Shown piece by piece: positions 1-64,000 of a stretch of 64,000 nt of DNA. The stretch is from Gallaecimonas mangrovi (GTDB lineage: Bacteria > Pseudomonadota > Gammaproteobacteria > Enterobacterales > Gallaecimonadaceae). The notes below the pieces were generated by a model. That model did no database searches, had not been told where the DNA came from, and saw nothing but the letters and a program-made list of their open reading frames with translations. The position numbers and the translations under genes are program-made. The first letter of the stretch is position 1. The number at the start of each line of letters is the position of its first letter. The stretch lies in NCBI RefSeq assembly GCF_003367375.1, contig NZ_CP031416.1:2611501-2675500 (forward strand), given 5' to 3'.

Positions 1-818
1 CCGTCATCGGTCAACGAAATGGACAGCCATGGCGCTTGCTGAGTTACGCTAAGCGTGAGCTTGTGGGCACCGGCTTGCAGGGCGTTATGAATCAAGTTAC
101 CCAGTGCTGACACCAGCGCGCTGGCCGAGCCCAGCAGGCGAGCATCGGCGGCACCGTTGTCAATGTCCAGCTCGCCATGATGGGTTTCGAGCATGGATTC
201 AACCGAAGCTTGCAGCTGATTGACCAACTCGCCAGCGCTGAGCTTGTCTGCCACTTTTTGGTCGCCGCTTTTGGCAAACAGCAGCATGTTGTTCATCTGA
301 CTTTCCAAGTCCTTTAACCGCGCCACCAATTTGTGTTGGAAGCGGTCGTGGGTAGCATCGGGCAAGTCTTTATTGAGCTGGCCGGCATAGAGCATGGCAG
401 CCGACAGCGGCGTGCGAATTTGATGAGCGAGTGACGCCACCATGCGGCCAAGGGACGATAACCGCTGCATGTGTGCCATACGCGTTTGCAGACTGCGGGT
501 TTCGGTAAGGTCGGAGATCACAATCAGTTGGCCTGGTTCACCCTCAATAGGGCAAATGTCCAGTTTGACCCGGCGGCCATTAACCAACGACACCTCGGCA
601 CCGTCATCTTCACGGGGACGAAAGGCACGGGTAACCACATCCAGCCACTTGCATTGCAGCAAGGGTTCACCCAGCAGCGATACGGCGGTGGTGTTGGCTT
701 CGGTCACCCAGCCATTACCGTCCAGCACCACGACCCCGACCGGCAGAATGCTTAACAGCTTGTCGAGTTGTTTAGCGGCCGGCTCGGTTGCCGGGTACCA
801 CTGTTGTGCCAAAGACAT
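1..818 (-). CDS. flrB: Flagellar sensor histidine kinase FlrB/FleS (C-terminus outside window)
   Basis: Partial gene: the first 272 residues are present and the rest lies beyond the left edge. A PAS-like stretch (about residues 20-105) has no membrane segment, which fits a cytoplasmic kinase. The H-box ASLAHQIRTPLS carries the predicted phospho-acceptor His132, and an N-box (GNLIHNALQAG, about 240-250) starts the ATPase domain. In Vibrio, FlrB phosphorylates FlrC, which drives sigma-54 class III flagellar genes. The gene lies 132 bp downstream of flrA on the same strand, the order known for flrABC. The start is the ATG preceded by GAGAGGTGAG. The FlrC-type partner should lie just outside the window. 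Confidence 0.9.
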   Translation of the reverse strand, partial: MSLAQQWYPATEPAAKQLDKLLSILPVGVVVLDGNGWVTEANTTAVSLLGEPLLQCKWLDVVTRAFRPREDDGAEVSLVNGRRVKLDICPIEGEPGQLIVISDLTETRSLQTRMAHMQRLSSLGRMVASLAHQIRTPLSAAMLYAGQLNKDLPDATHDRFQHKLVARLKDLESQMNNMLLFAKSGDQKVADKLSAGELVNQLQASVESMLETHHGELDIDNGAADARLLGSASALVSALGNLIHNALQAGAHKLTLSVTQQAPWLSISLTDD

Positions 819-950
819 AACTCACCTCTCGTCTTGAACCTGATGGCAGGGTCAATGCGAAAGGCGTGCCAAGTTAAAAACTCTTTATTTTACATTGAGA
901 TGAAAGGATTTTAACCGGGCGCCAAGGATTTGACACCCGGTAAATCAGCC

Positions 951-2399
951 TTATTCGAGGGATTTGTTTAAGCCGTATTTGCGCATTTTTTCAACCAGGG
1001 TGGTACGGCGCATACCGAGCATTTCTGCCGCGCGGGCCACTACGTTGTCGCTGCTATCCAGCGCCTGGCAGATAAGGTCTGTTTCCAGCTCGGCCAGCAT
1101 TTCTTTGAGGTTAATACCATCAGGTGGCAAGGTGGTGGCAGCACTCGCCGCTTCAGCGGTTGGTGCCTCGGCAGCCGCAGGCACCTCGGGCTCGGCAACA
1201 GGTTCGTCGAGGAAAATCGACATCAAGGCTTCCCGCTCCAGCGCTTCTTCCTGGGCCTCGTCAAACTGGCTGACCTCGCCGTACTGATAACTACGCGGTA
1301 AATGGCCAACATCAATTTGCTGGTTGGGATGCAAAATAAGCAGCCGTTCCACCAAGTTAGCCAATTCACGCACGTTACCTGGCCAGGGGTGCTGGGCCAG
1401 CGACTCCAGGGCACCTTGGGCAAAGTTCAGGTTTTTACCCTCTTCGGCTTCCAGCCGCGACAGCAATTCGTTGACCAGCAGCGGAATGTCATCCACCCGT
1501 TCACGCAGCGCCGGCATTTCGATGGGAAACACGTTGAGGCGATAGAACAAGTCTTCCCGGAACCGCCCTTCTTCTATCATTTTTGGCAGTTCACGATGCG
1601 TTGCCGCCACAATACGCACGTCGGCTTTAATGGGCTTGCCGCCACCGACCCGCTCAAAGACTTTTTCTTGCAGCACCCGCAGCAGTTTTACCTGCATGTT
1701 AAGGGGCATATCGCCTATTTCATCAAGAAAGAGTGTGCCGCCCTGGGCCAGCTCAAAGCGGCCTTTGCGGGCAGCGATAGCGCCGGTAAACGAGCCCTTT
1801 TCGTGGCCAAACAGCTCGCTTTCCAGCAGCTCTGGCGGAATAGCGCCGCAGTTAACAGGCACAAAGGGCCCATCTTTACGGGCCGATTGGAAATGCAGGT
1901 TACGGGCCACCACTTCCTTACCGGTACCAGATTCACCCAAAATCAGCACTGAGGCATCTGTTGGCGCTACCTGGCCAATCATCTGCCGTACCAGTTGCAT
2001 CACCTTGCTGGTGCCCACCAAAGAGCGGAACAAACGGGCGTCACTGCCGCTACTAACGTGTGGCTCATGCGCCACATGTTGCCGACGCGACAACAACCGC
2101 AGCAGTTCTTGAAACTGGCTCAGCTTGAAAGGCTGATTAAGGGCACCTAAAAAAGCGCCATTCGCGTTATCCGGTTGCCAACCTAAGGTGATGTAGGGTC
2201 GCTGACAGCCATTGAGCCAGTCCTCTGAAACGGCTTCACCGGCGACAACGACACGGCAAGGCAGTAATGACTGACTGGCAGACAAGGCGTCCGGAGCCAT
2301 ACTTGCGCAGTGCTCACCGATGAATTCCAGTAATGTGTGTACGGTTTTCTGACGTTCCTGATCAGCATCGACGACCAGGAATCCGAGTTGGGTCTGCAT
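951..2399 (-). CDS. flrA: Flagellar master regulator FlrA/FleQ, sigma-54 activator
   Basis: 482-residue sigma-54-dependent activator. Residues 1-110 form the FleQ-type degenerate receiver domain. The AAA+ domain has Walker A GESGTGKE (about 155-162), the sigma-54 contact loop as GSFTGA (202-207; GAFTGA is the usual form) and Walker [12 protein letters not shown] Fis-type helix-turn-helix ([21 protein letters not shown]) closes the C-terminus, as in FleQ/FlrA. In relatives this protein turns on class II flagellar genes with RpoN and, in FleQ, responds to c-di-GMP; that is family knowledge. It precedes flrB and diverges from the pse operon, which also has a sigma-54-like promoter and so is a plausible target. 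Confidence 0.95.
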
Positions 2400-2431
2400 G
2401 CCTTACTAAACCATGTGCTTGTGTGAGTCGC

Positions 2432-2446
2432 TGCATACAGTATGCA
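2432..2446. promoter_or_regulatory. Perfect palindrome upstream of flrA
   Basis: TGCATACAGTATGCA is a perfect 7+7 inverted repeat around one base, 33-47 bp upstream of the flrA start, in the flrA-pseB divergent region. The arms extend imperfectly outward (GCT.../...AAGC). The position suits an operator or an overlapping promoter element. The binding protein is unknown. Confidence 0.45.
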
Positions 2447-2464
2447 AGCATTTGTTATAGTAGG

Positions 2465-2489
2465 AAAAAGCGCCAATGCATAGGGCGCT
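2465..2489 (-). terminator. Terminator-like hairpin in the flrA upstream region
   Basis: On the minus strand AGCGCC and GGCGCT pair around a 9-base loop and are followed by TTTTT. It sits 66-90 bp upstream of flrA, so it could stop or attenuate a leftward transcript starting further upstream, or be an operator. The stem is only 6 bp, so it may be fortuitous. Confidence 0.3.
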
Positions 2490-2570
2490 CTGACGCTTAA
2501 TGATGCCGTCCAGCTTGGGCAGATGCCAGTATTCAGCCAAGATTAATTCTAATATCTTTTTGTTTTGCGT

Positions 2571-2588
2571 TGTGGCGCGCATTTTGCT
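2571..2588 (+). promoter_or_regulatory. Sigma-54 (RpoN) promoter for the pse operon
   Basis: TGGCGCGCATTTTGCT matches the sigma-54 consensus TGGCAC-N5-TTGCW with one substitution (G for A) and exact GG-N10-GC spacing (GG at 2574-2575, GC at 2586-2587). It ends 39 bp before the pseB ATG. This implies that pseudaminic acid synthesis is induced with the flagellar sigma-54 class rather than constitutively. Confidence 0.6.
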
Positions 2589-2623
2589 TTTAACCCCATC
2601 AGCCAGCCTCATAGTGGAGATAA

Positions 2624-4766
<2,143 letters not shown>

Positions 4767-4770
<4 letters not shown>

Positions 4771-5459
4771 AAGTTGCCATTATCCCGGCCCGGGGCGGCA
4801 GTAAGCGTATCCCTAAGAAAAACATCCGCTTTTTCTGCGGTAAGCCGATGATTGCCTGGTCCATTACCGCGGCCAAAGAAAGTGGCTGTTTTGACCAGGT
4901 GCTGGTATCAACCGACGATGCCGACATTGCCGACTTAGCCCAGGAGTTAGGGGCAGACATTCCCTTTGTTCGCCCCGCGGAACTGGCAGATGACTTTACC
5001 GGCACCAATGCCGTTACCGCCCACGCTATTCGCACCCTGCAACAAAATGGCGCCGTTATCGAAGCGGCTTGTTGTATTTATGCCACCGCGCCTTTTCTTA
5101 CCGCCCAAGTGATCCGTGACGGCGAACAACTGCTTAATCAGCATCAGGACGCCGCATTTGTAGTGACCGTGACCGAGTTTGAGTTTCCTATTCAACGGGC
5201 GGTCACCCTTGATGCTCAAGGCCGGCTGGCGCTGCGTGAACCTCAGCACTTAACCACACGCTCCCAGGATTTACCGGCTTGTTACCATGATGCGGGTCAG
5301 CTTTATTGGGGCCGCCCCAAGGCGTTTTTAGACGACTTGCCGGTTTTTGCCCCGCACACCTTGCCGCTGGTGCTGCCTAAGCACCGGGTACAAGACATTG
5401 ACACTCCGGACGATTGGCAACGCGCAGAGCTGATGTTTAAAGCGCAGGAGCATCAATGA
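4767..5459 (+). CDS. pseF: Pseudaminic acid cytidylyltransferase, PseF
   Basis: Activates pseudaminic acid with CTP to give CMP-pseudaminic acid, the glycosyl donor. The 230-residue protein starts with the CMP-sugar synthetase signature IIPARGGSKRIPKKNI, which binds the nucleotide, and keeps the STDD and VQDIDTPDDW motifs. Family members of this length include PseF and NeuA-type enzymes; the Pse assignment rests on the operon. It overlaps pseC and the next gene by 4 bp each. Confidence 0.93.
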
Positions 5460-6931
5460 GCAGCCCAGCGAACCTCTGGCCAATGTTAGTTGTTCGCACT
5501 GACAGCTCTCACCGTATTGGCCTTGGCCACCTTAGTCGCTGTTTGACCATTGCCCGAGCTTGGCCGGGACCGGTGCGTTTTATTTGCCGCGATCTGCCAG
5601 GCGCGGCCCTCCACTGGCTAGATGAGATGCCGGTAAACTGGTTACCCGCCGCCGATGACGACGGCAGTTGGCTGACCTTGCCGCCCCTTGAAGATGCCAA
5701 GCAATGTTTGGACGTACTGGCTGAAATAGAGCCGCAGCCAGCCATACTGCTCGTTGACCACTATGGCCTTAACAAGCAGTGGCAACAGGCCATTTTGCAG
5801 CAGTACCCGGCCCTGAAACTGGTGTGTATCGACGACCTGTGCCGTGCACATAGCTGCGATCTGCTGATTGACACAAGCCTTGGCCGAACCCCCAAAGACT
5901 ATGCCTTACCCGCCTGGGGCAAATATTTTTTGGGCCCGGCCTTTGTGCCGTTGCGGCCTGAATTTAAGCCGCGAGCAGAGTGTGGCGAGCCGCATCAGCT
6001 ATTGATGAGTCTGGGCGGCATCGATGCCAACAACGACAACCTGCGGTTACTTGAGTGGCTCGATAGCCGCGCAAAGACGCAAGGCATAACCGTCACCCTG
6101 GCCATAAGCCGCCAGGCGCCACACCTTGAGGCCTTGCAAGCCTTTGCCAAAGCGCACCCTTGGCTGACCCTGGCGATTGATAGCCAGCAAATGGGCAACC
6201 TCATGCGCCAGGCCCGGCTTGCTATTGGCGCTGCGGGCACCAGCGCTTGGGAACGCTGTGCCTGCGGCTTACCAACATTGCAACTGGTGGTGGCTGACAA
6301 TCAGCGCCACAACGCCGAAAGCCTCGCCAGCGCAGGGGTTGCCATTAATATTGACGGGCAAGACAAAAACGCTTTTTTAGCGGCGTTTGATGAACTGTGG
6401 CAAAGCCAAACCTTACGCAAAAAAATGCGCCAAGCCGCCCTTTCACTCTGTGACGGCCAAGGAACTTGGCGCATCATCGACGCGCTTAAAACCCTTACAC
6501 AAAAGGCAGTGCGGCTGCGCCCCATGACCGAAGATGACTGCCAACGCCTTTACCGCTGGCAATGTGAAGCAGGGGCAAGAACCTATTCACGTAATAGCGC
6601 CATACCAGATTGGTCAGAGCACCAAGCCTGGTTTCACCGCACCCTAGCCGCTAAAGGCACCAAACTGTGGTGCATTGAACAAGCGCAACTACCGTTAGGG
6701 ATGTTGCGCCTTGACTGGCAATCTGATGATAAAGCCGAAGTGTCGATATTGCTCAGCGCGCAAGCGCGCGGCAAAGGATTAGGCCTTGAGGCCCTGATAC
6801 AATTGCAACGTATGGCATGGGTAACCACCTTGGTCGCCGAGGTACACCCAGACAACTTGGCGTCACAAAAACTGTTTCTTAAAGCCGGTTTCCATGCCAC
6901 GGGCCCGCGTCACTATGAGGTCACACCATGA
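5456..6931 (+). CDS. pseG: Fused PseG UDP-sugar hydrolase / PseH N-acetyltransferase
   Basis: 491 residues in two parts. Residues 1-345 are a PseG-type GT-B hydrolase (GLGHLSRCLTIA near the N-terminus; GTSAWERCACGLPTL near 261) that removes UDP from UDP-2,4-diacetamido-2,4,6-trideoxy-beta-L-altropyranose. Residues about 352-491 are a GNAT fold (RLRPMTEDDCQRLYRWQ at its start, acetyl-CoA loop QARGKGLG at 436-443, Asn/Phe-rich VHPDNLASQKLFLKAGF) that fits PseH, which acetylates the 4-amino group one step earlier. There is no stop or frame break between them and no separate pseH in the operon, so the fusion supplies both steps. The pathway steps are established; the PseH role here is inferred from position. 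Confidence 0.88.
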   Translation: MSSPANLWPMLVVRTDSSHRIGLGHLSRCLTIARAWPGPVRFICRDLPGAALHWLDEMPVNWLPAADDDGSWLTLPPLEDAKQCLDVLAEIEPQPAILLVDHYGLNKQWQQAILQQYPALKLVCIDDLCRAHSCDLLIDTSLGRTPKDYALPAWGKYFLGPAFVPLRPEFKPRAECGEPHQLLMSLGGIDANNDNLRLLEWLDSRAKTQGITVTLAISRQAPHLEALQAFAKAHPWLTLAIDSQQMGNLMRQARLAIGAAGTSAWERCACGLPTLQLVVADNQRHNAESLASAGVAINIDGQDKNAFLAAFDELWQSQTLRKKMRQAALSLCDGQGTWRIIDALKTLTQKAVRLRPMTEDDCQRLYRWQCEAGARTYSRNSAIPDWSEHQAWFHRTLAAKGTKLWCIEQAQLPLGMLRLDWQSDDKAEVSILLSAQARGKGLGLEALIQLQRMAWVTTLVAEVHPDNLASQKLFLKAGFHATGPRHYEVTP

Positions 6932-7977
6932 GCCAACATTTTCATATTGGTCCCTATCAAATTGGCCATGGGCACGCGCCTTTTGTCATTGCCGAGCTGT
7001 CTGCCAACCATAGTGGCTCCCTAGCCACGGCCCTTGCCCATATCGATGCGGCAGCCGCCACCGGGGTGCAGGCCATTAAGCTGCAAACCTATACCGCTGA
7101 TACCATGACCCTGGATATCGACAAAGACGACTTTAAAATTAAAGGCGGCTTGTGGGACGGCTACAGCCTGTATCAGCTGTATGAAAAGGCCCATACCCCG
7201 TGGGATTGGCACCAAGCCTTGTTTGACCGCGCCAAAGAGAAGGGCTTGCTGATGTTTTCATCCCCCTTTGACGAAACGGCGGTAGATTTCCTGGAGTCCT
7301 TGGCGGTGCCGGCTTATAAGGTGGCGTCCTTTGAAGCCACCGATCTGCCACTGGTGGCCAAAATCGCCAACACCGGCAAGCCGATGATTATCTCCACCGG
7401 TATGAGCGATTTTGACGAAATTGCCGAGACCTTAAGCTGCGCGCGGGATAACGGCGCCAGCCAGATAGCGCTGCTGCATTGCATCAGTGCTTACCCAACA
7501 CCGCTAAAAGACGCCAACCTCAAGCGCATGCAAGCTCTCGCTGAACGTTTTGACGTCACGGTAGGCCTTTCTGACCACACCTTAGGCACAGTAACCGCCT
7601 CTACCGCAGTGGCACTGGGCGCCAGTATCATCGAAAAGCATTTTATTTTATCGCGCCAGGACGACAGCCCCGATGCCGCCTTTTCCTTAGAGCCGGCAGA
7701 GATGACACAGTTGGTTAATGACTGCTTAGGGGCATGGCAAGCCCTTGGCACGGGTGAAGACAAACGCAGCGAGGGCGAAAAGGCCAATATGCGGTTTCGG
7801 CGTTCGCTGTACTTCGCCACCGATATCAAAGCCGGAGAAGTGGTCACAGCAGCGCAAATTCGTCGTATCCGACCTGGCTATGGTTTGGCACCCAAATATT
7901 TGCAAGAGGTAGTCGGCCGCAAAGCCAAAGAGAATATTTCAGCAGGCACCGCCGTGGCTTGGCACCTGCTGGATTAA
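6928..7977 (+). CDS. pseI: Pseudaminic acid synthase, PseI
   Basis: 349-residue NeuB-family enzyme that condenses 6-deoxy-AltdiNAc with phosphoenolpyruvate to form pseudaminic acid. The N-terminal TIM barrel has FVIAELSANHSGS, which carries metal/PEP-binding residues, and SDHTLG. The C-terminal ~60 residues form an antifreeze/SAF-type cap domain (RRSLYFATDIKAGEVVTAAQIRRIRPG). It closes the operon, overlapping the PseG-PseH gene by 4 bp. No terminator separates it from the convergent 89-residue ORF that ends 6 bp away. Confidence 0.94.
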   Translation: MSQHFHIGPYQIGHGHAPFVIAELSANHSGSLATALAHIDAAAATGVQAIKLQTYTADTMTLDIDKDDFKIKGGLWDGYSLYQLYEKAHTPWDWHQALFDRAKEKGLLMFSSPFDETAVDFLESLAVPAYKVASFEATDLPLVAKIANTGKPMIISTGMSDFDEIAETLSCARDNGASQIALLHCISAYPTPLKDANLKRMQALAERFDVTVGLSDHTLGTVTASTAVALGASIIEKHFILSRQDDSPDAAFSLEPAEMTQLVNDCLGAWQALGTGEDKRSEGEKANMRFRRSLYFATDIKAGEVVTAAQIRRIRPGYGLAPKYLQEVVGRKAKENISAGTAVAWHLLD

Positions 7978-7983
7978 CACCGA

Positions 7984-8253
7984 TTAGTGACGAACCAAGG
8001 TACCCAGGAGATCTTGAAGCTCATATTCCAGGTAGTCAGCTAACCCCACCCAGTCCTGATGTTCCTGGCATTGCAGCATACGGGCAACAAGCGTGTTTAA
8101 CCGATGTATTTTGGCTTCGTCTTCAACAGGAAAATGTTCAACCACTGACGTTAAGGTGTCGACAAGATCCATGGCCGCTTGGGTGCTTAAACCCAAGCGA
8201 AATAATTGCGCATGTTGACGGCAACGAGCGGCATAGGCCGATAATTCAGTCAT
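7984..8253 (-). CDS. Unrecognised 89-residue helical protein at the end of the flagellin-glycosylation operon
   Basis: I do not recognise this family. It is a small, soluble, probably all-helical protein with no signal peptide or membrane segment, two Cys (in ARCRQH and MLQCQEH) and acidic C-terminal helices. The chosen ATG sits behind GAGGGAAAC and overlaps the preceding gene by 8 bp, so it looks translationally coupled as last member of flaG-fliD-fliS-fliT-maf-maf. Longer in-frame starts would lie inside that gene. Its size and composition would suit a chaperone or partner of a glycosyltransferase or flagellin, but that is a guess from context. Confidence 0.65.
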   Translation of the reverse strand: MTELSAYAARCRQHAQLFRLGLSTQAAMDLVDTLTSVVEHFPVEDEAKIHRLNTLVARMLQCQEHQDWVGLADYLEYELQDLLGTLVRH

Positions 8254-9535
8254 CTTTTGTTTCCCTCTTACTGCTGATGGGCGGTGCACCTTGAATAACA
8301 GCGCCGGACAGCGACCCGTTATAAAACTGCACCGCTGGGTGAGCAGCGATATAACGCTCAACCCCCACCAGATAACTCATTAAGTTACGTAAGGTTTTCA
8401 CCTTTTCACCGCGGCCATTGACGGTCCACTCGACGGTTTGTTGATGGCCAAGGCCCAACTCTCCGTCTTGCCAACCGGTATGGGTTCGCTGCTGACTGAA
8501 AGCAAAATCGGTGCCGATTAGCGTGATTTCGCGAGCGCCCATCTTCACCGCCAGATCAATAGCGGGATGAACAACGCTACCGTAGGTAAAAAGTGTCGTC
8601 TTTGGCCAACGTTTACGCAGCGGCTGGTAAGCCTCACTCTCGCTCATGGCCAAATAACGAGGGCCAGGCCAAGCATCCAGCAAGTGCTTAGGCGTTAGCG
8701 GGAAATACACCAAAGGAATGTCGAGAGCAGGCAGTTGCTCTGGGGTAATACGGGCATCAAGGGTCACCACAATGTCCGGATAAATGCCCTTTGCAACCAG
8801 GGGTTTGACGGCCGTATCAACCGCAATAAGGGTGACCTTTGGTTGCTGAGTTTTAAGAAAAGCATATTGCTCAGCAAGCGACGGCCCAGGCGCCACTATT
8901 ATCGCACTGGCGCTTTTAAGCTGGCCGAAAAGCGCCTTTACATCGCCGTCTTGGCTAAACAATGGCGCTTTGTCTTCAATGGCGGGCATTTGCTTGGCGA
9001 TTTCGGCGGCAAATCGCTGCCGCACCATAGCCCCCTCAAGTTCGGTGACTAAACGCTCGCGAATTTTGCGGCTACCAGCGCTGGCTAATTCAAGCTCTGC
9101 CGGATACACCACAAAGGGGCTGGCAATGTCGTCAAGCTCCGCTGCCAGCTGCAAATTCACCCTTGGGTCGTCAAGCCATTGGCGATGATCTAAAAGGCTC
9201 AGCACCAACAAAAAAATCGCCTCGTTAAGCACCACCACATCAAGACGTGTGAGTTGGCTGTTGCCAAGCGCTTGCATTTGGATATCGCCAAGGCCGGTGC
9301 CATAAAGCGTAAAATGGCGAGCCCCTTCTGGCAATTGCGCTAACTGCTGGCGAGCCTCAGCCACCCTGTCATGGCGGCTGGTTAGCTGCACCCCATTCAC
9401 GCTCAAGGTGCTTTGCTGGCCTTCTACCAGCTCAACCTTGCCTTGCGCATGCTGGCTGGCGGCGGTTAATTTAGCCAGTAACCCAGGCCAGCGACGTTCA
9501 ATAATGCTCTGATTAACTTCAGAAAAGTCAGCCAT
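8246..9535 (-). CDS. Second Maf/DUF115-type protein (MptE-like), putative flagellin glycosylation factor
   Basis: 429 residues. The central DUF115/MptE-like domain is recognisable from SASAIIVAPGPSLAEQYAFLK and VDTAVKPLVAKGIYPDIVVTLDAR, the pattern by which Maf proteins are identified. It is much shorter than the upstream 708-residue Maf and lacks its large N-terminal region. Maf proteins are needed to transfer nonulosonic acid to flagellin in Aeromonas and Campylobacter. The start is the ATG that overlaps the upstream stop by 8 bp (ATGGCTGA). An earlier in-frame start would overlap by about 90 bp and is less likely. Whether it glycosylates, helps the larger Maf, or acts on another substrate cannot be told. 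Confidence 0.78.
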   Translation of the reverse strand: MADFSEVNQSIIERRWPGLLAKLTAASQHAQGKVELVEGQQSTLSVNGVQLTSRHDRVAEARQQLAQLPEGARHFTLYGTGLGDIQMQALGNSQLTRLDVVVLNEAIFLLVLSLLDHRQWLDDPRVNLQLAAELDDIASPFVVYPAELELASAGSRKIRERLVTELEGAMVRQRFAAEIAKQMPAIEDKAPLFSQDGDVKALFGQLKSASAIIVAPGPSLAEQYAFLKTQQPKVTLIAVDTAVKPLVAKGIYPDIVVTLDARITPEQLPALDIPLVYFPLTPKHLLDAWPGPRYLAMSESEAYQPLRKRWPKTTLFTYGSVVHPAIDLAVKMGAREITLIGTDFAFSQQRTHTGWQDGELGLGHQQTVEWTVNGRGEKVKTLRNLMSYLVGVERYIAAHPAVQFYNGSLSGAVIQGAPPISSKRETKDD

Positions 9536-11654
9536 TGTGCTTTTCCCGCCAGCTATCGTAGTCCAGCAAATCCAGTTGCTGGTAATGGGCTTGATAGTGC
9601 TCGGGAATAGCGTCAATAAAGTCGCGATAAATGATTAAGCCATCGTTGAACCAGCCAATGGCCGTTTCTTCTTTGACCGAGCTAAACAGCAACCTGACCA
9701 AAAGCGATTGGAAATAGAGCAAGCTGCCTTCAAAAATAGAATAAATTTGCGGTCTGCCGGCGCGAAATTCATCACGAAGGGTTTCCATCATTTCTTCCAT
9801 CAGCGCCTTGGCAGCCATTCGATCAGTCACTGGCGTTGCTAATAACGTCAGCATTTTTTGGCAAACCGCATTCACTAATTGCGGGCTTAATATTTGCCAG
9901 TATTGCTGCTGTTGCTCATGGGTAATACAAGCATCGACTTTTTCAGTAAGAATTTGTTCAATCAATGCCTGTTTATCTAAGCTGCCATCCAATGCAATTT
10001 GTTCTATATGGCAAGGTTGGGTGCCTTTAATTGCCACCCCGTCGTTGCAATTATAACAATTGATGTGGGGATGCTTATTCAGCAGCCGCTCGATGTTGAC
10101 GCGAGATAAATTAAAAAAGGAATTGGTAATAATCTCGCCGCCAAAGTTGCCGGGTACCACATGGTCGTCGGTTTTCTTGAAAAAGTTAACGTCCTTACCA
10201 TCCTTGTCGTAATACATGCTTTGCACAGAATGGTGATGGCCTTCCGGGCGGTACCCGAGATCGACACCCAATAAAATAATGTTTTTAAAGCCCATGTGAA
10301 TTGCCGCATAGAGCGCGGTATTCGACACGGTGGGGTTAATATTGTTGGCGCTTTCGTGCGACTCTTTAAAACCGGCCATGGTTAACAGGGCAAAGCTGGA
10401 GGCTTCTCGGTCTTTAAGTAACTGAAATTTCGTAGTGAATTTATCGAAGACTTCCGGGTGTACCGAACCCGGTGCGATAAGCACCCTTTTGGCAACAAAG
10501 TCATCATCTTCGACTTTATCCAGCACACCAACCGTAATTTTGGTGCGTTCCTGCTCACAGTGAAAATCTGGCTCAATACCATAACGGTGTAATGAACGCA
10601 GCGCCGTGCCACAAGAAATAACAATGGCTTTACCTTGATTGGCTTTAATAAAGTCCGCTTGCTGATCTAACGACGGGCCATTGGCACAAATCAGCACTGG
10701 TACATCGTCAAACACCAACGGTTTATCGTTACGTAAAAAGCCCGCTTGGCTTTCTAGGTTTTTCCCCTGGTGGGCAATGGCTATCACCGCATCATCATAA
10801 AATCCCCAGCCATGAGTTAACTCATAAAAGCGGGTTTTATATTCTGCCAAAATCTTACTGACCTTCTCACTACCGTGGTGCACAAAACCATAAGCCCGCG
10901 ACACGTTATAAATACCAAAACGGGCACTTTGCGCCATGTAGGTATCAAAAAAGTCCGCTTCGTCGGTGCCAAGATTTAAATGGATGGTGTCACCACGTTG
11001 GTCAATGAGTGGCAATAATTGATGCCACGCGGTGGTAAATAAGCTGGAATAAAAGAGGTCTAGGTCAGGCTCAATCACATAAAGGTGGCGAATGCGGTGG
11101 TTATGAACGAGCTGCTCAAGATGAAAACCTAATCCAACACCAAAAACCAGCATCTCACCCAAAGAGTTGGGTAATACCTTGGTATCTAGGGTGTCAAGAC
11201 ATTGCTGGGAGTGGCGAATAAGCTGATTGAGATAATGCGAATGCAAAAAGCCTGCAGCGTTAGTTTCGTTTAACAATACCGCCCCATCGGTAAATTTGGG
11301 GTTCTGGCAAAAGCTCTGATATTGCAGCACGCTGGTGATATAAGGGGAGTAACTATAGAGGAACTTGCCCGTTTCAACATCACGGATATTAGGCTGTCCT
11401 TCCACCAAATCAATATGATAACGGCTTGGCTTGTAGTCCTTCATCACCGCATAAATATCGGGGAAGTAGAACTCAAATGCCTTCATGTTGGCCTGGTAAT
11501 GGGCAAGAAGGTAATCGTCATCAAAGCCGAACAGGTAAAACTTGTCGTTAAACGCCTGTACCTGTTCTAGAGCACGCTGCTCACTTTGAATCGCTTTGAC
11601 TCGGCTTTCCAGTGCTTGGATGTCATCTCCAAGCTCATCTATTAAATCCGTCAT
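9528..11654 (-). CDS. Motility accessory factor Maf, flagellin nonulosonate glycosyltransferase
   Basis: 708-residue Maf-family protein. An N-terminal Maf region (about 1-300) is followed by the DUF115/MptE-like core with PVLICANGPSLDQQADFI and ISCGTALRSLHRYGIEPDFHCEQE, and a long C-terminal helical region. Aeromonas caviae Maf1 of similar length transfers pseudaminic acid to flagellin Ser/Thr before export, in the cytoplasm. The gene follows fliT by 4 bp, so it is expressed with the flagellin chaperone operon. The substrate CMP-Pse is made by the convergent pse operon. The functional call combines family knowledge and context. Confidence 0.88.
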   Translation of the reverse strand: MTDLIDELGDDIQALESRVKAIQSEQRALEQVQAFNDKFYLFGFDDDYLLAHYQANMKAFEFYFPDIYAVMKDYKPSRYHIDLVEGQPNIRDVETGKFLYSYSPYITSVLQYQSFCQNPKFTDGAVLLNETNAAGFLHSHYLNQLIRHSQQCLDTLDTKVLPNSLGEMLVFGVGLGFHLEQLVHNHRIRHLYVIEPDLDLFYSSLFTTAWHQLLPLIDQRGDTIHLNLGTDEADFFDTYMAQSARFGIYNVSRAYGFVHHGSEKVSKILAEYKTRFYELTHGWGFYDDAVIAIAHQGKNLESQAGFLRNDKPLVFDDVPVLICANGPSLDQQADFIKANQGKAIVISCGTALRSLHRYGIEPDFHCEQERTKITVGVLDKVEDDDFVAKRVLIAPGSVHPEVFDKFTTKFQLLKDREASSFALLTMAGFKESHESANNINPTVSNTALYAAIHMGFKNIILLGVDLGYRPEGHHHSVQSMYYDKDGKDVNFFKKTDDHVVPGNFGGEIITNSFFNLSRVNIERLLNKHPHINCYNCNDGVAIKGTQPCHIEQIALDGSLDKQALIEQILTEKVDACITHEQQQQYWQILSPQLVNAVCQKMLTLLATPVTDRMAAKALMEEMMETLRDEFRAGRPQIYSIFEGSLLYFQSLLVRLLFSSVKEETAIGWFNDGLIIYRDFIDAIPEHYQAHYQQLDLLDYDSWREKHNG

Positions 11655-11658
11655 GCTG

Positions 11659-11973
11659 TTAGCCTTTGTTAGAGGCTACGCGATGATAGCGGTTCACCGC
11701 GTTGCTGGCCTTGTTTTGGGAAAGGCGCTGACGCGCCAAACGCTGACGTTCAACTTCCAGTTTATCAACCACAGGTGCATCATCGTTCAAGATCTGTCTT
11801 GCCACTTGGGCTACCACCGCTTCATTGCCGTCACGCAAAGCCATCATCGCTTCTAACAATTTCTGGCGGTTGTCGAGAGCTTGATTGAGCAAGGCCTGGT
11901 CTTCAGTTTCCTGAAGCCTCATCACCTCTTGATGCGCTGCAAGCACTTGCTTGCAGCAGTCCTGGAATGTCAT
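11659..11973 (-). CDS. fliT: FliT-like flagellar export chaperone
   Basis: 104 residues, predicted all helical, soluble and charged, without a signal peptide. The assignment to FliT rests mainly on position directly after fliS with a 4-bp ATGA overlap, plus size and helical character; sequence in this family is poorly conserved. FliT binds the cap protein FliD and, in enterics, FlhDC. In polar flagellates the latter role does not apply. It could equally be a related small accessory protein (FlaI/FlaJ-type in Vibrio). Confidence 0.65.
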   Translation of the reverse strand: MTFQDCCKQVLAAHQEVMRLQETEDQALLNQALDNRQKLLEAMMALRDGNEAVVAQVARQILNDDAPVVDKLEVERQRLARQRLSQNKASNAVNRYHRVASNKG

Positions 11974-12404
11974 GACGCGGGCCGGTTTGCATCCCGATGC
12001 TGGAGTTTGTCTAACCCTTCTTGTTTTTGCGGGTCAGGCATATCACGCCAAGCATCGCGCAAGGGCCTAAAAAGCTGCATCAGTTGCTCGAGCTTTTCAG
12101 TATCACGGCTCGCACTGGCATCCACCAGGCCTTCGGTCATCACATCGTAAAAGTCAGAAAAACGCTGCGAAACTTCCGGCTCAGAGTCTGTGTCCAGCAC
12201 CCCTTGCAAGCCGCTTATCAAGGCAATAGCTCTATTGATGGCATTGGATTTACCTTCAATGTCTTTGCGCTCGATACAACCTTTGGCAACAGCGATCTTT
12301 TCCAGAACGCCGTCCATCAACATCAAAATGATCTGGTGGGGATTGGCTTCCATCAGCCGAGCGTTCTTATCCGCTCCCTGATATTGCCGAAGATTCATTC
12401 GCAT
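11970..12404 (-). CDS. fliS: Flagellin export chaperone FliS
   Basis: 144 residues with the FliS core: the YQGADKNARLMEANPHQIILMLMDGVLEKIAVAKG stretch covers the first helices, and the second half contains the four-helix bundle residues around SDFYDVMTEGL. FliS holds the disordered C-terminus of flagellin in the cytoplasm and prevents premature polymerisation. The gene lies 40 bp after fliD and overlaps fliT by 4 bp. The RBS GGGGGACC supports the ATG used. Confidence 0.93.
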   Translation of the reverse strand: MRMNLRQYQGADKNARLMEANPHQIILMLMDGVLEKIAVAKGCIERKDIEGKSNAINRAIALISGLQGVLDTDSEPEVSQRFSDFYDVMTEGLVDASASRDTEKLEQLMQLFRPLRDAWRDMPDPQKQEGLDKLQHRDANRPAS

Positions 12405-12444
12405 GGTTGGTCCCCCTTTCGGTTAGGCAGTGGGCAACAACTAC

Positions 12445-13851
12445 TTATTCACTCGACGATGATGTGGGTAAGCCTTTCAGGGCATTGGTCAAGTAATTGC
12501 CGGTTTCTTTGTATTTGGCAACTATCTGATCCAGGCCATCAAATTTCTTACGCATCGTCGACTCATAGTTGCTGAGACGATTCTCTAAGTCCGAACGTTG
12601 CTTGGTGATATTCTTAAGCGTATCGTTCAGTGCCGTTTGGCGCTGAGAAATCGCACCATCTGAACCACTGTAAGTGTCAAGAATGCCATCAAGCTTAACG
12701 GCTAACCCATCGTCTCCTGCAAAAAGCTGACCAAGTTGCGAAATCTTATTGTTAATTGCATCTTCAAGACGCGCGTCACCACTGGGGCCACTACCGATAC
12801 CAAAGGAGGCAATGGACATTTTGCCCTGGTTATCGAAGGTAATACCGGCCCCGTAGAGGTTATCGATACCGCCCTGCCCTTTTAATGAGGCCACAGAGCC
12901 GGTCAGCAAGGTTTGAACCTGGCTTTTTAATGAGCGCACCAGCGGGTCAAAGGCCAAATCGCCGCCTTGAACAGCATCGTCACTGTCACCGCCACTGCCT
13001 GGCGCACCCAGGTCGTCTAATGAACTTTTTAAGGTGTTGTAGCCATCGACAAAGTCTTGGACCAGCTTTTTAATGCTGTCGGTATCGCGGCTGATATCTA
13101 AGGTGTTAGCACCGGTGGTAACAGACTTGGCTTCGATACTGACGCCAGCAATGGCCTTATCAAAGGTATTGGTGTCATTAGACACCGTAGCGCCGTCAAC
13201 GGTGATCACCGCATCTTGGGCTGCCTGCTGCACATTTAACCCAGTAGACAGCGCCGCCAATGAAGTGTCGCCGCTGTAGTTCACTGTCAAGTTATTGGCA
13301 GCGCCGGTAGTGCTGGAGGTCAGTGTCAGCTGCGAGCCAGCATCGGTGTTAACCACGTTAGCACTGACGCCCAGTTCACCACTGGCATCATTAATTTTTT
13401 GACGGATGTCATTGAGGGTGTCACCGGCATCAACGGTAACATCAACACTTTTATCACCAACGCTAAACGACAGTGTACCGGCACCAAAGGTAGAGCCAGA
13501 TGTCATCAGGTTGGATGCTAGACGGGTGCCTTTCGCCAGTTGCTGCACTTCAATTTGGAAGCTGCCGTTGCTGGCGTCGTCGGTATCAACGGTAAAGGCG
13601 TCGGTATCAGGGCCGGTAATATTCACCGAGCTTTGATCAAAAGATTTGGCATCGGCCAACTTTTTGACGATGGCCTGGAAGCTAGAAATGGCAGACTTGA
13701 GCTTGCCAATACCGGACAACTGGGTATTGGTGGTCTCTTCTTTCTTGTTAAGAATAGCCTCCTGAGGCGCTTTCTCAGCGTTGACATAGACTTTGATGAT
13801 ACTTTCAAGATCCAGTCCGGAACCGATGCCGGCATTTGTAATCGCTGCCAT
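12445..13851 (-). CDS. fliD: Flagellar filament cap protein FliD (HAP2)
   Basis: 468 residues. The N-terminal FliD domain starts with IGSGLDLESIIKVYVNAEKAP, and the C-terminal coiled-coil region has the QRQTALNDTLKNITKQRSDLENRLSNYESTMRKKFDGLDQIVAKYK pattern conserved in the family. FliD caps the filament tip and promotes flagellin folding as subunits emerge. No signal peptide, as expected for a type III flagellar export substrate. It sits 26 bp downstream of flaG. Confidence 0.95.
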   Translation of the reverse strand: MAAITNAGIGSGLDLESIIKVYVNAEKAPQEAILNKKEETTNTQLSGIGKLKSAISSFQAIVKKLADAKSFDQSSVNITGPDTDAFTVDTDDASNGSFQIEVQQLAKGTRLASNLMTSGSTFGAGTLSFSVGDKSVDVTVDAGDTLNDIRQKINDASGELGVSANVVNTDAGSQLTLTSSTTGAANNLTVNYSGDTSLAALSTGLNVQQAAQDAVITVDGATVSNDTNTFDKAIAGVSIEAKSVTTGANTLDISRDTDSIKKLVQDFVDGYNTLKSSLDDLGAPGSGGDSDDAVQGGDLAFDPLVRSLKSQVQTLLTGSVASLKGQGGIDNLYGAGITFDNQGKMSIASFGIGSGPSGDARLEDAINNKISQLGQLFAGDDGLAVKLDGILDTYSGSDGAISQRQTALNDTLKNITKQRSDLENRLSNYESTMRKKFDGLDQIVAKYKETGNYLTNALKGLPTSSSSE

Positions 13852-13877
13852 GTCTATGTCTCCTCTATCAGGATTGA

Positions 13878-14270
13878 TCAGACTTCTTTATCAAGAAATA
13901 TGCCGGTTTGCTGCTCCGTTGTATTTTTTAGTTCTTTGAGCCTTTCGGCGGTTTTTAACACTTCCTCAGCTGGGATCTGACGAATCACTTTGTCGGTATC
14001 AGAATCGATAACCTTGATCACCAGGCTGCCGGAATCTTCGTCCTCAGAGAAGGACAAATTATAGCCACGCATGCTGACATAGTCGGCAAGACTCTGCACA
14101 GCATCGGACAACTCTTGCCCCTTAACACCGGCTTTAGCCGCCGCCGCTTGTACGGAAGGCTCTTGGCTAAGCTTTTGTACCAGTGTTTTGGGTGACGATT
14201 CAGTGGCATTGACTTGGCTGGAAGCAAGACTAGTAGAAGCTGCTGTAAGCCCTTGTGTCATATTGCTCAT
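13878..14270 (-). CDS. flaG: FlaG family protein
   Basis: 130 residues. The C-terminal half is a FlaG domain (YNLSFSEDEDSGSLVIKVIDSDTDKVIRQIPAEEVLKTAERL); the N-terminal half is low complexity and Ser/Ala-rich. In Vibrio and Campylobacter FlaG limits filament length or affects filament form. It follows the flagellin gene after a strong terminator and begins the flaG-fliD-fliS-fliT-maf operon. No clear sigma-28 promoter is visible in the 81-bp gap, so expression may come from read-through or an element inside the flagellin gene. Confidence 0.92.
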   Translation of the reverse strand: MSNMTQGLTAASTSLASSQVNATESSPKTLVQKLSQEPSVQAAAAKAGVKGQELSDAVQSLADYVSMRGYNLSFSEDEDSGSLVIKVIDSDTDKVIRQIPAEEVLKTAERLKELKNTTEQQTGIFLDKEV

Positions 14271-14294
14271 TGCCTAACCCTCTGCAAGATACGC

Positions 14295-14326
14295 AAAAGG
14301 ATGGTGCCTGACTCAGACACCATCCT
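14295..14326 (-). terminator. Terminator after the downstream flagellin gene
   Basis: On the minus strand AGGATGGTG pairs with CACCATCCT, and the stem continues through CTGA/TCAG around a G, giving a 29-base hairpin followed by TTTT. It begins 25 bp after the flagellin stop and should separate flagellin mRNA from flaG-fliD. Confidence 0.8.
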
Positions 14327-14351
14327 GGCGTTTTCCTTCACCTACTTAAGC

Positions 14352-15182
14352 TTAACTGCCCAGTAAGGAAAGTGCGATACGCGGTTGCTGGTTAGCCTGG
14401 CTCAACATTGAGCTGGCAGCCTGCTGCAGTACGCTGTTACGGGCCAGAGTAGCAGTCTCAGCAGCGTAGTCGGCGTCGGTGATACGTGAACGAGATGCTG
14501 ACAAGTTCTGAGAAGTGTTCTCTTGCGACCGGATAACAGAGCTGAAACGGTTCTGTTTGGCACCCAGGTCAGCACGAGTGCTGTTTACTGTTTTCAGTGC
14601 GCTATCCAGAACACCGATCTGAGACTGTGCACCGTCAAAGCTGTCGATTTGAGCGGCAGTCCCCAGATTCAGGTCAGTACCGGAGGCGGCGAAGTTAGTG
14701 GAGATAACCACTGAAATCGTTTGGCCAGCGTTGGCACCGATCTGGAAGTTCTCACCGTAAGTACCGTCCAGCAGTTTAACACCGCCGAATTCAGTATCTT
14801 TAGAGATACGGGTCAATTCAGTTTTCAACTCGCCGTATTCTTTGTTCAGAGCGGTACGGTCATCGGTGCTGTTAGAACCGTTTGAAGACTGTACAGCCAG
14901 AGTACGCATACGTTGCAACAGGTTGGTATACTCGTCCAGTGCACCTTCAGCGGTTTGTGACAAAGAGATAGCGTCGTTGGCGTTACGTGCGCCCTGGTTC
15001 AGGCCGTTGATCTGTGCGGTCAAACGGCTAGAGATCTGCATACCGGCCGCGTCATCTTTGGCGCTGTTGATACGCTTACCAGAAGACAAGCGCTCGTAGC
15101 TGGTTTGCAGCTCGTTGGTGGAGCGAGACATAACGCGCTGAGAGTTCAGCGATGCAACGTTAGTGTTTACATACAGAGCCAT
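14352..15182 (-). CDS. Flagellin (sigma-28-type promoter)
   Basis: 276-residue flagellin with the conserved D0/D1 ends ([20 protein letters not shown] at the N-terminus; [26 protein letters not shown] at the C-terminus) and a short central region of about 60 residues, so the surface domain is minimal. It is about 88% identical by eye to the upstream flagellin; differences concentrate in the middle. Ser/Thr-rich central stretches ([21 protein letters not shown]) are plausible O-glycosylation sites for pseudaminic acid. A sigma-28-like promoter lies 81-107 bp upstream and a strong terminator follows. Confidence 0.95.
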
Positions 15183-15262
15183 GAGAAGTCTCCTAAGTGA
15201 TTAAGGCGTGGTGACTTGGCTAACCCCGGCTCACCGCTCGCCAAACATTTGGTTCACTTTCT

Positions 15263-15289
15263 GTATCGCCGTCTGCAGAAAAAACTTTT
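15263..15289 (-). promoter_or_regulatory. Sigma-28 (FliA) promoter of the downstream flagellin
   Basis: Minus-strand AAAAGTTT, an 11-base spacer and GGCGATAC match the FliA consensus TAAAGTTT-N11-GCCGATAA with most positions conserved and exact spacing. It lies between the two flagellin genes, downstream of the terminator of the first, so the second flagellin is an independent late transcript. Confidence 0.65.
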
Positions 15290-15322
15290 AGAACGTTTAG
15301 TTATAAGAAAATCAATTTAAAG

Positions 15323-15348
15323 AAAAACCGCCTCAAGGGCGGTTTTTT
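15323..15348 (-). terminator. Terminator after the upstream flagellin gene
   Basis: AACCGCC and GGCGGTT pair around a short loop, flanked by A-run and T-run on opposite sides, so it can work in either direction. It begins about 30 bp after the stop of the upstream flagellin. Confidence 0.75.
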
Positions 15349-15379
15349 CAATAGGTTACGTAGCAAGCAGTGGCAAAAA

Positions 15380-16210
15380 TTACCCTTTCAGCAACGATAA
15401 AGCGATCTGTGGCTGCTGATTTGCCTGGCTCAGCATGGAGCTGGCGGCCTGTTGCAGCACAGTGTTTCGGGCCAAAGTTGCTGTTTCTGCCGCGTAGTCA
15501 GCATCAGTGATCCGCGAACGAGAGGCGCTCAGGTTTTGCGCGGTATTGTTCTGGGAACGAATAACAGAGCTAAAACGGTTTTGCTTAGCACCCAAATCAG
15601 AGCGAGTTCCGTTGACCTTCTGCAGCGCAGAGTCCAACACCGCGATCTGTGACTGCGCACCATCAAAGGAGGTGATAGAGGCAGCAGACCCCAAGTTGAT
15701 GTCGGTACTGGATGCCGCGAAGTTGGTGCTGATGGAGACCGAAATCAACTGACCAGCATTGGCGCCAATCTGGAATTTCTCAGCATAAGAGCCATCAAGC
15801 AGCTTCACACCACCAAATTCGGTATCGCGGGAGATACGGCTTAATTCAGTTTTAAGCTCGCTGTATTCCTTATTAAGGGCACCGCGGTCATCTGAACTGT
15901 TAGAACCGTTGGAGGCCTGAACCGCCAAGGTACGCATCCGTTGCAACAGGTTGGTATATTCGTCCAAGGCGCCTTCAGCGGTTTGCGACAGTGAAATACC
16001 GTCGTTGGCGTTACGAGCGCCCTGGTTCAAACCATTGATCTGCGCCGTCAAACGGCTAGAGATCTGAAGACCGGCGGCGTCGTCTTTGGCGCTGTTAATA
16101 CGCTTACCAGAAGACAATCGCTCATAGCTGGTTTCCAGCTCATTAGTAGAACGTGACATGACTCGTTGCGAGTTCAGTGAGGCCACGTTTGTGTTCACAT
16201 AAAGTGCCAT
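15380..16210 (-). CDS. Flagellin (sigma-54 promoter)
   Basis: 276-residue flagellin, paralogue of its neighbour and identical in length, with conserved D0/D1 ends and a short middle. It has a near-perfect sigma-54 promoter 61-77 bp upstream, unlike the neighbour's sigma-28-like promoter. In Vibrio cholerae the single sigma-54/FlrC-dependent flagellin (FlaA) is the essential one and sigma-28 flagellins are auxiliary, so by analogy this copy may be the primary subunit. RBS GGAGAGG precedes the ATG. Confidence 0.95.
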
Positions 16211-16270
16211 GATCCTCTCCTTCTTATGAAGAATCTGTCAGCGCAACGAACTGCGCCACATTGACTATTA

Positions 16271-16287
16271 AGCAATTGGCGTGCCAA
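16271..16287 (-). promoter_or_regulatory. Sigma-54 promoter of the upstream flagellin
   Basis: Minus-strand TTGGCACGCCAATTGCT is an essentially perfect sigma-54 promoter (TGGCACG-N4-TTGCW, GG-N10-GC). It lies immediately upstream of the flagellin and directly abuts the flgL stop. The predicted start gives an untranslated leader of about 50 bases. Confidence 0.85.
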
Positions 16288-17505
16288 TTATTTTATGTAG
16301 TTAAATAAATTCAGTGAATTCACGGCCTGAAAGCCGGAATAAGAGGCCTGCATAACGGTTTGCTGCTGGGCCAGGCGCGACACCGATTCGCCAATATCCA
16401 CTTCGGCGATATCGGCCCGGTTTTTCTTGAGGATGATGTCCGAAGATGCCGAGGCATCTTGCAAGCTATCGACAACATTAACGCGGCCGCCAATCAAGGC
16501 CTGGCCACTGACCACACTGTTATAGGTTTGCTCGGCAATTTTTTGTACATACTCGGCATCCGCTTGCCGCTCGTCAGGTGTGCGGCTCGGATCCGTCAAT
16601 TGTCCGGCGTAGTCCGTCAAAACATTGAGTATGTTGTCGCGCTCAGGAGGATTGAGTGTGAAATCTGCAGAGGCTCCCGCCGCGCCACTAAAGCTGACGT
16701 TTAAGCCTTCGAAGTTAATGGGCTGGCCCTGCACATAATTGCCGGTGGCCAGCACATTGCCGCCACTGTCGGTCACTTGATAGGTATCAGGGGTGCCGGC
16801 CGCTGTAGAAACACTGAAGGTGTTGCTGGCCGCATTATTGGGATCGTAATTAGCACGGTAAAAGGCATCGAACTGCCCTTCATCGGCAATGGCGGTTTGT
16901 ACCGTACCGGTACCGCCGGTCAAGGTACTGCTTACCGACAACACCGGGTTAAGGTTGTCGAACAGGTCAAACCCTGGGAAGTTGGCATTCAAGGTGACTT
17001 GCTGACCCACCTGGATCATCTGCTTACCTTGGTCACCCTGGTAGACGTAACGGCCACCAATCACCTGATAAGGGGCGGTTTTACCTTCGTTCCCCGAAAA
17101 GATGTAATCGCTGTTGGAGTCTTGGGTATTCATGCCATCAAGTAATTGATCGCGAATACCAATCAGCTGCTCGGCAAGCGCTTTTCTGTCCCCTTCACCG
17201 TTCACACCATTATTGGCCTGAACCAGCAAGGTACGGGCCTTGGCCAGGGCATCGGTCATGCTGGACAGCGTGGTTTCGGCGATCCCCAAGCGTGATTTCA
17301 GATCGTTGCCGTTTTTGCGGAATTGATCGGAGATCCCAAGCTGCTCATCAAGGCGCAGCACGGTACCTGAACCAGTCGGGTCATCCGCTGGCTGCAAGAT
17401 TTTGTGCTGAGTGGCAACCTGGTCGCGCAGCTTAACCAAATCCCCCTGGGTGCCGAGGATGTTGTTCAAACCCGACTGAAAAATCATCTGGGTAGAAACA
17501 CGCAT
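16288..17505 (-). CDS. flgL: Hook-filament junction protein FlgL (HAP3)
   Basis: 405 residues with the flagellin-like ends of FlgL: RVSTQMIFQSGLNNILGTQGDLVKLRDQVATQHKILQPADDPTGS at the start and a C-terminal helix ending SGFQAVNSLNLFNYIK. It joins filament to FlgK at the hook end. It is last in the flgF-flgL run, 4 bp after flgK, with RBS AGGAG. No terminator is obvious before the flagellin promoter. Confidence 0.94.
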   Translation of the reverse strand: MRVSTQMIFQSGLNNILGTQGDLVKLRDQVATQHKILQPADDPTGSGTVLRLDEQLGISDQFRKNGNDLKSRLGIAETTLSSMTDALAKARTLLVQANNGVNGEGDRKALAEQLIGIRDQLLDGMNTQDSNSDYIFSGNEGKTAPYQVIGGRYVYQGDQGKQMIQVGQQVTLNANFPGFDLFDNLNPVLSVSSTLTGGTGTVQTAIADEGQFDAFYRANYDPNNAASNTFSVSTAAGTPDTYQVTDSGGNVLATGNYVQGQPINFEGLNVSFSGAAGASADFTLNPPERDNILNVLTDYAGQLTDPSRTPDERQADAEYVQKIAEQTYNSVVSGQALIGGRVNVVDSLQDASASSDIILKKNRADIAEVDIGESVSRLAQQQTVMQASYSGFQAVNSLNLFNYIK

Positions 17506-17509
17506 AACC

Positions 17510-19498
17510 TTAAGCTCCTAATGCTTGCAGCAGATTGTCGAAGACATTCTGTGCGGTAGAGAGGATCCGGGCTGTCGCGGCATAGGCCTGCTGGAATTGC
17601 ACCAGGTTTGCCGCCTCTTCATCGAGGTTGACCCCGGATACTGCTTGCAGGCGGCCCAAGCTTTCGTCGCGAAGGGCTTTGGTGGCTTCCTGGGTAGAGC
17701 GCATGGTGCCGGTTTTGTCGCCCACCTGGCTGACCATACCCGCGAAGGCGCTGGTGATATTTTCATGGGTTGCGTCTTCACCTGACTGGTTAAGGCGCAC
17801 CACATCAGCGGTTTGCAGCTTGGCTAGCTTCAAGCCGTTACTGTTATCGGAGCGCGCCACCATTACCCCGTTACTGTCGAGGTTCGGGCTAATGGTGAAT
17901 TCGTCACCAGCAGAAGGGGTACCGGCCATTTGAATGCTAAAGCCGTAGTCAGCCGGCGGCGCTGGAATAACGGTGGCCGGATCATAGTTAGTGACACCGC
18001 CAAGGGTATTGCCGTCTTGGTCGTAAAGCTGATACTGGCTGCTGTTTACAAAGACAATTTTGCCCGGTGCCGTGCCTTGCAGCAGCGGTGGCGGCGTGGC
18101 GTTAAAACCAGACGTCGCCGGATCGGTGTTGGTAACGTTAACGTCGGTAACGCTGACGCTGCCGAGGTTGTTTGCACCTTTATCAACGCGCACCGGCGAA
18201 GCCAAAGCCAGGGCCTCGGGGTTTTTCATGCTCAGCGAGATTTGCGATACCGCATCGCGGGTCGGCTTTAAGATAAAGGTGTCACCGGCAGCGAACGAGC
18301 CGTCTGGCACCAAACTGATATCCAAACCATCAACGTTGACGCCAGCAGGCACAGTGCCGCTCGCCACGGTAGCCGTTACTTTGTTGTCTTCCCCTAAAGC
18401 CTGCACTTCGTAATCGGTCGCAGAGGTAAAGACGATGCGGTAATCCTGGTCGGTCAGCTTGGTACCGTCGGTGACCGTCGCACTCACTTCGTGGAGCTGC
18501 GACGAGTTTTTGGCGCGGCCGTAGGCGTTAATGGTGGGCAGCGTAAAAATGTCGCCACCGATCTTACCGTCAAGGTCCAGGCCTTTGGCATTTTGTTTGT
18601 TAAAGGCATCGGTCATCGACAGCGCTAACTGGCCCAGTTGCCGCTGCGCAGGCTCCAATACTTCTTCACGAAAAGCGCCCAAACCACCAAGCTTGCCACC
18701 CACATTTTTGGCTTCAATGTTGTAGGGAAGACTACCCAGGGTAATGGATAGCTCGCGGCGCCCCTGCTCAGGGTCACCTTTAACGGTGGTAATGGTGGCA
18801 CGGCTATCAGGCAACACCAGGGCCTGGCCATTGGCCATAGTGAGGTTGACCGCATCGCCAGTGGCAGGGGTAACCTGCAAATCCATCATCTCGGAAAGCT
18901 GCTTGATGTAGTCGTCGAGCTGGTCCATCAAGGTGGCGCGTTCGGAACCGTTTTGGTTGGCACCAACCGCCGCCAGCTTTTGGTTCAGGTTGTAGATGTT
19001 GCCGACCAGGGTGTTGGCCTTTTGCGACTCAGAATCGAGCTGCTTGTTGACTTCATCTTGTTGGGTACGCAGCTGCTCGGCTTGGCGCTGAAAAGAAGCC
19101 AAGGTATTTTGAAATTGCGACAGCGCCAGTTGCCGGTTCGAAATGGAACTGGCCTCGTTATTCATGGTGTTGACGCTGGAAAACAGGCTATCGATGTTCT
19201 TACCGATACCGGTGCTGGCATCACCCAGCAATTTATCGGTTTGGTCGGCCTGCTTAAGGTATGACTCGGCAAACCCCAGGTTAGTGGTGTCTTTACGAAG
19301 CTGTGACTGAGCAAATTGATCCAACAGGCGGTGAACAGTGACTTTGTCCACGCCGCCTAATGGTTCGGCAGTAAATTCCACACGCTGACGGGAATACCCC
19401 TCAGTGTTGACGTTTGAAATGTTATTGCCGGCGGTGGTCAGGGCGACTTGGTTAGCGTAGATCCCCGACACCCCGATCCGCATCATATCACTGGACAT
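17510..19498 (-). CDS. flgK: Hook-filament junction protein FlgK (HAP1)
   Basis: 662 residues. The N-terminus (RIGVSGIYANQVALTTAGNNISNVNTEGYSRQR) is the rod/hook/FlgK signature and the C-terminus (VNLDEEAANLVQFQQAYAATARILSTAQNVFDNLLQAL) matches FlgK. The long variable middle is somewhat above the enteric length (~550), as is usual in marine species. The ATG overlaps the flgJ stop by one base (TAATG). It is exported by the flagellar type III system and has no signal peptide. Confidence 0.95.
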   Translation of the reverse strand: MSSDMMRIGVSGIYANQVALTTAGNNISNVNTEGYSRQRVEFTAEPLGGVDKVTVHRLLDQFAQSQLRKDTTNLGFAESYLKQADQTDKLLGDASTGIGKNIDSLFSSVNTMNNEASSISNRQLALSQFQNTLASFQRQAEQLRTQQDEVNKQLDSESQKANTLVGNIYNLNQKLAAVGANQNGSERATLMDQLDDYIKQLSEMMDLQVTPATGDAVNLTMANGQALVLPDSRATITTVKGDPEQGRRELSITLGSLPYNIEAKNVGGKLGGLGAFREEVLEPAQRQLGQLALSMTDAFNKQNAKGLDLDGKIGGDIFTLPTINAYGRAKNSSQLHEVSATVTDGTKLTDQDYRIVFTSATDYEVQALGEDNKVTATVASGTVPAGVNVDGLDISLVPDGSFAAGDTFILKPTRDAVSQISLSMKNPEALALASPVRVDKGANNLGSVSVTDVNVTNTDPATSGFNATPPPLLQGTAPGKIVFVNSSQYQLYDQDGNTLGGVTNYDPATVIPAPPADYGFSIQMAGTPSAGDEFTISPNLDSNGVMVARSDNSNGLKLAKLQTADVVRLNQSGEDATHENITSAFAGMVSQVGDKTGTMRSTQEATKALRDESLGRLQAVSGVNLDEEAANLVQFQQAYAATARILSTAQNVFDNLLQALGA

Positions 19499-20493
19499 TA
19501 CGGCGTACCCTCAGTCAAAGCGGGGTGCTTAAGCACCTGCAGGATCTTCTTGGCGTATTGCGGGTCTGTTGCATAACCCGCGCCCTGAAGTTCCTGCAGG
19601 AACCGTGCCGGTTCTTTAGTCCACTTAAGAGCGTCTTGGTAACGTGGTGATTCTTTAAGGAATTTAACGTAGTCGCTAAAACTCTGCGCCGGGCTATCGT
19701 AGGCGCGGAACTGCGCCACTTCCCGCTTAGGTGTGCCACCGTCATATTCCAGGGTATTGGCCGTGACCTTGTCACCCTGCCATTGGCTGCCTGCCTTGAT
19801 GTTAAAGAGGTTCAGGCTGCTTTGGCCGTCTTTACCCTTAAGGATTTTTTGCCCCCAACCGGTTTCCAGGGCCGCCTGCGCCACCAGTACCATGGGGCTA
19901 ACACCCAAAGCGGATGCGGCTTGCCGCGCATAGGGCAACAGGCTGCCGACAAAGCTTTGCGGGCTATCAAAATTGAGCTTGGGTTTGGCCGGCTGCGGCG
20001 CTTGCTCGGCTTGGGCATCGGCTTCGGGTGCTTGCGGTTTGGCAGCGATATGTTCAACCGGTAAATCTTCACGGCGCGGCGGTTTAAGGGGGTGCTGTTG
20101 CAACTCTGGCAACTGCTGTACCGGTGTGACGGCCCCTTTAAAGTGCCGGTCTACACCGATGGCCGAGGCAGGCATGACGGTTTTACCATCGGGCTGCAAT
20201 TGCTGGGCAATGATTTTGGCCAGACCCAAGCCGCCGCTTGAGGACATATCCAAGGCCAGCTGCTGGTCCTGCATGTCTTGGTAATATTTCATGGTGGACG
20301 AATCGAACGGGCTGTCCTTGGCAAAAACGGCGTTAGCCTCGCGCATGCTTTTTAAAAGCTGGCGCACAAACAGCGATTCAAACTGTTTGGCGGTTTCCAT
20401 CAGCGCTTTTTTGTCATGCTTCTGAGCGCCTTGGCGCAGCTTATCCAGCCCCGCCAAGTCGTAGAAAACTTGTCCCCCGCTCAAGTCGCTCAT
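19498..20493 (-). CDS. flgJ: Flagellar rod assembly protein / muramidase FlgJ
   Basis: 331 residues in two domains. Residues about 15-100 form the rod-cap domain ([19 protein letters not shown]...[20 protein letters not shown]). Residues about 165-330 form the peptidoglycan-hydrolysing glucosaminidase domain ([30 protein letters not shown], with the catalytic Glu in ALETGWG). A Pro/Ala/Gln-rich linker joins them. It lets the rod pass the cell wall. The start overlaps the flgI stop by 4 bp. Confidence 0.95.
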
Positions 20494-21572
20494 ATGACGA
20501 TAAGCTCCCCAGATAAAGCGCCGGCTTGTTTCAGCGCTTCAAGGATGGCCATCACGTCAGATGGCGCGGCGCCCACTTGGTTAACCGCCCGCACTAAATC
20601 TTGCAAGGTAACGCCCGGATTGAAATAGAACATCCGCGCCTGCTTTTCATTCACTTGAATGTTGGAATTGGGCGTCACAGCAGTTTGGCCCTGGCCCAAG
20701 GCATTGGGCTGGGAAACCTGGGTGTTTTCGGCAATGGTGATGGTCAGGCCGCCATGGGTAATGGCTGCCGGTTTTAAGCGCACATCGGCGCCGACCACAA
20801 TGGTGCCGGTGCGGGAATTTACAATGATTTTGGCCGCGCCATTGGCCGGTTGAAATTCTAAATTCTCAAGGGTCGATAAGAAGCTTACTCGCTGGTCCGC
20901 CGAGCGCGGCGCCCGAACCTGCACAGAGGTGGCATCCAAGGCTCGGGCGACACCCGGGCCAAGCAGGTTATTGATGGTGTCTTCCATCCGCTTGGCGGTC
21001 GTAAAGTCAGACTGGCGCAAGTTAAAGGTAATGAAGTCGCCATTATCAAAGGGCGATTTAACCGCCTTTTCAACAATGGCGCCGTCGGGAATGCGGCCTG
21101 CGGTAGGGGTGTTACCGACAATTTTAGAACCGTCCAAACCATCGGCGCTAAAGCCCGACACCATCAAGTTACCTTGAGCCAGGGCGTAAACTTGGCCGTC
21201 CACACCTTTAAGAAAGGTTTGCAGCAAGGTACCGCCACGCAGACTTTTGGCAGAGCCAACGGATGACACCGTAATGTCAATTTGTTGGCCGGGCTTGGCA
21301 AACGGCGGCAAGGTTGCGCTCACCGCCACCGCCGCTACGTTTTTGATATTCAAGCGGCCGCCGGCCGGTACCTGAATACCAAAATTACGCAACATCGACT
21401 GGAATGATTGCTGGGTAAAAGTGCTCTGTTCACCAGTGCCGGGCAAGCCAACAACCAAGCCATAACCGGTGAGTTGGTTATTACGCACCCCGGCCACGTC
21501 TGCCACGTCTTTAATACGTTCGGCATGTACCGTAAAGGACAGCAGCAGAGCTAAAAACCAAAAGCGTTTCAT
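20490..21572 (-). CDS. flgI: Flagellar P-ring protein FlgI
   Basis: 360 residues with a Sec signal peptide (about 1-17, ending VHA). The mature start [30 protein letters not shown] is the FlgI hallmark, and the protein is full length to the conserved [10 protein letters not shown] end. FlgI forms the periplasmic P-ring bushing with its chaperone FlgA, which is encoded at 28.1 kb. It directly follows flgG; flgH, which normally intervenes, is not there. Confidence 0.96.
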
Positions 21573-21611
21573 CAGCTTTTCCTCAAGTGACCGGTAAGCG
21601 TTAAAGCCCGC

Positions 21612-22400
21612 TTACAACTGTTGGTTCACATACCCCATCATTTGGTCCACCGCCGAAATGACCTTGGAGTTCATTTCATAAACGCGCTGGGTTTCGATGA
21701 GGTTGACCAATTCTTCGGTCACGTTAACGTTGGAGGTTTCAAGCGCCCCCTGCTGCACTGTGCCCATGCCATCAAGGCCGGCGACACCTTGTTGCGGTGC
21801 ACCGGAAGCCCCGGTTTCTTGAAACAAGTTTTCACCGATAGGCTCGAGCCCTTGCGGGTTCACAAAAGAAGTAACGTTAAGCTGCCCAACGTTTTGCTCA
21901 GCCGCCTGGCCTGGGATTTTTACCGAAACCTGGCCATCGGAGCTGACCGAAATAGACTGGGCGTTTTGGGGAATTTGGATAGCCGGCTGCACTTCATAAC
22001 CGGAGCCGGAAGTGACTAACTGGCCTTGGTCGTTCAATGCAAACTGACCGTTGCGGGTATAAGAGATGGTGCCATCGGGCATCAGCACCTCAAAAAAGCC
22101 CTGGCCCTGGATCATCATGTCCAAGCTGTTGTCGGTGGTCAGGCGGTTACCTTGGGTAAAGCTTTTTTGGGTCGCAGCCACCTTCACACCGGTACCCAGC
22201 ATTAAGCCGGAGGGCATTTCGGTGTTTTGCGAAGACTGGGCGCCAGGCTGATGCACCTTTTGGTACAACAAGTCTTCAAAGACAGCGCGGCCTTTTTTAA
22301 AGCCGACGGTTGATGCGTTAGCCAAGTTGTTTGAAATAACCGAAATATCGGTTTGCTGTGCATCAAGGCCGGTTTTCGATATCCACAATGCTGAATTCAT
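21612..22400 (-). CDS. flgG: Distal rod protein FlgG
   Basis: 262 residues, the usual FlgG length. N-terminal [44 protein letters not shown] and C-terminal [32 protein letters not shown] are signature sequences. It forms the distal rod inside the P- and L-rings. It lies 10 bp after flgF, with RBS AGGAG. The 39 bp between its stop and flgI contain no gene remnant. Confidence 0.96.
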
Positions 22401-22410
22401 GGGTAACTCC

Positions 22411-23157
22411 TTAGCTCAAACGCATCAAGTTGGTCTGGGACGAGTCCATGTCCTCAGCGGTTTTCATCATCTTCATTTGCAACTCAAACTGACGTTGCAG
22501 CTCAATCATTGCTGTCATCTCTTCAACCGGGTTGACGTTGGAACCTTCCAGCGCCCCCTGCATTACAGTGACATTGGCGTCGGCTGGCGCCGGGTTGCCA
22601 TTTTTTTGACGGAACAGGCCATCTTCACCTTTGGTGAGGTCGCGGATATTGGGGTTGACCAACTTCAGCCGGCCAACTTCTTCCATCGCTTCCCCTGGCG
22701 CGCCTTGCGGCAGCACGCTCACGGTGCCGTCTTTGCCTATTTCCAATTTGGCGTAAGGCAAGGGAATGGTGATAGGCGCGTTGCCATCACCCATCACCAT
22801 CTGGCCCTTGGCGGTTTCCAGTACGCCGGTTTCTGACAACTTAAAATTCCCGGCACGGGTATAAGCTTCAGAGCCGTCAGTGCTTTGCACCGCCAACCAA
22901 CCGTCACCTTGAACGGCCACATCCAGAGCGCGGCCGGTGGTTTGCAAAGGACCGGCGTCAAAACGCTGACCCGGTCTTTCGCTCATGGCGAAAACCCGAG
23001 AAGGCATACCTTCCCCAAAGGCCTGCATAGCGCGGGCTTGGGCGAAATCAGCCTTAAAACCAGTGGTTTTGGCATTGGCCAGGTTGTTAGCACGAGCAGT
23101 CAGGGAGTGCATATCCTGGTTTGCCCCGCTCATGGCCAGATAAAGCAGATGGTCCAT
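22411..23157 (-). CDS. flgF: Proximal rod protein FlgF
   Basis: 248 residues from the ATG behind AGAGGAC (an upstream in-frame GTG lacks support). N-terminus [36 protein letters not shown] and C-terminus [28 protein letters not shown] fit FlgF. It is the first gene of the flgF-G-I-J-K-L operon and has its own sigma-54 promoter. Confidence 0.94.
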
Positions 23158-23199
23158 CTGTCGGTCCTCTGTCACCAAAGTGTCTATGGATTAACCTGA

Positions 23200-23216
23200 T
23201 GCAATTGGAATGCCAA
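23200..23216 (-). promoter_or_regulatory. Sigma-54 promoter of flgF operon
   Basis: Minus-strand TTGGCATTCCAATTGCA has GG-N10-GC spacing and differs from TGGCACG-N4-TTGCW at two positions of the -24 side. It sits 43 bp upstream of flgF and just after the flgE terminator, so flgF-G-I-J-K-L form a separate transcript. Confidence 0.7.
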
Positions 23217-23221
23217 AACAG

Positions 23222-23246
23222 AAAAGCCCGCCAAAATGGCGGGCTT
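23222..23246 (-). terminator. Terminator after flgE
   Basis: AAGCCCGCC and GGCGGGCTT form a 9-bp stem with a 5- to 7-base loop followed by TTTTC on the minus strand, about 20 bp past the flgE stop. Confidence 0.8.
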
Positions 23247-23267
23247 GGAGTGGCTGGCAAATAGCCT

Positions 23268-24575
23268 TTATCGGATCTGCAGGATGTTCTGTTGCAAGGT
23301 ATTAGATACCTCGATGGCCCGGCTGTTGGCCTGGAAGTTACGCTGGGCGGTAATAAGGTCGACCAATTCTTTGGTCAAATCCACGTTGGACGATTCCAAG
23401 GCACCGGAACGAATATTACCGAAGGTGCCGGTACCGGCCTCACCCGCCAGCGGCTCTCCTGAAGAGGTGCTGGCCTTCCAATCGGTGTTACCGGCTTGGC
23501 TCAGGCCCTGTTCGTTGGCAAAGCGTACCAGCGCCACCCGGCCCAAAGGCTCGGTGGTACCGTTAGAGTAAGAAGCGCGCACCAAGCCATCGGTACCTAC
23601 CTCAACCCCCGTCAGTCGGCCGACAGTCAAACCATCTTGAGAGATGGAATTGACGGTGAAGGAGTCTGCGTACTGAGTTTGGTTAGAGTAATTGAGGGTA
23701 ATGGTTTGGGTACCGTCGGCGCCGTTGTCCAATACCGAACTCAACGGATCGGTGGTCAAGGTGGCCGGAACGGTGGCCGGATCAGAAGGCTGACCGCTGG
23801 AGTCAAAGTTCATCACATAGCCGTTATAGCTAGTGCCGGTGTCAGGGTCGGTATAAGACGGGCCGGAGCTGCCCGCAATGTTAACCGGTTTGCCATCAAC
23901 AAAGGCAAAAGCGTTCCAGGTATTAGTGGAGCCTGTCGGCTTCACATAATAGGTGGTCATGGTGTGTGACTGACCCAAGGAGTCATACACCGTTACCGAG
24001 GTAGCATTGTTGTAAGTGCTGGAATCGGTGGGGTCAAAATTGGCCACATCGTGGGTGGTATCCCCGGCTGGCAAGTTAAGGTTGATATCCACCTTAGAGG
24101 TTGCCAAAGGCGTACCGACCGAATCCGGTACCTGTAACGATTGCGCGGTAGAAAGGGCGGCCGAGGCAGAGGTGCCATCGGGGTTAACCGGGAAGACTTT
24201 TAGGTAGTTCCCTTGGTTGTCCACCACGTAGTTGTCTTTATTAAGCTTAAAGTTACCGGCGCGGGTATAAAGCAGGTCGCTGGAATTAATGCCGCTGCCT
24301 ACCGCGAAGAAACCATTGCCGTTTACCGCCATATCAAAGGTGTTGTTGGTGAACTTCAGCGCGCCCTGTTGGAACTGCTGAGCCACGGTCGCGGTGGTAG
24401 CACCGTCACCCACTTTGGTTTTGGGGTTGGAGTAAATGGAGTTGGCATAGACGTCGGCGAACTCAGCACGCGACTGTTTAAAGCCGTCGGTGTTGGCGTT
24501 CGAGATGTTGTTACTAGTGACGTCCAGGTCTTTTTGAGCTGCGTTCAGACCACTCAATGAGATATTGAAAGACAT
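23268..24575 (-). CDS. flgE: Flagellar hook protein FlgE
   Basis: 435 residues. N-terminal SFNISLSGLNAAQKDLDVTSNNISNANTDGFKQSRAEFADVYA and C-terminal ELVDLITAQRNFQANSRAIEVSNTLQQNILQIR identify FlgE; the middle is rich in Thr/Ser/Gly like other hook proteins. It forms the hook on the distal rod. It is the last gene of flgB-C-D-E, followed by a terminator. Confidence 0.96.
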   Translation of the reverse strand: MSFNISLSGLNAAQKDLDVTSNNISNANTDGFKQSRAEFADVYANSIYSNPKTKVGDGATTATVAQQFQQGALKFTNNTFDMAVNGNGFFAVGSGINSSDLLYTRAGNFKLNKDNYVVDNQGNYLKVFPVNPDGTSASAALSTAQSLQVPDSVGTPLATSKVDINLNLPAGDTTHDVANFDPTDSSTYNNATSVTVYDSLGQSHTMTTYYVKPTGSTNTWNAFAFVDGKPVNIAGSSGPSYTDPDTGTSYNGYVMNFDSSGQPSDPATVPATLTTDPLSSVLDNGADGTQTITLNYSNQTQYADSFTVNSISQDGLTVGRLTGVEVGTDGLVRASYSNGTTEPLGRVALVRFANEQGLSQAGNTDWKASTSSGEPLAGEAGTGTFGNIRSGALESSNVDLTKELVDLITAQRNFQANSRAIEVSNTLQQNILQIR

Positions 24576-24592
24576 AACGTTATCCTCTCAAA

Positions 24593-25342
24593 TCAGGATT
24601 TAGCCACTTCCAGCACGTCACTTAACTTGACGCCGCCGAGGCCTTTAAGGTTTAACAGGACGCCACCGGAGGATGCCGATCCTAAGGTGACAGATTCAAC
24701 ATTGGCGTAAGAAGCCACATTCAGGTCAGTGCGTTTATCATCCACCATCCCTGAGGCTTTAATGGTGTAGCTACCCTCTGGTGCCGCTTGGCCCGAGTTA
24801 GTGGTGCCATCCCATTCAATTTTGTTGTTGCCAGAAGACAGGTCGCCCATGTTGATGGTTTTAATCAGCTGACCACTCTTGTCTTCAATACGAACCACCA
24901 CGTTTTTAGCCGCGTCTTTAGAGGTCACCATGCCGGTCATGGTGCCACCTTGGTTAAGGTGGCCGGTGGCAGTTGGGATCAATACCTTCTGCCCCACCAG
25001 CGTTGATGCCTGTAGCGCTTGGTTCGACGTCATGACCTTATTCAGGCTGCCGAACTGGTCGTTCATGTTGTGGATACCGTCAACAGTGGCAAAAGAAGCC
25101 ATCTGCGAAATCATCTGGTCGTTATCCACCGGTTTGAACGGGTCTTGGTATGCCAACTGTTTGGTCAGCAATGACAAGAAATCTTCTTGGCTCAGCCCTT
25201 TCTTACCAGCGGCCGCTGCCGCAGCACTGGTGTCAGTGGCAGCGGTGGTGGCATTGGCTTTTGCCTTGTTCTTCGGATCCTCGGCATCCCAGCGGGAGTT
25301 AGCCAGGGGATCAAGACTGTTATTGGAGATCACGTTGCTCAT
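24593..25342 (-). CDS. flgD: Flagellar hook capping protein FlgD
   Basis: 249 residues. The conserved N-terminal FlgD domain contains LSQEDFLSLLTKQLAYQDPFKPVDNDQMISQMASFATVDGIHNMN. The C-terminal half has the FlgD Ig-like/FLG-tudor region (EGSYTIKASGMVDDKRTDLNV). It is the scaffold needed for hook polymerisation. RBS AGGGAG is well placed; the gene is 11 bp after flgC. Confidence 0.95.
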   Translation of the reverse strand: MSNVISNNSLDPLANSRWDAEDPKNKAKANATTAATDTSAAAAAAGKKGLSQEDFLSLLTKQLAYQDPFKPVDNDQMISQMASFATVDGIHNMNDQFGSLNKVMTSNQALQASTLVGQKVLIPTATGHLNQGGTMTGMVTSKDAAKNVVVRIEDKSGQLIKTINMGDLSSGNNKIEWDGTTNSGQAAPEGSYTIKASGMVDDKRTDLNVASYANVESVTLGSASSGGVLLNLKGLGGVKLSDVLEVAKS

Positions 25343-25353
25343 GAGTTACTCCC

Positions 25354-25770
25354 TTAAGATTGTCCAAGTTGCAGCGTACGCATCAGCATTTGCTTAGCGG
25401 TGTCAGCAACCTGAACATCGGTCTGATAGCTGCGGGACGCCGAAATCATGTTGGTCATCTCTTCAACGACATTGACGTTGGGCTTGTAAATAAAGCCGTC
25501 CTTGTCCGCCATGGGATGATCGGGGTTGTATTCCTTAACCAAGGGCTTTTTCGACTCCACGATACCGAGCACCTTAACCCCCACGCCTTGCTGGTCAGAC
25601 TGTGCGTCTTGCAGCGCTGCCGCGAATACCGGCTGGCGCGAGCGGTAGGTTTTGTCGACGGAACTGGAAACCGAGTCGGCGTTCGCCAGGTTTGAGGCCG
25701 TGGTATTAAGGCGCACGGACTGGGCACTCATGGCGCTGCCGGCGATGTCAAAAATCCGGTAAAGACTCAT
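25354..25770 (-). CDS. flgC: Proximal rod protein FlgC
   Basis: 138 residues from the ATG behind GGGAG. The in-frame GTG 6 bp earlier overlaps the flgB stop and is less likely. SLYRIFDIAGSAMSAQSVRLNTTASNLANADSVS and the C-terminal NVVEEMTNMISASRSYQTDVQVADTAKQMLMRTLQLGQ are FlgC signatures. It forms the proximal rod with FlgB and FlgF and lies 2 bp from the flgB stop. Confidence 0.95.
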   Translation of the reverse strand: MSLYRIFDIAGSAMSAQSVRLNTTASNLANADSVSSSVDKTYRSRQPVFAAALQDAQSDQQGVGVKVLGIVESKKPLVKEYNPDHPMADKDGFIYKPNVNVVEEMTNMISASRSYQTDVQVADTAKQMLMRTLQLGQS

Positions 25771-25772
25771 GA

Positions 25773-26174
25773 TCACTCTCCCTTAATCGCGGACAACAGT
25801 CCTTTGATTTTGCCGCCAAGGAATTGCACTGAAGTTTGATACTGCAGCGCGTTTTGCATAAAGAGGCTTCGTTCTACCTGGGCATCCACGGTGTTACCGT
25901 CGCCGGTATCGGGCTGTTCCGGGTTGCGGTAAAGCACTGCCGGGTCCAGGCCAAGACTTGCCGCAATGTGGTTGCTGTTGGTGCGTTCCAACGACATACC
26001 TTGCTGCTGGCCAGACATGGCATTCGCCAAGGCGGCCTTAAAGTCGATATCTTTGGCCTTGTAACCAGGGGTGTCCGCATTGGCAAGGTTACCTGACAGC
26101 AGTTCAGCACGCTCAGAGCGCACTTCCATCGCTGCCGGGTGTATACCAAATGCTTTTTCGAAGCTGATTGCCAT
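25773..26174 (-). CDS. flgB: Proximal rod protein FlgB
   Basis: 133 residues starting at the ATG behind ACGGAGGCAAG. The N-terminal rod signature is [23 protein letters not shown], and the C-terminal helix is [29 protein letters not shown]. It is first in the flgBCDE operon and has a clear sigma-54 promoter. A longer reading frame upstream would cover that promoter, so it is not used. Confidence 0.95.
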
Positions 26175-26205
26175 GAACTTGCCTCCGTTAAGTACCGATA
26201 ACAGA

Positions 26206-26222
26206 GGCAAGATGCGTGCCAA
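26206..26222 (-). promoter_or_regulatory. Sigma-54 promoter of flgBCDE
   Basis: Minus-strand TTGGCACGCATCTTGCC has a perfect -24 element and a -12 element with one deviation (C for W at the last base), with GG-N10-GC spacing. It lies 32 bp upstream of flgB, between cheR and flgB. Confidence 0.8.
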
Positions 26223-26237
26223 TAAAAAGAAAGGTCG

Positions 26238-27074
26238 TTAGATGTTGTCTTTGCGGCGGTAAATAATGCCGGGGTTACAGCGCACCATTTCAAATTCGGT
26301 GGCCGCGGTTGGCATTGACTCTGAGGCACCTAAGAACAGGTAGCCACCAGGATTGAGGGTTTTGGCAATACCAGACAGTATTTTCAATTTATTCTCTTGC
26401 GAGAAATAAATAAGCACGTTGCGGCAAAACACTAGGTCAAATTTGCCCAGCAGCGCGTAACTGGTCAGCAAGTTGAAGTGACGAAAGGTCACCAATCTTT
26501 TGACGTTAGCTTTGACTTTCCAGGTGCCTTCGGGCGTTTCGTCAAAATACAGACGCTTACGCTCCTCACTCATGCCCCGGCCCAGCGCCAGGTTGTCATA
26601 CTCACCAATTTGGCACTGGCTAAGCATGGCCTGGGAGATATCGGTGGCAAGAATTTGCACCCCACCCGGCAAGGTGCCTGGCCGCTTAACCTGATGTTCC
26701 AAAGACTTGATGGCAATTGAATATGGTTCTTGCCCTGAGGAGCAGGCAGCCGACCAGATTTTAATCGTCTTGCCGCCCTTCCCCAGTTCGGGGAAGAGCT
26801 GATTTGACAGTAATTCAAACGGATAGCCGTCTCGAAACCAGAGGGTTTCGTTGGTAGTCATGGCGTCGATAACTGCTGCTTGCAGCTCGCGGTCACGACC
26901 GGTCACCACATTTTGAATAATGTGGCCCAAGGACTCTTGTTTGTAACGACTCAAAAGCGGCGTCAACCGGCTTTTAACCAGATACTGCTTATTGTCTCCC
27001 AGCACGATACCGCATTGAGTTTCGAGATATCGGCGAAAGGTTCCGTAATCCTGCTCGCTTAGCGCTTTATCCAC
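26238..27074 (-). CDS. cheR: Chemotaxis protein methyltransferase CheR
   Basis: 278 residues. An N-terminal four-helix domain is followed by a SAM-dependent methyltransferase domain with KIWSAACSSGQEPYSIA (SAM motif) and FDLVFCRNVLIYF, the hallmark of CheR. It methylates glutamates of chemoreceptors in the cytoplasm. It starts at GTG one base after the cheV stop, so the two are co-translated. The cheV-cheR pair just upstream of flgB is the order seen in Vibrio. Confidence 0.94.
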   Translation of the reverse strand: MDKALSEQDYGTFRRYLETQCGIVLGDNKQYLVKSRLTPLLSRYKQESLGHIIQNVVTGRDRELQAAVIDAMTTNETLWFRDGYPFELLSNQLFPELGKGGKTIKIWSAACSSGQEPYSIAIKSLEHQVKRPGTLPGGVQILATDISQAMLSQCQIGEYDNLALGRGMSEERKRLYFDETPEGTWKVKANVKRLVTFRHFNLLTSYALLGKFDLVFCRNVLIYFSQENKLKILSGIAKTLNPGGYLFLGASESMPTAATEFEMVRCNPGIIYRRKDNI

Positions 27075-27075
27075 T

Positions 27076-28005
27076 CTAACCCGCCTCTATCATCAGGCAT
27101 TCTTTAACTGCACTCGCCAATTCATCGGGATTAAACTTGGCGATAAATTTATTGGCCCCGACCTTTTGCACCATAGCCTGATTGAATACCCCTGACAAAG
27201 AGGTATGCAGAATGACCTGCAAATCCTTCAGCTTGGGATCGGAGCGGATCTCTGCTGTCAGTGTATAGCCGTCCATCTCCGGCATTTCCACATCAGATAT
27301 CAACAAACAGACTTGTTCTGTAATGGATTTTTCACATTTTGCAGCCATGTCTTTAAGGAAGTCCAGCCCTTCTCGGCCATCTTTAACCAGCTGCAAGGGG
27401 ATCCCCAACGGCTCCAAGGAGCGTTTGATCTGTGCCCGGGCCACGGTGGAGTCATCAGCAATCAGCAGCACCCGCGTTTTTTGCAGCGCTTCGCTACCGT
27501 CATAAGTGTCAGGGCTGGCAATCACATTGGTGGGGCTGATCTCATCCAAAATCTTCTCAACGTCCAACAGCTCGACCATATCGCCATCCACTTCGGTGAC
27601 GGCGGTCAAATAGCTGGCACGCCCGGCCCCTTTCGGTGGCGGCTGAATATCTTCCCAGTTGCAGTTGACGATGCGGTCAACCGAGTGCACCAAAAAGCCC
27701 TGAATAGACCGGTTGTACTCGGTAATAATCACAAAGCAGTTAGACACATCTTCGGTTTGGCGGCCACCCATGGCTTGTCGCAAATCAATCACCGACAAGG
27801 TTTGCCCGCGAATGTGGGCAACGCCACGAATACTGCCTTTGCGTTTAGGTAACGCCGTTAAAGGTGGGCACTGCAGTACTTCCCTAACTTTAAAAACGTT
27901 AATACCGAAACGCTGCTTTGACCCCAAACGGAACATCAGCAATTCCAGCCGGTTTTGCCCGACCATCTGCGTTCTTTGGTTTACCGTATCGAGAATGCCC
28001 GCCAT
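27076..28005 (-). CDS. cheV: Chemotaxis coupling/receiver protein CheV
   Basis: 309 residues. The N-terminal CheW-like domain (about 15-160; ELLMFRLGSKQRFGINVFKVREVLQ, HIRGQTLSVIDL) is followed by a receiver domain (about 175-305) with acidic pocket LLIADDS, phospho-acceptor Asp in CLLISDVEMPEMDGY and Lys in NKFIAKF. It links receptors to CheA and may buffer phosphoryl flow during adaptation. It is divergent from flgA over an 83-bp gap. Confidence 0.94.
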   Translation of the reverse strand: MAGILDTVNQRTQMVGQNRLELLMFRLGSKQRFGINVFKVREVLQCPPLTALPKRKGSIRGVAHIRGQTLSVIDLRQAMGGRQTEDVSNCFVIITEYNRSIQGFLVHSVDRIVNCNWEDIQPPPKGAGRASYLTAVTEVDGDMVELLDVEKILDEISPTNVIASPDTYDGSEALQKTRVLLIADDSTVARAQIKRSLEPLGIPLQLVKDGREGLDFLKDMAAKCEKSITEQVCLLISDVEMPEMDGYTLTAEIRSDPKLKDLQVILHTSLSGVFNQAMVQKVGANKFIAKFNPDELASAVKECLMIEAG

Positions 28006-28033
28006 GTGTTACCTCTTATCGTCATTGTGCAGA

Positions 28034-28050
28034 TAGGCACAATCCTTGCC
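28034..28050 (+). promoter_or_regulatory. Candidate sigma-54 promoter of flgA
   Basis: TAGGCACAATCCTTGCC keeps GG-N10-GC spacing and most consensus bases (A for T before GG). It lies 39 bp upstream of the flgA start, oriented toward it. Confidence 0.55.
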
Positions 28051-28088
28051 TGACATGTTATCACAGCCTGATGTGACTGATTATTGAC

Positions 28089-28820
28089 GTGAAATTGATT
28101 AAACCCAAGAAACACGCTCGCTTTCATGCCCTTATCGGCGTTGCTGGCGCTTTCTTTACCCTGCTGACACTGACCTTAGCACCGGCTAAGGCAGACACTC
28201 AGTATATGCCTCTTGACCAGCTCAAAAGCATAGCTGAAGCGGCAGTACATAGCGCCGTTAAAGCACCACAAGGGGCCAAAATTACCATTGCCGCAAGCAA
28301 TCCTGATGATCGCTTGCGGCTACCTTATTGCCCAGAGGTGCAATCAAGCCTGCCAGGCAATCAGAATATTGATAACAACGTCACCGTTAAGCTCAGTTGC
28401 ACCGAACCGCGCTGGCAGTTTTATCTCACCGTCAGCACAACCATAGCGGTTCCCATGCTAGTTGCCAGTCGCGCGTTGCCAGCAGGAATTACCTTAGCGG
28501 GAAGTGATTTAAGTGAAGACTGGCAGCCACAAAATCGCTTAAGTGGCCGCATCTTCACAGACAAAAGCGTCATTGTTGGCGCCAAGCTGAAGCGGGGCTT
28601 GCAGGCGGGCAGCGCTATAACAGCCGATAACCTCTGTCTGGTATGCCGCGGCGACAAAGTCACCCTGCACGCAGGCTCCGGGGGCCTGAGTATTACCGCC
28701 GCTGGCACCGCGCTTTCTGACGGCACCATCGGCGACACCATCAGGGTACGTAATCAAGGTTCAGGTAGGGTTGTTGACGCTAAAGTAGAGTCTCAAGGCG
28801 AGGTCACGGTCACATATTGA
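28089..28820 (+). CDS. flgA: P-ring assembly chaperone FlgA
   Basis: 243 residues with an N-terminal signal peptide (positively charged, hydrophobic about 16-34, cleavage near AKA-D) and the SAF domain in the C-terminal half (VPMLVASRALPAGITLAGSDLSEDWQPQNRLSGRIFTDKSVIVGAKLKRGLQAGSAI). It is the periplasmic chaperone for FlgI. The start is a GTG without a clear RBS, and a nearby in-frame TTG is an alternative. It stands divergent from cheV and upstream of flgM. Confidence 0.9.
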   Translation: MKLIKPKKHARFHALIGVAGAFFTLLTLTLAPAKADTQYMPLDQLKSIAEAAVHSAVKAPQGAKITIAASNPDDRLRLPYCPEVQSSLPGNQNIDNNVTVKLSCTEPRWQFYLTVSTTIAVPMLVASRALPAGITLAGSDLSEDWQPQNRLSGRIFTDKSVIVGAKLKRGLQAGSAITADNLCLVCRGDKVTLHAGSGGLSITAAGTALSDGTIGDTIRVRNQGSGRVVDAKVESQGEVTVTY

Positions 28821-28831
28821 CAAGATCGTGT

Positions 28832-28858
28832 TAAAGTGAATCAGCTTATTGCCGATAA
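28832..28858 (+). promoter_or_regulatory. Sigma-28 (FliA) promoter of flgM
   Basis: TAAAGTGA, an 11-base spacer and GCCGATAA give a full match to the FliA -10 element and near match to the -35. It lies 65-91 bp upstream of flgM. This allows the known feedback in which FliA drives its own anti-sigma factor. Confidence 0.85.
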
Positions 28859-28922
28859 GGATTCGATGGCCCTGTAAATCAAGCGCAGAGGTCGTCAAGA
28901 ATTTGACAGTTGCGAGGATATC

Positions 28923-29249
28923 ATGGCAATCAACAAGGTTAATAGCGGCCAGACGGCCGACATTCAGTCGACAAGGCTCAATCAAACTGAAAGCCAGTCT
29001 AAAGCCCAGCAGAGCCAACAGGCAACTACGCCCCAGGCAACGGCCAAGTTGGCACAAGATGCGGTGTCCATTACACCACAAGCGGCAGGCTTAGATAAGA
29101 TGCAACGTACGATGAGTTCAGAAGCGCCTTTTGATAAAGACAAAGTCGAAAGCCTGAAAAAAGCCATCTCCAATGGTCAATACAAGGTTGACCACAACAA
29201 GTTGGCAGACAAATTGCTTGATTTCGAGGACAACCTCTTCGGAAATTAA
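28923..29249 (+). CDS. flgM: Anti-sigma-28 factor FlgM
   Basis: 108 residues, with the disordered, Gln/Ser/Thr-rich N-terminal half typical of FlgM and the conserved sigma-28-binding C-terminal half (DKDKVESLKKAISNGQYKVDHNKLADKLLDFE). It inhibits FliA until exported through the finished hook-basal body. RBS GAGGATATC is well placed. It is followed by flgN in a dedicated pair. Confidence 0.94.
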   Translation: MAINKVNSGQTADIQSTRLNQTESQSKAQQSQQATTPQATAKLAQDAVSITPQAAGLDKMQRTMSSEAPFDKDKVESLKKAISNGQYKVDHNKLADKLLDFEDNLFGN

Positions 29250-29259
29250 GGCTAACGCC

Positions 29260-29703
29260 ATGACCCATGCAACTGGTCAAGCGCATCCCGAGGAGACTCT
29301 GGATGCGCTTTTGCTTTTTCAGGACAAGCAGATAAAGGCCATGCTTATCTTATTGGCCGAGGAAAGGGACTTTTTGAAAAGCCGTGATCACAACAGCCTG
29401 GCCCGAGTCTCAGACGACAAGTCAGAACTGGCGATGCGCTTGCAAGCCATTGATGAACGTATTGCCGTTCATCCGGCGCTTCGTGACCCTGACTTTAAGC
29501 CGCAGCTCAAGGCCCTAAAAGAACTGGCAATGAAATGCAGCCAAGCCAATGCCATTAACGGCCAAATCATTACCGCACTGCAGCAACGGCAAAACGCCCA
29601 AAGTGAACTACTGCTGCGCGCCCTTGGCCGCTCTAACCGCACTTACAACAGTAAAGGCCAAGCCAGTTCCCGCACCCGCCTGTTGGGGGATATTCAGGCC
29701 TAA
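29260..29703 (+). CDS. flgN: FlgK/FlgL export chaperone FlgN
   Basis: 147 residues, soluble and helical, 10 bp after flgM; an earlier in-frame start would overlap flgM by 77 bp and is rejected. The first helix is LLLFQDKQIKAMLILLAEERDFLKSRD. In enterics FlgN binds FlgK and FlgL (both encoded here at 16-19 kb) before export. Identification rests on position and helical pattern, with moderate family similarity. Confidence 0.82.
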   Translation: MTHATGQAHPEETLDALLLFQDKQIKAMLILLAEERDFLKSRDHNSLARVSDDKSELAMRLQAIDERIAVHPALRDPDFKPQLKALKELAMKCSQANAINGQIITALQQRQNAQSELLLRALGRSNRTYNSKGQASSRTRLLGDIQA

Positions 29704-29707
29704 CAAT

Positions 29708-29730
29708 GCCCGCTTTGGCGGGCTTTTTTT
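29708..29730 (+). terminator. Terminator after flgN
   Basis: GCCCGC and GCGGGC pair around a TTTG loop followed by seven T's, 5 bp after the flgN stop. It closes the flagellar locus. Confidence 0.88.
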
Positions 29731-29844
29731 ATCAAAGGCCGGTCGGTAATGGCAGCCGCTATTGATGCTGTGTTAACGCAGGTCAGTGATTTCATTGCAG
29801 AAAGCCAGTATTGACTAGGAAAGCAGCAGACAGCCGCGGATGGC

Positions 29845-29872
29845 TTTTCATCGCTGAACATCTGGGTATAAT
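29845..29872 (+). promoter_or_regulatory. Promoter of tRNA-Arg
   Basis: TATAAT at 29867-29872 lies 15 bp before the tRNA; the -35 candidate TTTTCA sits 16 bp upstream. The remaining bases 29731-29844 show no gene. Confidence 0.55.
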
Positions 29873-29886
29873 CGACTGGCTTTTGG

Positions 29887-29946
<60 letters not shown>

Positions 29947-29962
<16 letters not shown>

Positions 29963-29999
29963 TCTACAACAAGCCTCGCTAACGCGGGGCTTTTTGTTA
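29947..29999 (+). repeat. Direct repeat, copy 1 (tRNA-Arg 3' end plus terminator)
   Basis: 53 bases running from the 3' side of the T-stem through the acceptor, CCA and the terminator hairpin. They recur 140 bp downstream with a single mismatch. It includes the functional end of the tRNA. Confidence 0.85.
29971..29995 (+). terminator. Terminator of tRNA-Arg
   Basis: AGCCTCGC and GCGGGGCT pair (one G-T wobble) around TAAC, followed by TTTTT, 9 bp after the tRNA. Confidence 0.8.
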
Positions 30000-30086
30000 A
30001 TGGCCTCATCCTACGGACTGCCAGGCCTTCGCATAGCTACGGCCGCTTCACTTGACCAAGCAGCGCTTGGTTAGAACGCGTTTCGC

Positions 30087-30139
30087 CCTGGTGGAGACGC
30101 CATCTACAATAAGCCTCGCTAACGCGGGGCTTTTTGTTA
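30087..30139 (+). repeat. Direct repeat, copy 2 (orphan tRNA 3' end plus terminator)
   Basis: 52 of 53 bases match copy 1. It lacks a tRNA 5' half: the bases before it (30001-30086) do not fold as D- and anticodon arms. It carries a second identical terminator (30111-30135). This looks like a remnant of tRNA gene duplication or of a site-specific integration event. Confidence 0.8.
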
Positions 30140-30274
30140 GTGGGTGCTGTTACCAAGTGCCTGCCACCGCAGCGCCATTACCATAAAAAGCGCACCTGCT
30201 TCTTCACTCGCCTCTACCTCTTACCTTTCGCCTTAGCTATGATTGCAGCCCTAAAAACAAAGGTGGCAAGCGCA

Positions 30275-30757
30275 ATGCAAATCAGTGACGACAAGGTAGT
30301 GCAATTTCACTATCAGTTAAAAGACGACAACGGCAACGAACTGGAAAACAGCCAAGGCCAGGAGCCACTGGCTTACCTGCATGGCCACAGCAACATGCTG
30401 CCAAGCCTTGAAAAGGCCCTGGAAGGCAAAGCCGAAGGCGAACATCTCACTATTACCCTTGCCCCCGAGGATGCCTACGGCGAACGCCGTGAAGGCCTGA
30501 CCCAGCGCGTGCCAATAAAGCACCTGCAAGGGGCAAAGAAATGGGCACCGGGCATGATGGCGGTAGTGAATACCGACCAAGGGCAACGGCAAGTAATGGT
30601 GGTAAAAGCTGGCCGTTTTATGGCTGACGTTGATATGAACCATCCGCTGGCCGGCAAGACCTTAACCTTTGATATTGATATTTTGAGTATTCGCGATGCC
30701 AGTGATGATGAAATCGCCCACGGCCACGCTCACGGTGTTGGCGGTCATCACCACTAA
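30275..30757 (+). CDS. SlyD-like FKBP-type peptidyl-prolyl isomerase (copy 1)
   Basis: 160 residues. The N-terminal FKBP half (VVQFHYQLKDDNGNELENSQGQEPLAYLHGHSNMLPSLEKALEGKAEGEHLTITLAPEDAYG) is interrupted by an insert-in-flap domain of SlyD type, and the tail is His-rich (HGHAHGVGGHHH). Predicted cytoplasmic prolyl isomerase/chaperone that may bind metal through its histidines. It starts at the ATG behind AGGTGGCAA; a longer frame upstream has no RBS and overlaps the tRNA repeat region. A paralogue of identical length lies at 40.5 kb. Confidence 0.9.
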   Translation: MQISDDKVVQFHYQLKDDNGNELENSQGQEPLAYLHGHSNMLPSLEKALEGKAEGEHLTITLAPEDAYGERREGLTQRVPIKHLQGAKKWAPGMMAVVNTDQGQRQVMVVKAGRFMADVDMNHPLAGKTLTFDIDILSIRDASDDEIAHGHAHGVGGHHH

Positions 30758-30834
30758 CAATCAGGGCAAGCTGTCGCCATGTTCCAAGGATCTGCTAACA
30801 TGGCCTCAAGCTCCCTCAATGAAGGAATAGCACC

Positions 30835-31347
30835 ATGCCATTACTCGACAGCTTTACCGTCGACCACACTCGCATGAAAGCTCCCGCAGTGCGGGTTGCC
30901 AAAACCATGAAAACGCCGGGTGGCGACACGATCACCGTTTTTGATTTGCGTTTTTGCGTGCCTAATCAGGAAATTTTGTCTGAAAAAGGTATCCACACAC
31001 TGGAGCACCTTTTTGCCGGCTTTATGCGCCAGCACCTCAATGGTGGCGGTGTCGAGATCATCGACATTTCTCCCATGGGCTGTCGTACCGGCTTTTATAT
31101 GAGCCTTATCGGTAACCCCAGCGAACAGCAGGTTGCTGATGCCTGGCTGGCAGCGATGAAGGATGTAGAGCAGGTAAAAGATCAGTCTGATATTCCAGAG
31201 CTTAATCTCTACCAGTGCGGCACTGCCGCCATGCATTCGTTAGAGGAAGCCCAAGCTATTGCTAAAAACGTGCAAAGCCGCGGCGTAACCGTGAACCTCA
31301 ATAACGAATTGGCGCTGGATGAAGCTTTCTTAAAAGCGCACTCTTAA
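30835..31347 (+). CDS. luxS: S-ribosylhomocysteine lyase LuxS
   Basis: 170 residues. It cleaves S-ribosylhomocysteine to homocysteine and DPD, the AI-2 precursor, in the activated methyl cycle. The metal ligands are His54 and His58 in HTLEH and Cys128 in QCGTAAMH, with catalytic Cys83 in MGCRTGFYM and Glu57. RBS AAGGAATAG precedes the ATG. It is monocistronic, with a bidirectional terminator right after it. Confidence 0.97.
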
Positions 31348-31363
31348 GCACTGTAGTACTGTT

Positions 31364-31391
31364 AAAAAAGCCCGCTTAAGCGGGCTTTTTT
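31364..31391. terminator. Bidirectional terminator between luxS and cti
   Basis: AAAAAAGCCCGC-TTAA-GCGGGCTTTTTT is a symmetric hairpin with A-run and T-run, 17 bp after luxS and 2 bp from the convergent cti stop. Confidence 0.9.
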
Positions 31392-31392
31392 A

Positions 31393-33777
31393 TTAGCGGT
31401 TTTCAACGCGGTTGTAATCCAGTAGTCCTTTTTCAATGGGATGGCGCTCGATATTAAGGCGGTTAAGCTTGTCGCTAAATTGCCAGAATGCCGGGTTAGT
31501 GCGGCGCACACCAAAAGCGTCTAGCAAGGCTTCATAACTTTTCTCGTCTTTCACCTGTTGTGCCTTGGCCACCAAAGCGGCAAGGTCACGCTCTTTAACG
31601 TGCCAAAACGCGCCTGGATAACTGCCGATAAGGCCATGCAGCAACGTCACATCGTCATGCACATAGTCACGGTTAGCTTTTTCATCAAACAGGCTAGAGA
31701 TATTGGTATGAGCGCTGTTGCGCGCCAGGGTAAAGAGCTGGCTTGGGCCACCATCATCGGGGTCAACCATAATGAAGGTCAGCTCCGGGAACAAATGGAC
31801 ATTAGGGCCTTTTAGTTCGCCCAACTGGCGCAGTAGCGCCTTAGCATTGGCGGATAAATGCTCGGCCGCGCTGATACGATAACGCCCCGGCTGCACCGGC
31901 GCTTCGCGTTTTTCCAGCATGGCGTAAAGCTCGGCCTTGGGGTTCTTGGTGTGGTAATGCACGCCGCTGGGTTGGTCAAAACGGTTAACGTCCCCTTCCA
32001 AAAACTTGGTCAGGCTCTCCCCTGCCCCTTTATACCAGTCGCGGAACTGCTGATGGCGCACTTTCGGCGGTAATAGCGTCAGGAAATTCGACTCACCTTC
32101 CATCCGTAAAAAGTCCATATAAAGGCGAGTCAGCAGCTGGTGGCCATAGTTGCCGTAAACATCAAAACCGGCCACCAGTAGGTAATGAATACGCTCTAAC
32201 AGCGCATAATCAATGACCCAGGCGGTTTTCGGTGGCTTACCCACCAAACCTTTCACCACGGTCGCACTGTCAAAATGGCGGAAAATGGTCAGGGTGGCAT
32301 TTTGGTTAGTACCGTCGCCGTCCCAAATACCCTTAAGGTTAAGGTTACGGCCGTCTTTAAAGGTTTTATCCAAAAAGGCATTTCTGGCCCGTAAATAATC
32401 CCCTTGCCGCTTGGCAAAACCTAGCCAGTGCGAGGCAATGGTCGTGCTCTTATCTTCAGCAGGCATCCGCAGGTTATCAAGCTGGGTGTGATAGAACTCG
32501 CTCACTTTCGGCGCATCAGTCAGGGATGGGTCAACAAAGAACACCCAGAACCGGTCGTTAATCACATCCAATGCCAGTTGGCCGCGGCATACCGGACCCT
32601 TGATAAAGCCCATAATGGTGTTTTCTACGTTATCGAGCATAAAGCGGTAGCGCGAGCCGATGGGTAGCTGCTCAAAGGCATTAAGCGGATTTGCTGCCAC
32701 TTCAGGCTTATAACCCGGCCAGCTGCTGACCTTGTAGTCGATGCCATAAAATAGCGAACGCCAGCGGTCCATCACCTTGTCGTCCAGCTTGTAAGGCATG
32801 TGAGTTTTATCAACGATGGTGGAGCGCACCGCTTCAAATCGGTAATAAACCCGGCTTACACCAGGGTCATCGAAGGGGCGGCGGGTGGCAATGACATTAA
32901 CCGGCTGGCCCGGCGGCGTGCTGGAACGCACCAGGTTAAAAAAGCGCGGCGCTTTGCCTTTGACCGTGGTATCGGCAAAGTACAGATGCGACACAAAAAG
33001 GTGCTCAAAAATATACCGGTCAACCAAACGCGCTTTCAGGCTGTCGCCATTTAAGAAAGCTTCCCAACGCTCAATTTCGCCCAAGGTGTTGGCATCCAGC
33101 GCCGGGTGCGGCGCCATTTTCGCGCCGTCTTTTACCCAGGCCATGAGGGTGTTGTGCTCACGCTTGGTCAAGCCAGGCATCGCATAGGGCATGCCCCACA
33201 GCGGCTTGTCTTGTTCAAAGCGCGGCATTTCTTCAATGGTGGGGCAAAACTGATCGCGATTAAGGCTTAAATCAAAACTGGAATCGAGGATTTTTTCATT
33301 AGGTAAAGGATGCTGCTGTTTCAGCAATAACATGCGCGCCAAGACCCCGGCCTGGGTATTGGCTTGCACTGTTTGGTCGCGCTCGTTAAGCACGCTATAA
33401 AAACCTTTTTGGCGCCACTCTTCGGTGTTTTTGGCATCCACAAACAGCCGCGTTAAATTGGCTGCTATCAGCCGTGAGCCCTGATACACCTTTTCCTTAT
33501 TGGCGCCGCGGTCAATGCCTTCAGGAGACGACATTTTCAGCTGGCAAGGCGCGTCATAACAGGCATGGCAAACCACACAGCGGTTTTCAATAATGGGTTT
33601 GACCTGGCTTAGGTAAAACTTTGCATCTTTCGATAACGGCGGCGCTATCCGCTGCTGGACCTCGGGTTTGCCGTAGCGCTGGTCAAGCGTCATCCCTGTG
33701 TAAACAGCGCAGCCAGCCACCAAAATAACCAGTGCCAGCCACAACCATCGACGCCCTTTAACTGCCGCCTTTATCAT
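31393..33777 (-). CDS. cti: Fatty acid cis/trans isomerase Cti
   Basis: 794 residues. Cti converts cis unsaturated membrane fatty acids to trans, rigidifying the membrane under solvent, heat or osmotic stress; known in Pseudomonas and Vibrio. It is a periplasmic haem protein: the haem c motif CVVCH is at residues 67-71 and a hydrophobic N-terminal segment (11-22) precedes VAGC, a possible lipoprotein cleavage site. The length is typical. A -10-like TATAAT lies upstream on the minus strand (33812-33817). It is transcribed alone, convergent with luxS. Confidence 0.92.
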   Translation of the reverse strand: MIKAAVKGRRWLWLALVILVAGCAVYTGMTLDQRYGKPEVQQRIAPPLSKDAKFYLSQVKPIIENRCVVCHACYDAPCQLKMSSPEGIDRGANKEKVYQGSRLIAANLTRLFVDAKNTEEWRQKGFYSVLNERDQTVQANTQAGVLARMLLLKQQHPLPNEKILDSSFDLSLNRDQFCPTIEEMPRFEQDKPLWGMPYAMPGLTKREHNTLMAWVKDGAKMAPHPALDANTLGEIERWEAFLNGDSLKARLVDRYIFEHLFVSHLYFADTTVKGKAPRFFNLVRSSTPPGQPVNVIATRRPFDDPGVSRVYYRFEAVRSTIVDKTHMPYKLDDKVMDRWRSLFYGIDYKVSSWPGYKPEVAANPLNAFEQLPIGSRYRFMLDNVENTIMGFIKGPVCRGQLALDVINDRFWVFFVDPSLTDAPKVSEFYHTQLDNLRMPAEDKSTTIASHWLGFAKRQGDYLRARNAFLDKTFKDGRNLNLKGIWDGDGTNQNATLTIFRHFDSATVVKGLVGKPPKTAWVIDYALLERIHYLLVAGFDVYGNYGHQLLTRLYMDFLRMEGESNFLTLLPPKVRHQQFRDWYKGAGESLTKFLEGDVNRFDQPSGVHYHTKNPKAELYAMLEKREAPVQPGRYRISAAEHLSANAKALLRQLGELKGPNVHLFPELTFIMVDPDDGGPSQLFTLARNSAHTNISSLFDEKANRDYVHDDVTLLHGLIGSYPGAFWHVKERDLAALVAKAQQVKDEKSYEALLDAFGVRRTNPAFWQFSDKLNRLNIERHPIEKGLLDYNRVENR

Positions 33778-33896
33778 GAAGTTCCTTGTTTTAACCTAGA
33801 AGGAGCGGCCAATTATAGTGTGACAAAGTCAGCTTCAGATCCATGGCAATGAAAAGACTGCGTTACAAAAACGGCATAGATAAGCAACGCCTTAAC

Positions 33897-34565
33897 TTAA
33901 AAGACAACCCGGTAGAAAATGCCATAGTGGTTGGCATCAGTGGAACCTGAGGCCTGAGCCGCCACGTGATTGACGCTCACCGAATCTAGGTCGTAGTTTA
34001 TCCACACGTAACGAAAGCCCAGCCAGTTGTGCTGCGTGACCTGGTAGTCGTACTGCACCACGGCACCCAGTGCGTCTTTGAATTTGGTTTCCAGATGCAG
34101 CGGTTCGTTGCTGGTAGAACCGTCATCATTGGTGACCACCAGAGCAGTATCAAGCTTGGATTGAATTTTGAAATGCCAAGTGGCCCCGACCGAAAACTTG
34201 TGTCGCCCATGGCGGTAATAGGGCAATAACTCCAAGGTGTAACGCTCTAATTTAATTTCGTTATCATCATTGTCATCGGCAAAATTAAACATATAGCCAA
34301 GGTTTAATGCCGTACCAAATTGGCCGTTTTCCCATAGGCCACCTACCCCAAGGTGAAAGCGATTTCCCAGCCGAAAGTTCTCATAGGTGCCGTCGGTATA
34401 GTTGATGCGCATCAGGTTATCGCCACCATCGGTGTAACCTGCGAAGAAGGTAAAGGCCAGACCGTCACTGGCTTTGAACTTTCCTTGCGTATCAAGGTAG
34501 GGATTATCAGCCTGGGCCAACGCTGAGAAACTCAGCGCCGCAATCAATAGCAAGCACGCTTTCAT
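33897..34565 (-). CDS. Outer membrane beta-barrel protein, family not recognised
   Basis: 222 residues from the ATG behind AAGGATAAAG. There is a Sec signal peptide (cleavage near AQA-D, residue 18) and the C-terminus ends in FYRVVF, a terminal Phe as in outer membrane barrels. The body alternates aromatic and polar residues (FRLGNRFHLGVGGLWENGQFGTALNLGYMF), suggesting about 8-10 strands. The longer in-frame start would overlap the divergent gene and lacks an RBS. Substrate unknown. Confidence 0.75.
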   Translation of the reverse strand: MKACLLLIAALSFSALAQADNPYLDTQGKFKASDGLAFTFFAGYTDGGDNLMRINYTDGTYENFRLGNRFHLGVGGLWENGQFGTALNLGYMFNFADDNDDNEIKLERYTLELLPYYRHGRHKFSVGATWHFKIQSKLDTALVVTNDDGSTSNEPLHLETKFKDALGAVVQYDYQVTQHNWLGFRYVWINYDLDSVSVNHVAAQASGSTDANHYGIFYRVVF

Positions 34566-34625
34566 CTTTATCCTTCCATGGTGCAGTGGGTTATGATGAA
34601 AGAACTCTAGACCAATTAAGCCGTT

Positions 34626-35291
34626 ATGCACGCTCGCGAACTGTCCAGTTACCGCCATCGCAATGGGCTAACCCTGACCTTGCTCGGTGTGCTGTTGTTG
34701 ATTTTAGGCCCAACCCTGCTGGCATTGGGCTGGTTTGGCCCCGGCATGGTATTGCTGTTGGCGATGCCGGTATTGCTGATCTTGGGGATTGGTAAGCTCA
34801 CCGAACCGAAAGTGAGCCTGTCGATTAACAATCACAGCTTAAGCCTGCACCATCGCCGTGGTGGCTGGAGCCTTAAATGGCGGGACATACAGCGTATTGA
34901 CCAACTGTCACTTGGCAGCGGTTTTGAAAAAATGGACCTGCCCTACATTGGTTTTCGCCTGAAATCGCCAGAGAGCATTTTGGATACCATTAATACCCGC
35001 TTAGCGGTGGGCCTGTTAACCGAGCAACGCAACGTATTGCTGATGGCCCTTCGCAGCAACTGCCCCACCTGCCAGGCCGACGATTTATTCGAAGCCAACC
35101 ATTACCGCAGCCCCACCGGTAAGGAGTACCGGGGCGTATTAGGCATGTTGGGGCAGCGGATGAAGCGGCTACGGGAACTCACCGGCTTTGATTTACTGAT
35201 TGCCGAAGAGTTGGCCGGGGAAGAAGGGCTTTGGACCTTAAAAAAATACTGGGCCAAAGCCCAGTATCCTCAAGAAGACGAAGAGGTTTGA
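34626..35291 (+). CDS. DUF2982-type membrane protein
   Basis: 221 residues. Two hydrophobic segments (about 14-34 and 37-54) are followed by a soluble C-terminal domain with WSLKWRDIQRIDQLSLG and a CPTCQADD pair. It resembles DUF2982 proteins of Shewanella and Vibrio, whose function is unknown. It is divergent from the outer membrane protein and its 3' end overlaps the convergent EamA gene by 22 bp. Confidence 0.7.
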   Translation: MHARELSSYRHRNGLTLTLLGVLLLILGPTLLALGWFGPGMVLLLAMPVLLILGIGKLTEPKVSLSINNHSLSLHHRRGGWSLKWRDIQRIDQLSLGSGFEKMDLPYIGFRLKSPESILDTINTRLAVGLLTEQRNVLLMALRSNCPTCQADDLFEANHYRSPTGKEYRGVLGMLGQRMKRLRELTGFDLLIAEELAGEEGLWTLKKYWAKAQYPQEDEEV

Positions 35292-36115
35292 CGGCGGCAA
35301 AGCCAAAGGGCCACAACCATGAACACGCACCCGAAGCCAAATCGCAGCCAGTCCACCTGGCCCTGCCAGAGCAGCACATTGACCAAGATCCCGGCCGGGA
35401 TCAGCATGTTATTCATTACCGCCAGCTGCTGCGCACTGACCTTGGTTGAACCATAGCTCCAGCCTAAATAACCCAGGCCAGAGGCCACAATTCCCAACCA
35501 CAGCAGCACATCTTGCTGCGCCCGGGTCACCGGCAATCGGTTCCAGTCGGCCAGCATCAACACCGCCAGCGCGGTCACAATAAAGGCGCCAAGGAAAAAC
35601 CAGGCAAAGCGAGCCCTGTGGGTCAGGTTGGTGTCTTTACTTTGGTGGCGATACCACACTTGCCCGAAAGCAAAGCAGGCATTGGCAGCCTGGATAAGGG
35701 CAAAGCCGTGCCAGTAGCTTTCACTTAAATCGGTCCAGCGGATAACGGCAGCTCCGGCTACCGCCAACAGCGCTGGTGCCCAAAATTGCCGAGGCCAGCG
35801 CCGCGCGAAGAGATCGGCAAACAGGCTGACATAAATTGGGGTAAAGATGGTGAACAGCAAAATTTCCGGCACCGACAGGTACTGATAAGCCTTATAGAGA
35901 AAAAGGTACATGATGCCTATCTCCACCGCGCCAGTGGCCATTAGCATCAACGCTTTGCGCCAGGCCAACGGCCGCCAGAAGGGGGCAAAGATCAGCAACG
36001 CCAGCAACATCCGCGAACACACCGCAATATAAGAATCGACGCTATGGGCCAGGTAGCCGCCAATGAGCGAAAACGAAAAGGCCCAGAGAATAGTGATTAA
36101 CCAAAGCAGCGCCAT
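35270..36115 (-). CDS. EamA/DMT-family transporter
   Basis: 281 residues, about ten hydrophobic segments in two EamA-like halves (ALLWLITILWAFSFSLIGGYLAHSVDSY at the start is typical of the first helix). An inner membrane drug/metabolite exporter is likely; substrate unknown. The start ATG overlaps the stop of the GNAT gene by one base (TAATG), behind GGAGAAG, so the two are co-transcribed. Confidence 0.8.
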   Translation of the reverse strand: MALLWLITILWAFSFSLIGGYLAHSVDSYIAVCSRMLLALLIFAPFWRPLAWRKALMLMATGAVEIGIMYLFLYKAYQYLSVPEILLFTIFTPIYVSLFADLFARRWPRQFWAPALLAVAGAAVIRWTDLSESYWHGFALIQAANACFAFGQVWYRHQSKDTNLTHRARFAWFFLGAFIVTALAVLMLADWNRLPVTRAQQDVLLWLGIVASGLGYLGWSYGSTKVSAQQLAVMNNMLIPAGILVNVLLWQGQVDWLRFGFGCVFMVVALWLCRRQTSSSS

Positions 36116-36618
36116 TAGTTCTTCTCCGACTGATAGCACCACACCGAGTTGGCGCCATAAGACACTTTCTTCTCGGCAGTCATGCCAAGCTTTTCAGCAA
36201 CACGCACAGAGCGCGAATTGTCGGGGTGAATAAGGGCAATAATGCGCGCAAGCCCAAGCTCTGTGTGGCCATATTCCAATACTGCCTTACCCGCTTCGGT
36301 GATGAGCCCCTGGCCCCAAAAGGCCGGCAGAATACGATAGCCAAGCTCCGGCACATTAAATTCCGGTAAGAACTTGAGCCCACAAAAGCCAATCACTTCC
36401 CCACTGCTTTTAAGCTCAACGGCTAAGCGGCCATAACCATAGCGCTCGTAATCTGCCAACGGCGCGGCACGCAGCTTCTGCTCAGCTTCAGCGAGACTGT
36501 TAACAGGACCGGCTTCACCGGTATAACGCAGTACTTGCCTATCGGAGGTCATAGCGAAAAAGGCGGGCACGTCATCAAGGGTAAAGCGGCGTAAACGCAG
36601 CCTTGGGGTGTCTATCAT
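36115..36618 (-). CDS. GNAT-family N-acetyltransferase (RimJ/RimL type)
   Basis: 167 residues. TPRLRLRRFTLDDVPAFFAMTSD at the N-terminus and LGLARIIALIHPDNSRSVRVAEKLGM at the C-terminus are GNAT/RimL-like. The acetyl-CoA loop is present as RILPAFWGQGLITEAG. The target (protein N-terminus or small amine) is unknown. The start was moved to the ATG that begins the family domain; an upstream in-frame ATG is possible. Confidence 0.8.
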   Translation of the reverse strand: MIDTPRLRLRRFTLDDVPAFFAMTSDRQVLRYTGEAGPVNSLAEAEQKLRAAPLADYERYGYGRLAVELKSSGEVIGFCGLKFLPEFNVPELGYRILPAFWGQGLITEAGKAVLEYGHTELGLARIIALIHPDNSRSVRVAEKLGMTAEKKVSYGANSVWCYQSEKN

Positions 36619-36713
36619 CGGGGGAGCTCTGTCAGGCCAAAACGGCAAGCATACCAAAAGCCGGGCCTTGAGCTATAAAGAGGAAATCGACAAAAAATTG
36701 GCGGCCGTACGCT

Positions 36714-37094
36714 ATGGACCAACTGCCCTTTTCCATCAATGCCGAAGCTTTGCTGGTTTTCTCGTTGCTGCTGTTAGTGGGATACCTGCTGATAAAACAG
36801 CTTTTTTGCGTTTTTGTTGTGCGCTTTCATAAAGGCCGGGTGCGGGTAACAAAAGGCACTGTGCCCCCCGATTTTTTACGTGCATGCAAACGCTTGGCCG
36901 GCAACAGCCAAATAAAGGGCGCGGTTTTTGGCTACAAAACCCGCCTGGGTATTCAACTGTCGTTTTCGGCAAATTTTCCGCCACTGCTAAAAGACAGGGT
37001 GTTGTCGGCATTTCCCCACGAACGCATGGAACGCAGCTTTTTTCGCCGAAACATCAAGGAAGAACAAAAGCAGCGCCATAAAGATGGGATTTAA
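36714..37094 (+). CDS. DUF3634-type membrane-anchored protein
   Basis: 126 residues. An N-terminal hydrophobic segment (about 12-32) precedes a basic cytoplasmic domain; VRFHKGRVRVTKGTVPPDFLRACKRL matches the pattern of DUF3634 proteins of Vibrio and Shewanella, function unknown. It is monocistronic, closed by a bidirectional terminator. Confidence 0.65.
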   Translation: MDQLPFSINAEALLVFSLLLLVGYLLIKQLFCVFVVRFHKGRVRVTKGTVPPDFLRACKRLAGNSQIKGAVFGYKTRLGIQLSFSANFPPLLKDRVLSAFPHERMERSFFRRNIKEEQKQRHKDGI

Positions 37095-37121
37095 AAAAAG
37101 CGGCCAAGAGGCCGCTTTTTT
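37093..37121. terminator. Bidirectional terminator
   Basis: A-run, GCGGCC-AAGA-GGCCGC, T-run. It serves the DUF3634 gene and the convergent nuclease gene. Confidence 0.88.
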
Positions 37122-37135
37122 AATCACTCGCCGCA

Positions 37136-40100
37136 CTATTGCTGGCAAACACTGCCAGTAATGGCCGATGCCTGGCCTGTGCCTTGGCCAACAAAGCCGA
37201 ACTGCACCGTTTGACCGGGTTCCACTTTGCGGTTCCAGTCAAGGTGGCTGGCACTGTAGGGGCCGGAGCCAGACAGCGTGGCATTCCAGCTACCGGTAAT
37301 GGTGGAACCGTCAGTAAAGGACCAGCCCACTTGCCAACCATAGATGGGGCTGGAAGAGGTATTGGTGATGCTCACCGCCCCCTGGAAGCCGCCATCCCAA
37401 CTATTGGTTAGCGCATAACTGCACTGGGCTTGCGGCACCTGGGCGTCATCGTCGCCGCTATCACCGCTATCGCTGGGCACAGCGCAGATGTCACCGCTCA
37501 CCACAGTCGCCCGGCCATCACCGCTGGCAGTAAAGCCCACCTCTACCGAGTCGCCCGGGGCGATAGTGCTATTCCAGCTCAGATTGGTGGCGGTATAGGG
37601 GCCGCTACCACTGACATCGCCCCCCCAAGCACCCGACACTTGGCTGCCGTCTTTGTATCCCCATTTGACCTGCCAGCCACTGATGGGGCTGTCAGAGGTG
37701 TTGGTGATACGAATAGCGCCTTGGAAACCGCCCTGCCAGCTATTGGTAATGACGTGTTCACACATCGCCGGGGCTTTGGTTACCGGCCATTTCAGCGCCA
37801 CAACCACAGGGTCGTGGTCAGAGGAACTGAAAGGTCCTTCTGATTTAACGAGGCTGCCGCTGTAGTCATCTTCATAGGTCAGCAGGTTACTTTCAGCCGA
37901 GTTGATGTGCCAATCAGCAACAGCCGCTACTTTGCCAGCCAAGCTTTCGGTGGCAATCGCTTGGTCGAGCCTGCCAACCATACCGTCGTACTGATAGGAA
38001 TAGCTGTGGGTATCAACCAGGTTAACCAGCCCGTAGCCTTGGGTAACGGTGTGGCCAGCACTTTCATACAGCGTGGCCTCACGGGTGTCACCAAAGTAGG
38101 TGTCGTGAGCGGTTTTAATATCGCGATCCAGGCTTGGGATCTGGGTCATTACCAGAATGGGATCTTCACTGCCGTAGGTATTAAAGTCGCCCAAAATTAA
38201 GGTTGGCGTAGCAGACGCCAGCACATGCTCGGCCAGGATACTGGCTTCGGTATTACGCAGCTCGTTACAGCTGCCCTGGCCACCTTCATCAACACCTTCT
38301 TCGTCTTCGGCGCAGCTTGAGCCTTTAGAGCGGAAGTGGTTAATGGCAACCCGGAAGGCATCACCTGCCACACTGCCGTCAACAACGCGCTTAAAGCTTT
38401 GCAAAATGCTGGGGCGGCCCCCATGGTGCACATCTTCGGTGCCGTCATCATCGACGGTTATCTGGTTTGGCATATCCAGAATATCCAGGTCGCCAACCGG
38501 GCTTACCATGGCAGGGCGATACAAAATGACCGAGGTCACCGCATCGGTACCCACAGTGCCACCATCGGCTGGCACTACTACCGCGTATTGCTTGTCTTCT
38601 GGCAGTTCATCGTTAAGGGCGGTAAGCAGGCTTTGAATGGCCGAATTTTCACCAAAGCCGTTATTTTCTACCTCAACAAGCCCCAATACGTCGGCATCAA
38701 TGGCTAAAAGCGCATTGACGATTTTGCTGCGCTGCAGCACAAAATCAGCCTCGGTAGTGGCACCGCGGTTAGTGCCTAAGGGGTTGGCGTCGCCACCGAC
38801 AGCATCATTGAAAAAGTTTTCAATGTTGAAGCTGGCAACACGCAAGTCACCTTCGGCCGTTAATACCGGCGCGGCGGTTCGGTCATCCAAGTGCACAAAG
38901 TCGCTTGCACTCAGGGTTTGATTATCCCCCACCACCAACCGGTAGTTGCTGTAGGAATAAGCCATAACGCCAGTGAGGTTAGTCACTCTGTCGGCCACCC
39001 GAATATAGCCTTGGGAAGCGTCGAAACCGGGGAAATAGGGAATAACGCCATTCGCCGGTTTGGCATCGGTATCAATGTAAAGGGTGCGGGCCGTATTACT
39101 GCTGGTCAGAGCCTCGGCTTCATCGGTTAGCGCCGGGTAAAGCTCGGTTGGCTGATAAAGAGGACCGCCGTAGGCCAGCATCATGTTATTGCGTGACGAG
39201 TCATAGTCGTAACTAAAAGGACGCGTCACTTGCATGTCGGAGCTGTCGGTTAGCGTCACCAACATTCCTTCGACTTTTTCCATAGAGCCCGCGACATCTT
39301 CAGGGTCGATGTTCAGCGGCGTGGCCTGAACGGCAGGCAGGTCATCGCTGGCCTTACCAAAGCTGTCCATCACAATTTCGGTGAAGTTGTAATACTCCTC
39401 GACCAGGCCTTGTACACAGACGGCATCGCCTACGGCAATGGAGCTGTCGGGGGCTGAGCCGGTGTAAACAAAGATACCGTCAGAGGTATTGGCGTTACCG
39501 TCACCGGCGCCGTCTTGCAAGAAAAAGCCCTTAAACAGGCCTGACACCACCTTCGTTACCCGCCCTTCGGTGATAACAGGTGCGTCGCTATAGTAGCTGC
39601 CGTCAGCCACCAGCGGCGAGCTGGCGCCGTCACCTTGAATACTGGGAATGGTTTGGTAGCCGTCGGTTGGACACACCAAACTGGCACTGTCATCGTCGCC
39701 ATCATCGCCTTCGCCGCTGCTATCACAGGCATCAAGGCCGGAGCAGCCCAGACCGTCAAAGGTGTCTTGGTCAAATTGCTGCCATTGGCTGAAATCAAAG
39801 GTCGTGGTAGCGCCGGCACTGGTGTCACGGCGTAGGGTGTGGTTTAGGGTAGAGATACTGCCGTCATCACTGGTGAAGGCACTGCCTGGGTCAACCCCGA
39901 TGGTGCCAATCACATCAACAATTTCGCCGTCTTTTTCTAAGGCCACGGCATCGTCACCATTAAAGTTGACGGAGCCAGAACGAATGTCAGCATTAATGCT
40001 GTCGTCAGCGCTGGTATGTGCAAGCACTAGGCTGGCGCCAGCGGCAAGCGTGCCGGATAAGGCAATGCGGGTACTGGTTGTACTGGCGCCGTTAAAGAAG

Positions 40101-40267
40101 ACGGCAACGTCCATCCCCTCCAGGCTTGCCGACTCAGAACCAGTATTGGTGATTTCAAGGGCCTTGTTGTAACTGCTGCCCTCCACGTACTCACTAAAGA
40201 GCACATCGGCGCTGGCGCATTGGCTTATTAATGCCAAGGTCGCCAACAAAGCGGTTTGTTTAAGCAT
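37136..40267 (-). CDS. Secreted ExeM/NucH-type nuclease with two C-terminal CBM2-like modules
   Basis: 1043 residues, probably exported then secreted. Signal peptide 1-20 (cleavage ASA-D); lamin-tail domain about 21-130; OB-fold about 229-330; endonuclease/exonuclease/phosphatase domain about 474-827 with SFNIENFF, VEVENNG, INHFRSKG, LGDFNTYG and SSDHDPVV, covering the usual catalytic Asn, Glu, His, Asp and His. It ends in two similar ~93-residue modules (836-928 and 949-1041), each starting and ending in Cys with three regularly placed Trp (NSWxGGFQGA, GWQV, L-W-N/D), the pattern of family 2 carbohydrate-binding modules. No GlyGly-CTERM sorting tail is seen, unlike many Shewanella homologues. 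Linkers are Ser/Asp-rich. An acidic loop (661-668) is Glu/Gly-rich. Confidence 0.85.
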   Translation of the reverse strand: MLKQTALLATLALISQCASADVLFSEYVEGSSYNKALEITNTGSESASLEGMDVAVFFNGASTTSTRIALSGTLAAGASLVLAHTSADDSINADIRSGSVNFNGDDAVALEKDGEIVDVIGTIGVDPGSAFTSDDGSISTLNHTLRRDTSAGATTTFDFSQWQQFDQDTFDGLGCSGLDACDSSGEGDDGDDDSASLVCPTDGYQTIPSIQGDGASSPLVADGSYYSDAPVITEGRVTKVVSGLFKGFFLQDGAGDGNANTSDGIFVYTGSAPDSSIAVGDAVCVQGLVEEYYNFTEIVMDSFGKASDDLPAVQATPLNIDPEDVAGSMEKVEGMLVTLTDSSDMQVTRPFSYDYDSSRNNMMLAYGGPLYQPTELYPALTDEAEALTSSNTARTLYIDTDAKPANGVIPYFPGFDASQGYIRVADRVTNLTGVMAYSYSNYRLVVGDNQTLSASDFVHLDDRTAAPVLTAEGDLRVASFNIENFFNDAVGGDANPLGTNRGATTEADFVLQRSKIVNALLAIDADVLGLVEVENNGFGENSAIQSLLTALNDELPEDKQYAVVVPADGGTVGTDAVTSVILYRPAMVSPVGDLDILDMPNQITVDDDGTEDVHHGGRPSILQSFKRVVDGSVAGDAFRVAINHFRSKGSSCAEDEEGVDEGGQGSCNELRNTEASILAEHVLASATPTLILGDFNTYGSEDPILVMTQIPSLDRDIKTAHDTYFGDTREATLYESAGHTVTQGYGLVNLVDTHSYSYQYDGMVGRLDQAIATESLAGKVAAVADWHINSAESNLLTYEDDYSGSLVKSEGPFSSSDHDPVVVALKWPVTKAPAMCEHVITNSWQGGFQGAIRITNTSDSPISGWQVKWGYKDGSQVSGAWGGDVSGSGPYTATNLSWNSTIAPGDSVEVGFTASGDGRATVVSGDICAVPSDSGDSGDDDAQVPQAQCSYALTNSWDGGFQGAVSITNTSSSPIYGWQVGWSFTDGSTITGSWNATLSGSGPYSASHLDWNRKVEPGQTVQFGFVGQGTGQASAITGSVCQQ

Positions 40268-40527
40268 GGTGTTTATCCTGTTAAATATTTTTATTCCTGC
40301 GCCGCCATTATCACAAAGAAACCTTTTTACAACACACAAGCAGCACTGCAACTTATTGATGCAGAGCCCATTTCTGTAAATTTGTGAAATAAATAAGGCT
40401 GGCAACGGTCTTTTTTAACATCGCTGTGTGACAACAGCGCGACACCCAAACACCCGCCGGTTTGAGGGGGACCCGTCCCCTATGCTAGGCTCAGCCCTTT
40501 AATCGCACCGAATATAGGGGTCACAAC

Positions 40528-41010
40528 ATGACCATCAGCAAAAACAAGGTAGTGACTATCCACTACACACTTAAAGACGACGCTGGCGCTGTACTGGACA
40601 GCTCATCTGGCGGTGAGCCTCTGGTATACCTACACGGTCATGGCAACCTCATCCCCGGTCTGGAATCACAATTGGAAGGCCAAGACCAAGGCGCCAAACT
40701 GGAAGTCAGCGTTGCGCCGGAAGACGGCTACGGCCCTTACCATCAAGAACTGGTGCAAGAAGTGCCACGTAGCGCTTTCCAAGGCGTCGATGACATCGAA
40801 GCCGGCATGCGGTTTACCGCACAAACCGATGCGGGCCCGCGCACTGTTGTGGTTCGCGAAGTCACCGACGAAACCGTTACCGTTGATGGTAACCACCCGC
40901 TGGCAGGCCAGTTCCTGCACTTTGCGGTAGAAATTGTTGAGCTGCGTGACGCCGAAGAAGAAGAACTTTCTCACGGTCACGTACACGGCGCTGGTGGCCA
41001 CCAGCACTGA
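40528..41010 (+). CDS. SlyD-like FKBP-type peptidyl-prolyl isomerase (copy 2)
   Basis: 160 residues with the same architecture as the copy at 30.3 kb: FKBP core (VVTIHYTLKDDAGAVLDSSSGGEPLVYLHGHGNLIPGLESQLEGQ), insert-in-flap region, and a shorter His-containing tail (HGHVHGAGGHQH). The two are related but clearly diverged. Monocistronic, with a terminator immediately after the stop. A cytoplasmic foldase role is inferred from the family. Confidence 0.92.
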   Translation: MTISKNKVVTIHYTLKDDAGAVLDSSSGGEPLVYLHGHGNLIPGLESQLEGQDQGAKLEVSVAPEDGYGPYHQELVQEVPRSAFQGVDDIEAGMRFTAQTDAGPRTVVVREVTDETVTVDGNHPLAGQFLHFAVEIVELRDAEEEELSHGHVHGAGGHQH

Positions 41011-41011
41011 T

Positions 41012-41040
41012 AAAAAAGCCCGCGCAAGCGGGCTTTTTTT
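41012..41040 (+). terminator. Terminator after FKBP copy 2
   Basis: AGCCCGC-GCAA-GCGGGCT with A-run before and eight T's after. Confidence 0.9.
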
Positions 41041-41180
41041 TGCTCGACTATCAAGCCATTAACCCAATCTAAGGGGTTGGGCCAAACCTGCTAGGCACGC
41101 TTTTTCGCAGCTAACCGCGGTTTGTCGCATCGTCTGTAAAATTCGATGACGAGCACTAGGCATTGGGCTACTATCTGCCC

Positions 41181-42047
41181 ATGCTAAAACAAAGTATCCT
41201 TCTGATCCTGCTTGCCATTTTTTCTGCGTCTACCCTGGCAGAACCGGCACTTTGGCAGGTAAATACCCCCGGCGGTGGCCAGTTCTGGCTACTGGGCTCC
41301 ATTCATGTTGGCAAAGCCGACAACAGCCATGATCTTGAACGCATTGCCAAGCGACTGCCGAAGGTCAACACCTTGCTACAAGAGCTGGCACCAAGCGAAT
41401 TAACGCCGCCCAAAATGCAAGCCGCCGCCATGCGCTACGGCATTTTGCGCCAAGGAACCCTGGCTGATGTGTTGTCTGCTAGCGCCTACCAACAACTTGA
41501 AACCCTGGCCGCCGACTATGGTTTGCCAATGGACCAACTCAACCGCACCCGCCCCTGGTTTGCCATGATGTCACTGATGCAAGCGGCATTGGCAACCCAG
41601 CATTACAACCCCAACCTGGGCATTGACAATCAAATGCTCGCCATTGCCAAGGCCAGGGGTTGGCAGTTAAAGGGCCTGGAAACCGTTGACCGGCAATTTA
41701 AGGCGCTGGCATCTACCGACGCCTATGCCGACCAGATGGTTGATGAAAGTGTTGATGAAATGCATACCCTAGATAGCACCCTAGCACCGATGCTAACGGC
41801 CTGGGAGAAAGGCCAGTTAACGCAGTTAGACCAGCTTTGCCCGCTAAACCAGGGCACGGGAGCTGCCTACCAGAACATGCACGACGCCACCTTAAAACTG
41901 CGTAACCAGGAATGGGTGCCAAAGCTGTTGAAAACCGCCAAAGGGGATAACACCCTGGTGGTAGTGGGGCTGGGCCACATTATCTGCCAAGACAATGTAC
42001 TGAGCCTGCTTAAAGCCAAAGGGGCCAAGGTAGAACGACTGCAATGA
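41181..42047 (+). CDS. TraB/GumN family protein
   Basis: 288 residues with a signal peptide (about 1-18, ending TLA-E). The family motif near the N-terminus is WLLGSIHVGKADN, and the C-terminal NTLVVVGLGHIICQDNVLSLLKAKGAKV carries the second conserved GxGH. The fold is that of TiKi-like metalloproteins (a GX2H motif pair). Probably periplasmic; biochemical role in bacteria is not established. It overlaps the next gene by 4 bp (ATGA). Confidence 0.85.
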   Translation: MLKQSILLILLAIFSASTLAEPALWQVNTPGGGQFWLLGSIHVGKADNSHDLERIAKRLPKVNTLLQELAPSELTPPKMQAAAMRYGILRQGTLADVLSASAYQQLETLAADYGLPMDQLNRTRPWFAMMSLMQAALATQHYNPNLGIDNQMLAIAKARGWQLKGLETVDRQFKALASTDAYADQMVDESVDEMHTLDSTLAPMLTAWEKGQLTQLDQLCPLNQGTGAAYQNMHDATLKLRNQEWVPKLLKTAKGDNTLVVVGLGHIICQDNVLSLLKAKGAKVERLQ

Positions 42048-42847
42048 GCGAAAGGTTACGTCTGCTGAGTGAATATCGCGCCCTTTGGGCAACAGCGCCT
42101 GTGGCCTGGAAGGCCGATTACCCGGTGCTGTTTCAGCTAATACAACAAGAAGCGCGCCATCCGCTGCTGCACCAGAATCAAATTCGCCCAACGCCATTTT
42201 TGGATGAGCTGCCTTGGCTGAGCCGGCTTAACCGCCATTTATCGGCAGAAAATCCCCGCATCGACGATTTAGCCACCGCCGTAAAACCGCTACTGCAGAC
42301 CGAGCCCAAGGTGTTGCTGGAATGGGGCCAGGCCTTGTTGCCACCGCAGGCTGGCATGGAGCTTATCAACATTGCCCCGACCGCGCCCAAAGGCGAAGGC
42401 AGGCAATGGTTTGCGGCTGACCTTAATAGCGCCGAGGCCTTTGAACCCCTGCGCGGCCAGCGCCAGTTGCTGGCGCTGGGTATTGGCCTAGAAGAGGCGC
42501 AGCAATTGCTGTTAAAGGGCACCGAAAGGCGGCTGCCAGCAATGGTGCTGGCCATCAAGGATTATCACCTGATTAACACCTCCAGCTACACGCCGCTGGA
42601 GCAACAAGACATGCCCGACATTCCCATGGGCACCTTGCGTATCTTGTCGATGACCGCCGAAGAAGCTGCAAAAGATTGGCCAAACCGGCTACTGCGCTGG
42701 TTATTCCGCCCGGCGCTGCGCCAAGCCATTTTTGAAGACTTAGCCAGCTTTGCCAGAAAGGAAGGTTACCAAGCCGACATTCAGCCGCTGCCCACCATTC
42801 AGGGCCGGCAAGTTCACGCCTTAGTGATGGTAAGAAAAGGGCCCTAG
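42044..42847 (+). CDS. Unrecognised 267-residue protein coupled to the TraB-family gene
   Basis: I do not recognise a domain. The protein is soluble and has no signal peptide. It is rich in Leu, Ala, Gln and Trp, with a predicted helical first half (LSEYRALWATAPVAWKADYPVLFQLIQQEARHPLL). The rest alternates strands and helices (PKVLLEWGQALL, RQLLALGIGLEEAQQLL, PAMVLAIKDYHLINTSSYTPLE). It shares a 4-bp overlap with the TraB-family gene and overlaps the convergent alpha/beta hydrolase by 4 bp through nested stop codons (CTAG). The pair probably forms a two-gene operon. Confidence 0.75.
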   Translation: MSERLRLLSEYRALWATAPVAWKADYPVLFQLIQQEARHPLLHQNQIRPTPFLDELPWLSRLNRHLSAENPRIDDLATAVKPLLQTEPKVLLEWGQALLPPQAGMELINIAPTAPKGEGRQWFAADLNSAEAFEPLRGQRQLLALGIGLEEAQQLLLKGTERRLPAMVLAIKDYHLINTSSYTPLEQQDMPDIPMGTLRILSMTAEEAAKDWPNRLLRWLFRPALRQAIFEDLASFARKEGYQADIQPLPTIQGRQVHALVMVRKGP

Positions 42848-43797
42848 CCGTTAAAAAACGCCCACAGGGTGGCAAGGGTCACCAACCGGTATTCGTCACT
42901 TTCAAGCAGCAATTCATGCCAGCCACCCGCCACCCGGTCTAAACGGCCATTAGGTAACGCCGCCACAAAGGCTTGTTGCCCTTCCAGACTCACCACTTTG
43001 TCGTCCCCGGCGGCGATCACCAGCACCGGCACCTTGATGTTGCAGGCATTGGCAATAGCTTTATCCATCGCTAAAAAAGCGGCATTAAGCCACTGCGCCG
43101 ACGGGCCGCCAAGGCGGGCGCCGGGTATTTCATCAAGCCAGTCCATGCAGCGCTCATAGCGCACTTTTGAATGGCTCAACTCGTTGTCTTCAAAGGCCCG
43201 GCGCAAGTATGGCCCGGCGGTGGGCACATAACGCGGCTGGCCCCGCTTTTTGTCTTGCTGACTTTGCCAGCGCGCCATACTGCGCGCGACCCACTGCGGA
43301 AACGGATTGGTGTGAATAGCGAACATTGGCGACACCATCACCACCTTTTTAAAAGGATGGGGGTAGCGCTCTAATAACAGCGCACTGATGCAGCCGCCCA
43401 TGGAGTGGGCCAGCAACCAGTGCTGCTCATAGCCCAGTGGCACCACTACCTTTTGTACAAAGTGGTCAAGGTCAGCGGCGTAATGCTCAAAATCATCCAC
43501 ATAGCCTAAATGGCTATCTTCGGTCATGCGGCTGGACAGCCCCTGGCCACGGTGATCAAGAGCCGCGACCGCAACGCCTTTTTGGCCTAGCTCATAAATC
43601 AGTTCTTGGTATTTGATGACACTTTCGGTGCGCCCGGAGCTTAATACCAGCAGTGTGCTGGCGCCTTCGGGCAGGAATAAGCGGTAATGCAAGGTAACAC
43701 CATCAACACCTTGCAATTGGCCTTGCTGGCCAGCGTCGAAGTAGTGGCGAATATCGCCAGGATACTGGTTTTGAAACTGGGCCTCAGTTAGCCACAT
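42844..43797 (-). CDS. Alpha/beta hydrolase, lysophospholipase (PldB) type
   Basis: 317 residues. The fold is set by the nucleophile elbow HSMGG in WLLAHSMGGCISALLL (catalytic Ser). The Asp and His would be in VIAAGDDKVV and GGWHELLLE. The N-terminal FPGD-like region (FQNQYPGDIRHYFDAGQQGQLQGVDGVTLHYRLF) is like the PldB/YhcK monoacylglycerol lipase group. No signal peptide, so probably cytoplasmic or membrane-associated. A lysophospholipase role is inferred. Confidence 0.85.
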   Translation of the reverse strand: MWLTEAQFQNQYPGDIRHYFDAGQQGQLQGVDGVTLHYRLFLPEGASTLLVLSSGRTESVIKYQELIYELGQKGVAVAALDHRGQGLSSRMTEDSHLGYVDDFEHYAADLDHFVQKVVVPLGYEQHWLLAHSMGGCISALLLERYPHPFKKVVMVSPMFAIHTNPFPQWVARSMARWQSQQDKKRGQPRYVPTAGPYLRRAFEDNELSHSKVRYERCMDWLDEIPGARLGGPSAQWLNAAFLAMDKAIANACNIKVPVLVIAAGDDKVVSLEGQQAFVAALPNGRLDRVAGGWHELLLESDEYRLVTLATLWAFFNG

Positions 43798-43816
43798 AAA
43801 CGCCGGTTCCTAGAAA

Positions 43817-43845
43817 AACAAAAAAGGCAGCCCATAGGCTGCCTT
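43817..43845 (-). terminator. Terminator of the tRNA-Pro pair
   Basis: AAGGCAGCC-TATG-GGCTGCCTT on the minus strand followed by T-run, 6 bp past the tRNA CCA end. Confidence 0.85.
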
Positions 43846-43850
43846 ATTAT

Positions 43851-43927
43851 TGGTCGGAAAGACAGGATTTGAACCTGCGACCCCTACGTCCCGAACGTAG
43901 TGCTCTACCAAGCTGAGCTACTTTCCG
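43851..43927 (-). tRNA. tRNA-Pro (anticodon CGG), downstream copy
   Basis: 77 bases with encoded CCA. Acceptor CGGAAAG/CTTTCCG is fully paired; the anticodon loop TTCGGGA reads CCG codons; T-arm GCAGG/CCTGT around TTCAAAT. It is identical to the copy 116 bp upstream. Confidence 0.95.
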
Positions 43928-43966
43928 TTGCCTGCCCAAGGGGCACTGCAAATTCATCAAAACTCT

Positions 43967-44043
43967 TGGTCGGAAAGACAGGATTTGAACCTGCGACCCC
44001 TACGTCCCGAACGTAGTGCTCTACCAAGCTGAGCTACTTTCCG
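43967..44043 (-). tRNA. tRNA-Pro (anticodon CGG), upstream copy
   Basis: Identical 77 bases to the other copy. The 39-base spacer has no promoter or terminator, so both are probably processed from one transcript. Confidence 0.95.
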
Positions 44044-44057
44044 ATTTAACGGCGTGC

Positions 44058-44085
44058 ATTATAGCGCTCTGCACTTGGCATTCAA
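44058..44085 (-). promoter_or_regulatory. Promoter of the tRNA-Pro pair
   Basis: Minus-strand TTGAAT, 16-base spacer, TATAAT; 14 bp before the tRNA 5' end. Confidence 0.75.
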
Positions 44086-44546
44086 GCAAAAGCCAGCCCC
44101 GGCTCATTCCTCTGCTGAAAAATCACCCAAGTCACTCACCTGACTGATAAAATTAGCCCCGCACAAGGCGGGGCAAAGGTCTGTTGTCAGAGGCGGGTAA
44201 AACCACAAATAACGCGGGGGCTATAAGACATCGGCCGTCACTGACAAACGGCACTACCCCAGGGGTGAAGAAAAGTCAGATCGCCGGCTCAAAGGAATTT
44301 GTCATTCTCTTGATGACATCACACGGTCAAGCTAGTCCGTCCAGGTTGGGTATACTCCCTGTTGCCTGGCAACGAGAAATCATGTTCTGCTGATGATTTA
44401 TTGATCTGCTCCAACCCTGATATGGTAGTACGACAAGGGTTGGGTTTTGGCGCCGCACGTCTGCAGCGCCACCTGAATATAAACAAAACCAAAAAGTGCA
44501 TTCAAGCAAAAAATAACAACTGGGAAACACATCTAAGGGAATGGCC
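44086..44546. other. Intergenic region without a protein gene
   Basis: Contains a GCCCCGC/GCGGGGC hairpin (44156-44174), a TATACT -10-like box (44351-44356), a GTTGCCTGGCAAC palindrome (44361-44373) and a hairpin (44411-44443, CCAACCCT/AGGGTTGG) followed by a short T-run. Short frames here look spurious. The last features may mark a small RNA. Confidence 0.5.
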
Positions 44547-45473
44547 ATGACCAGGCACATACTTTGTTTGCTGGACCAGGAAGACAACGCCACCATTGGC
44601 TGGGCGTTGCCGATGTTAAAAAGCCTTAGCCATTACGCCGACGTGCAGGTGCTTTGCCGCGCCGAGCAAAAGTCGCTATTGGATAACCTACCCTGGTTAG
44701 CCGCGCCCATGGTGGTCTATCACGCTGGCAGCTGGCCAAGGCTACTATGGCGGCTAAGACAACAGCGCTGGAACAGCATCTGGGATTTAAGCCTGCCGCC
44801 CTTAACGCCCTGGCGGCAAACCCTGCCCTTTTTAATACCGAGCCCCCATCGCCTAATGCTGGCGGGCAGTTCGCCCTTTAACGCCGAGCGGCTGCCTTTT
44901 ACTGACCAACAACACATCGGTGAGCGCTTTCATCTGGCACTTGCCAGCCTGAAACTCAGCCCTGAACACCAGTGGCTACCGCCGCTTACCGAGCCGCAAC
45001 AACACTTGCTTAGCCGCATCGGCGACAGAAGCATTGTCGCCATTAATTTGCTGGACGACGATGGCGATTACTTCATGCCGTTAGTGGAGCAATTTAAAGC
45101 ACTACTGCAAGGCCTGCCGAAAACCGCATTGGTGCTGCTGCACCCACTGCCGCCGATGCTAGAAGGCATTCACTCCCCTCGCCTGTTTTGTGTGGATGAG
45201 CACGATAGCTTGACCGGCTGGCAACTGCTGGCAAGGGCGCAAAGTCTATTAAGTATTGATTCGGCCTGGGTACAACGTGCCGCCGTGCTTGGGGTTAGCC
45301 AGCTTGCCGTTGCTGACGAAGACGCGCTTTATCATTCACGCTGGCATCCAAACGACCTGCATGCCGCCATTTGGCGTTATCAAGAAGGCGAACCCTTGGC
45401 CGTGAGCGAACTGCTGCGGCAACTAAGAAAGCTACAAAAAAGCCAGCAAGAGCCCAATCTTAGCCTGATATAA
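44547..45473 (+). CDS. Glycosyltransferase family 9-like protein (heptosyltransferase fold)
   Basis: 308 residues from the ATG 6 bases after AAGGGA; an ATG 6 bp earlier is too close to that site. The two-lobed pattern (N-lobe HILCLLDQEDNATIGWALPMLKSLSHYADVQVLCR; C-lobe VALVLLHPLP..., SLLSIDSAWVQRAAVLGVSQLAV) resembles GT9 heptosyltransferases, with a C-lobe D-S-x-W motif. Sequence similarity is partial and the acceptor is unknown. No LPS core genes are nearby. The 3' end overlaps the convergent DUF418 gene by 14 bp. Confidence 0.6.
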   Translation: MTRHILCLLDQEDNATIGWALPMLKSLSHYADVQVLCRAEQKSLLDNLPWLAAPMVVYHAGSWPRLLWRLRQQRWNSIWDLSLPPLTPWRQTLPFLIPSPHRLMLAGSSPFNAERLPFTDQQHIGERFHLALASLKLSPEHQWLPPLTEPQQHLLSRIGDRSIVAINLLDDDGDYFMPLVEQFKALLQGLPKTALVLLHPLPPMLEGIHSPRLFCVDEHDSLTGWQLLARAQSLLSIDSAWVQRAAVLGVSQLAVADEDALYHSRWHPNDLHAAIWRYQEGEPLAVSELLRQLRKLQKSQQEPNLSLI

Positions 45474-46506
45474 CAGGCCGGTGCGCCAAGCGGCGCCACA
45501 ACCACTCCATGGGCCCTTGCTTAAAATAGCGAAGGTAAAGTGGCGTTAGCAGCAACGCGGCGGCGCTGTAACCCAGGGCAATGGCCAACAGCGTTAACCG
45601 GGAAAACTGCCCGTATAGACCCAAGCCATAAAAGAAGCTGGTCATCACTACGCTTTGCAACAGGTAATGGCTCAGGGCCATACGCCCGGCTTCTTGCAAA
45701 ATGTGCCAGCGGGCGCCAACTTGCAGCATCAAGCCTAGGTAGCCGAGGGCTTCAAAAGGGGAAAACAGCAGCATCCAGCCGTGGCCAACGCGAGGGGAAA
45801 AATCCAATACCAACAGCGAGGGCACTAACCCGGCCAGGAACCATAGCCACCAAAAACGGCGAATACGGTCAAACCAAAGGGGCTGTTCTGCAATGGCTGA
45901 GCCAATCAACATTAACCCTGCCACCATCGGTAAAATAAAAAGCGGCCAAGAGACGATGGTATAAATAAAGTTGCCGGCTCGGTAGTAGCACTGCTGAAGG
46001 TATGAGCCGTGGTTATAGATGTGCAATGGCGTGGTATCAACGCTCAAACCGTCAGGTGTTAACAACACCAGCGCCACAAATACCGCCGTGGCAAGCATAA
46101 CCAACACCGCCCCCACGCCCAGCCGCCAGCTTGGGGCGCCGCGCACAAAGGGGAGAACCACCATCGCCGTTAGTGCGTACATCAATAAAATGTCGCCTTC
46201 CCAAATTAAAAAGCCATGGACAAGACCAAACAGGGCCAGGTAACGCAAACGCCGGTATTGGTAGCCGTTACCGAGCTTTTTTAACCACACCAGCCCCATG
46301 CCAAACAGCATCGACAACAAGCTGATAAATTTGCCATCGGCAAACAAAAGGTTGAACCACCAAACCCCTTGGCTAACCAAACCCGGCTCGGCAAAACGGT
46401 CATAACGAAACTCGTCCAGTTGGCCAAAGGACTGGATATTGACCAGCAGGATGCCGAAAATAGCCAGTCCCCTGGCTGTATCGATGGCTGCGAATCGATT
46501 GGTCAT
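45460..46506 (-). CDS. DUF418 membrane protein (YeiB-like)
   Basis: 348 residues with about nine to ten transmembrane segments. The N-terminus RFAAIDTARGLAIFGILLVNIQSFG and the C-terminal GYSAAALLLTPLYLRYFKQGPMEWLWRRLAH are characteristic of DUF418/YeiB. Some members act in membrane acylation or transport, but function is unproven here. The start lies 34 bp upstream of and divergent to smrA. Confidence 0.9.
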   Translation of the reverse strand: MTNRFAAIDTARGLAIFGILLVNIQSFGQLDEFRYDRFAEPGLVSQGVWWFNLLFADGKFISLLSMLFGMGLVWLKKLGNGYQYRRLRYLALFGLVHGFLIWEGDILLMYALTAMVVLPFVRGAPSWRLGVGAVLVMLATAVFVALVLLTPDGLSVDTTPLHIYNHGSYLQQCYYRAGNFIYTIVSWPLFILPMVAGLMLIGSAIAEQPLWFDRIRRFWWLWFLAGLVPSLLVLDFSPRVGHGWMLLFSPFEALGYLGLMLQVGARWHILQEAGRMALSHYLLQSVVMTSFFYGLGLYGQFSRLTLLAIALGYSAAALLLTPLYLRYFKQGPMEWLWRRLAHRPVISG

Positions 46507-46540
46507 GGTTCCGCGTTACCAGAAGTTGTTGGAGGTCGAG

Positions 46541-47116
46541 ATGCAAGATGATGACAAGAGTTTGTTTGAAAAGGAAATGCAAGGCGTCAAACCGATCTCT
46601 CAAGACGACAGTATTGGTCTAGCCCCAAAATCACCAATCAGCAATAGCCAAGCCCGCCGGGCCGCAGCACAAGCTGAGCTGGCAGAAAGCATCAATTATC
46701 TGTCGTCCGAAGCGGTAGATTTAGTCGACCCCCACGACATGCTGTCGTACAAAAAAGACGGGGTGCAAGACGGCGTCTTTAAGCAGCTTCGCCAAGGCAA
46801 ATATGACATTCAGTCGGTGCTGGACCTGCATAAAAAACGTTTTGTCGAGGCGCGCAGTGAGGTGTTTGACTTTATCCAAACCAGTCACCGCATTGGCCTT
46901 CGCACCCTGCTTATTCTGCATGGCCGCGGCGAGCACGCCAAACCGGTTCCGGCCTTATTAAAAAGCTACTGTGCCAAATGGCTTAAGGAAATGCCGCAGG
47001 TACTGGCGTACCACAGTGCCCAGCGCCACCACGGTTCTACCGGCGCTTTGTATGTGCTGCTGCGTAAAAACGACGCCCAAAAACGCGAAAACTTTGAGCG
47101 CCATGCCAAACATTAA
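46541..47116 (+). CDS. smrA: SmrA-type Smr-domain nuclease
   Basis: 191 residues. The N-terminal half is a charged linker; the C-terminal Smr domain (about 100-180) contains VLDLHKKRFVEARSEVFDFIQTSHRIGLRTLLILHGRGEHA (LDLH and HGRG motifs) and HHGSTGALYVLLR. E. coli SmrA is a 187-residue DNA endonuclease-type protein of close length. It starts at the ATG behind GGAGGTCGAG; a longer frame would overlap the DUF418 promoter region. Confidence 0.88.
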   Translation: MQDDDKSLFEKEMQGVKPISQDDSIGLAPKSPISNSQARRAAAQAELAESINYLSSEAVDLVDPHDMLSYKKDGVQDGVFKQLRQGKYDIQSVLDLHKKRFVEARSEVFDFIQTSHRIGLRTLLILHGRGEHAKPVPALLKSYCAKWLKEMPQVLAYHSAQRHHGSTGALYVLLRKNDAQKRENFERHAKH

Positions 47117-47142
47117 AAAATCCGGCCAAGGCCGGATTTTTT
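47115..47142. terminator. Bidirectional terminator between smrA and slt
   Basis: A-run, TCCGGCC-AA-GGCCGGA, T-run; its T-run overlaps the slt stop codon. Confidence 0.88.
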
Positions 47143-49012
47143 AATACACGGATTGGCGCTCTTTTTTAGTCACCATATGCGGCTTTTCTTTACCCAACTG
47201 GTATTGATAAATCACGTTAAACGCCAACACGTTTTGCACGTAATTGCGGGTTTCTTTAAAGGGAATAGACTCCACAAAGGCGTCAAAGGGTAAGTCATTA
47301 CCCACCCAGTGCTCAACGCGGTGCGGGCCGGCATTGTATGCCGCCGTTGCCAAAATTCGATTTTCATCAAACCTGTCAAGCATTTCCCGCAAATACTGGG
47401 TGCCTAAGCGAATGTTGACCTGGGGGTCGTACAGGTTTCCAGGGCCTCCTTTATCACCCAGCCTCTTCGCGGTTAAGCGCGCCGTTTTCGGCATCAATTG
47501 CATCAAGCCACGGGCACCAACCGGTGATTGCGCCTTGGGGTTTAAGGCACTTTCCTGGCGACTCAGTGCCAAAATCAGGCTTTGGGGCAGCTTTCTAAGC
47601 TTGCCGTAGCGCTCAAAGGTATCTTTAAAGGCCAGCGGGAAACGCAGTGAAACTAAATCCCAGCCGTCGCCGCGTATTGCCGCCACTATGGCAAGGTTTT
47701 CATAGCCTTGCCGATGCGCCCAGCCGGCCAGCGCCAACCGCTGTGGGCCAGACAGCTTATCCAGTAGGTAATACCATTCAATTCTGGCCAACAAGTCTTC
47801 ATTCATGGCCAGCAGTAACGGAATGCGTTTTAACGCCCCAAGCGTCGCAAGACCCGATGTCAGCGGCGGTACCCGCGCTTCGTTAAGATTAAAAGGCTGC
47901 CCTAAGTCTTCGGCGGCTAGAAAACCATAGTAGGAGCGGTGTTTGGCGGCATTTTCAAGATATGCCTTTTTCTTAACGGCATCGTTTTCGGTGCGCGCCA
48001 GCCAATATTGCCAGCGGTCCAGTTGCTGGTCTTGCTCGCTCAACAAGCCAATCCATTGCCGGGTGTCTTTAATATTGCCTTGGCTGAGGGCAAAGCGAAT
48101 TCGCCGCTCGGTCATGTCATCATCACGGTAAGTGCGAATAACCTTGTCACGCCAAGCGATGGCTTGGTCATTGTCAGTGTCGTAAAGGCGGTAGCTGATG
48201 TAACGCTCAACATCAAAACGCTGCGGGCCGGTAAAACCCATGTGTTTGTTGGTTTGTAACCACAGCCGCCAGCCTTTTATTGGGTCGAGGCGAGTTTGCC
48301 GCTCTACCGCCAGCACCGCTAGCCGGCGGCTACGGGATTGCTCGCCCGGTGCCGGTACCTGGCTGGCCACTTGGTCGGGGTCGTTAAACAGGGTAAGCAT
48401 CATTTTGGCAAGCTCTGCGCGATGGCCATGCACCTGCCGTGCTAAGTATCCCAGCAAACTGCCCTGCCCTTTGGCAAACGCCAGTTCCATCCGCGACAGT
48501 ATTAATTCGGGGGTCATTTTCCCGGCACCGCGCCAGGCTTTAAACAGCGGATCGCAAGCTTCGGGTTGAGAGTGCCCAACCAAATACAGCTGCTGGGCGC
48601 CTTGCCAGGCGGCGTCTTTATCGCCGGTGTGTAATTTGGCCAGGTAGTAATTACAGCGCCGCTCAATACCATCGGGCGCGGATGAGGTAACCGCCAGCAG
48701 CCCTTGCCAATTTTTGTCGGCAGCGGCTTGGTCAATAAAGCGCTTCACCAAAAAGCGGCCTAGGGGTAAATCCGGGTAACGATACAGATAATCGCGGACC
48801 TGCTTGGCGGTAATGTCATCGATGTGCGCTTTGAGTTGGTAATAATCAAGATACCCCGCCAAGGGATGACTATTCAGTCCCTTACGCAGCTGTAAATAGG
48901 TTTTTTCGTTCCCTTTCTGCTGGGCTTTTCTGGCTGCTAAATAGTCGTCATCGGCCCAGCTCAGTGATGACGACGCTAAAAGACAAAGCAGCGCAACAGT
49001 ACCCAAACGCAT
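47141..49012 (-). CDS. slt: Soluble lytic murein transglycosylase Slt70-type
   Basis: 623 residues with a signal peptide (about 1-20). A long superhelical region (about 20-440) precedes the linker and the C-terminal goose-lysozyme-like domain (about 455-600) with SRQESALNPKAQSPVGARGLMQLMPKTA (catalytic Glu in RQES). AYNAGPHRVEHWV is also conserved. It cleaves glycan strands with 1,6-anhydro end formation in the periplasm. The gene is monocistronic, convergent to smrA. Confidence 0.94.
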   Translation of the reverse strand: MRLGTVALLCLLASSSLSWADDDYLAARKAQQKGNEKTYLQLRKGLNSHPLAGYLDYYQLKAHIDDITAKQVRDYLYRYPDLPLGRFLVKRFIDQAAADKNWQGLLAVTSSAPDGIERRCNYYLAKLHTGDKDAAWQGAQQLYLVGHSQPEACDPLFKAWRGAGKMTPELILSRMELAFAKGQGSLLGYLARQVHGHRAELAKMMLTLFNDPDQVASQVPAPGEQSRSRRLAVLAVERQTRLDPIKGWRLWLQTNKHMGFTGPQRFDVERYISYRLYDTDNDQAIAWRDKVIRTYRDDDMTERRIRFALSQGNIKDTRQWIGLLSEQDQQLDRWQYWLARTENDAVKKKAYLENAAKHRSYYGFLAAEDLGQPFNLNEARVPPLTSGLATLGALKRIPLLLAMNEDLLARIEWYYLLDKLSGPQRLALAGWAHRQGYENLAIVAAIRGDGWDLVSLRFPLAFKDTFERYGKLRKLPQSLILALSRQESALNPKAQSPVGARGLMQLMPKTARLTAKRLGDKGGPGNLYDPQVNIRLGTQYLREMLDRFDENRILATAAYNAGPHRVEHWVGNDLPFDAFVESIPFKETRNYVQNVLAFNVIYQYQLGKEKPHMVTKKERQSVY

Positions 49013-49035
49013 AGTTCATCCTTATTTTCAGTTTG

Positions 49036-49542
49036 TTATTCAGCCAGTTGCAACTTGCTCAGCTTTGGCTGGATCACCCATTGGCAATAAGGTTGTGAAC
49101 GATGGCGATTAAAATAGTCGTGGTGTTCGCGTTCAGCCGCATAAAAGTGCGTTAACGGACTTAGCTCGGTGACCAGCGACAGATCATAGAAACGTTGCAC
49201 CCGGCTCATCGCCGTTTTCGCTGCCTGCAGCTGTGCGTCGTCCCGGTAAAGAATAATGGAGCGATATTGCGGACCAATATCACTGCCTTGGCGATTAAGG
49301 GTGGTGGGGTCGTGGGCTTGAAAGAAGACCGTAAAGAGTTGGTCAAGGGTTATCAGCTGTGGGTTGAATTTAACATCAACCACTTCAGCATGGCCGCTTT
49401 CACCGCGGCAAACCTCAGCATAGGTGGGGTTGGGAATGTGGCCACCGGCGTAGCCAGAGATAATGCGTTCGATACCCGGTAAACGTTGATATACCGCTTC
49501 CAAGCACCAAAAACAGCCGCCTCCAAGTGTCACTTGACTCAT
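49036..49542 (-). CDS. msrA: Peptide methionine sulfoxide reductase MsrA
   Basis: 168 residues. GCFWC (residues 9-13) carries catalytic Cys10 and Cys13, followed by PGIERIISGYAGGHIPNPTYAEVCRGESGHAEVV, the family signature. It reduces methionine-S-sulfoxide with thioredoxin in the cytoplasm. The ATG follows GGAGGG; an upstream in-frame start adds 13 residues without an RBS. The gap to the YbgE-like gene (49543-49682) is empty. Confidence 0.95.
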   Translation of the reverse strand: MSQVTLGGGCFWCLEAVYQRLPGIERIISGYAGGHIPNPTYAEVCRGESGHAEVVDVKFNPQLITLDQLFTVFFQAHDPTTLNRQGSDIGPQYRSIILYRDDAQLQAAKTAMSRVQRFYDLSLVTELSPLTHFYAAEREHHDYFNRHRSQPYCQWVIQPKLSKLQLAE

Positions 49543-49682
49543 CGTCCCTCCATTGTCTTGAGCATTGTCCTTCCTAAACAATGTTCAACATTCGGCTAGC
49601 AACTGACTTTACTGTGTTATCGAAACCACGATTTCGCCAGTCAGGGCGTCAAAAAAATTACGCCCTAGCCGAAAGCTTAGAC

Positions 49683-49925
49683 TCAGGAGGATAAATACAA
49701 CGCTAACAGCCAGAGGACCCAGGCTAATGGCGGGTAAAAAAGATAGCGTTCCCAGGTGGTTTTTACTTGCCAGCCAACCGCATGCACCACACACAGCGCC
49801 ATGGCCAGTAATAACATCGACATTGGCCCGTGTGGCGGCAGGTCGCCAATGGACATGTGGTACCAGAGAAAAACAACGCCCGCGAGCGCCATTAAACCCG
49901 AAACCCAGCGAAACTTAACGAACAT
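49683..49925 (-). CDS. YbgE-like small membrane protein near the cyd operon
   Basis: 80 residues with three hydrophobic segments (about 7-23, 32-50, 57-77). The gene follows cydX, where YbgE is found in E. coli, and the size and topology fit. The start is the ATG behind AAGGAG. A strong terminator sits between cydX and this gene, so it may be only weakly co-expressed. YbgE function is not defined. Confidence 0.6.
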   Translation of the reverse strand: MFVKFRWVSGLMALAGVVFLWYHMSIGDLPPHGPMSMLLLAMALCVVHAVGWQVKTTWERYLFYPPLAWVLWLLALYLSS

Positions 49926-49944
49926 CGACACTCCTTGCGTACCT

Positions 49945-49974
49945 AAAAAAACGACAGGCGCTAGGCCTGCCGTT
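49945..49974 (-). terminator. Terminator of cydP-A-B-X
   Basis: AACGGCAGGC pairs with GCCTGTCGTT around CTAGC on the minus strand, followed by seven T's, 17 bp after the cydX stop. Confidence 0.85.
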
Positions 49975-49990
49975 ATATTCGATAGGGTGG

Positions 49991-50101
49991 TTAGTCTTTG
50001 TCTTCTTCTTTACCGAATTCAACAAACTCTAGCCACATGGCGTTGATGATGCCAAAGGCACAAGCCAGCAGCACCCCCAAGACCCAAGCAAAATACCACA
50101 T
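49991..50101 (-). CDS. cydX: Cytochrome bd oxidase small subunit CydX
   Basis: 36 residues: one N-terminal transmembrane helix beginning MWYFAWVLGVLLACAFGII, then WLEFVEFGKEEDKD. This is the usual CydX composition (E. coli CydX is 37 residues), and the gene lies 9 bp after cydB with RBS GGAGGC. CydX stabilises haem d in the CydAB complex. Confidence 0.93.
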   Translation of the reverse strand: MWYFAWVLGVLLACAFGIINAMWLEFVEFGKEEDKD

Positions 50102-50110
50102 AAAGCCTCC

Positions 50111-51247
50111 TTAATAGCTGCCGACAGGGTTCTTTTCGATATGTTCTTCGGTCACCTTGCCCCACATTTTGTAGTAGCACCAGCTGGTGTAAATGAGGAT
50201 AAGAGGAACGAAGATGCACGCCGCAACAAACATAATGCCCAGGGTTTTGTGGCTGGAAACCACATCCCACATGGTCAGACTGCTGGCCGGGTCAATGCTG
50301 GATGGCATAACGAAGGGGAACAGGCTGCCACCGGCAGTAAAGATGATACCGGCAATCGCCAAAGAGCTAAGGATGAACGCTATACCGGCGCGGCCTTTCA
50401 GACCCACCAACACGCTCAGCAAGGTTCCAACCACACCCAGCAGTGGCGCTATCCACAGTGCCGGTACAGCAGCGTAGTTGTTAAACCAGGCACCCGGTTT
50501 AACTTCAACGGTTTTGTGCAGCACGTCCAGCGCCGCATTAGGGTCACCCATTTTGGTCAGTACAAAGCCGTCGATACCGGCTTTGAGCCAGACACCGGCC
50601 AGGATGAAGGCAACCACCGCCACGACACCGCCAATGGCAGAGTATTTACGGGCACGTTCAGCAACATCGCCAGTGGTACGCAGGTGCAGGTAGTTACCCC
50701 CTTGCAGTACCAACATCGCCACGCTTACCACACCGCACAGAATGGCGAAGGGGTTAAGCAGTTGGAAGAAGTTACCGGTGTAGTTGGAATACATCAGGCT
50801 ATCTAGCTTGAAAGGCACGCCTTGGAACAGGTTGCCAAAGGCAACACCGAACACCAGCGCAGGCACAAAGGAACCGGCAAAAATGCCCCAGTCCCAAGCG
50901 GTGCGCCAGCGGCTGTCTTTCACTTTAGAGCGGTATTCAAAACCAACAGGGCGGAAGAACAAGGCAAACAGTACCAGTAACATCGCCCAGTAGAAGCCGG
51001 AGAAGGCAACCGAGTAAACCACCGGCCAAGCAGCAAAGATGGCGCCGCCGGCAGTGATAAACCAAACCTGGTTACCGTCCCAGTGCGGGCCCAAGGCATT
51101 GATGGCGATACGACGCTCAGTGTCTTTTTTACCGACAAAAGGCATCAGGATACCGGCACCCATGTCGAAACCATCGGCGATGGCGAAACCAATCAGCAGC
51201 ACGCCGATCAGCACCCACCAAATGACTTTTAATACTTCGTAATCCAT
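50111..51247 (-). CDS. cydB: Cytochrome bd ubiquinol oxidase subunit II, CydB
   Basis: 378 residues, about eight to nine transmembrane helices. The N-terminus DYEVLKVIWWVLIGVLLIGFAIADGFDMGAGIL is the CydB signature. It pairs with CydA and contributes no haem. The start is the ATG behind GGAGGCTTGATC, immediately after the cydA stop; the slightly longer frame starting two codons earlier is rejected. Confidence 0.96.
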   Translation of the reverse strand: MDYEVLKVIWWVLIGVLLIGFAIADGFDMGAGILMPFVGKKDTERRIAINALGPHWDGNQVWFITAGGAIFAAWPVVYSVAFSGFYWAMLLVLFALFFRPVGFEYRSKVKDSRWRTAWDWGIFAGSFVPALVFGVAFGNLFQGVPFKLDSLMYSNYTGNFFQLLNPFAILCGVVSVAMLVLQGGNYLHLRTTGDVAERARKYSAIGGVVAVVAFILAGVWLKAGIDGFVLTKMGDPNAALDVLHKTVEVKPGAWFNNYAAVPALWIAPLLGVVGTLLSVLVGLKGRAGIAFILSSLAIAGIIFTAGGSLFPFVMPSSIDPASSLTMWDVVSSHKTLGIMFVAACIFVPLILIYTSWCYYKMWGKVTEEHIEKNPVGSY

Positions 51248-51249
51248 GA

Positions 51250-52812
51250 TCAAGCCTCCACAGCCTTAGTCTCATAGTGGTAACGACCTGTTTCCAGCAC
51301 GCTAGGTCCACGACGGGCAAAACGAAGCATCAGGTACATTTCCGCAATCAGCAGGATGGTGTAGAAGAAGACAAAGCCGAAGATACTGCCCATCACGTCC
51401 CCTGCAGACAGGGTAGAGACAGACAAGTGCGTTGGCAGTACCCCAGAGATGGTCCAAGGTTGGCGGCCATACTCGGCAACAACCCAGCCAAATTCACAGG
51501 CCAGCCAAGGTGCAGGCAGGGCAAACAGCGCAAATTTGAGTAACCAGCGTTTTTCGCCAATGCGGTGCTTTGCACTTTCGTAGAAAGCAATCGCGAACAG
51601 GATAAGCATAATGCCACCCATCGCTACCATCGCCCTGAAGCTCCAGAACATGATGCCTACATTGGGGATAGTATCATTGGCGGCTTTTTTGATATCGGCA
51701 TCGGTAGCGCTCACCACATCAGGGGCATAGCGTTTAACCAACAGGCCGTAACCCAAGTCACCTTCGTGCTTAGAGAAAGCCGCGCGGTTAGCCGGGGTGT
51801 CTTCGCCATTTTTCAGCTTTTCAAGCAGCGCATAAGCTTGGATACCATTGCGGATACGAGCCTCATTCTCAGTTTTCAGGTCTTTGATGCCGGTAACCGG
51901 AGTATCAACAGAACGGGTGGCGATAAGGCCCATCAAATAAGGGATCTTGATGGCGTAATCGGTGTGTTCTGTTTTCTGGTTGGGAAAACCAAACAGGGTG
52001 AAGGAGGCCGGCGGCGCTTCAGTGTCCCATTCTGCTTCGATAGCAGCCAGTTTGCTTTGTTGTACGTCACCCACTTCATAGCCAGATTCATCACCCAAGG
52101 TGATAACGGACAGCGCCGATGCCAAGCCAAAGGACGCGGCAATAGCAAAGGAGCGTTTAGCAAAAGCAACGTCACGGCCTTTGAGCAGGAAGTAAGCAGA
52201 GATAGCCAATACGAACATGGCACCAGTGCAGTAGCCTGCAGAAACGGTGTGCACAAATTTAACCTGAGCTACTGGGTTGAAAACGAGGTCACTGAAAGAC
52301 GACATTTCCATACGCATGGTTTCAAAGTTGAATTTGGAGCCGACCGGGTTTTGCATCCAGCCGTTAGCAATCAAAATCCACAGTGCTGACAGGTTTGAAC
52401 CCAGTGCCACCAACCAAGTCACCATCAAATGCTGCCTCTTGGACAGGCGGTCCCAGCCAAAGAAGAACAAACCAACAAAGGTGGATTCCAAGAAGAAAGC
52501 CATCAGGCCTTCAATTGCCAAGGGGGCACCGAAAATGTCCCCAACGTAGTGGGAGTAATAAGCCCAGTTGGTACCGAACTGAAACTCCATGGTCAAACCC
52601 GTGGTAACACCAAGGGCAAAGTTTATCCCGAACAGCTTGCCCCAAAACTTAACCATATCCTTGTAGATCTGTTTACCGGTCGTTACATAGACCGATTCCA
52701 TGATCGCAAGCATAAAGGTCATGCCGAGGGTGAGCGGAACGAACAGGAAGTGATACAGCGCCGTGATGGCAAACTGCAAGCGCGATAGATCAACGACTTC
52801 ATCACCGATCAT
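51250..52812 (-). CDS. cydA: Cytochrome bd ubiquinol oxidase subunit I, CydA
   Basis: 520 residues, the length of the long Q-loop type. It has [25 protein letters not shown] with haem ligand His21 (His19 in E. coli) and GRQPW in [14 protein letters not shown], another haem-site motif. The protein oxidises quinol and reduces O2 with high affinity. The start ATG overlaps the cydP stop by 11 bp, with RBS AAGGAG. Confidence 0.97.
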
Positions 52813-52990
52813 TGTCGGACTCCTTGGATGCTGAAGGCGAGGCGTTTAGAAATTGGTTGTTAATAGCCGAGTTGGATTGATCCACCTGCACTGGCCTGAA
52901 AAACAACATCCAGATGATGAAAATCAGTGCCAATTTAAGTATCAGAATCACAACGATTTCTTTCGCCAAGGACGGGCTTTTGATGCCCAT
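52802..52990 (-). CDS. cydP: CydP-like small subunit, upstream of cydA
   Basis: 62 residues. One transmembrane helix (about 10-30; [21 protein letters not shown]) precedes a short polar tail. The position directly upstream of cydA with an 11-bp overlap and the helix ending LFFRPV match the family described as cytochrome oxidase putative small subunit CydP. The chosen ATG follows AAGGAGAG; the longer frame upstream lacks an RBS. Confidence 0.8.
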
Positions 52991-53191
52991 GGGGGCTCTC
53001 CTTAGTGAACCTGGGCTGAAGTATGCGCTTAACCAAACTCGGCAATTTTGATTTGCCGCAAATAAGTGGTTGGCGAAAGGATAAGAAAACAACGTCCTAA
53101 TCACGCTTTACCAACGCATAACCGCATCAACCGTGGACACGTAAACATCTGGGTTAAAAAGAACAACATAGCTGTATAAGCGATATACAGA

Positions 53192-54457
53192 TTATGTGAC
53201 AGGCGTATTATCTTCCTGCGCAGCAGTAGAAATCTTGACCTCGCTCAAAAACAGCGACATCAGTAACCCCAATAAGGAAAGGCCGACAAAACCCAGCAGC
53301 ATCATCGGTAAGAAATGACCGTTACCCACCGACATCACCGCCACCATCAAAATACCGGCAATTTGGCCTATCCATAACAGCATGCCCTGGGAGGCCGACT
53401 CTGGTGCAGGTTCAGTGCGTTCTGCGGCGTACTGGAACCCCACCGGGCCAATACCCAGCACAAAAAATCCGATACCAAAGGCGAACAGCAAAGAAAAATC
53501 CAGTCGCAAAGCAGGGCTTTGAAACAAAGCGTCAATAAACACTAACCCGGAGATAGCAGGCAGTACCCCCAGCATGGCAACCACAATAAGCGCCTTTCGT
53601 TTACCCAGCGCATCCGACAGCAGCGGAATAATCAGGCTACCTGCCAAGCCGCCCACCAGCATCAGAGCGCCCAAGGAGCCGCCATGGCTTTTCAGCGCCA
53701 GCGCCCGGGCAATATCGTCAATCAAACTGCTCAAGGCGTTGACCATGCCAAGGCCAATGGTAAAAAGCGCTAACAGCAACAACATGTCACGGCTTTTCAT
53801 CAACAGCTTTAAGCCATCAACAAAAGACAAGGAATGGCTAAAGGCTGACATCGGCTGCTGTGGCTGGAACAGCAGCACCGCCAACAAACCACCACCGGCA
53901 ACAATGCTCAGCGCCGCATACAACCACAGCATCTGTTGATGATGGCCAGCGCTGAGCTGGCCGACGCTTGAGAGAAAAAGCGGCGACAACACCATGGCCG
54001 CCAACATTCCCAAATACTGGGCAAACACCGCCAGCCCCGCAGCCAAGGCGCGTTCCTTAGCGGGAAAGTAATGCATGGTAAGGGTAGTAATGGCGTTAAG
54101 AATAAAAGGCTGCGCGATGGCAAGACCAAGCTGGCCCAGTAGCAGCCCCCATAGCCACTGGCCAAGTAAGGCTTTAATAACGGCGCTCACCAACAGGCTT
54201 ATCGCGCCCAGCGCCAGGGCCGACTTAAGGCCAAAACGGTCAATCACATAAGACGCCGGAAAGCTCAGCAGTAAGTAAACCAGCATATAAACCAATGCCA
54301 GCAAGTCGATGCTCAACCAGTTGGAATCACCAATTTGGCGCTGATATAAATCCGCAGCGGGCTGCGCTATAGCGGCATGGGAAAGCCACTGCAATTGCAG
54401 TACAAAGGCACACAGCATAAAGAAGCCAAGCAGTAGGTAACGCGACTTACTGATCAT
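53192..54457 (-). CDS. MFS transporter
   Basis: 421 residues with twelve hydrophobic segments. LVYMLVYLLLSFPASYVIDRFGLKSALALGAISLLVSAVIKALLG follows the loop 2-3 signature (PxxxxxDRFG). The C-terminal half has a second symmetric motif (LIIPLLSDALGKRKALI). The substrate cannot be told. It could be a nitrate/oxalate-type or an exporter-type member. The gene is alone on its strand segment, between cydP and a terminator. Confidence 0.85.
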   Translation of the reverse strand: MISKSRYLLLGFFMLCAFVLQLQWLSHAAIAQPAADLYQRQIGDSNWLSIDLLALVYMLVYLLLSFPASYVIDRFGLKSALALGAISLLVSAVIKALLGQWLWGLLLGQLGLAIAQPFILNAITTLTMHYFPAKERALAAGLAVFAQYLGMLAAMVLSPLFLSSVGQLSAGHHQQMLWLYAALSIVAGGGLLAVLLFQPQQPMSAFSHSLSFVDGLKLLMKSRDMLLLLALFTIGLGMVNALSSLIDDIARALALKSHGGSLGALMLVGGLAGSLIIPLLSDALGKRKALIVVAMLGVLPAISGLVFIDALFQSPALRLDFSLLFAFGIGFFVLGIGPVGFQYAAERTEPAPESASQGMLLWIGQIAGILMVAVMSVGNGHFLPMMLLGFVGLSLLGLLMSLFLSEVKISTAAQEDNTPVT

Positions 54458-54616
54458 CTTATCGAGGCCTGTTAGCGATAATAAAAAGGCAGCGCCGAGT
54501 AACGACTAGCGGCTCGTTATTAATAAAGCGCTTGTTTTCATTGACGTTATCGCAATAAAAAGCCAAACACACCTTGGCCTTTTAGAAATGAGAGCTGATT
54601 ATCATTTCAATTCAAT

Positions 54617-54644
54617 AAAAAAGTCGCCCACAGGCGACTTTTTT
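54617..54644. terminator. Terminator after the flavin oxidoreductase gene
   Basis: AAGTCGCC-CACA-GGCGACTT with A-run on one side and T-run on the other, 16 bp past the stop at 54660. Confidence 0.85.
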
Positions 54645-54659
54645 CATTAAGCGATGAGT

Positions 54660-55757
54660 TTATTTAAATAAACCTTTTACATCGTGAGGTTCGCAGCGCA
54701 GGTACTGCGGCGGTGCCACGGTTTTGTCGCCAAGGGCCGCTGCGGCATGCCAGGGCCAACGCGGGTCGTAAAGTATGCCGCGCGCTAACGCCACCGCATC
54801 GGCTTTGCCTTCGCTTAAAATGGCTTCGGCTTGCTCAGGCTCGGTAATAAGGCCGACCGTGATCACCGGCATCTTGGCAACTTGCGCTTTAATGGCTTCG
54901 CCAAGGGGCACCTGGTAGTTAGGCCCAACCGGAATGCTCTGCTTGGGCGAAAGACCGCCGGAGGAGACATGAATAAAGTCGCAGCCCTTGGCTTCTAAGG
55001 CTTTGGCCAAGGTGATGGACTGCTCGATATCCCAGCCGCCCTCAACCCAGTCGGTGCCAGAGATACGCACCCCTACCGCTTTGTTTTTAGGGAAAACTTC
55101 ACGCACAGCGTCAAAAACCTCTAGCAGCAGGCGCATTCGGTTTTCGAGGCTGCCGCCGTATTCATCCGTGCGCTGGTTACTGAGCGGCGACAAAAATTGA
55201 TGCAGCAGGTAACCGTGCGCGCCGTGCAGTTCAATCAAATCAATACCGAGCCGGTCGGCACGTTCTGCGGCCTTAGCAAAAGCTGCTTTCAGTGCCTCAA
55301 TACTAGCTGTATCCAGTGCCTGCGGCTTAGGGTCGCTATCGAGAAAAGGCTGATCGCTGGCGGAAACCGTCTGCCAACCGTTAGCGTGTTCTGGGGCAAT
55401 AGCGCCGCCGCCATCCCAAGGCTTTTGCGTGGAAGCCTTACGGCCAGCGTGGGCCAGTTGAATACCAATGGGCATGGCACTGTATTGGCGAACCGAGGTT
55501 AACACCTTGCCCAAGGCCTGCTCTGTTTCGTCATTCCAAAGGCCTAAATCAGCGTAGGTAATGCGCCCTTCTGGCATTACCGCCGAGGCTTCAAGAATAA
55601 AAAGGCCAGCGCCGCTCAGCGTCATGTTACCCACGTGAATATGGTGCCAGTCACTGGCCTTGCCTTCATCGGCCGAATATTGGCACATCGGGGCAATAAC
55701 AATGCGGTTAGGGAGTTCGACAGGCCCTAATTTAATAGGGGAGAAAAGTTGGCTCAC
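54660..55757 (-). CDS. NADH:flavin oxidoreductase (Old Yellow Enzyme/YqjM type)
   Basis: 365 residues. The FMN barrel has LFSPIKLGPVELPNRIVIAPMCQYSA (Cys in the redox-regulating position of the YqjM/thermophilic-like group), ELHGAHGYLLHQFLSPLSNQRTDEYGGSLENR (family signature with active-site His and Tyr) and VALARGILYDPRWPWHAA. It reduces alpha,beta-unsaturated carbonyls. The start is a GTG behind AGGAGGCTGAT. It stands alone, upstream of the choline importer genes and on the same strand. Confidence 0.92.
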   Translation of the reverse strand: MSQLFSPIKLGPVELPNRIVIAPMCQYSADEGKASDWHHIHVGNMTLSGAGLFILEASAVMPEGRITYADLGLWNDETEQALGKVLTSVRQYSAMPIGIQLAHAGRKASTQKPWDGGGAIAPEHANGWQTVSASDQPFLDSDPKPQALDTASIEALKAAFAKAAERADRLGIDLIELHGAHGYLLHQFLSPLSNQRTDEYGGSLENRMRLLLEVFDAVREVFPKNKAVGVRISGTDWVEGGWDIEQSITLAKALEAKGCDFIHVSSGGLSPKQSIPVGPNYQVPLGEAIKAQVAKMPVITVGLITEPEQAEAILSEGKADAVALARGILYDPRWPWHAAAALGDKTVAPPQYLRCEPHDVKGLFK

Positions 55758-55862
55758 ATCAGCCTCCTTTCAATGAATCAATGTTGCCAAGAGTAAAAAC
55801 GACAGTGCCGTCTCGCAAGACGGCACGCAATACTTACTAAGGCACTAAAAGGTAACCGTCAG

Positions 55863-56696
55863 TTACTCGTCTCGGCCCTTACCCAACGCCTGGGTAATAC
55901 GGTCAAGGATCATTGCCAGAATAACCACCGCTATGCCTGACTCAAAGCCGGACGCCATATCCATGTTGTTAATGGCGCTCCACACTTCACCACCCAGACC
56001 ACCGGCCCCAATCATGGCCGAGATAACCACCATCGACAGGCTCAACATAATGGTTTGGTTGATACCCGCCATAATAGTGGGCACCGCCAGCGGCAATTGC
56101 ACCTTAAATAGCTTCTGCGAAGGCGAAGCGCCAAAGGCGTCAGAGGCTTCAATCAGCTCGGTCGGCACTTGGCGAATACCCAAGGTGGTAAAGCGAATAG
56201 CCGGTGGCATGGCAAAAATCACCGTTGCGAAAATCGCCGCTACCGGGCCCAAACCGAAAAACGGAATGGCCGGAATAAGGTAGACAAAGGCCGGCATTGT
56301 CTGCATGAAATCCAGTATTGGCATCACAATGCGATGGCAGGTTTTACTGAGCGCAGCGGCAATACCAATCGGCAGCGCCAGCACTATGCTGCTAAGGGTT
56401 GCAAAGAACACCAAGGTCAGGGTTTCTATCATTGGATACCAAAGTTCAAGGTTCCAAATCAGCGCCAGCCCCAACACCGACGTCAGCGCAAAACGCCAGC
56501 CTTTTAGACGCCAGGCGATAACGGCAACGATAATGATAAAAGCCCACTCGGGGATCCACATCAGCGCGTCAACCACCCAATCAATGGCCTTTTCAGTGGA
56601 GTCACTGATAGCGCGGGTAGCGTTAGAAAAATGCTTGGTCAGTACATCAATGCCTTCGGCTATCCACTGACCTAACGGGATACGATAACTCATCAT
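55863..56696 (-). CDS. choW: Choline ABC transporter permease, ChoW/ProW type
   Basis: 277 residues with about six transmembrane segments. The binding-protein-dependent permease signature is in ELIEASDAFGASPSQKLFKVQLPLAVPTIMAGINQTIMLSLSMVVIS. The gene overlaps the ATPase gene by 4 bp (ATGA). The choline specificity is taken from the bet neighbourhood and from the binding protein; glycine betaine or proline betaine is an alternative. Confidence 0.88.
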   Translation of the reverse strand: MMSYRIPLGQWIAEGIDVLTKHFSNATRAISDSTEKAIDWVVDALMWIPEWAFIIIVAVIAWRLKGWRFALTSVLGLALIWNLELWYPMIETLTLVFFATLSSIVLALPIGIAAALSKTCHRIVMPILDFMQTMPAFVYLIPAIPFFGLGPVAAIFATVIFAMPPAIRFTTLGIRQVPTELIEASDAFGASPSQKLFKVQLPLAVPTIMAGINQTIMLSLSMVVISAMIGAGGLGGEVWSAINNMDMASGFESGIAVVILAMILDRITQALGKGRDE

Positions 56697-57880
56697 TGTA
56701 CTCCTGCCAGTTCGGACAACACGGCACCTTTAAGCACCACACCTTGGATTTTGTTTTGCTCATCCACCACCGGCAGTGGGTAGTGAATGCCTTCAAACAG
56801 CGGAAACAGTTGCGCCAAGGCGTCGCCTTTGGCGACCGAGCGCACATCGGTATTAATGTAGTCTTGCAAGCTTTCCGCTTTGGCTTCCAGGGCTTTGGCG
56901 ATGGCATCAAGCTCAATCCAGCCCACCAGGGTTCCCTGGCGGTCGGTTACCAGAGCATGGTCCCAACCTTCTTCATTTAAGGTGTGAAGAGCGGTGCGCG
57001 GCCCCTGGCTAGCCTTGAGCACACATTTCGCCTGGGTCATGGCATTTTCGGCCGTCAGCACCCCAGACATGTCGACACCTTCAACAAAGCGCGCCACATA
57101 AGGGTTAGCCGGGTTAGTGAGAATTTCTTCCGGGGTCCCCACCTGCGACACCAAGCCGTCTTTTAACAGAATGATGCGGTCGCCAATGGCCAGCGCTTCA
57201 TCCAGGTCATGGGTAATAAAGATGATGGTTTTGTGCATCGCTTCTTGCAGCGCCCGCAGCTCTTTTTGCATGTCCCGGCGGATCAGTGGGTCAAGGGCAG
57301 AAAAGGCTTCGTCCATCAGCAGAATATCGGGGTCGGCAGCCAGGGCACGGGCCAAGCCCACACGTTGCTGCATACCGCCAGACAGTTCGTTGGGTTTGGA
57401 ATTTTCCCAGCCTTTAAGGCCCACTTTTTCCAGTGCATCCATGGCGCGCTGTTGGCGTTCGGCTTTATCAAGGCCCTGCACTTCCAGGCCAAATTCGCTA
57501 TTGGCCAGAACGGTGCGGTGCGGCATTAACGCAAAACTTTGAAAAACCATGCCGAATTTTTCCCGGCGCAGTGCCCGCAGCGCCTTGGCATCAAGGCTGC
57601 AGATATCAGTGCCGTCAATTTCAATGCGGCCTTGCGTGGGTTCAATCAGCCGGTTTAAGCAGCGCAGCAAGGTGGACTTGCCGGAACCCGACAAGCCCAT
57701 GATCACTAACAGTTCACCACGTTTAACCTCGAAGCTGATGTCCGCCAGGCCCAAGGTGCTTGCGGTGGCTTTTAGAATGTCATTACGGGTTTCGCCCTTT
57801 TGGTGGCGGGCGATCACCTCTTTGGCATCCTTACCAAAGACCTTATACAACTTGTCGACCTTGAGAATGGCGTCACTCAT
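56693..57880 (-). CDS. choV: Choline ABC transporter ATP-binding protein, ChoV/ProV type
   Basis: 395 residues. Walker A GLSGSGKST, signature LSGGMQQRVGLARALA, Walker B ILLMDEAFSALDP and H-loop FITHDLDEAL are intact. The C-terminal ~120 residues form paired CBS domains (PRTALHTLNEEGWDHALVTDRQGTLVG... PLPVVDEQNKIQGVV), which in OpuA sense ionic strength. It lies between the binding protein gene (12 bp) and the permease. Confidence 0.93.
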   Translation of the reverse strand: MSDAILKVDKLYKVFGKDAKEVIARHQKGETRNDILKATASTLGLADISFEVKRGELLVIMGLSGSGKSTLLRCLNRLIEPTQGRIEIDGTDICSLDAKALRALRREKFGMVFQSFALMPHRTVLANSEFGLEVQGLDKAERQQRAMDALEKVGLKGWENSKPNELSGGMQQRVGLARALAADPDILLMDEAFSALDPLIRRDMQKELRALQEAMHKTIIFITHDLDEALAIGDRIILLKDGLVSQVGTPEEILTNPANPYVARFVEGVDMSGVLTAENAMTQAKCVLKASQGPRTALHTLNEEGWDHALVTDRQGTLVGWIELDAIAKALEAKAESLQDYINTDVRSVAKGDALAQLFPLFEGIHYPLPVVDEQNKIQGVVLKGAVLSELAGVQ

Positions 57881-57892
57881 GCAAAGGTCCCC

Positions 57893-58819
57893 TTACTGCC
57901 AACGGCTAAGGGCGGGGCTGCCGTCGGTGTTTTTAACACCGTCCAACCATCCTTTCAGCACCTCGGGGTGCTTGGCAATGTAGGCTTTAGCGGCATCTTT
58001 AGCGCTTTTATGGTCATTCATGATGGCATCCATCAAGTGGTTTTCCATATCGACGGTAAAGGTCAGGTTGTTAAGGAAGTGGCCAACGTTAGGACAAGCC
58101 TGGACATACCCCTTGCGGGCTTGGGTGCGGACAACGGCAGCGCCATAGTCGGGGCCAAAGTACTTGTCACCGCCTTTGAGGTAGGTGATATCCAGCTTGG
58201 TGTTCATCGGGTGCGGCGCCCAGGCCAGAAAAATCACCCATTCTTTGTTTTGAACGGCGTGTTTTACCTCAGACAACATGCCCGCTTCAGACGAGGCCAC
58301 CAAACGGAAGCGGCGCAAACCAAAGGCGTTGTCGTGGATCATGTTCTCAACGATTTTGTTGCCATCGTTGCCTGACTCCAAACCGTAAATGCGGCCATGA
58401 AACTGGCTTTTATGCTTAATAAGGTCAGCAAAGGAAGTGACACCGGCTTTGGCAACATAGCTGGGTACCGCCAAGGTGTACTTGGCACCTTTAAGGTTGG
58501 TAGTCACGGTTTCAACAGCGCCGGATTCAACATAGGGCTTCACAATGCTCGCCATCGACGGCATCCAGTTCCCCAGGAATACATCAAAATCGTTCTGTTT
58601 AAGGCCGGCATAAGCAATTGGTACCGAAACGGTTTTGCTGTCGGTGTCGTAACCCATTTTGTCCAACAGCACCCTTGCCATACCGGTCGTGGCTTGAATA
58701 TCTGTCCAGCCAACTTCCGCGAAACGCACGTCCTGGCAGCTTTCACTTACTTGCGCCTGTGCGGCGGTGGCCGTGGTCATTAGCGTGCCCAGCATCAGGG
58801 TAAGGATCGGCTTTTTCAT
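57893..58819 (-). CDS. choX: Choline ABC transporter substrate-binding protein, ChoX type
   Basis: 308 residues with a signal peptide (about 1-22, AQA-Q). The ligand-box aromatics seen in ChoX are present in FAEVGWTDIQATTG, FLGNWMPS and FLAWAPHPMN. The product is periplasmic. It diverges from betI over a region holding the BetI operator, so import and oxidation of choline are probably induced together. RBS AGGAG. Confidence 0.93.
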   Translation of the reverse strand: MKKPILTLMLGTLMTTATAAQAQVSESCQDVRFAEVGWTDIQATTGMARVLLDKMGYDTDSKTVSVPIAYAGLKQNDFDVFLGNWMPSMASIVKPYVESGAVETVTTNLKGAKYTLAVPSYVAKAGVTSFADLIKHKSQFHGRIYGLESGNDGNKIVENMIHDNAFGLRRFRLVASSEAGMLSEVKHAVQNKEWVIFLAWAPHPMNTKLDITYLKGGDKYFGPDYGAAVVRTQARKGYVQACPNVGHFLNNLTFTVDMENHLMDAIMNDHKSAKDAAKAYIAKHPEVLKGWLDGVKNTDGSPALSRWQ

Positions 58820-58939
58820 CTGTGCTCCTTAGTGGTTTTAGGTGCCTTGCCGACCATCTCGTGCTGCAAATTGCGGCAGCCGGTATGGCCCGTCTAGCAC
58901 ATTTAAAATCATTCGTTCCGTAAACATTAAAGCGTTTTT

Positions 58940-58961
58940 TTATTGAATGTTCAATCAATAA
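58940..58961. promoter_or_regulatory. BetI operator between choX and betI
   Basis: A 22-bp near-palindrome with arms TTATTGA and TCAATAA flanking ATGTTCAA resembles the BetI box of E. coli (ATTGAA-type half sites). It lies in the divergent intergenic region, 40 bp upstream of betI, with AT-rich surroundings fit for both promoters. In relatives choline relieves BetI repression. Confidence 0.75.
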
Positions 58962-59000
58962 AACGTTAGAGTGAAAAAGAACCTCGAGCGGAGATGCTGT

Positions 59001-59582
59001 ATGCCAAAGGTTGGAATGGCCCCTGTAAGACGGGCACAACTGATCGAATCCGTCATCAGATGCATTGACGATGGCGGCTTATCCAAAGCCACTTTCAAGA
59101 CGGTCAGCCAAGATGCTGGCGTGTCTGCCGGGATCATTGCCCATTACTTTGGCAATAAGCAGGGACTGCTCGACGCCACCATGCGTCATTTGCTTAATAA
59201 CCTTTTTGTCGACATCAAAAAGGCTATGTCGGCGTACAGCGAATCGAGCGTACAGGAACGAATACAAACTATAGTCGAAGTTAACTTCGACGGTAGTCAG
59301 CTACGCAAATCCATTGGCCGCACCTGGTTGAGCTTCTGGGCCGAAAGCGCCTTTAAGCATGACTTGGCCCGGCTGCAAAACATTTATGTTGGCCGCATGA
59401 GCAGTTTGCTGCGCCACGAATTTGCCAAGGTGCAACCGCGCGAACTTGCACGAGATAACGCCAAGCTACTGCTGGCGGCGATTGACGGTGAATGGCTCAG
59501 AAGCAGCTTGGAAGGCGATCACTCAGACCCTTCTGTTATTCGTCATCGCCTTAACCGCCTGATAGGCCTGTTGCTCAACTAA
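59001..59582 (+). CDS. betI: Choline-responsive TetR repressor BetI
   Basis: 193 residues. The TetR helix-turn-helix is [39 protein letters not shown], near-canonical for BetI. The C-terminal ligand domain binds choline in relatives. The ATG used follows GGAG at 11 bp; an in-frame start 30 bp upstream is unsupported. It is first in betI-B-A, 13 bp from betB. Confidence 0.95.
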
Positions 59583-59595
59583 ATTGAGGACACCC

Positions 59596-61041
59596 ATGAA
59601 CACCATCCCTCTTTATATTCACGGTCGCCGTGTCGACGCAAAGACCGGCAGCCTTTTTGACAACGTCAACCCGGCCACCGAAGCGGTGTTAAGCCAGGTG
59701 CAAAAAGCCGGTGCCAGTGACGTGGATGCCGCCGTTAAATCAGCCCAGCAAGGCTTTAAAGTCTGGTCGGCAATGAGCGGTATGGAACGCAAACGCATTC
59801 TGGATAAGGCGGTGGCGCTACTGCGTGAGCGCAACGACGAACTGGCAGAAATTGAAGTGCTGGACACCGGTAAACCGCTCAGCGAAGCCATTGAAGTGGA
59901 CGTGGTAACCGGGGCTGATGCCATTGAATTTTATGCAGGGCTAGCGCCGGCCATCGCCGGCGAACAGGTGCCGCTGGGCGAAGAGGCCTTCTTTTATACC
60001 CGCCGCGAACCCTTAGGGGTTTGTGTGGGCATTGGCGCCTGGAATTACCCCATTCAAATTGCCTGCTGGAAAGCAGCCTTGGCCCTTGCCACCGGTAACG
60101 CCATGATTTTTAAACCCGCCGAGCTCACCCCTACCGGCGCGCTGAAATTGGCTGAGATTTTTAGCGAAGCTGGCGTACCCGATGGGGTTTTTAACGTTAT
60201 CCAGGGCGATGGCGAAACCGGCGCCTTACTCACCAATCACCCGGGCGTTGCCAAGGTATCGCTAACCGGCGAAGTGGGAACCGGCAAAAAGGTAATGGCC
60301 GCAGCGGCTGGCAGCTTAAAAGAAGTGACCATGGAGCTGGGTGGTAAAAGCCCGCTCATCATTTTTGACGATGCTGACCTCGACGACGCGGTCAGTGCTG
60401 CCCTGCTGGCCAACTTCTATACCCAAGGTGAAGTTTGTACCAATGGCACCCGTGTTTTTGTGCACGAAAACCTGCACCAGCGCTTTGTTGAAAAAGTGGT
60501 GGCGCGCACCAAGGCCATTCGTGCTGGCAACCCGCTGGATATTAACACCCAGCTTGGCGCCCTTATCAGTACCGACCACATGCAGCAGGTGTTGGCGGCG
60601 ATTGAGCAAGGCAAAAAAGACGGTGCCCGCCTTGAAGTCGGCGGCAACCGTATTGGCAATAAAGGCGCTTTTGTTGAAGCCACCGTCTTTACCGGCGTCA
60701 CCGACGACATGGCCCTGGCCACCGATGAAATTTTCGGCCCGGTAATGAGCATTCTCACCTTTAAAGAAGAAGCCGAGGTGATTGCTCGCGCCAACAACAC
60801 CGACTTTGGCCTGGCAGCAGCCGTGTTTACCTCCGACCTTAAGCGCGGCCACCGGGTTATTCACCAAATCGAAGCCGGCATCTGCTGGTTAAACGCTTAC
60901 AACCTGTCGCCGGTGGAAATGCCGGTGGGCGGCTACAAGGCCTCTGGCATCGGCCGGGAAAACGGCTTGGAAAGCATCCGCCACTACACCCAGGTTAAAA
61001 GCGTCTACGTCAATCTCGGCAGCGTCGAGAGCCCGTTTTAA
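59596..61041 (+). CDS. betB: Betaine aldehyde dehydrogenase BetB
   Basis: 481 residues, an ALDH of the BADH class. [18 protein letters not shown], catalytic Glu in [10 protein letters not shown] and nucleophile Cys in [14 protein letters not shown] are visible. It oxidises betaine aldehyde to glycine betaine with NAD(P)+. The start is the ATG behind TTGAGGA; a GTG/ATG four codons upstream is less likely. It is 9 bp from betA. Confidence 0.96.
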
Positions 61042-61050
61042 GGAGACACA

Positions 61051-62703
61051 ATGAAATCCTTTGACTACATCATCATTGGCACAGGTTCCGCTGGCTGTGT
61101 GCTGGCCAACCGCCTGTCCACCAATCCCGAGCACAAGGTGCTGGTGCTGGAAGCGGGTCGCAAGGACGATACCTGGAAGGTGCAGATGCCAGCGGCACTC
61201 ACCTATAACCTGATGGACGACAAGTACAACTGGTACTACCAAACCGAACCGCAAGAGCATATGAACAACCGTCGTTGTTACTGGCCACGTGGCAAGGTAT
61301 GGGGTGGCGGCTCGTCCTTGAACGCCATGGTTTATGTGCGTGGCCACGCCGAAGATTACAACCGCTGGCAACAAGAAGGCGCTGACGGCTGGTCTTATGC
61401 CGACGTACTGCCCTATTTCCGCAAATCCGAAACCTTCGAGCTGGGCGGCGATAACTACCGTGGCGATAACGGCCCGCTGAAGGTGAGCCGCGGCAAGATT
61501 AAAAACCCGCTCTACGAAGCCTTTATTCGCGCAGGCCAACAAGCCGGTTACCCCTACACCGAAGATATGAATGGCTACCAGCAAGAAGGGGTGGGCTGGA
61601 TGGACATGACCATCCACAAAGGCCAGCGCTGGTCTACCGCCAAAGGCTACCTGCGCCCAGCCCTCGAGCGCAGCAACCTAAGCGCCGAAACCGGTGCTTT
61701 GGTGACACGGATTTTGTTTGAAGGCACTAAAGCGGTGGGGGTGGAGTATGTGCAAAACGGCCAAACCGTACAGGTGAAAGCCGAGAAGGAAGTCATTCTT
61801 TCTGGCGGCGCCATTAATTCACCACAGCTATTGATGCTGTCGGGCATTGGCCCGGCCGACGAGCTGAAAAAACACGGCATTGACGTAGTGGCAGACTTGC
61901 CCGGCGTCGGCCAAAACTTGCAGGACCATCTGGAAATTTATGTCCAGCAGGCCTGCACCCAACCTATCACCCTGTTTAAGGCGACTAAGCTACATAACAT
62001 GGCAATGATGGGTGCCCAGTGGTTCATGACCCACACCGGTTGGTGCGCGACAGCGCACCTTGAAGCAGGTGGTTTCGTGCGCCGCAACGACGAGGTTGAA
62101 CATCCGGATATTCAGTTTCACTTCCTGCCAGGCCTGGTCAACGACCACGGCCGTGACCAGGGTGACAAGCACGCGTTTCAGGTCCACGTTGGCCCGATGC
62201 GCCCTGTATCTAAAGGATTTATTGCCCTGCGTAGCAAAAATCCCAGCGAATACCCGGTTATTCAGCCGAATTATCTGGAATCTGAGCAGGATCGCATAGA
62301 AATGCGCGATTCAGTAAAAATTACCCGTGACATTTTCGCCCAAAGAGCGTTTGATTTATTTCGTGGCGAGGAGATCCGGCCAGGTTCTAGCTGTACCACA
62401 GACAAAGACATTGATGACTTTGTTCGTGCAAAAGCGGACTCTGCCTATCACCCCTGCGGTACCTGCAAAATGGGAGACGATCCCATGAGCGTGGTAAACA
62501 GCCAAGCACAAGTGCATGGCGTTGCGGGGTTACGGGTGGTGGACGCCAGTATCATGCCCAGCATCGTGTCAGGCAATTTAAACGGCCCGACAGTGATGAT
62601 GGCGGAGAAATGTGCTGATCACATTCTCGGGAACCGGCTGCTTGCTCCATCCGAGGTCCCGTTTTTTGATTGGCGCCAAGACACTCCGTCTTACAAGGGC
62701 TAG
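61051..62703 (+). CDS. betA: Choline dehydrogenase BetA
   Basis: 550 residues, GMC flavoprotein. The FAD-binding IIIGTGSAGCVLANRLS motif is at the N-terminus; GMC signatures WPRGKVWGGGSSLNAMVYVRG and SGGAINSPQLLMLSGIGP follow; the C-terminal VVDASIMPSIVSGNLNGPTVMMAEKCAD contains the conserved catalytic-site His/Asn region. It oxidises choline to betaine aldehyde, membrane-associated in E. coli. RBS AGGAG is well placed. Confidence 0.96.
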   Translation: MKSFDYIIIGTGSAGCVLANRLSTNPEHKVLVLEAGRKDDTWKVQMPAALTYNLMDDKYNWYYQTEPQEHMNNRRCYWPRGKVWGGGSSLNAMVYVRGHAEDYNRWQQEGADGWSYADVLPYFRKSETFELGGDNYRGDNGPLKVSRGKIKNPLYEAFIRAGQQAGYPYTEDMNGYQQEGVGWMDMTIHKGQRWSTAKGYLRPALERSNLSAETGALVTRILFEGTKAVGVEYVQNGQTVQVKAEKEVILSGGAINSPQLLMLSGIGPADELKKHGIDVVADLPGVGQNLQDHLEIYVQQACTQPITLFKATKLHNMAMMGAQWFMTHTGWCATAHLEAGGFVRRNDEVEHPDIQFHFLPGLVNDHGRDQGDKHAFQVHVGPMRPVSKGFIALRSKNPSEYPVIQPNYLESEQDRIEMRDSVKITRDIFAQRAFDLFRGEEIRPGSSCTTDKDIDDFVRAKADSAYHPCGTCKMGDDPMSVVNSQAQVHGVAGLRVVDASIMPSIVSGNLNGPTVMMAEKCADHILGNRLLAPSEVPFFDWRQDTPSYKG

Positions 62704-62728
62704 CTATCAACCAAAAGAAGGGAACGAC

Positions 62729-63427
62729 ATGAAACAAGCATTGATTGCGTCACTGATCGCTAGCAGTTTTGCGTTTACAGCACACGCCGCCACAGAATAT
62801 TCCGCTTCCATTACAGGCGCCAGCGACTACGTATTCAACGGTGTCAGTCAGACCGACGAAAAGCCTGCTGTGCAGGTCAGTATGGGTGCCGCTTTTGACA
62901 GCGGCCTCTACGTTGGCACCTGGGCTTCCAATGTCGATTTTGGTGACGACGCGCAGGAGGAATGGGACTTCTACGCCGGGTATACCCAAGATTTCGGCCA
63001 AGGCTGGAACTATGATCTGATGATCAACCAGTACACCTATGTGGGCGAATCTGACTACAACTACCCGGAAGCTTCCGCCTCTATCACGGCGCCAACCAAC
63101 ACCATGTTGAAGGTTTGGTACACCTGGAAACAGGCTGGCATTAGCAATCTGGACCACACCTACATCCAGCTGCACCAAGGCTATGCCATCAATGATATCT
63201 GGGGCTTGGAAGCCGCCTATACCTACAACAAAGCCCTGTCAGGCCCTGGCTCTGACACCTTTTGGGCAGGCAAAGACCACTACAGCAACTGGCTGCTTGG
63301 GGTAACCGCCTCCTATAAAGGGTTTGATTTTGCCTTAAATTACCAAGACACCAACATGGACGACTCCAGCGCCTATAACGCTGACAGCCGTGTCGTCTTT
63401 AGTGTCACCAAGGCCTTTAGCTTCTAG
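62729..63427 (+). CDS. TorF-family putative porin, following betA
   Basis: 232 residues with signal peptide (about 1-20, cleavage AHA-A). The mature start TEYSASITGASDYVFNGVSQTDEKPAVQVSMGAAFDSGLYVGTWASNVDFGD matches the TorF putative porin family (TIGR02001). Ends in SF, suiting an outer membrane barrel. It lies 25 bp after betA with RBS AAGGGAACG, so it may be part of the bet transcript, with a terminator 60 bp further on. The role in choline uptake is a guess. Confidence 0.85.
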   Translation: MKQALIASLIASSFAFTAHAATEYSASITGASDYVFNGVSQTDEKPAVQVSMGAAFDSGLYVGTWASNVDFGDDAQEEWDFYAGYTQDFGQGWNYDLMINQYTYVGESDYNYPEASASITAPTNTMLKVWYTWKQAGISNLDHTYIQLHQGYAINDIWGLEAAYTYNKALSGPGSDTFWAGKDHYSNWLLGVTASYKGFDFALNYQDTNMDDSSAYNADSRVVFSVTKAFSF

Positions 63428-63485
63428 TATCGCTGGCAACTAAGGGGCTTATACACCTTTAAGCCGAAATCACTAAGACGCTAAC

Positions 63486-63520
63486 AAAAATCGCTGCCAC
63501 CACCTGGCGGCGATTTTTTT
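63486..63520 (+). terminator. Terminator after the TorF-like porin
   Basis: AATCGCTGCC pairs with GGCGGCGATT (one mismatch) around ACCACCT, followed by T-run. It separates the bet region from the leu operon. Confidence 0.8.
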
Positions 63521-63521
63521 A

Positions 63522-63550
63522 TTGACATTCATCGCCATCCCCTGCATGTT
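63522..63550 (+). promoter_or_regulatory. Candidate leu operon promoter
   Basis: A perfect TTGACA (63522-63527), 17-base spacer and CATGTT as -10. The -10 element is weak; transcription would begin near 63557, close to the leader peptide start. Confidence 0.4.
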
Positions 63551-63563
63551 CTTTCACATGAAT

Positions 63564-63698
63564 ATGTCAGGCAGCTTTACCTTACCCCTGCAACACGGCC
63601 AAAAATTGGACCGTGTTTTTGCGTGCCTGACTACCTCTAGCAGCCTCCTCCTTGGTCTCCTCCTCCTTCTTAAACGCGGGAGCGGGCCACTTTTGTGA
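63564..63698 (+). CDS. leuL: Leucine operon leader peptide LeuL
   Basis: 44-codon frame, ATG at 63564 (in-frame ATGs at 63558 and 63546 are alternatives; no strong RBS is seen). The diagnostic part is codons 27-35: CTC CTC CTT GGT CTC CTC CTC CTT CTT, eight Leu codons in nine. The last codons overlap the strand (GGGAGCGGG, 63678-63686) that can pair with the terminator arm downstream. Ribosome stalling at the Leu codons when leucyl-tRNA is scarce would change pairing. The peptide is longer than E. coli LeuL (28 residues), so the true start may be further downstream. Confidence 0.7.
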   Translation: MSGSFTLPLQHGQKLDRVFACLTTSSSLLLGLLLLLKRGSGPLL

Positions 63699-63757
63699 TT
63701 TGAAAGCCAGAGGCAAACAAATTTCAAAAAACCCGCTCCCAACGAGCGGGTTTTTTT
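63678..63757 (+). promoter_or_regulatory. leu attenuator: antiterminator arm and terminator hairpin
   Basis: GGGAGCGGG (63678-63686) is the exact reverse complement of CCCGCTCCC (63732-63740). That segment also forms the 5' arm of a terminator: CCCGCTC-CCAAC-GAGCGGG (63732-63750) followed by T-run (63751-63757). The mutually exclusive pairings fit classical transcription attenuation in front of leuA. Confidence 0.8.
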
Positions 63758-63781
63758 ATGGATTTTTTCAGGAGAATAGCA

Positions 63782-64000
63782 ATGTCAGACAAAGTCATCA
63801 TTTTCGACACCACACTGCGAGACGGCGAACAATCACCAGGCTGTGCCATGACGCTGACGCAAAAGCGCCGCATGGCCAAAGCCCTGGGCGCCCTTGGCGT
63901 TGATGTGATCGAAGCCGGCTTTGCTGCCGCCAGCCCTGACGACTTTAATGCCGTTGCTTCTATCGCTCGTGAAGTCAAAGGCCCCACCATTTGCGCCCTG
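63782..64000 (+). CDS. leuA: 2-isopropylmalate synthase LeuA (C-terminus outside window)
   Basis: The first 73 residues of Leu[50 protein letters not shown]. The [12 protein letters not shown] motif supplies metal and substrate ligands of this HMGL-like barrel. It condenses 2-oxoisovalerate with acetyl-CoA, first step of leucine synthesis. RBS AGGAG sits before the ATG; expression is under the upstream attenuator. Confidence 0.95.

Follow-up and report, generated by a model that had tools for sequence, protein, structure and literature searches.

An ExeM/NucH-type nuclease of Gallaecimonas that ends in two family 2 carbohydrate-binding modules, a candidate cellulose-tethered DNase

A 64,000-nucleotide stretch of the Gallaecimonas mangrovi genome (the window) encodes an ExeM/NucH-type nuclease of 1043 amino acids that ends in two family 2 carbohydrate-binding modules (CBM2). 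The CBM2 identity of the tail and the ExeM/NucH identity of the nuclease are both far beyond chance. We read the protein as an exported DNase whose tail appears to have been replaced by two type-A CBM2 modules in tandem, and which would be tethered to cellulose, plausibly that of the Bcs matrix made by the cell itself. The probability of this reading is roughly 0.55. Export, carbohydrate binding, the ligand, DNase activity and the biological role are what we infer from the sequence.

The gene lies on the minus strand at 37136..40267, as do all the parts described here. Its open reading frame reaches further, up to a TTG at 40405, and the ATG at 40267 was taken as the start. An apparent signal peptide (residues 1-20, 40208..40267) was recognized by eye, and the structure model places a helix of low confidence at residues 2-14. 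It is followed by a lamin tail domain (LTD; residues 18-122, 39902..40216; Pfam PF00932, E 3.3e-13) and by the OB region with the EEP nuclease core (residues 233-826, 37790..39571). CBM2 module 1 (residues 836-928, 37484..37762) and CBM2 module 2 (residues 949-1041, 37145..37423) are separated by an acidic linker rich in Ser, Gly and Asp (residues 929-948, 37424..37483). The segment 37136-37762 runs from residue 836 to the stop codon, and the coordinates and residue numbers that the original prediction gave for the modules were right. A search with a Pho box consensus found no match upstream of the gene, and the whole window held 4 matches against 3.26 expected.

The nuclease part matches the NCBIfam model ExeM_NucH_DNase (NF033681) with an E-value of 1.3e-159 and 532.6 bits, against a curated cut-off of 300, and the Pfam LTD and Exo_endo_phos models match it as well. 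The ExeM-GG model (NF033680) gave 743.9 bits, below its cut-off of 1300; the protein terminates in CBM2 and is without a GlyGly end. Residues E532, E534, H644, D694, N696, D817 and H818 are invariant in 34 family sequences, including that of Shewanella mangrovi. The nuclease ahead of the modules is thus complete, as had been predicted. In its structure model the block means range from 70 to 97, except at residues 1-20 and 171-200, and the PDB neighbours of the model have the EEP fold, among them CNOT6L, nocturnin, TDP2 and APE1. For the ExeM protein of Shewanella oneidensis, one study lists E521 and D822 as predicted metal contacts and H642, N699 and H823 as predicted phosphate contacts (PMC6085458). 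The window nuclease has the same order of LTD, OB/nuclease and EEP regions as ExeM of S. oneidensis MR-1 and Xds of Vibrio cholerae, with the corresponding EEP residues present. The difference is at the end: ExeM terminates in a hydrophobic anchor of the GlyGly-CTERM type, whereas the window nuclease terminates in two CBM2 modules. ExeM was located in the inner membrane fraction and not in the medium, and a Pseudomonas homologue is likewise without the anchor, according to the same study (PMC6085458). The G. mangrovi genome (G000; 4.07 Mb, a single contig) encodes GspD of type II secretion (553.6 bits against 351.35), which was the Gsp gene searched; substrates of this system carry no defining sequence signal.

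The tail had been described beforehand as two tandem Cys-bounded modules of the CBM2 type, and the domain search agrees. Pfam CBM_2 (PF00553) matches two stretches with an E-value of 3.2e-52 and 175.5 bits, above its cut-off of 24. Each module alone matches the solved CBM2 structures 6f7e, 2rtt and 1exg, with best E-values of 2.8e-15 for module 1 and 3e-16 for module 2. The bounding cysteines are C836 and C928 in module 1 and C949 and C1041 in module 2, and the two modules are identical at 49 of 93 residues. In alignments to the CBM2 of Cellulomonas Cex (1exg), W844, W881 and W898 of module 1 and W957, W994 and W1011 of module 2 correspond to Trp17, Trp54 and Trp72, so that both modules have the three tryptophans by which CBM2a is recognized. 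A review describes these three residues of the Cellulomonas module as important in cellulose binding (PMC11272768). All six tryptophans are invariant in the proteins of the window, of a second Gallaecimonas genome (G002) and of S. mangrovi, and matching Trp motifs are found in a further Shewanella genome (G669). The Cex/Xyn10A module of Cellulomonas fimi is a Cys-bounded module of about 93 residues like those of the window, but it sits on a glycanase, whereas here two copies sit on a nuclease. The modules are of low confidence in the full-length structure model, where the nuclease part is good, and the tandem modelled alone, from an alignment of two rows, has a mean pLDDT of 48.9. This low confidence is probably due to the fact that only two aligned rows cover the modules. 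A chance or low-complexity resemblance to CBM2 is ruled out by the strength of the profile and solved-structure matches.

The tail differs within the genus at a single locus. All five Gallaecimonas genomes (G000-G004) have an ExeM/NucH match at one position, flanked by a GNAT gene on one side and a slyD-like gene on the other, and share more neighbours around it (gene names assigned by eye). CBM2 is present in two of the five, G000 and G002. The G002 protein aligns to the window protein through the modules to residue 1042, with 69% identity over 1045 columns. The proteins of G001, G003 and G004 align only as far as residues 829, 862 and 841, respectively, with 49-66% identity over the aligned part. 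These syntenic ExeM/NucH nucleases resemble that of the window but have a Calx-beta-like end and no CBM2; in G003 the assignment comes from a sub-threshold Pfam match (E 0.0035), and the tails of G001 and G004 resemble that domain by eye. An unrooted tree of eight neighbouring proteins sets G000 and G002 apart from G001, G003 and G004 with a support of 100, and one tail change therefore accounts for the pattern in the genus. Since CBM2 tails are rare, a gain of CBM2 is the likelier direction of this change. Two further observations concern this region. A 126-amino acid protein of no assigned family (window 36714-37094, plus strand) adjoins the nuclease gene; it keeps this position in four of the five genomes and is unmatched in G003. 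In G004, a second, shorter ExeM/NucH gene lies about 16 kb from the first (L009:1180-3165, G004:C8), with no LTD match and an end that resembles GlyGly-CTERM by eye.

The relatives have a variety of tails. By a simple rule of our own, 67 of 79 nuclease frames have a GlyGly-CTERM-like tail and 12 do not; these frames come from 78 of the best 80 of 146 loci in named genomes (L038 and L085 are absent), mostly from Vibrio, Aeromonas, Pseudoalteromonas and Photobacterium, so that 67/79 is no family-wide rate. One of the 12, L070, has a frame that stops before the matched stretch and looks interrupted. Other tails appear by eye to be PKD-like, Calx-beta-like or of other kinds, and Pfam places a C-terminal LTD, a phosphoesterase and a Por_Secre_tail on three plasmid-borne relatives. 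The original prediction had the modules standing in place of a sorting tail. This is borne out to the extent that the GlyGly-CTERM-like end is the commonest among these relatives, but the orthologues at the same locus have Calx-beta-like ends instead.

The pairing of CBM2 with this nuclease had been thought uncommon, and the survey bears this out with four distinct genomes as carriers. Besides the two Gallaecimonas genomes, these are S. mangrovi YQH10 (G252, L038) and G669, which have the same CBM2 tandem on a more distant nuclease. The nuclease end together with the tandem, as a whole profile, was found in 2 of 129 Shewanella genomes, in 1 of 369 genomes of the class sample (the window genome) and in 2 of 398 of the phylum sample; these samples and that of the order overlap. 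Among the 295 genomes of the order sample, 145 have a nuclease match and 15 a CBM2 match, and at least 3 have both in one gene, judged by position among the matches listed. The collected loci contain 129 nuclease frames, and the 13 that carry CBM2 are all redundant copies from the four carriers. Two genomes (G926 and G1016) hold both kinds of domain, and the single nuclease frame read in each is without CBM2. By Pfam, the G669 protein (1313 amino acids) contains Endonuclease I and CBM2 domains; the OB-EEP core gave no Pfam match at E 0.01 and was recognized by alignment to the window protein, with 40% identity over 862 columns. Its counterpart in S. mangrovi runs past the end of a contig. In the region L160 of another Shewanella genome (G763:C1 1010500-1026500) there are several CBM2 proteins, one of which has a CxxCH motif (by eye) and a terminal CBM2; none of the G763 loci gave a nuclease frame that carries CBM2.

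Phyla beyond Pseudomonadota were covered through scans of named genomes, viral contigs, plasmids and phages. Both peptide patterns of the named-genome scan were taken from the nuclease part, and among the best 80 of 146 loci S. mangrovi alone matched the whole query. The viral contigs gave six pattern matches and no relative. Forty-five plasmid records matched, but no single place in any of them covered 80% of the query, and CBM2 was absent from the three records scanned among the 25 listed. Phages gave four partial matches. The phage-labelled records H26 (MT835709.1), H27 and H28 (Acinetobacter phage MD-2021a) and H29 (MT839447.1) each encode an ExeM/NucH-like protein that shares 30-35% identity with the window nuclease, and these records may be mislabelled bacterial contigs.

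The modules have a history that is at least partly separate from that of the nuclease. Between the window and S. mangrovi proteins, the OB and EEP regions are identical at 200 of 539 residues (37.1%), and the modules at 58 of 93 (62.4%, module 1) and 59 of 93 (63.4%, module 2). This disparity and the module tree together point to the separation. The tree was built from 79 domain rows, which reduce to 55 distinct CBM2 modules with none removed for length, and the program warned that the columns are few. In it, module 2 of both genera forms one clade (support 97/94), and the nuclease modules group with the modules of Shewanella GH5 proteins and two others (99/96). The placement of module 1 is unsupported, and none of 200 bootstrap trees unites the eight nuclease modules as one clade; a single origin of the eight may nevertheless be compatible with the starred branches of the tree. 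The GH5 proteins in question are cellulases of S. mangrovi and G669 (L037 and L159), with a GH5 catalytic domain by Pfam and a tandem CBM2 like that of the window nuclease but with longer linkers. The GC3 values of module 1 (0.667) and module 2 (0.645), compared with a mean of 0.593 (sd 0.037, maximum 0.667) over 93-codon windows of residues 1-826, are not decisive for a foreign origin.

The genome that carries the nuclease also encodes cellulose synthesis. Its bcs operon includes BcsQ (186 bits against a cut-off of 157.85) and a 1441-amino acid frame whose first half matches CelA/BcsA (883.1 against 699.1) and whose second half is BcsB by Pfam (E 3.7e-159), the NCBIfam BcsB models remaining under their cut-offs. 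The operon also has a BcsC-like protein and a BcsZ-like endoglucanase, which score 340.9 and 150.4 bits, under their curated cut-offs of 858 and 299. The BcsA-BcsB fusion lies at L196:9186-13511 (G000:C1 3686185-3690510), preceded by BcsQ and followed by the BcsC-like and BcsZ-like genes. Two adjacent frames (L196:382-1760), some 6.6 kb upstream of bcsQ, resemble an IS4-type transposase that has been split; Nterm_IS4 matches the first, and the second was assigned by eye.

A frame of the size of fused BcsAB, 1444-1453 amino acids, is present in all four carriers, and these frames are 65-87% identical among themselves. BcsB is found in 6 of the 129 Shewanella genomes, including both carriers. 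The fused size occurs in exactly the two carriers, and the other four have BcsB frames of 752-786 amino acids. Fisher tests that treat the genomes as independent, although the carriers are related, give p = 0.0018 for carriers against BcsB and p = 0.00012 against the fused frame. The two Shewanella carriers are closely related (their BcsAB proteins are 86.6% identical), and the co-occurrence there may represent one event. A strict link is contradicted by G004, which has a fused BcsAB frame yet is without CBM2. In G001 and G003 there was no match to PF03552, the sole bcs profile searched there.

On the cellulose-tether reading, the nuclease would be exported by way of its signal peptide, perhaps through the type II system, and would leave the cell because it has no membrane anchor. 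The two type-A modules would then grip crystalline beta-1,4-glucan, and the EEP nuclease would cut extracellular DNA (eDNA) at cellulose, most plausibly inside the Bcs matrix that the bacterium seems equipped to produce. As a result, nucleotides and phosphate would be released, or the eDNA part of the matrix would be loosened. A genome-wide search showed that the two modules are the only CBM2 matches in G. mangrovi. We favour the cell's own cellulose on two grounds: these sole CBM2 modules occur alongside cellulose synthesis genes, and the tandem shares the company of fused BcsAB. More tentatively, with somewhat less than an even chance, the protein could be a matrix-addressed DNase that recognizes the cellulose of its own fused BcsAB synthase for local control of eDNA, its tandem having been acquired by nucleases of two genera and accompanying bcs operons of this type.

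The main rival to the own-matrix reading is plant cellulose. The modules could tether the enzyme to exogenous plant cellulose or detritus, where trapped DNA and phosphate would be harvested, and the bcs operon would be coincidental. Type-A CBM2 modules are not expected to distinguish bacterial from plant cellulose, and the GH5 cellulases with tandem CBM2 in S. mangrovi and G669 point in the same direction. So do the sources of Gallaecimonas isolates, which one paper gives as intertidal sediment, seawater and a mangrove plant (PMC12539734). However, fused BcsAB is present in all four carriers, and a search of G. mangrovi for CBM2 alone gave no further CBM2 protein, which is a weak argument. We consider plant cellulose a possible but rather unlikely target.

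Cellulose is favoured over chitin as the probable ligand, since G. mangrovi has a bcs operon and no GH18 match. Binding of the modules to chitin, with the nuclease acting on crustacean or fungal surfaces, would fit the close match to 2rtt, the CBM2 of a protein named ChiC, which we take to be chitin-binding, and the GH18 match in G002 of the same genus. GH18, the one chitin-related family searched, is nevertheless unmatched in three of the carriers (G. mangrovi, S. mangrovi and G669), and we regard chitin as improbable. Least probable of all is a neutral or structural swap, in which the family C-terminus serves as a promiscuous docking site, with CBM2 merely helping folding or export: the diversity of tails among relatives agrees with it, but the six binding-face tryptophans are kept in two genera and are not obviously needed by a purely structural domain.

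Both protein families are known; the novelty lies in the joining of CBM2 to the nuclease, in the change of tail at one locus and in the association with bcs. No natural fusion of this kind was found in the portion of the literature covered by a partial survey. If the cellulose-tether reading is true, the protein would be an uncommon natural case of a carbohydrate-binding module that steers an enzyme acting on a non-carbohydrate substrate. It would also link two polymers of the biofilm matrix, cellulose and eDNA, through one protein. Gallaecimonas offers a natural comparison, in which one gene at one locus occurs with and without the CBM2 modules.
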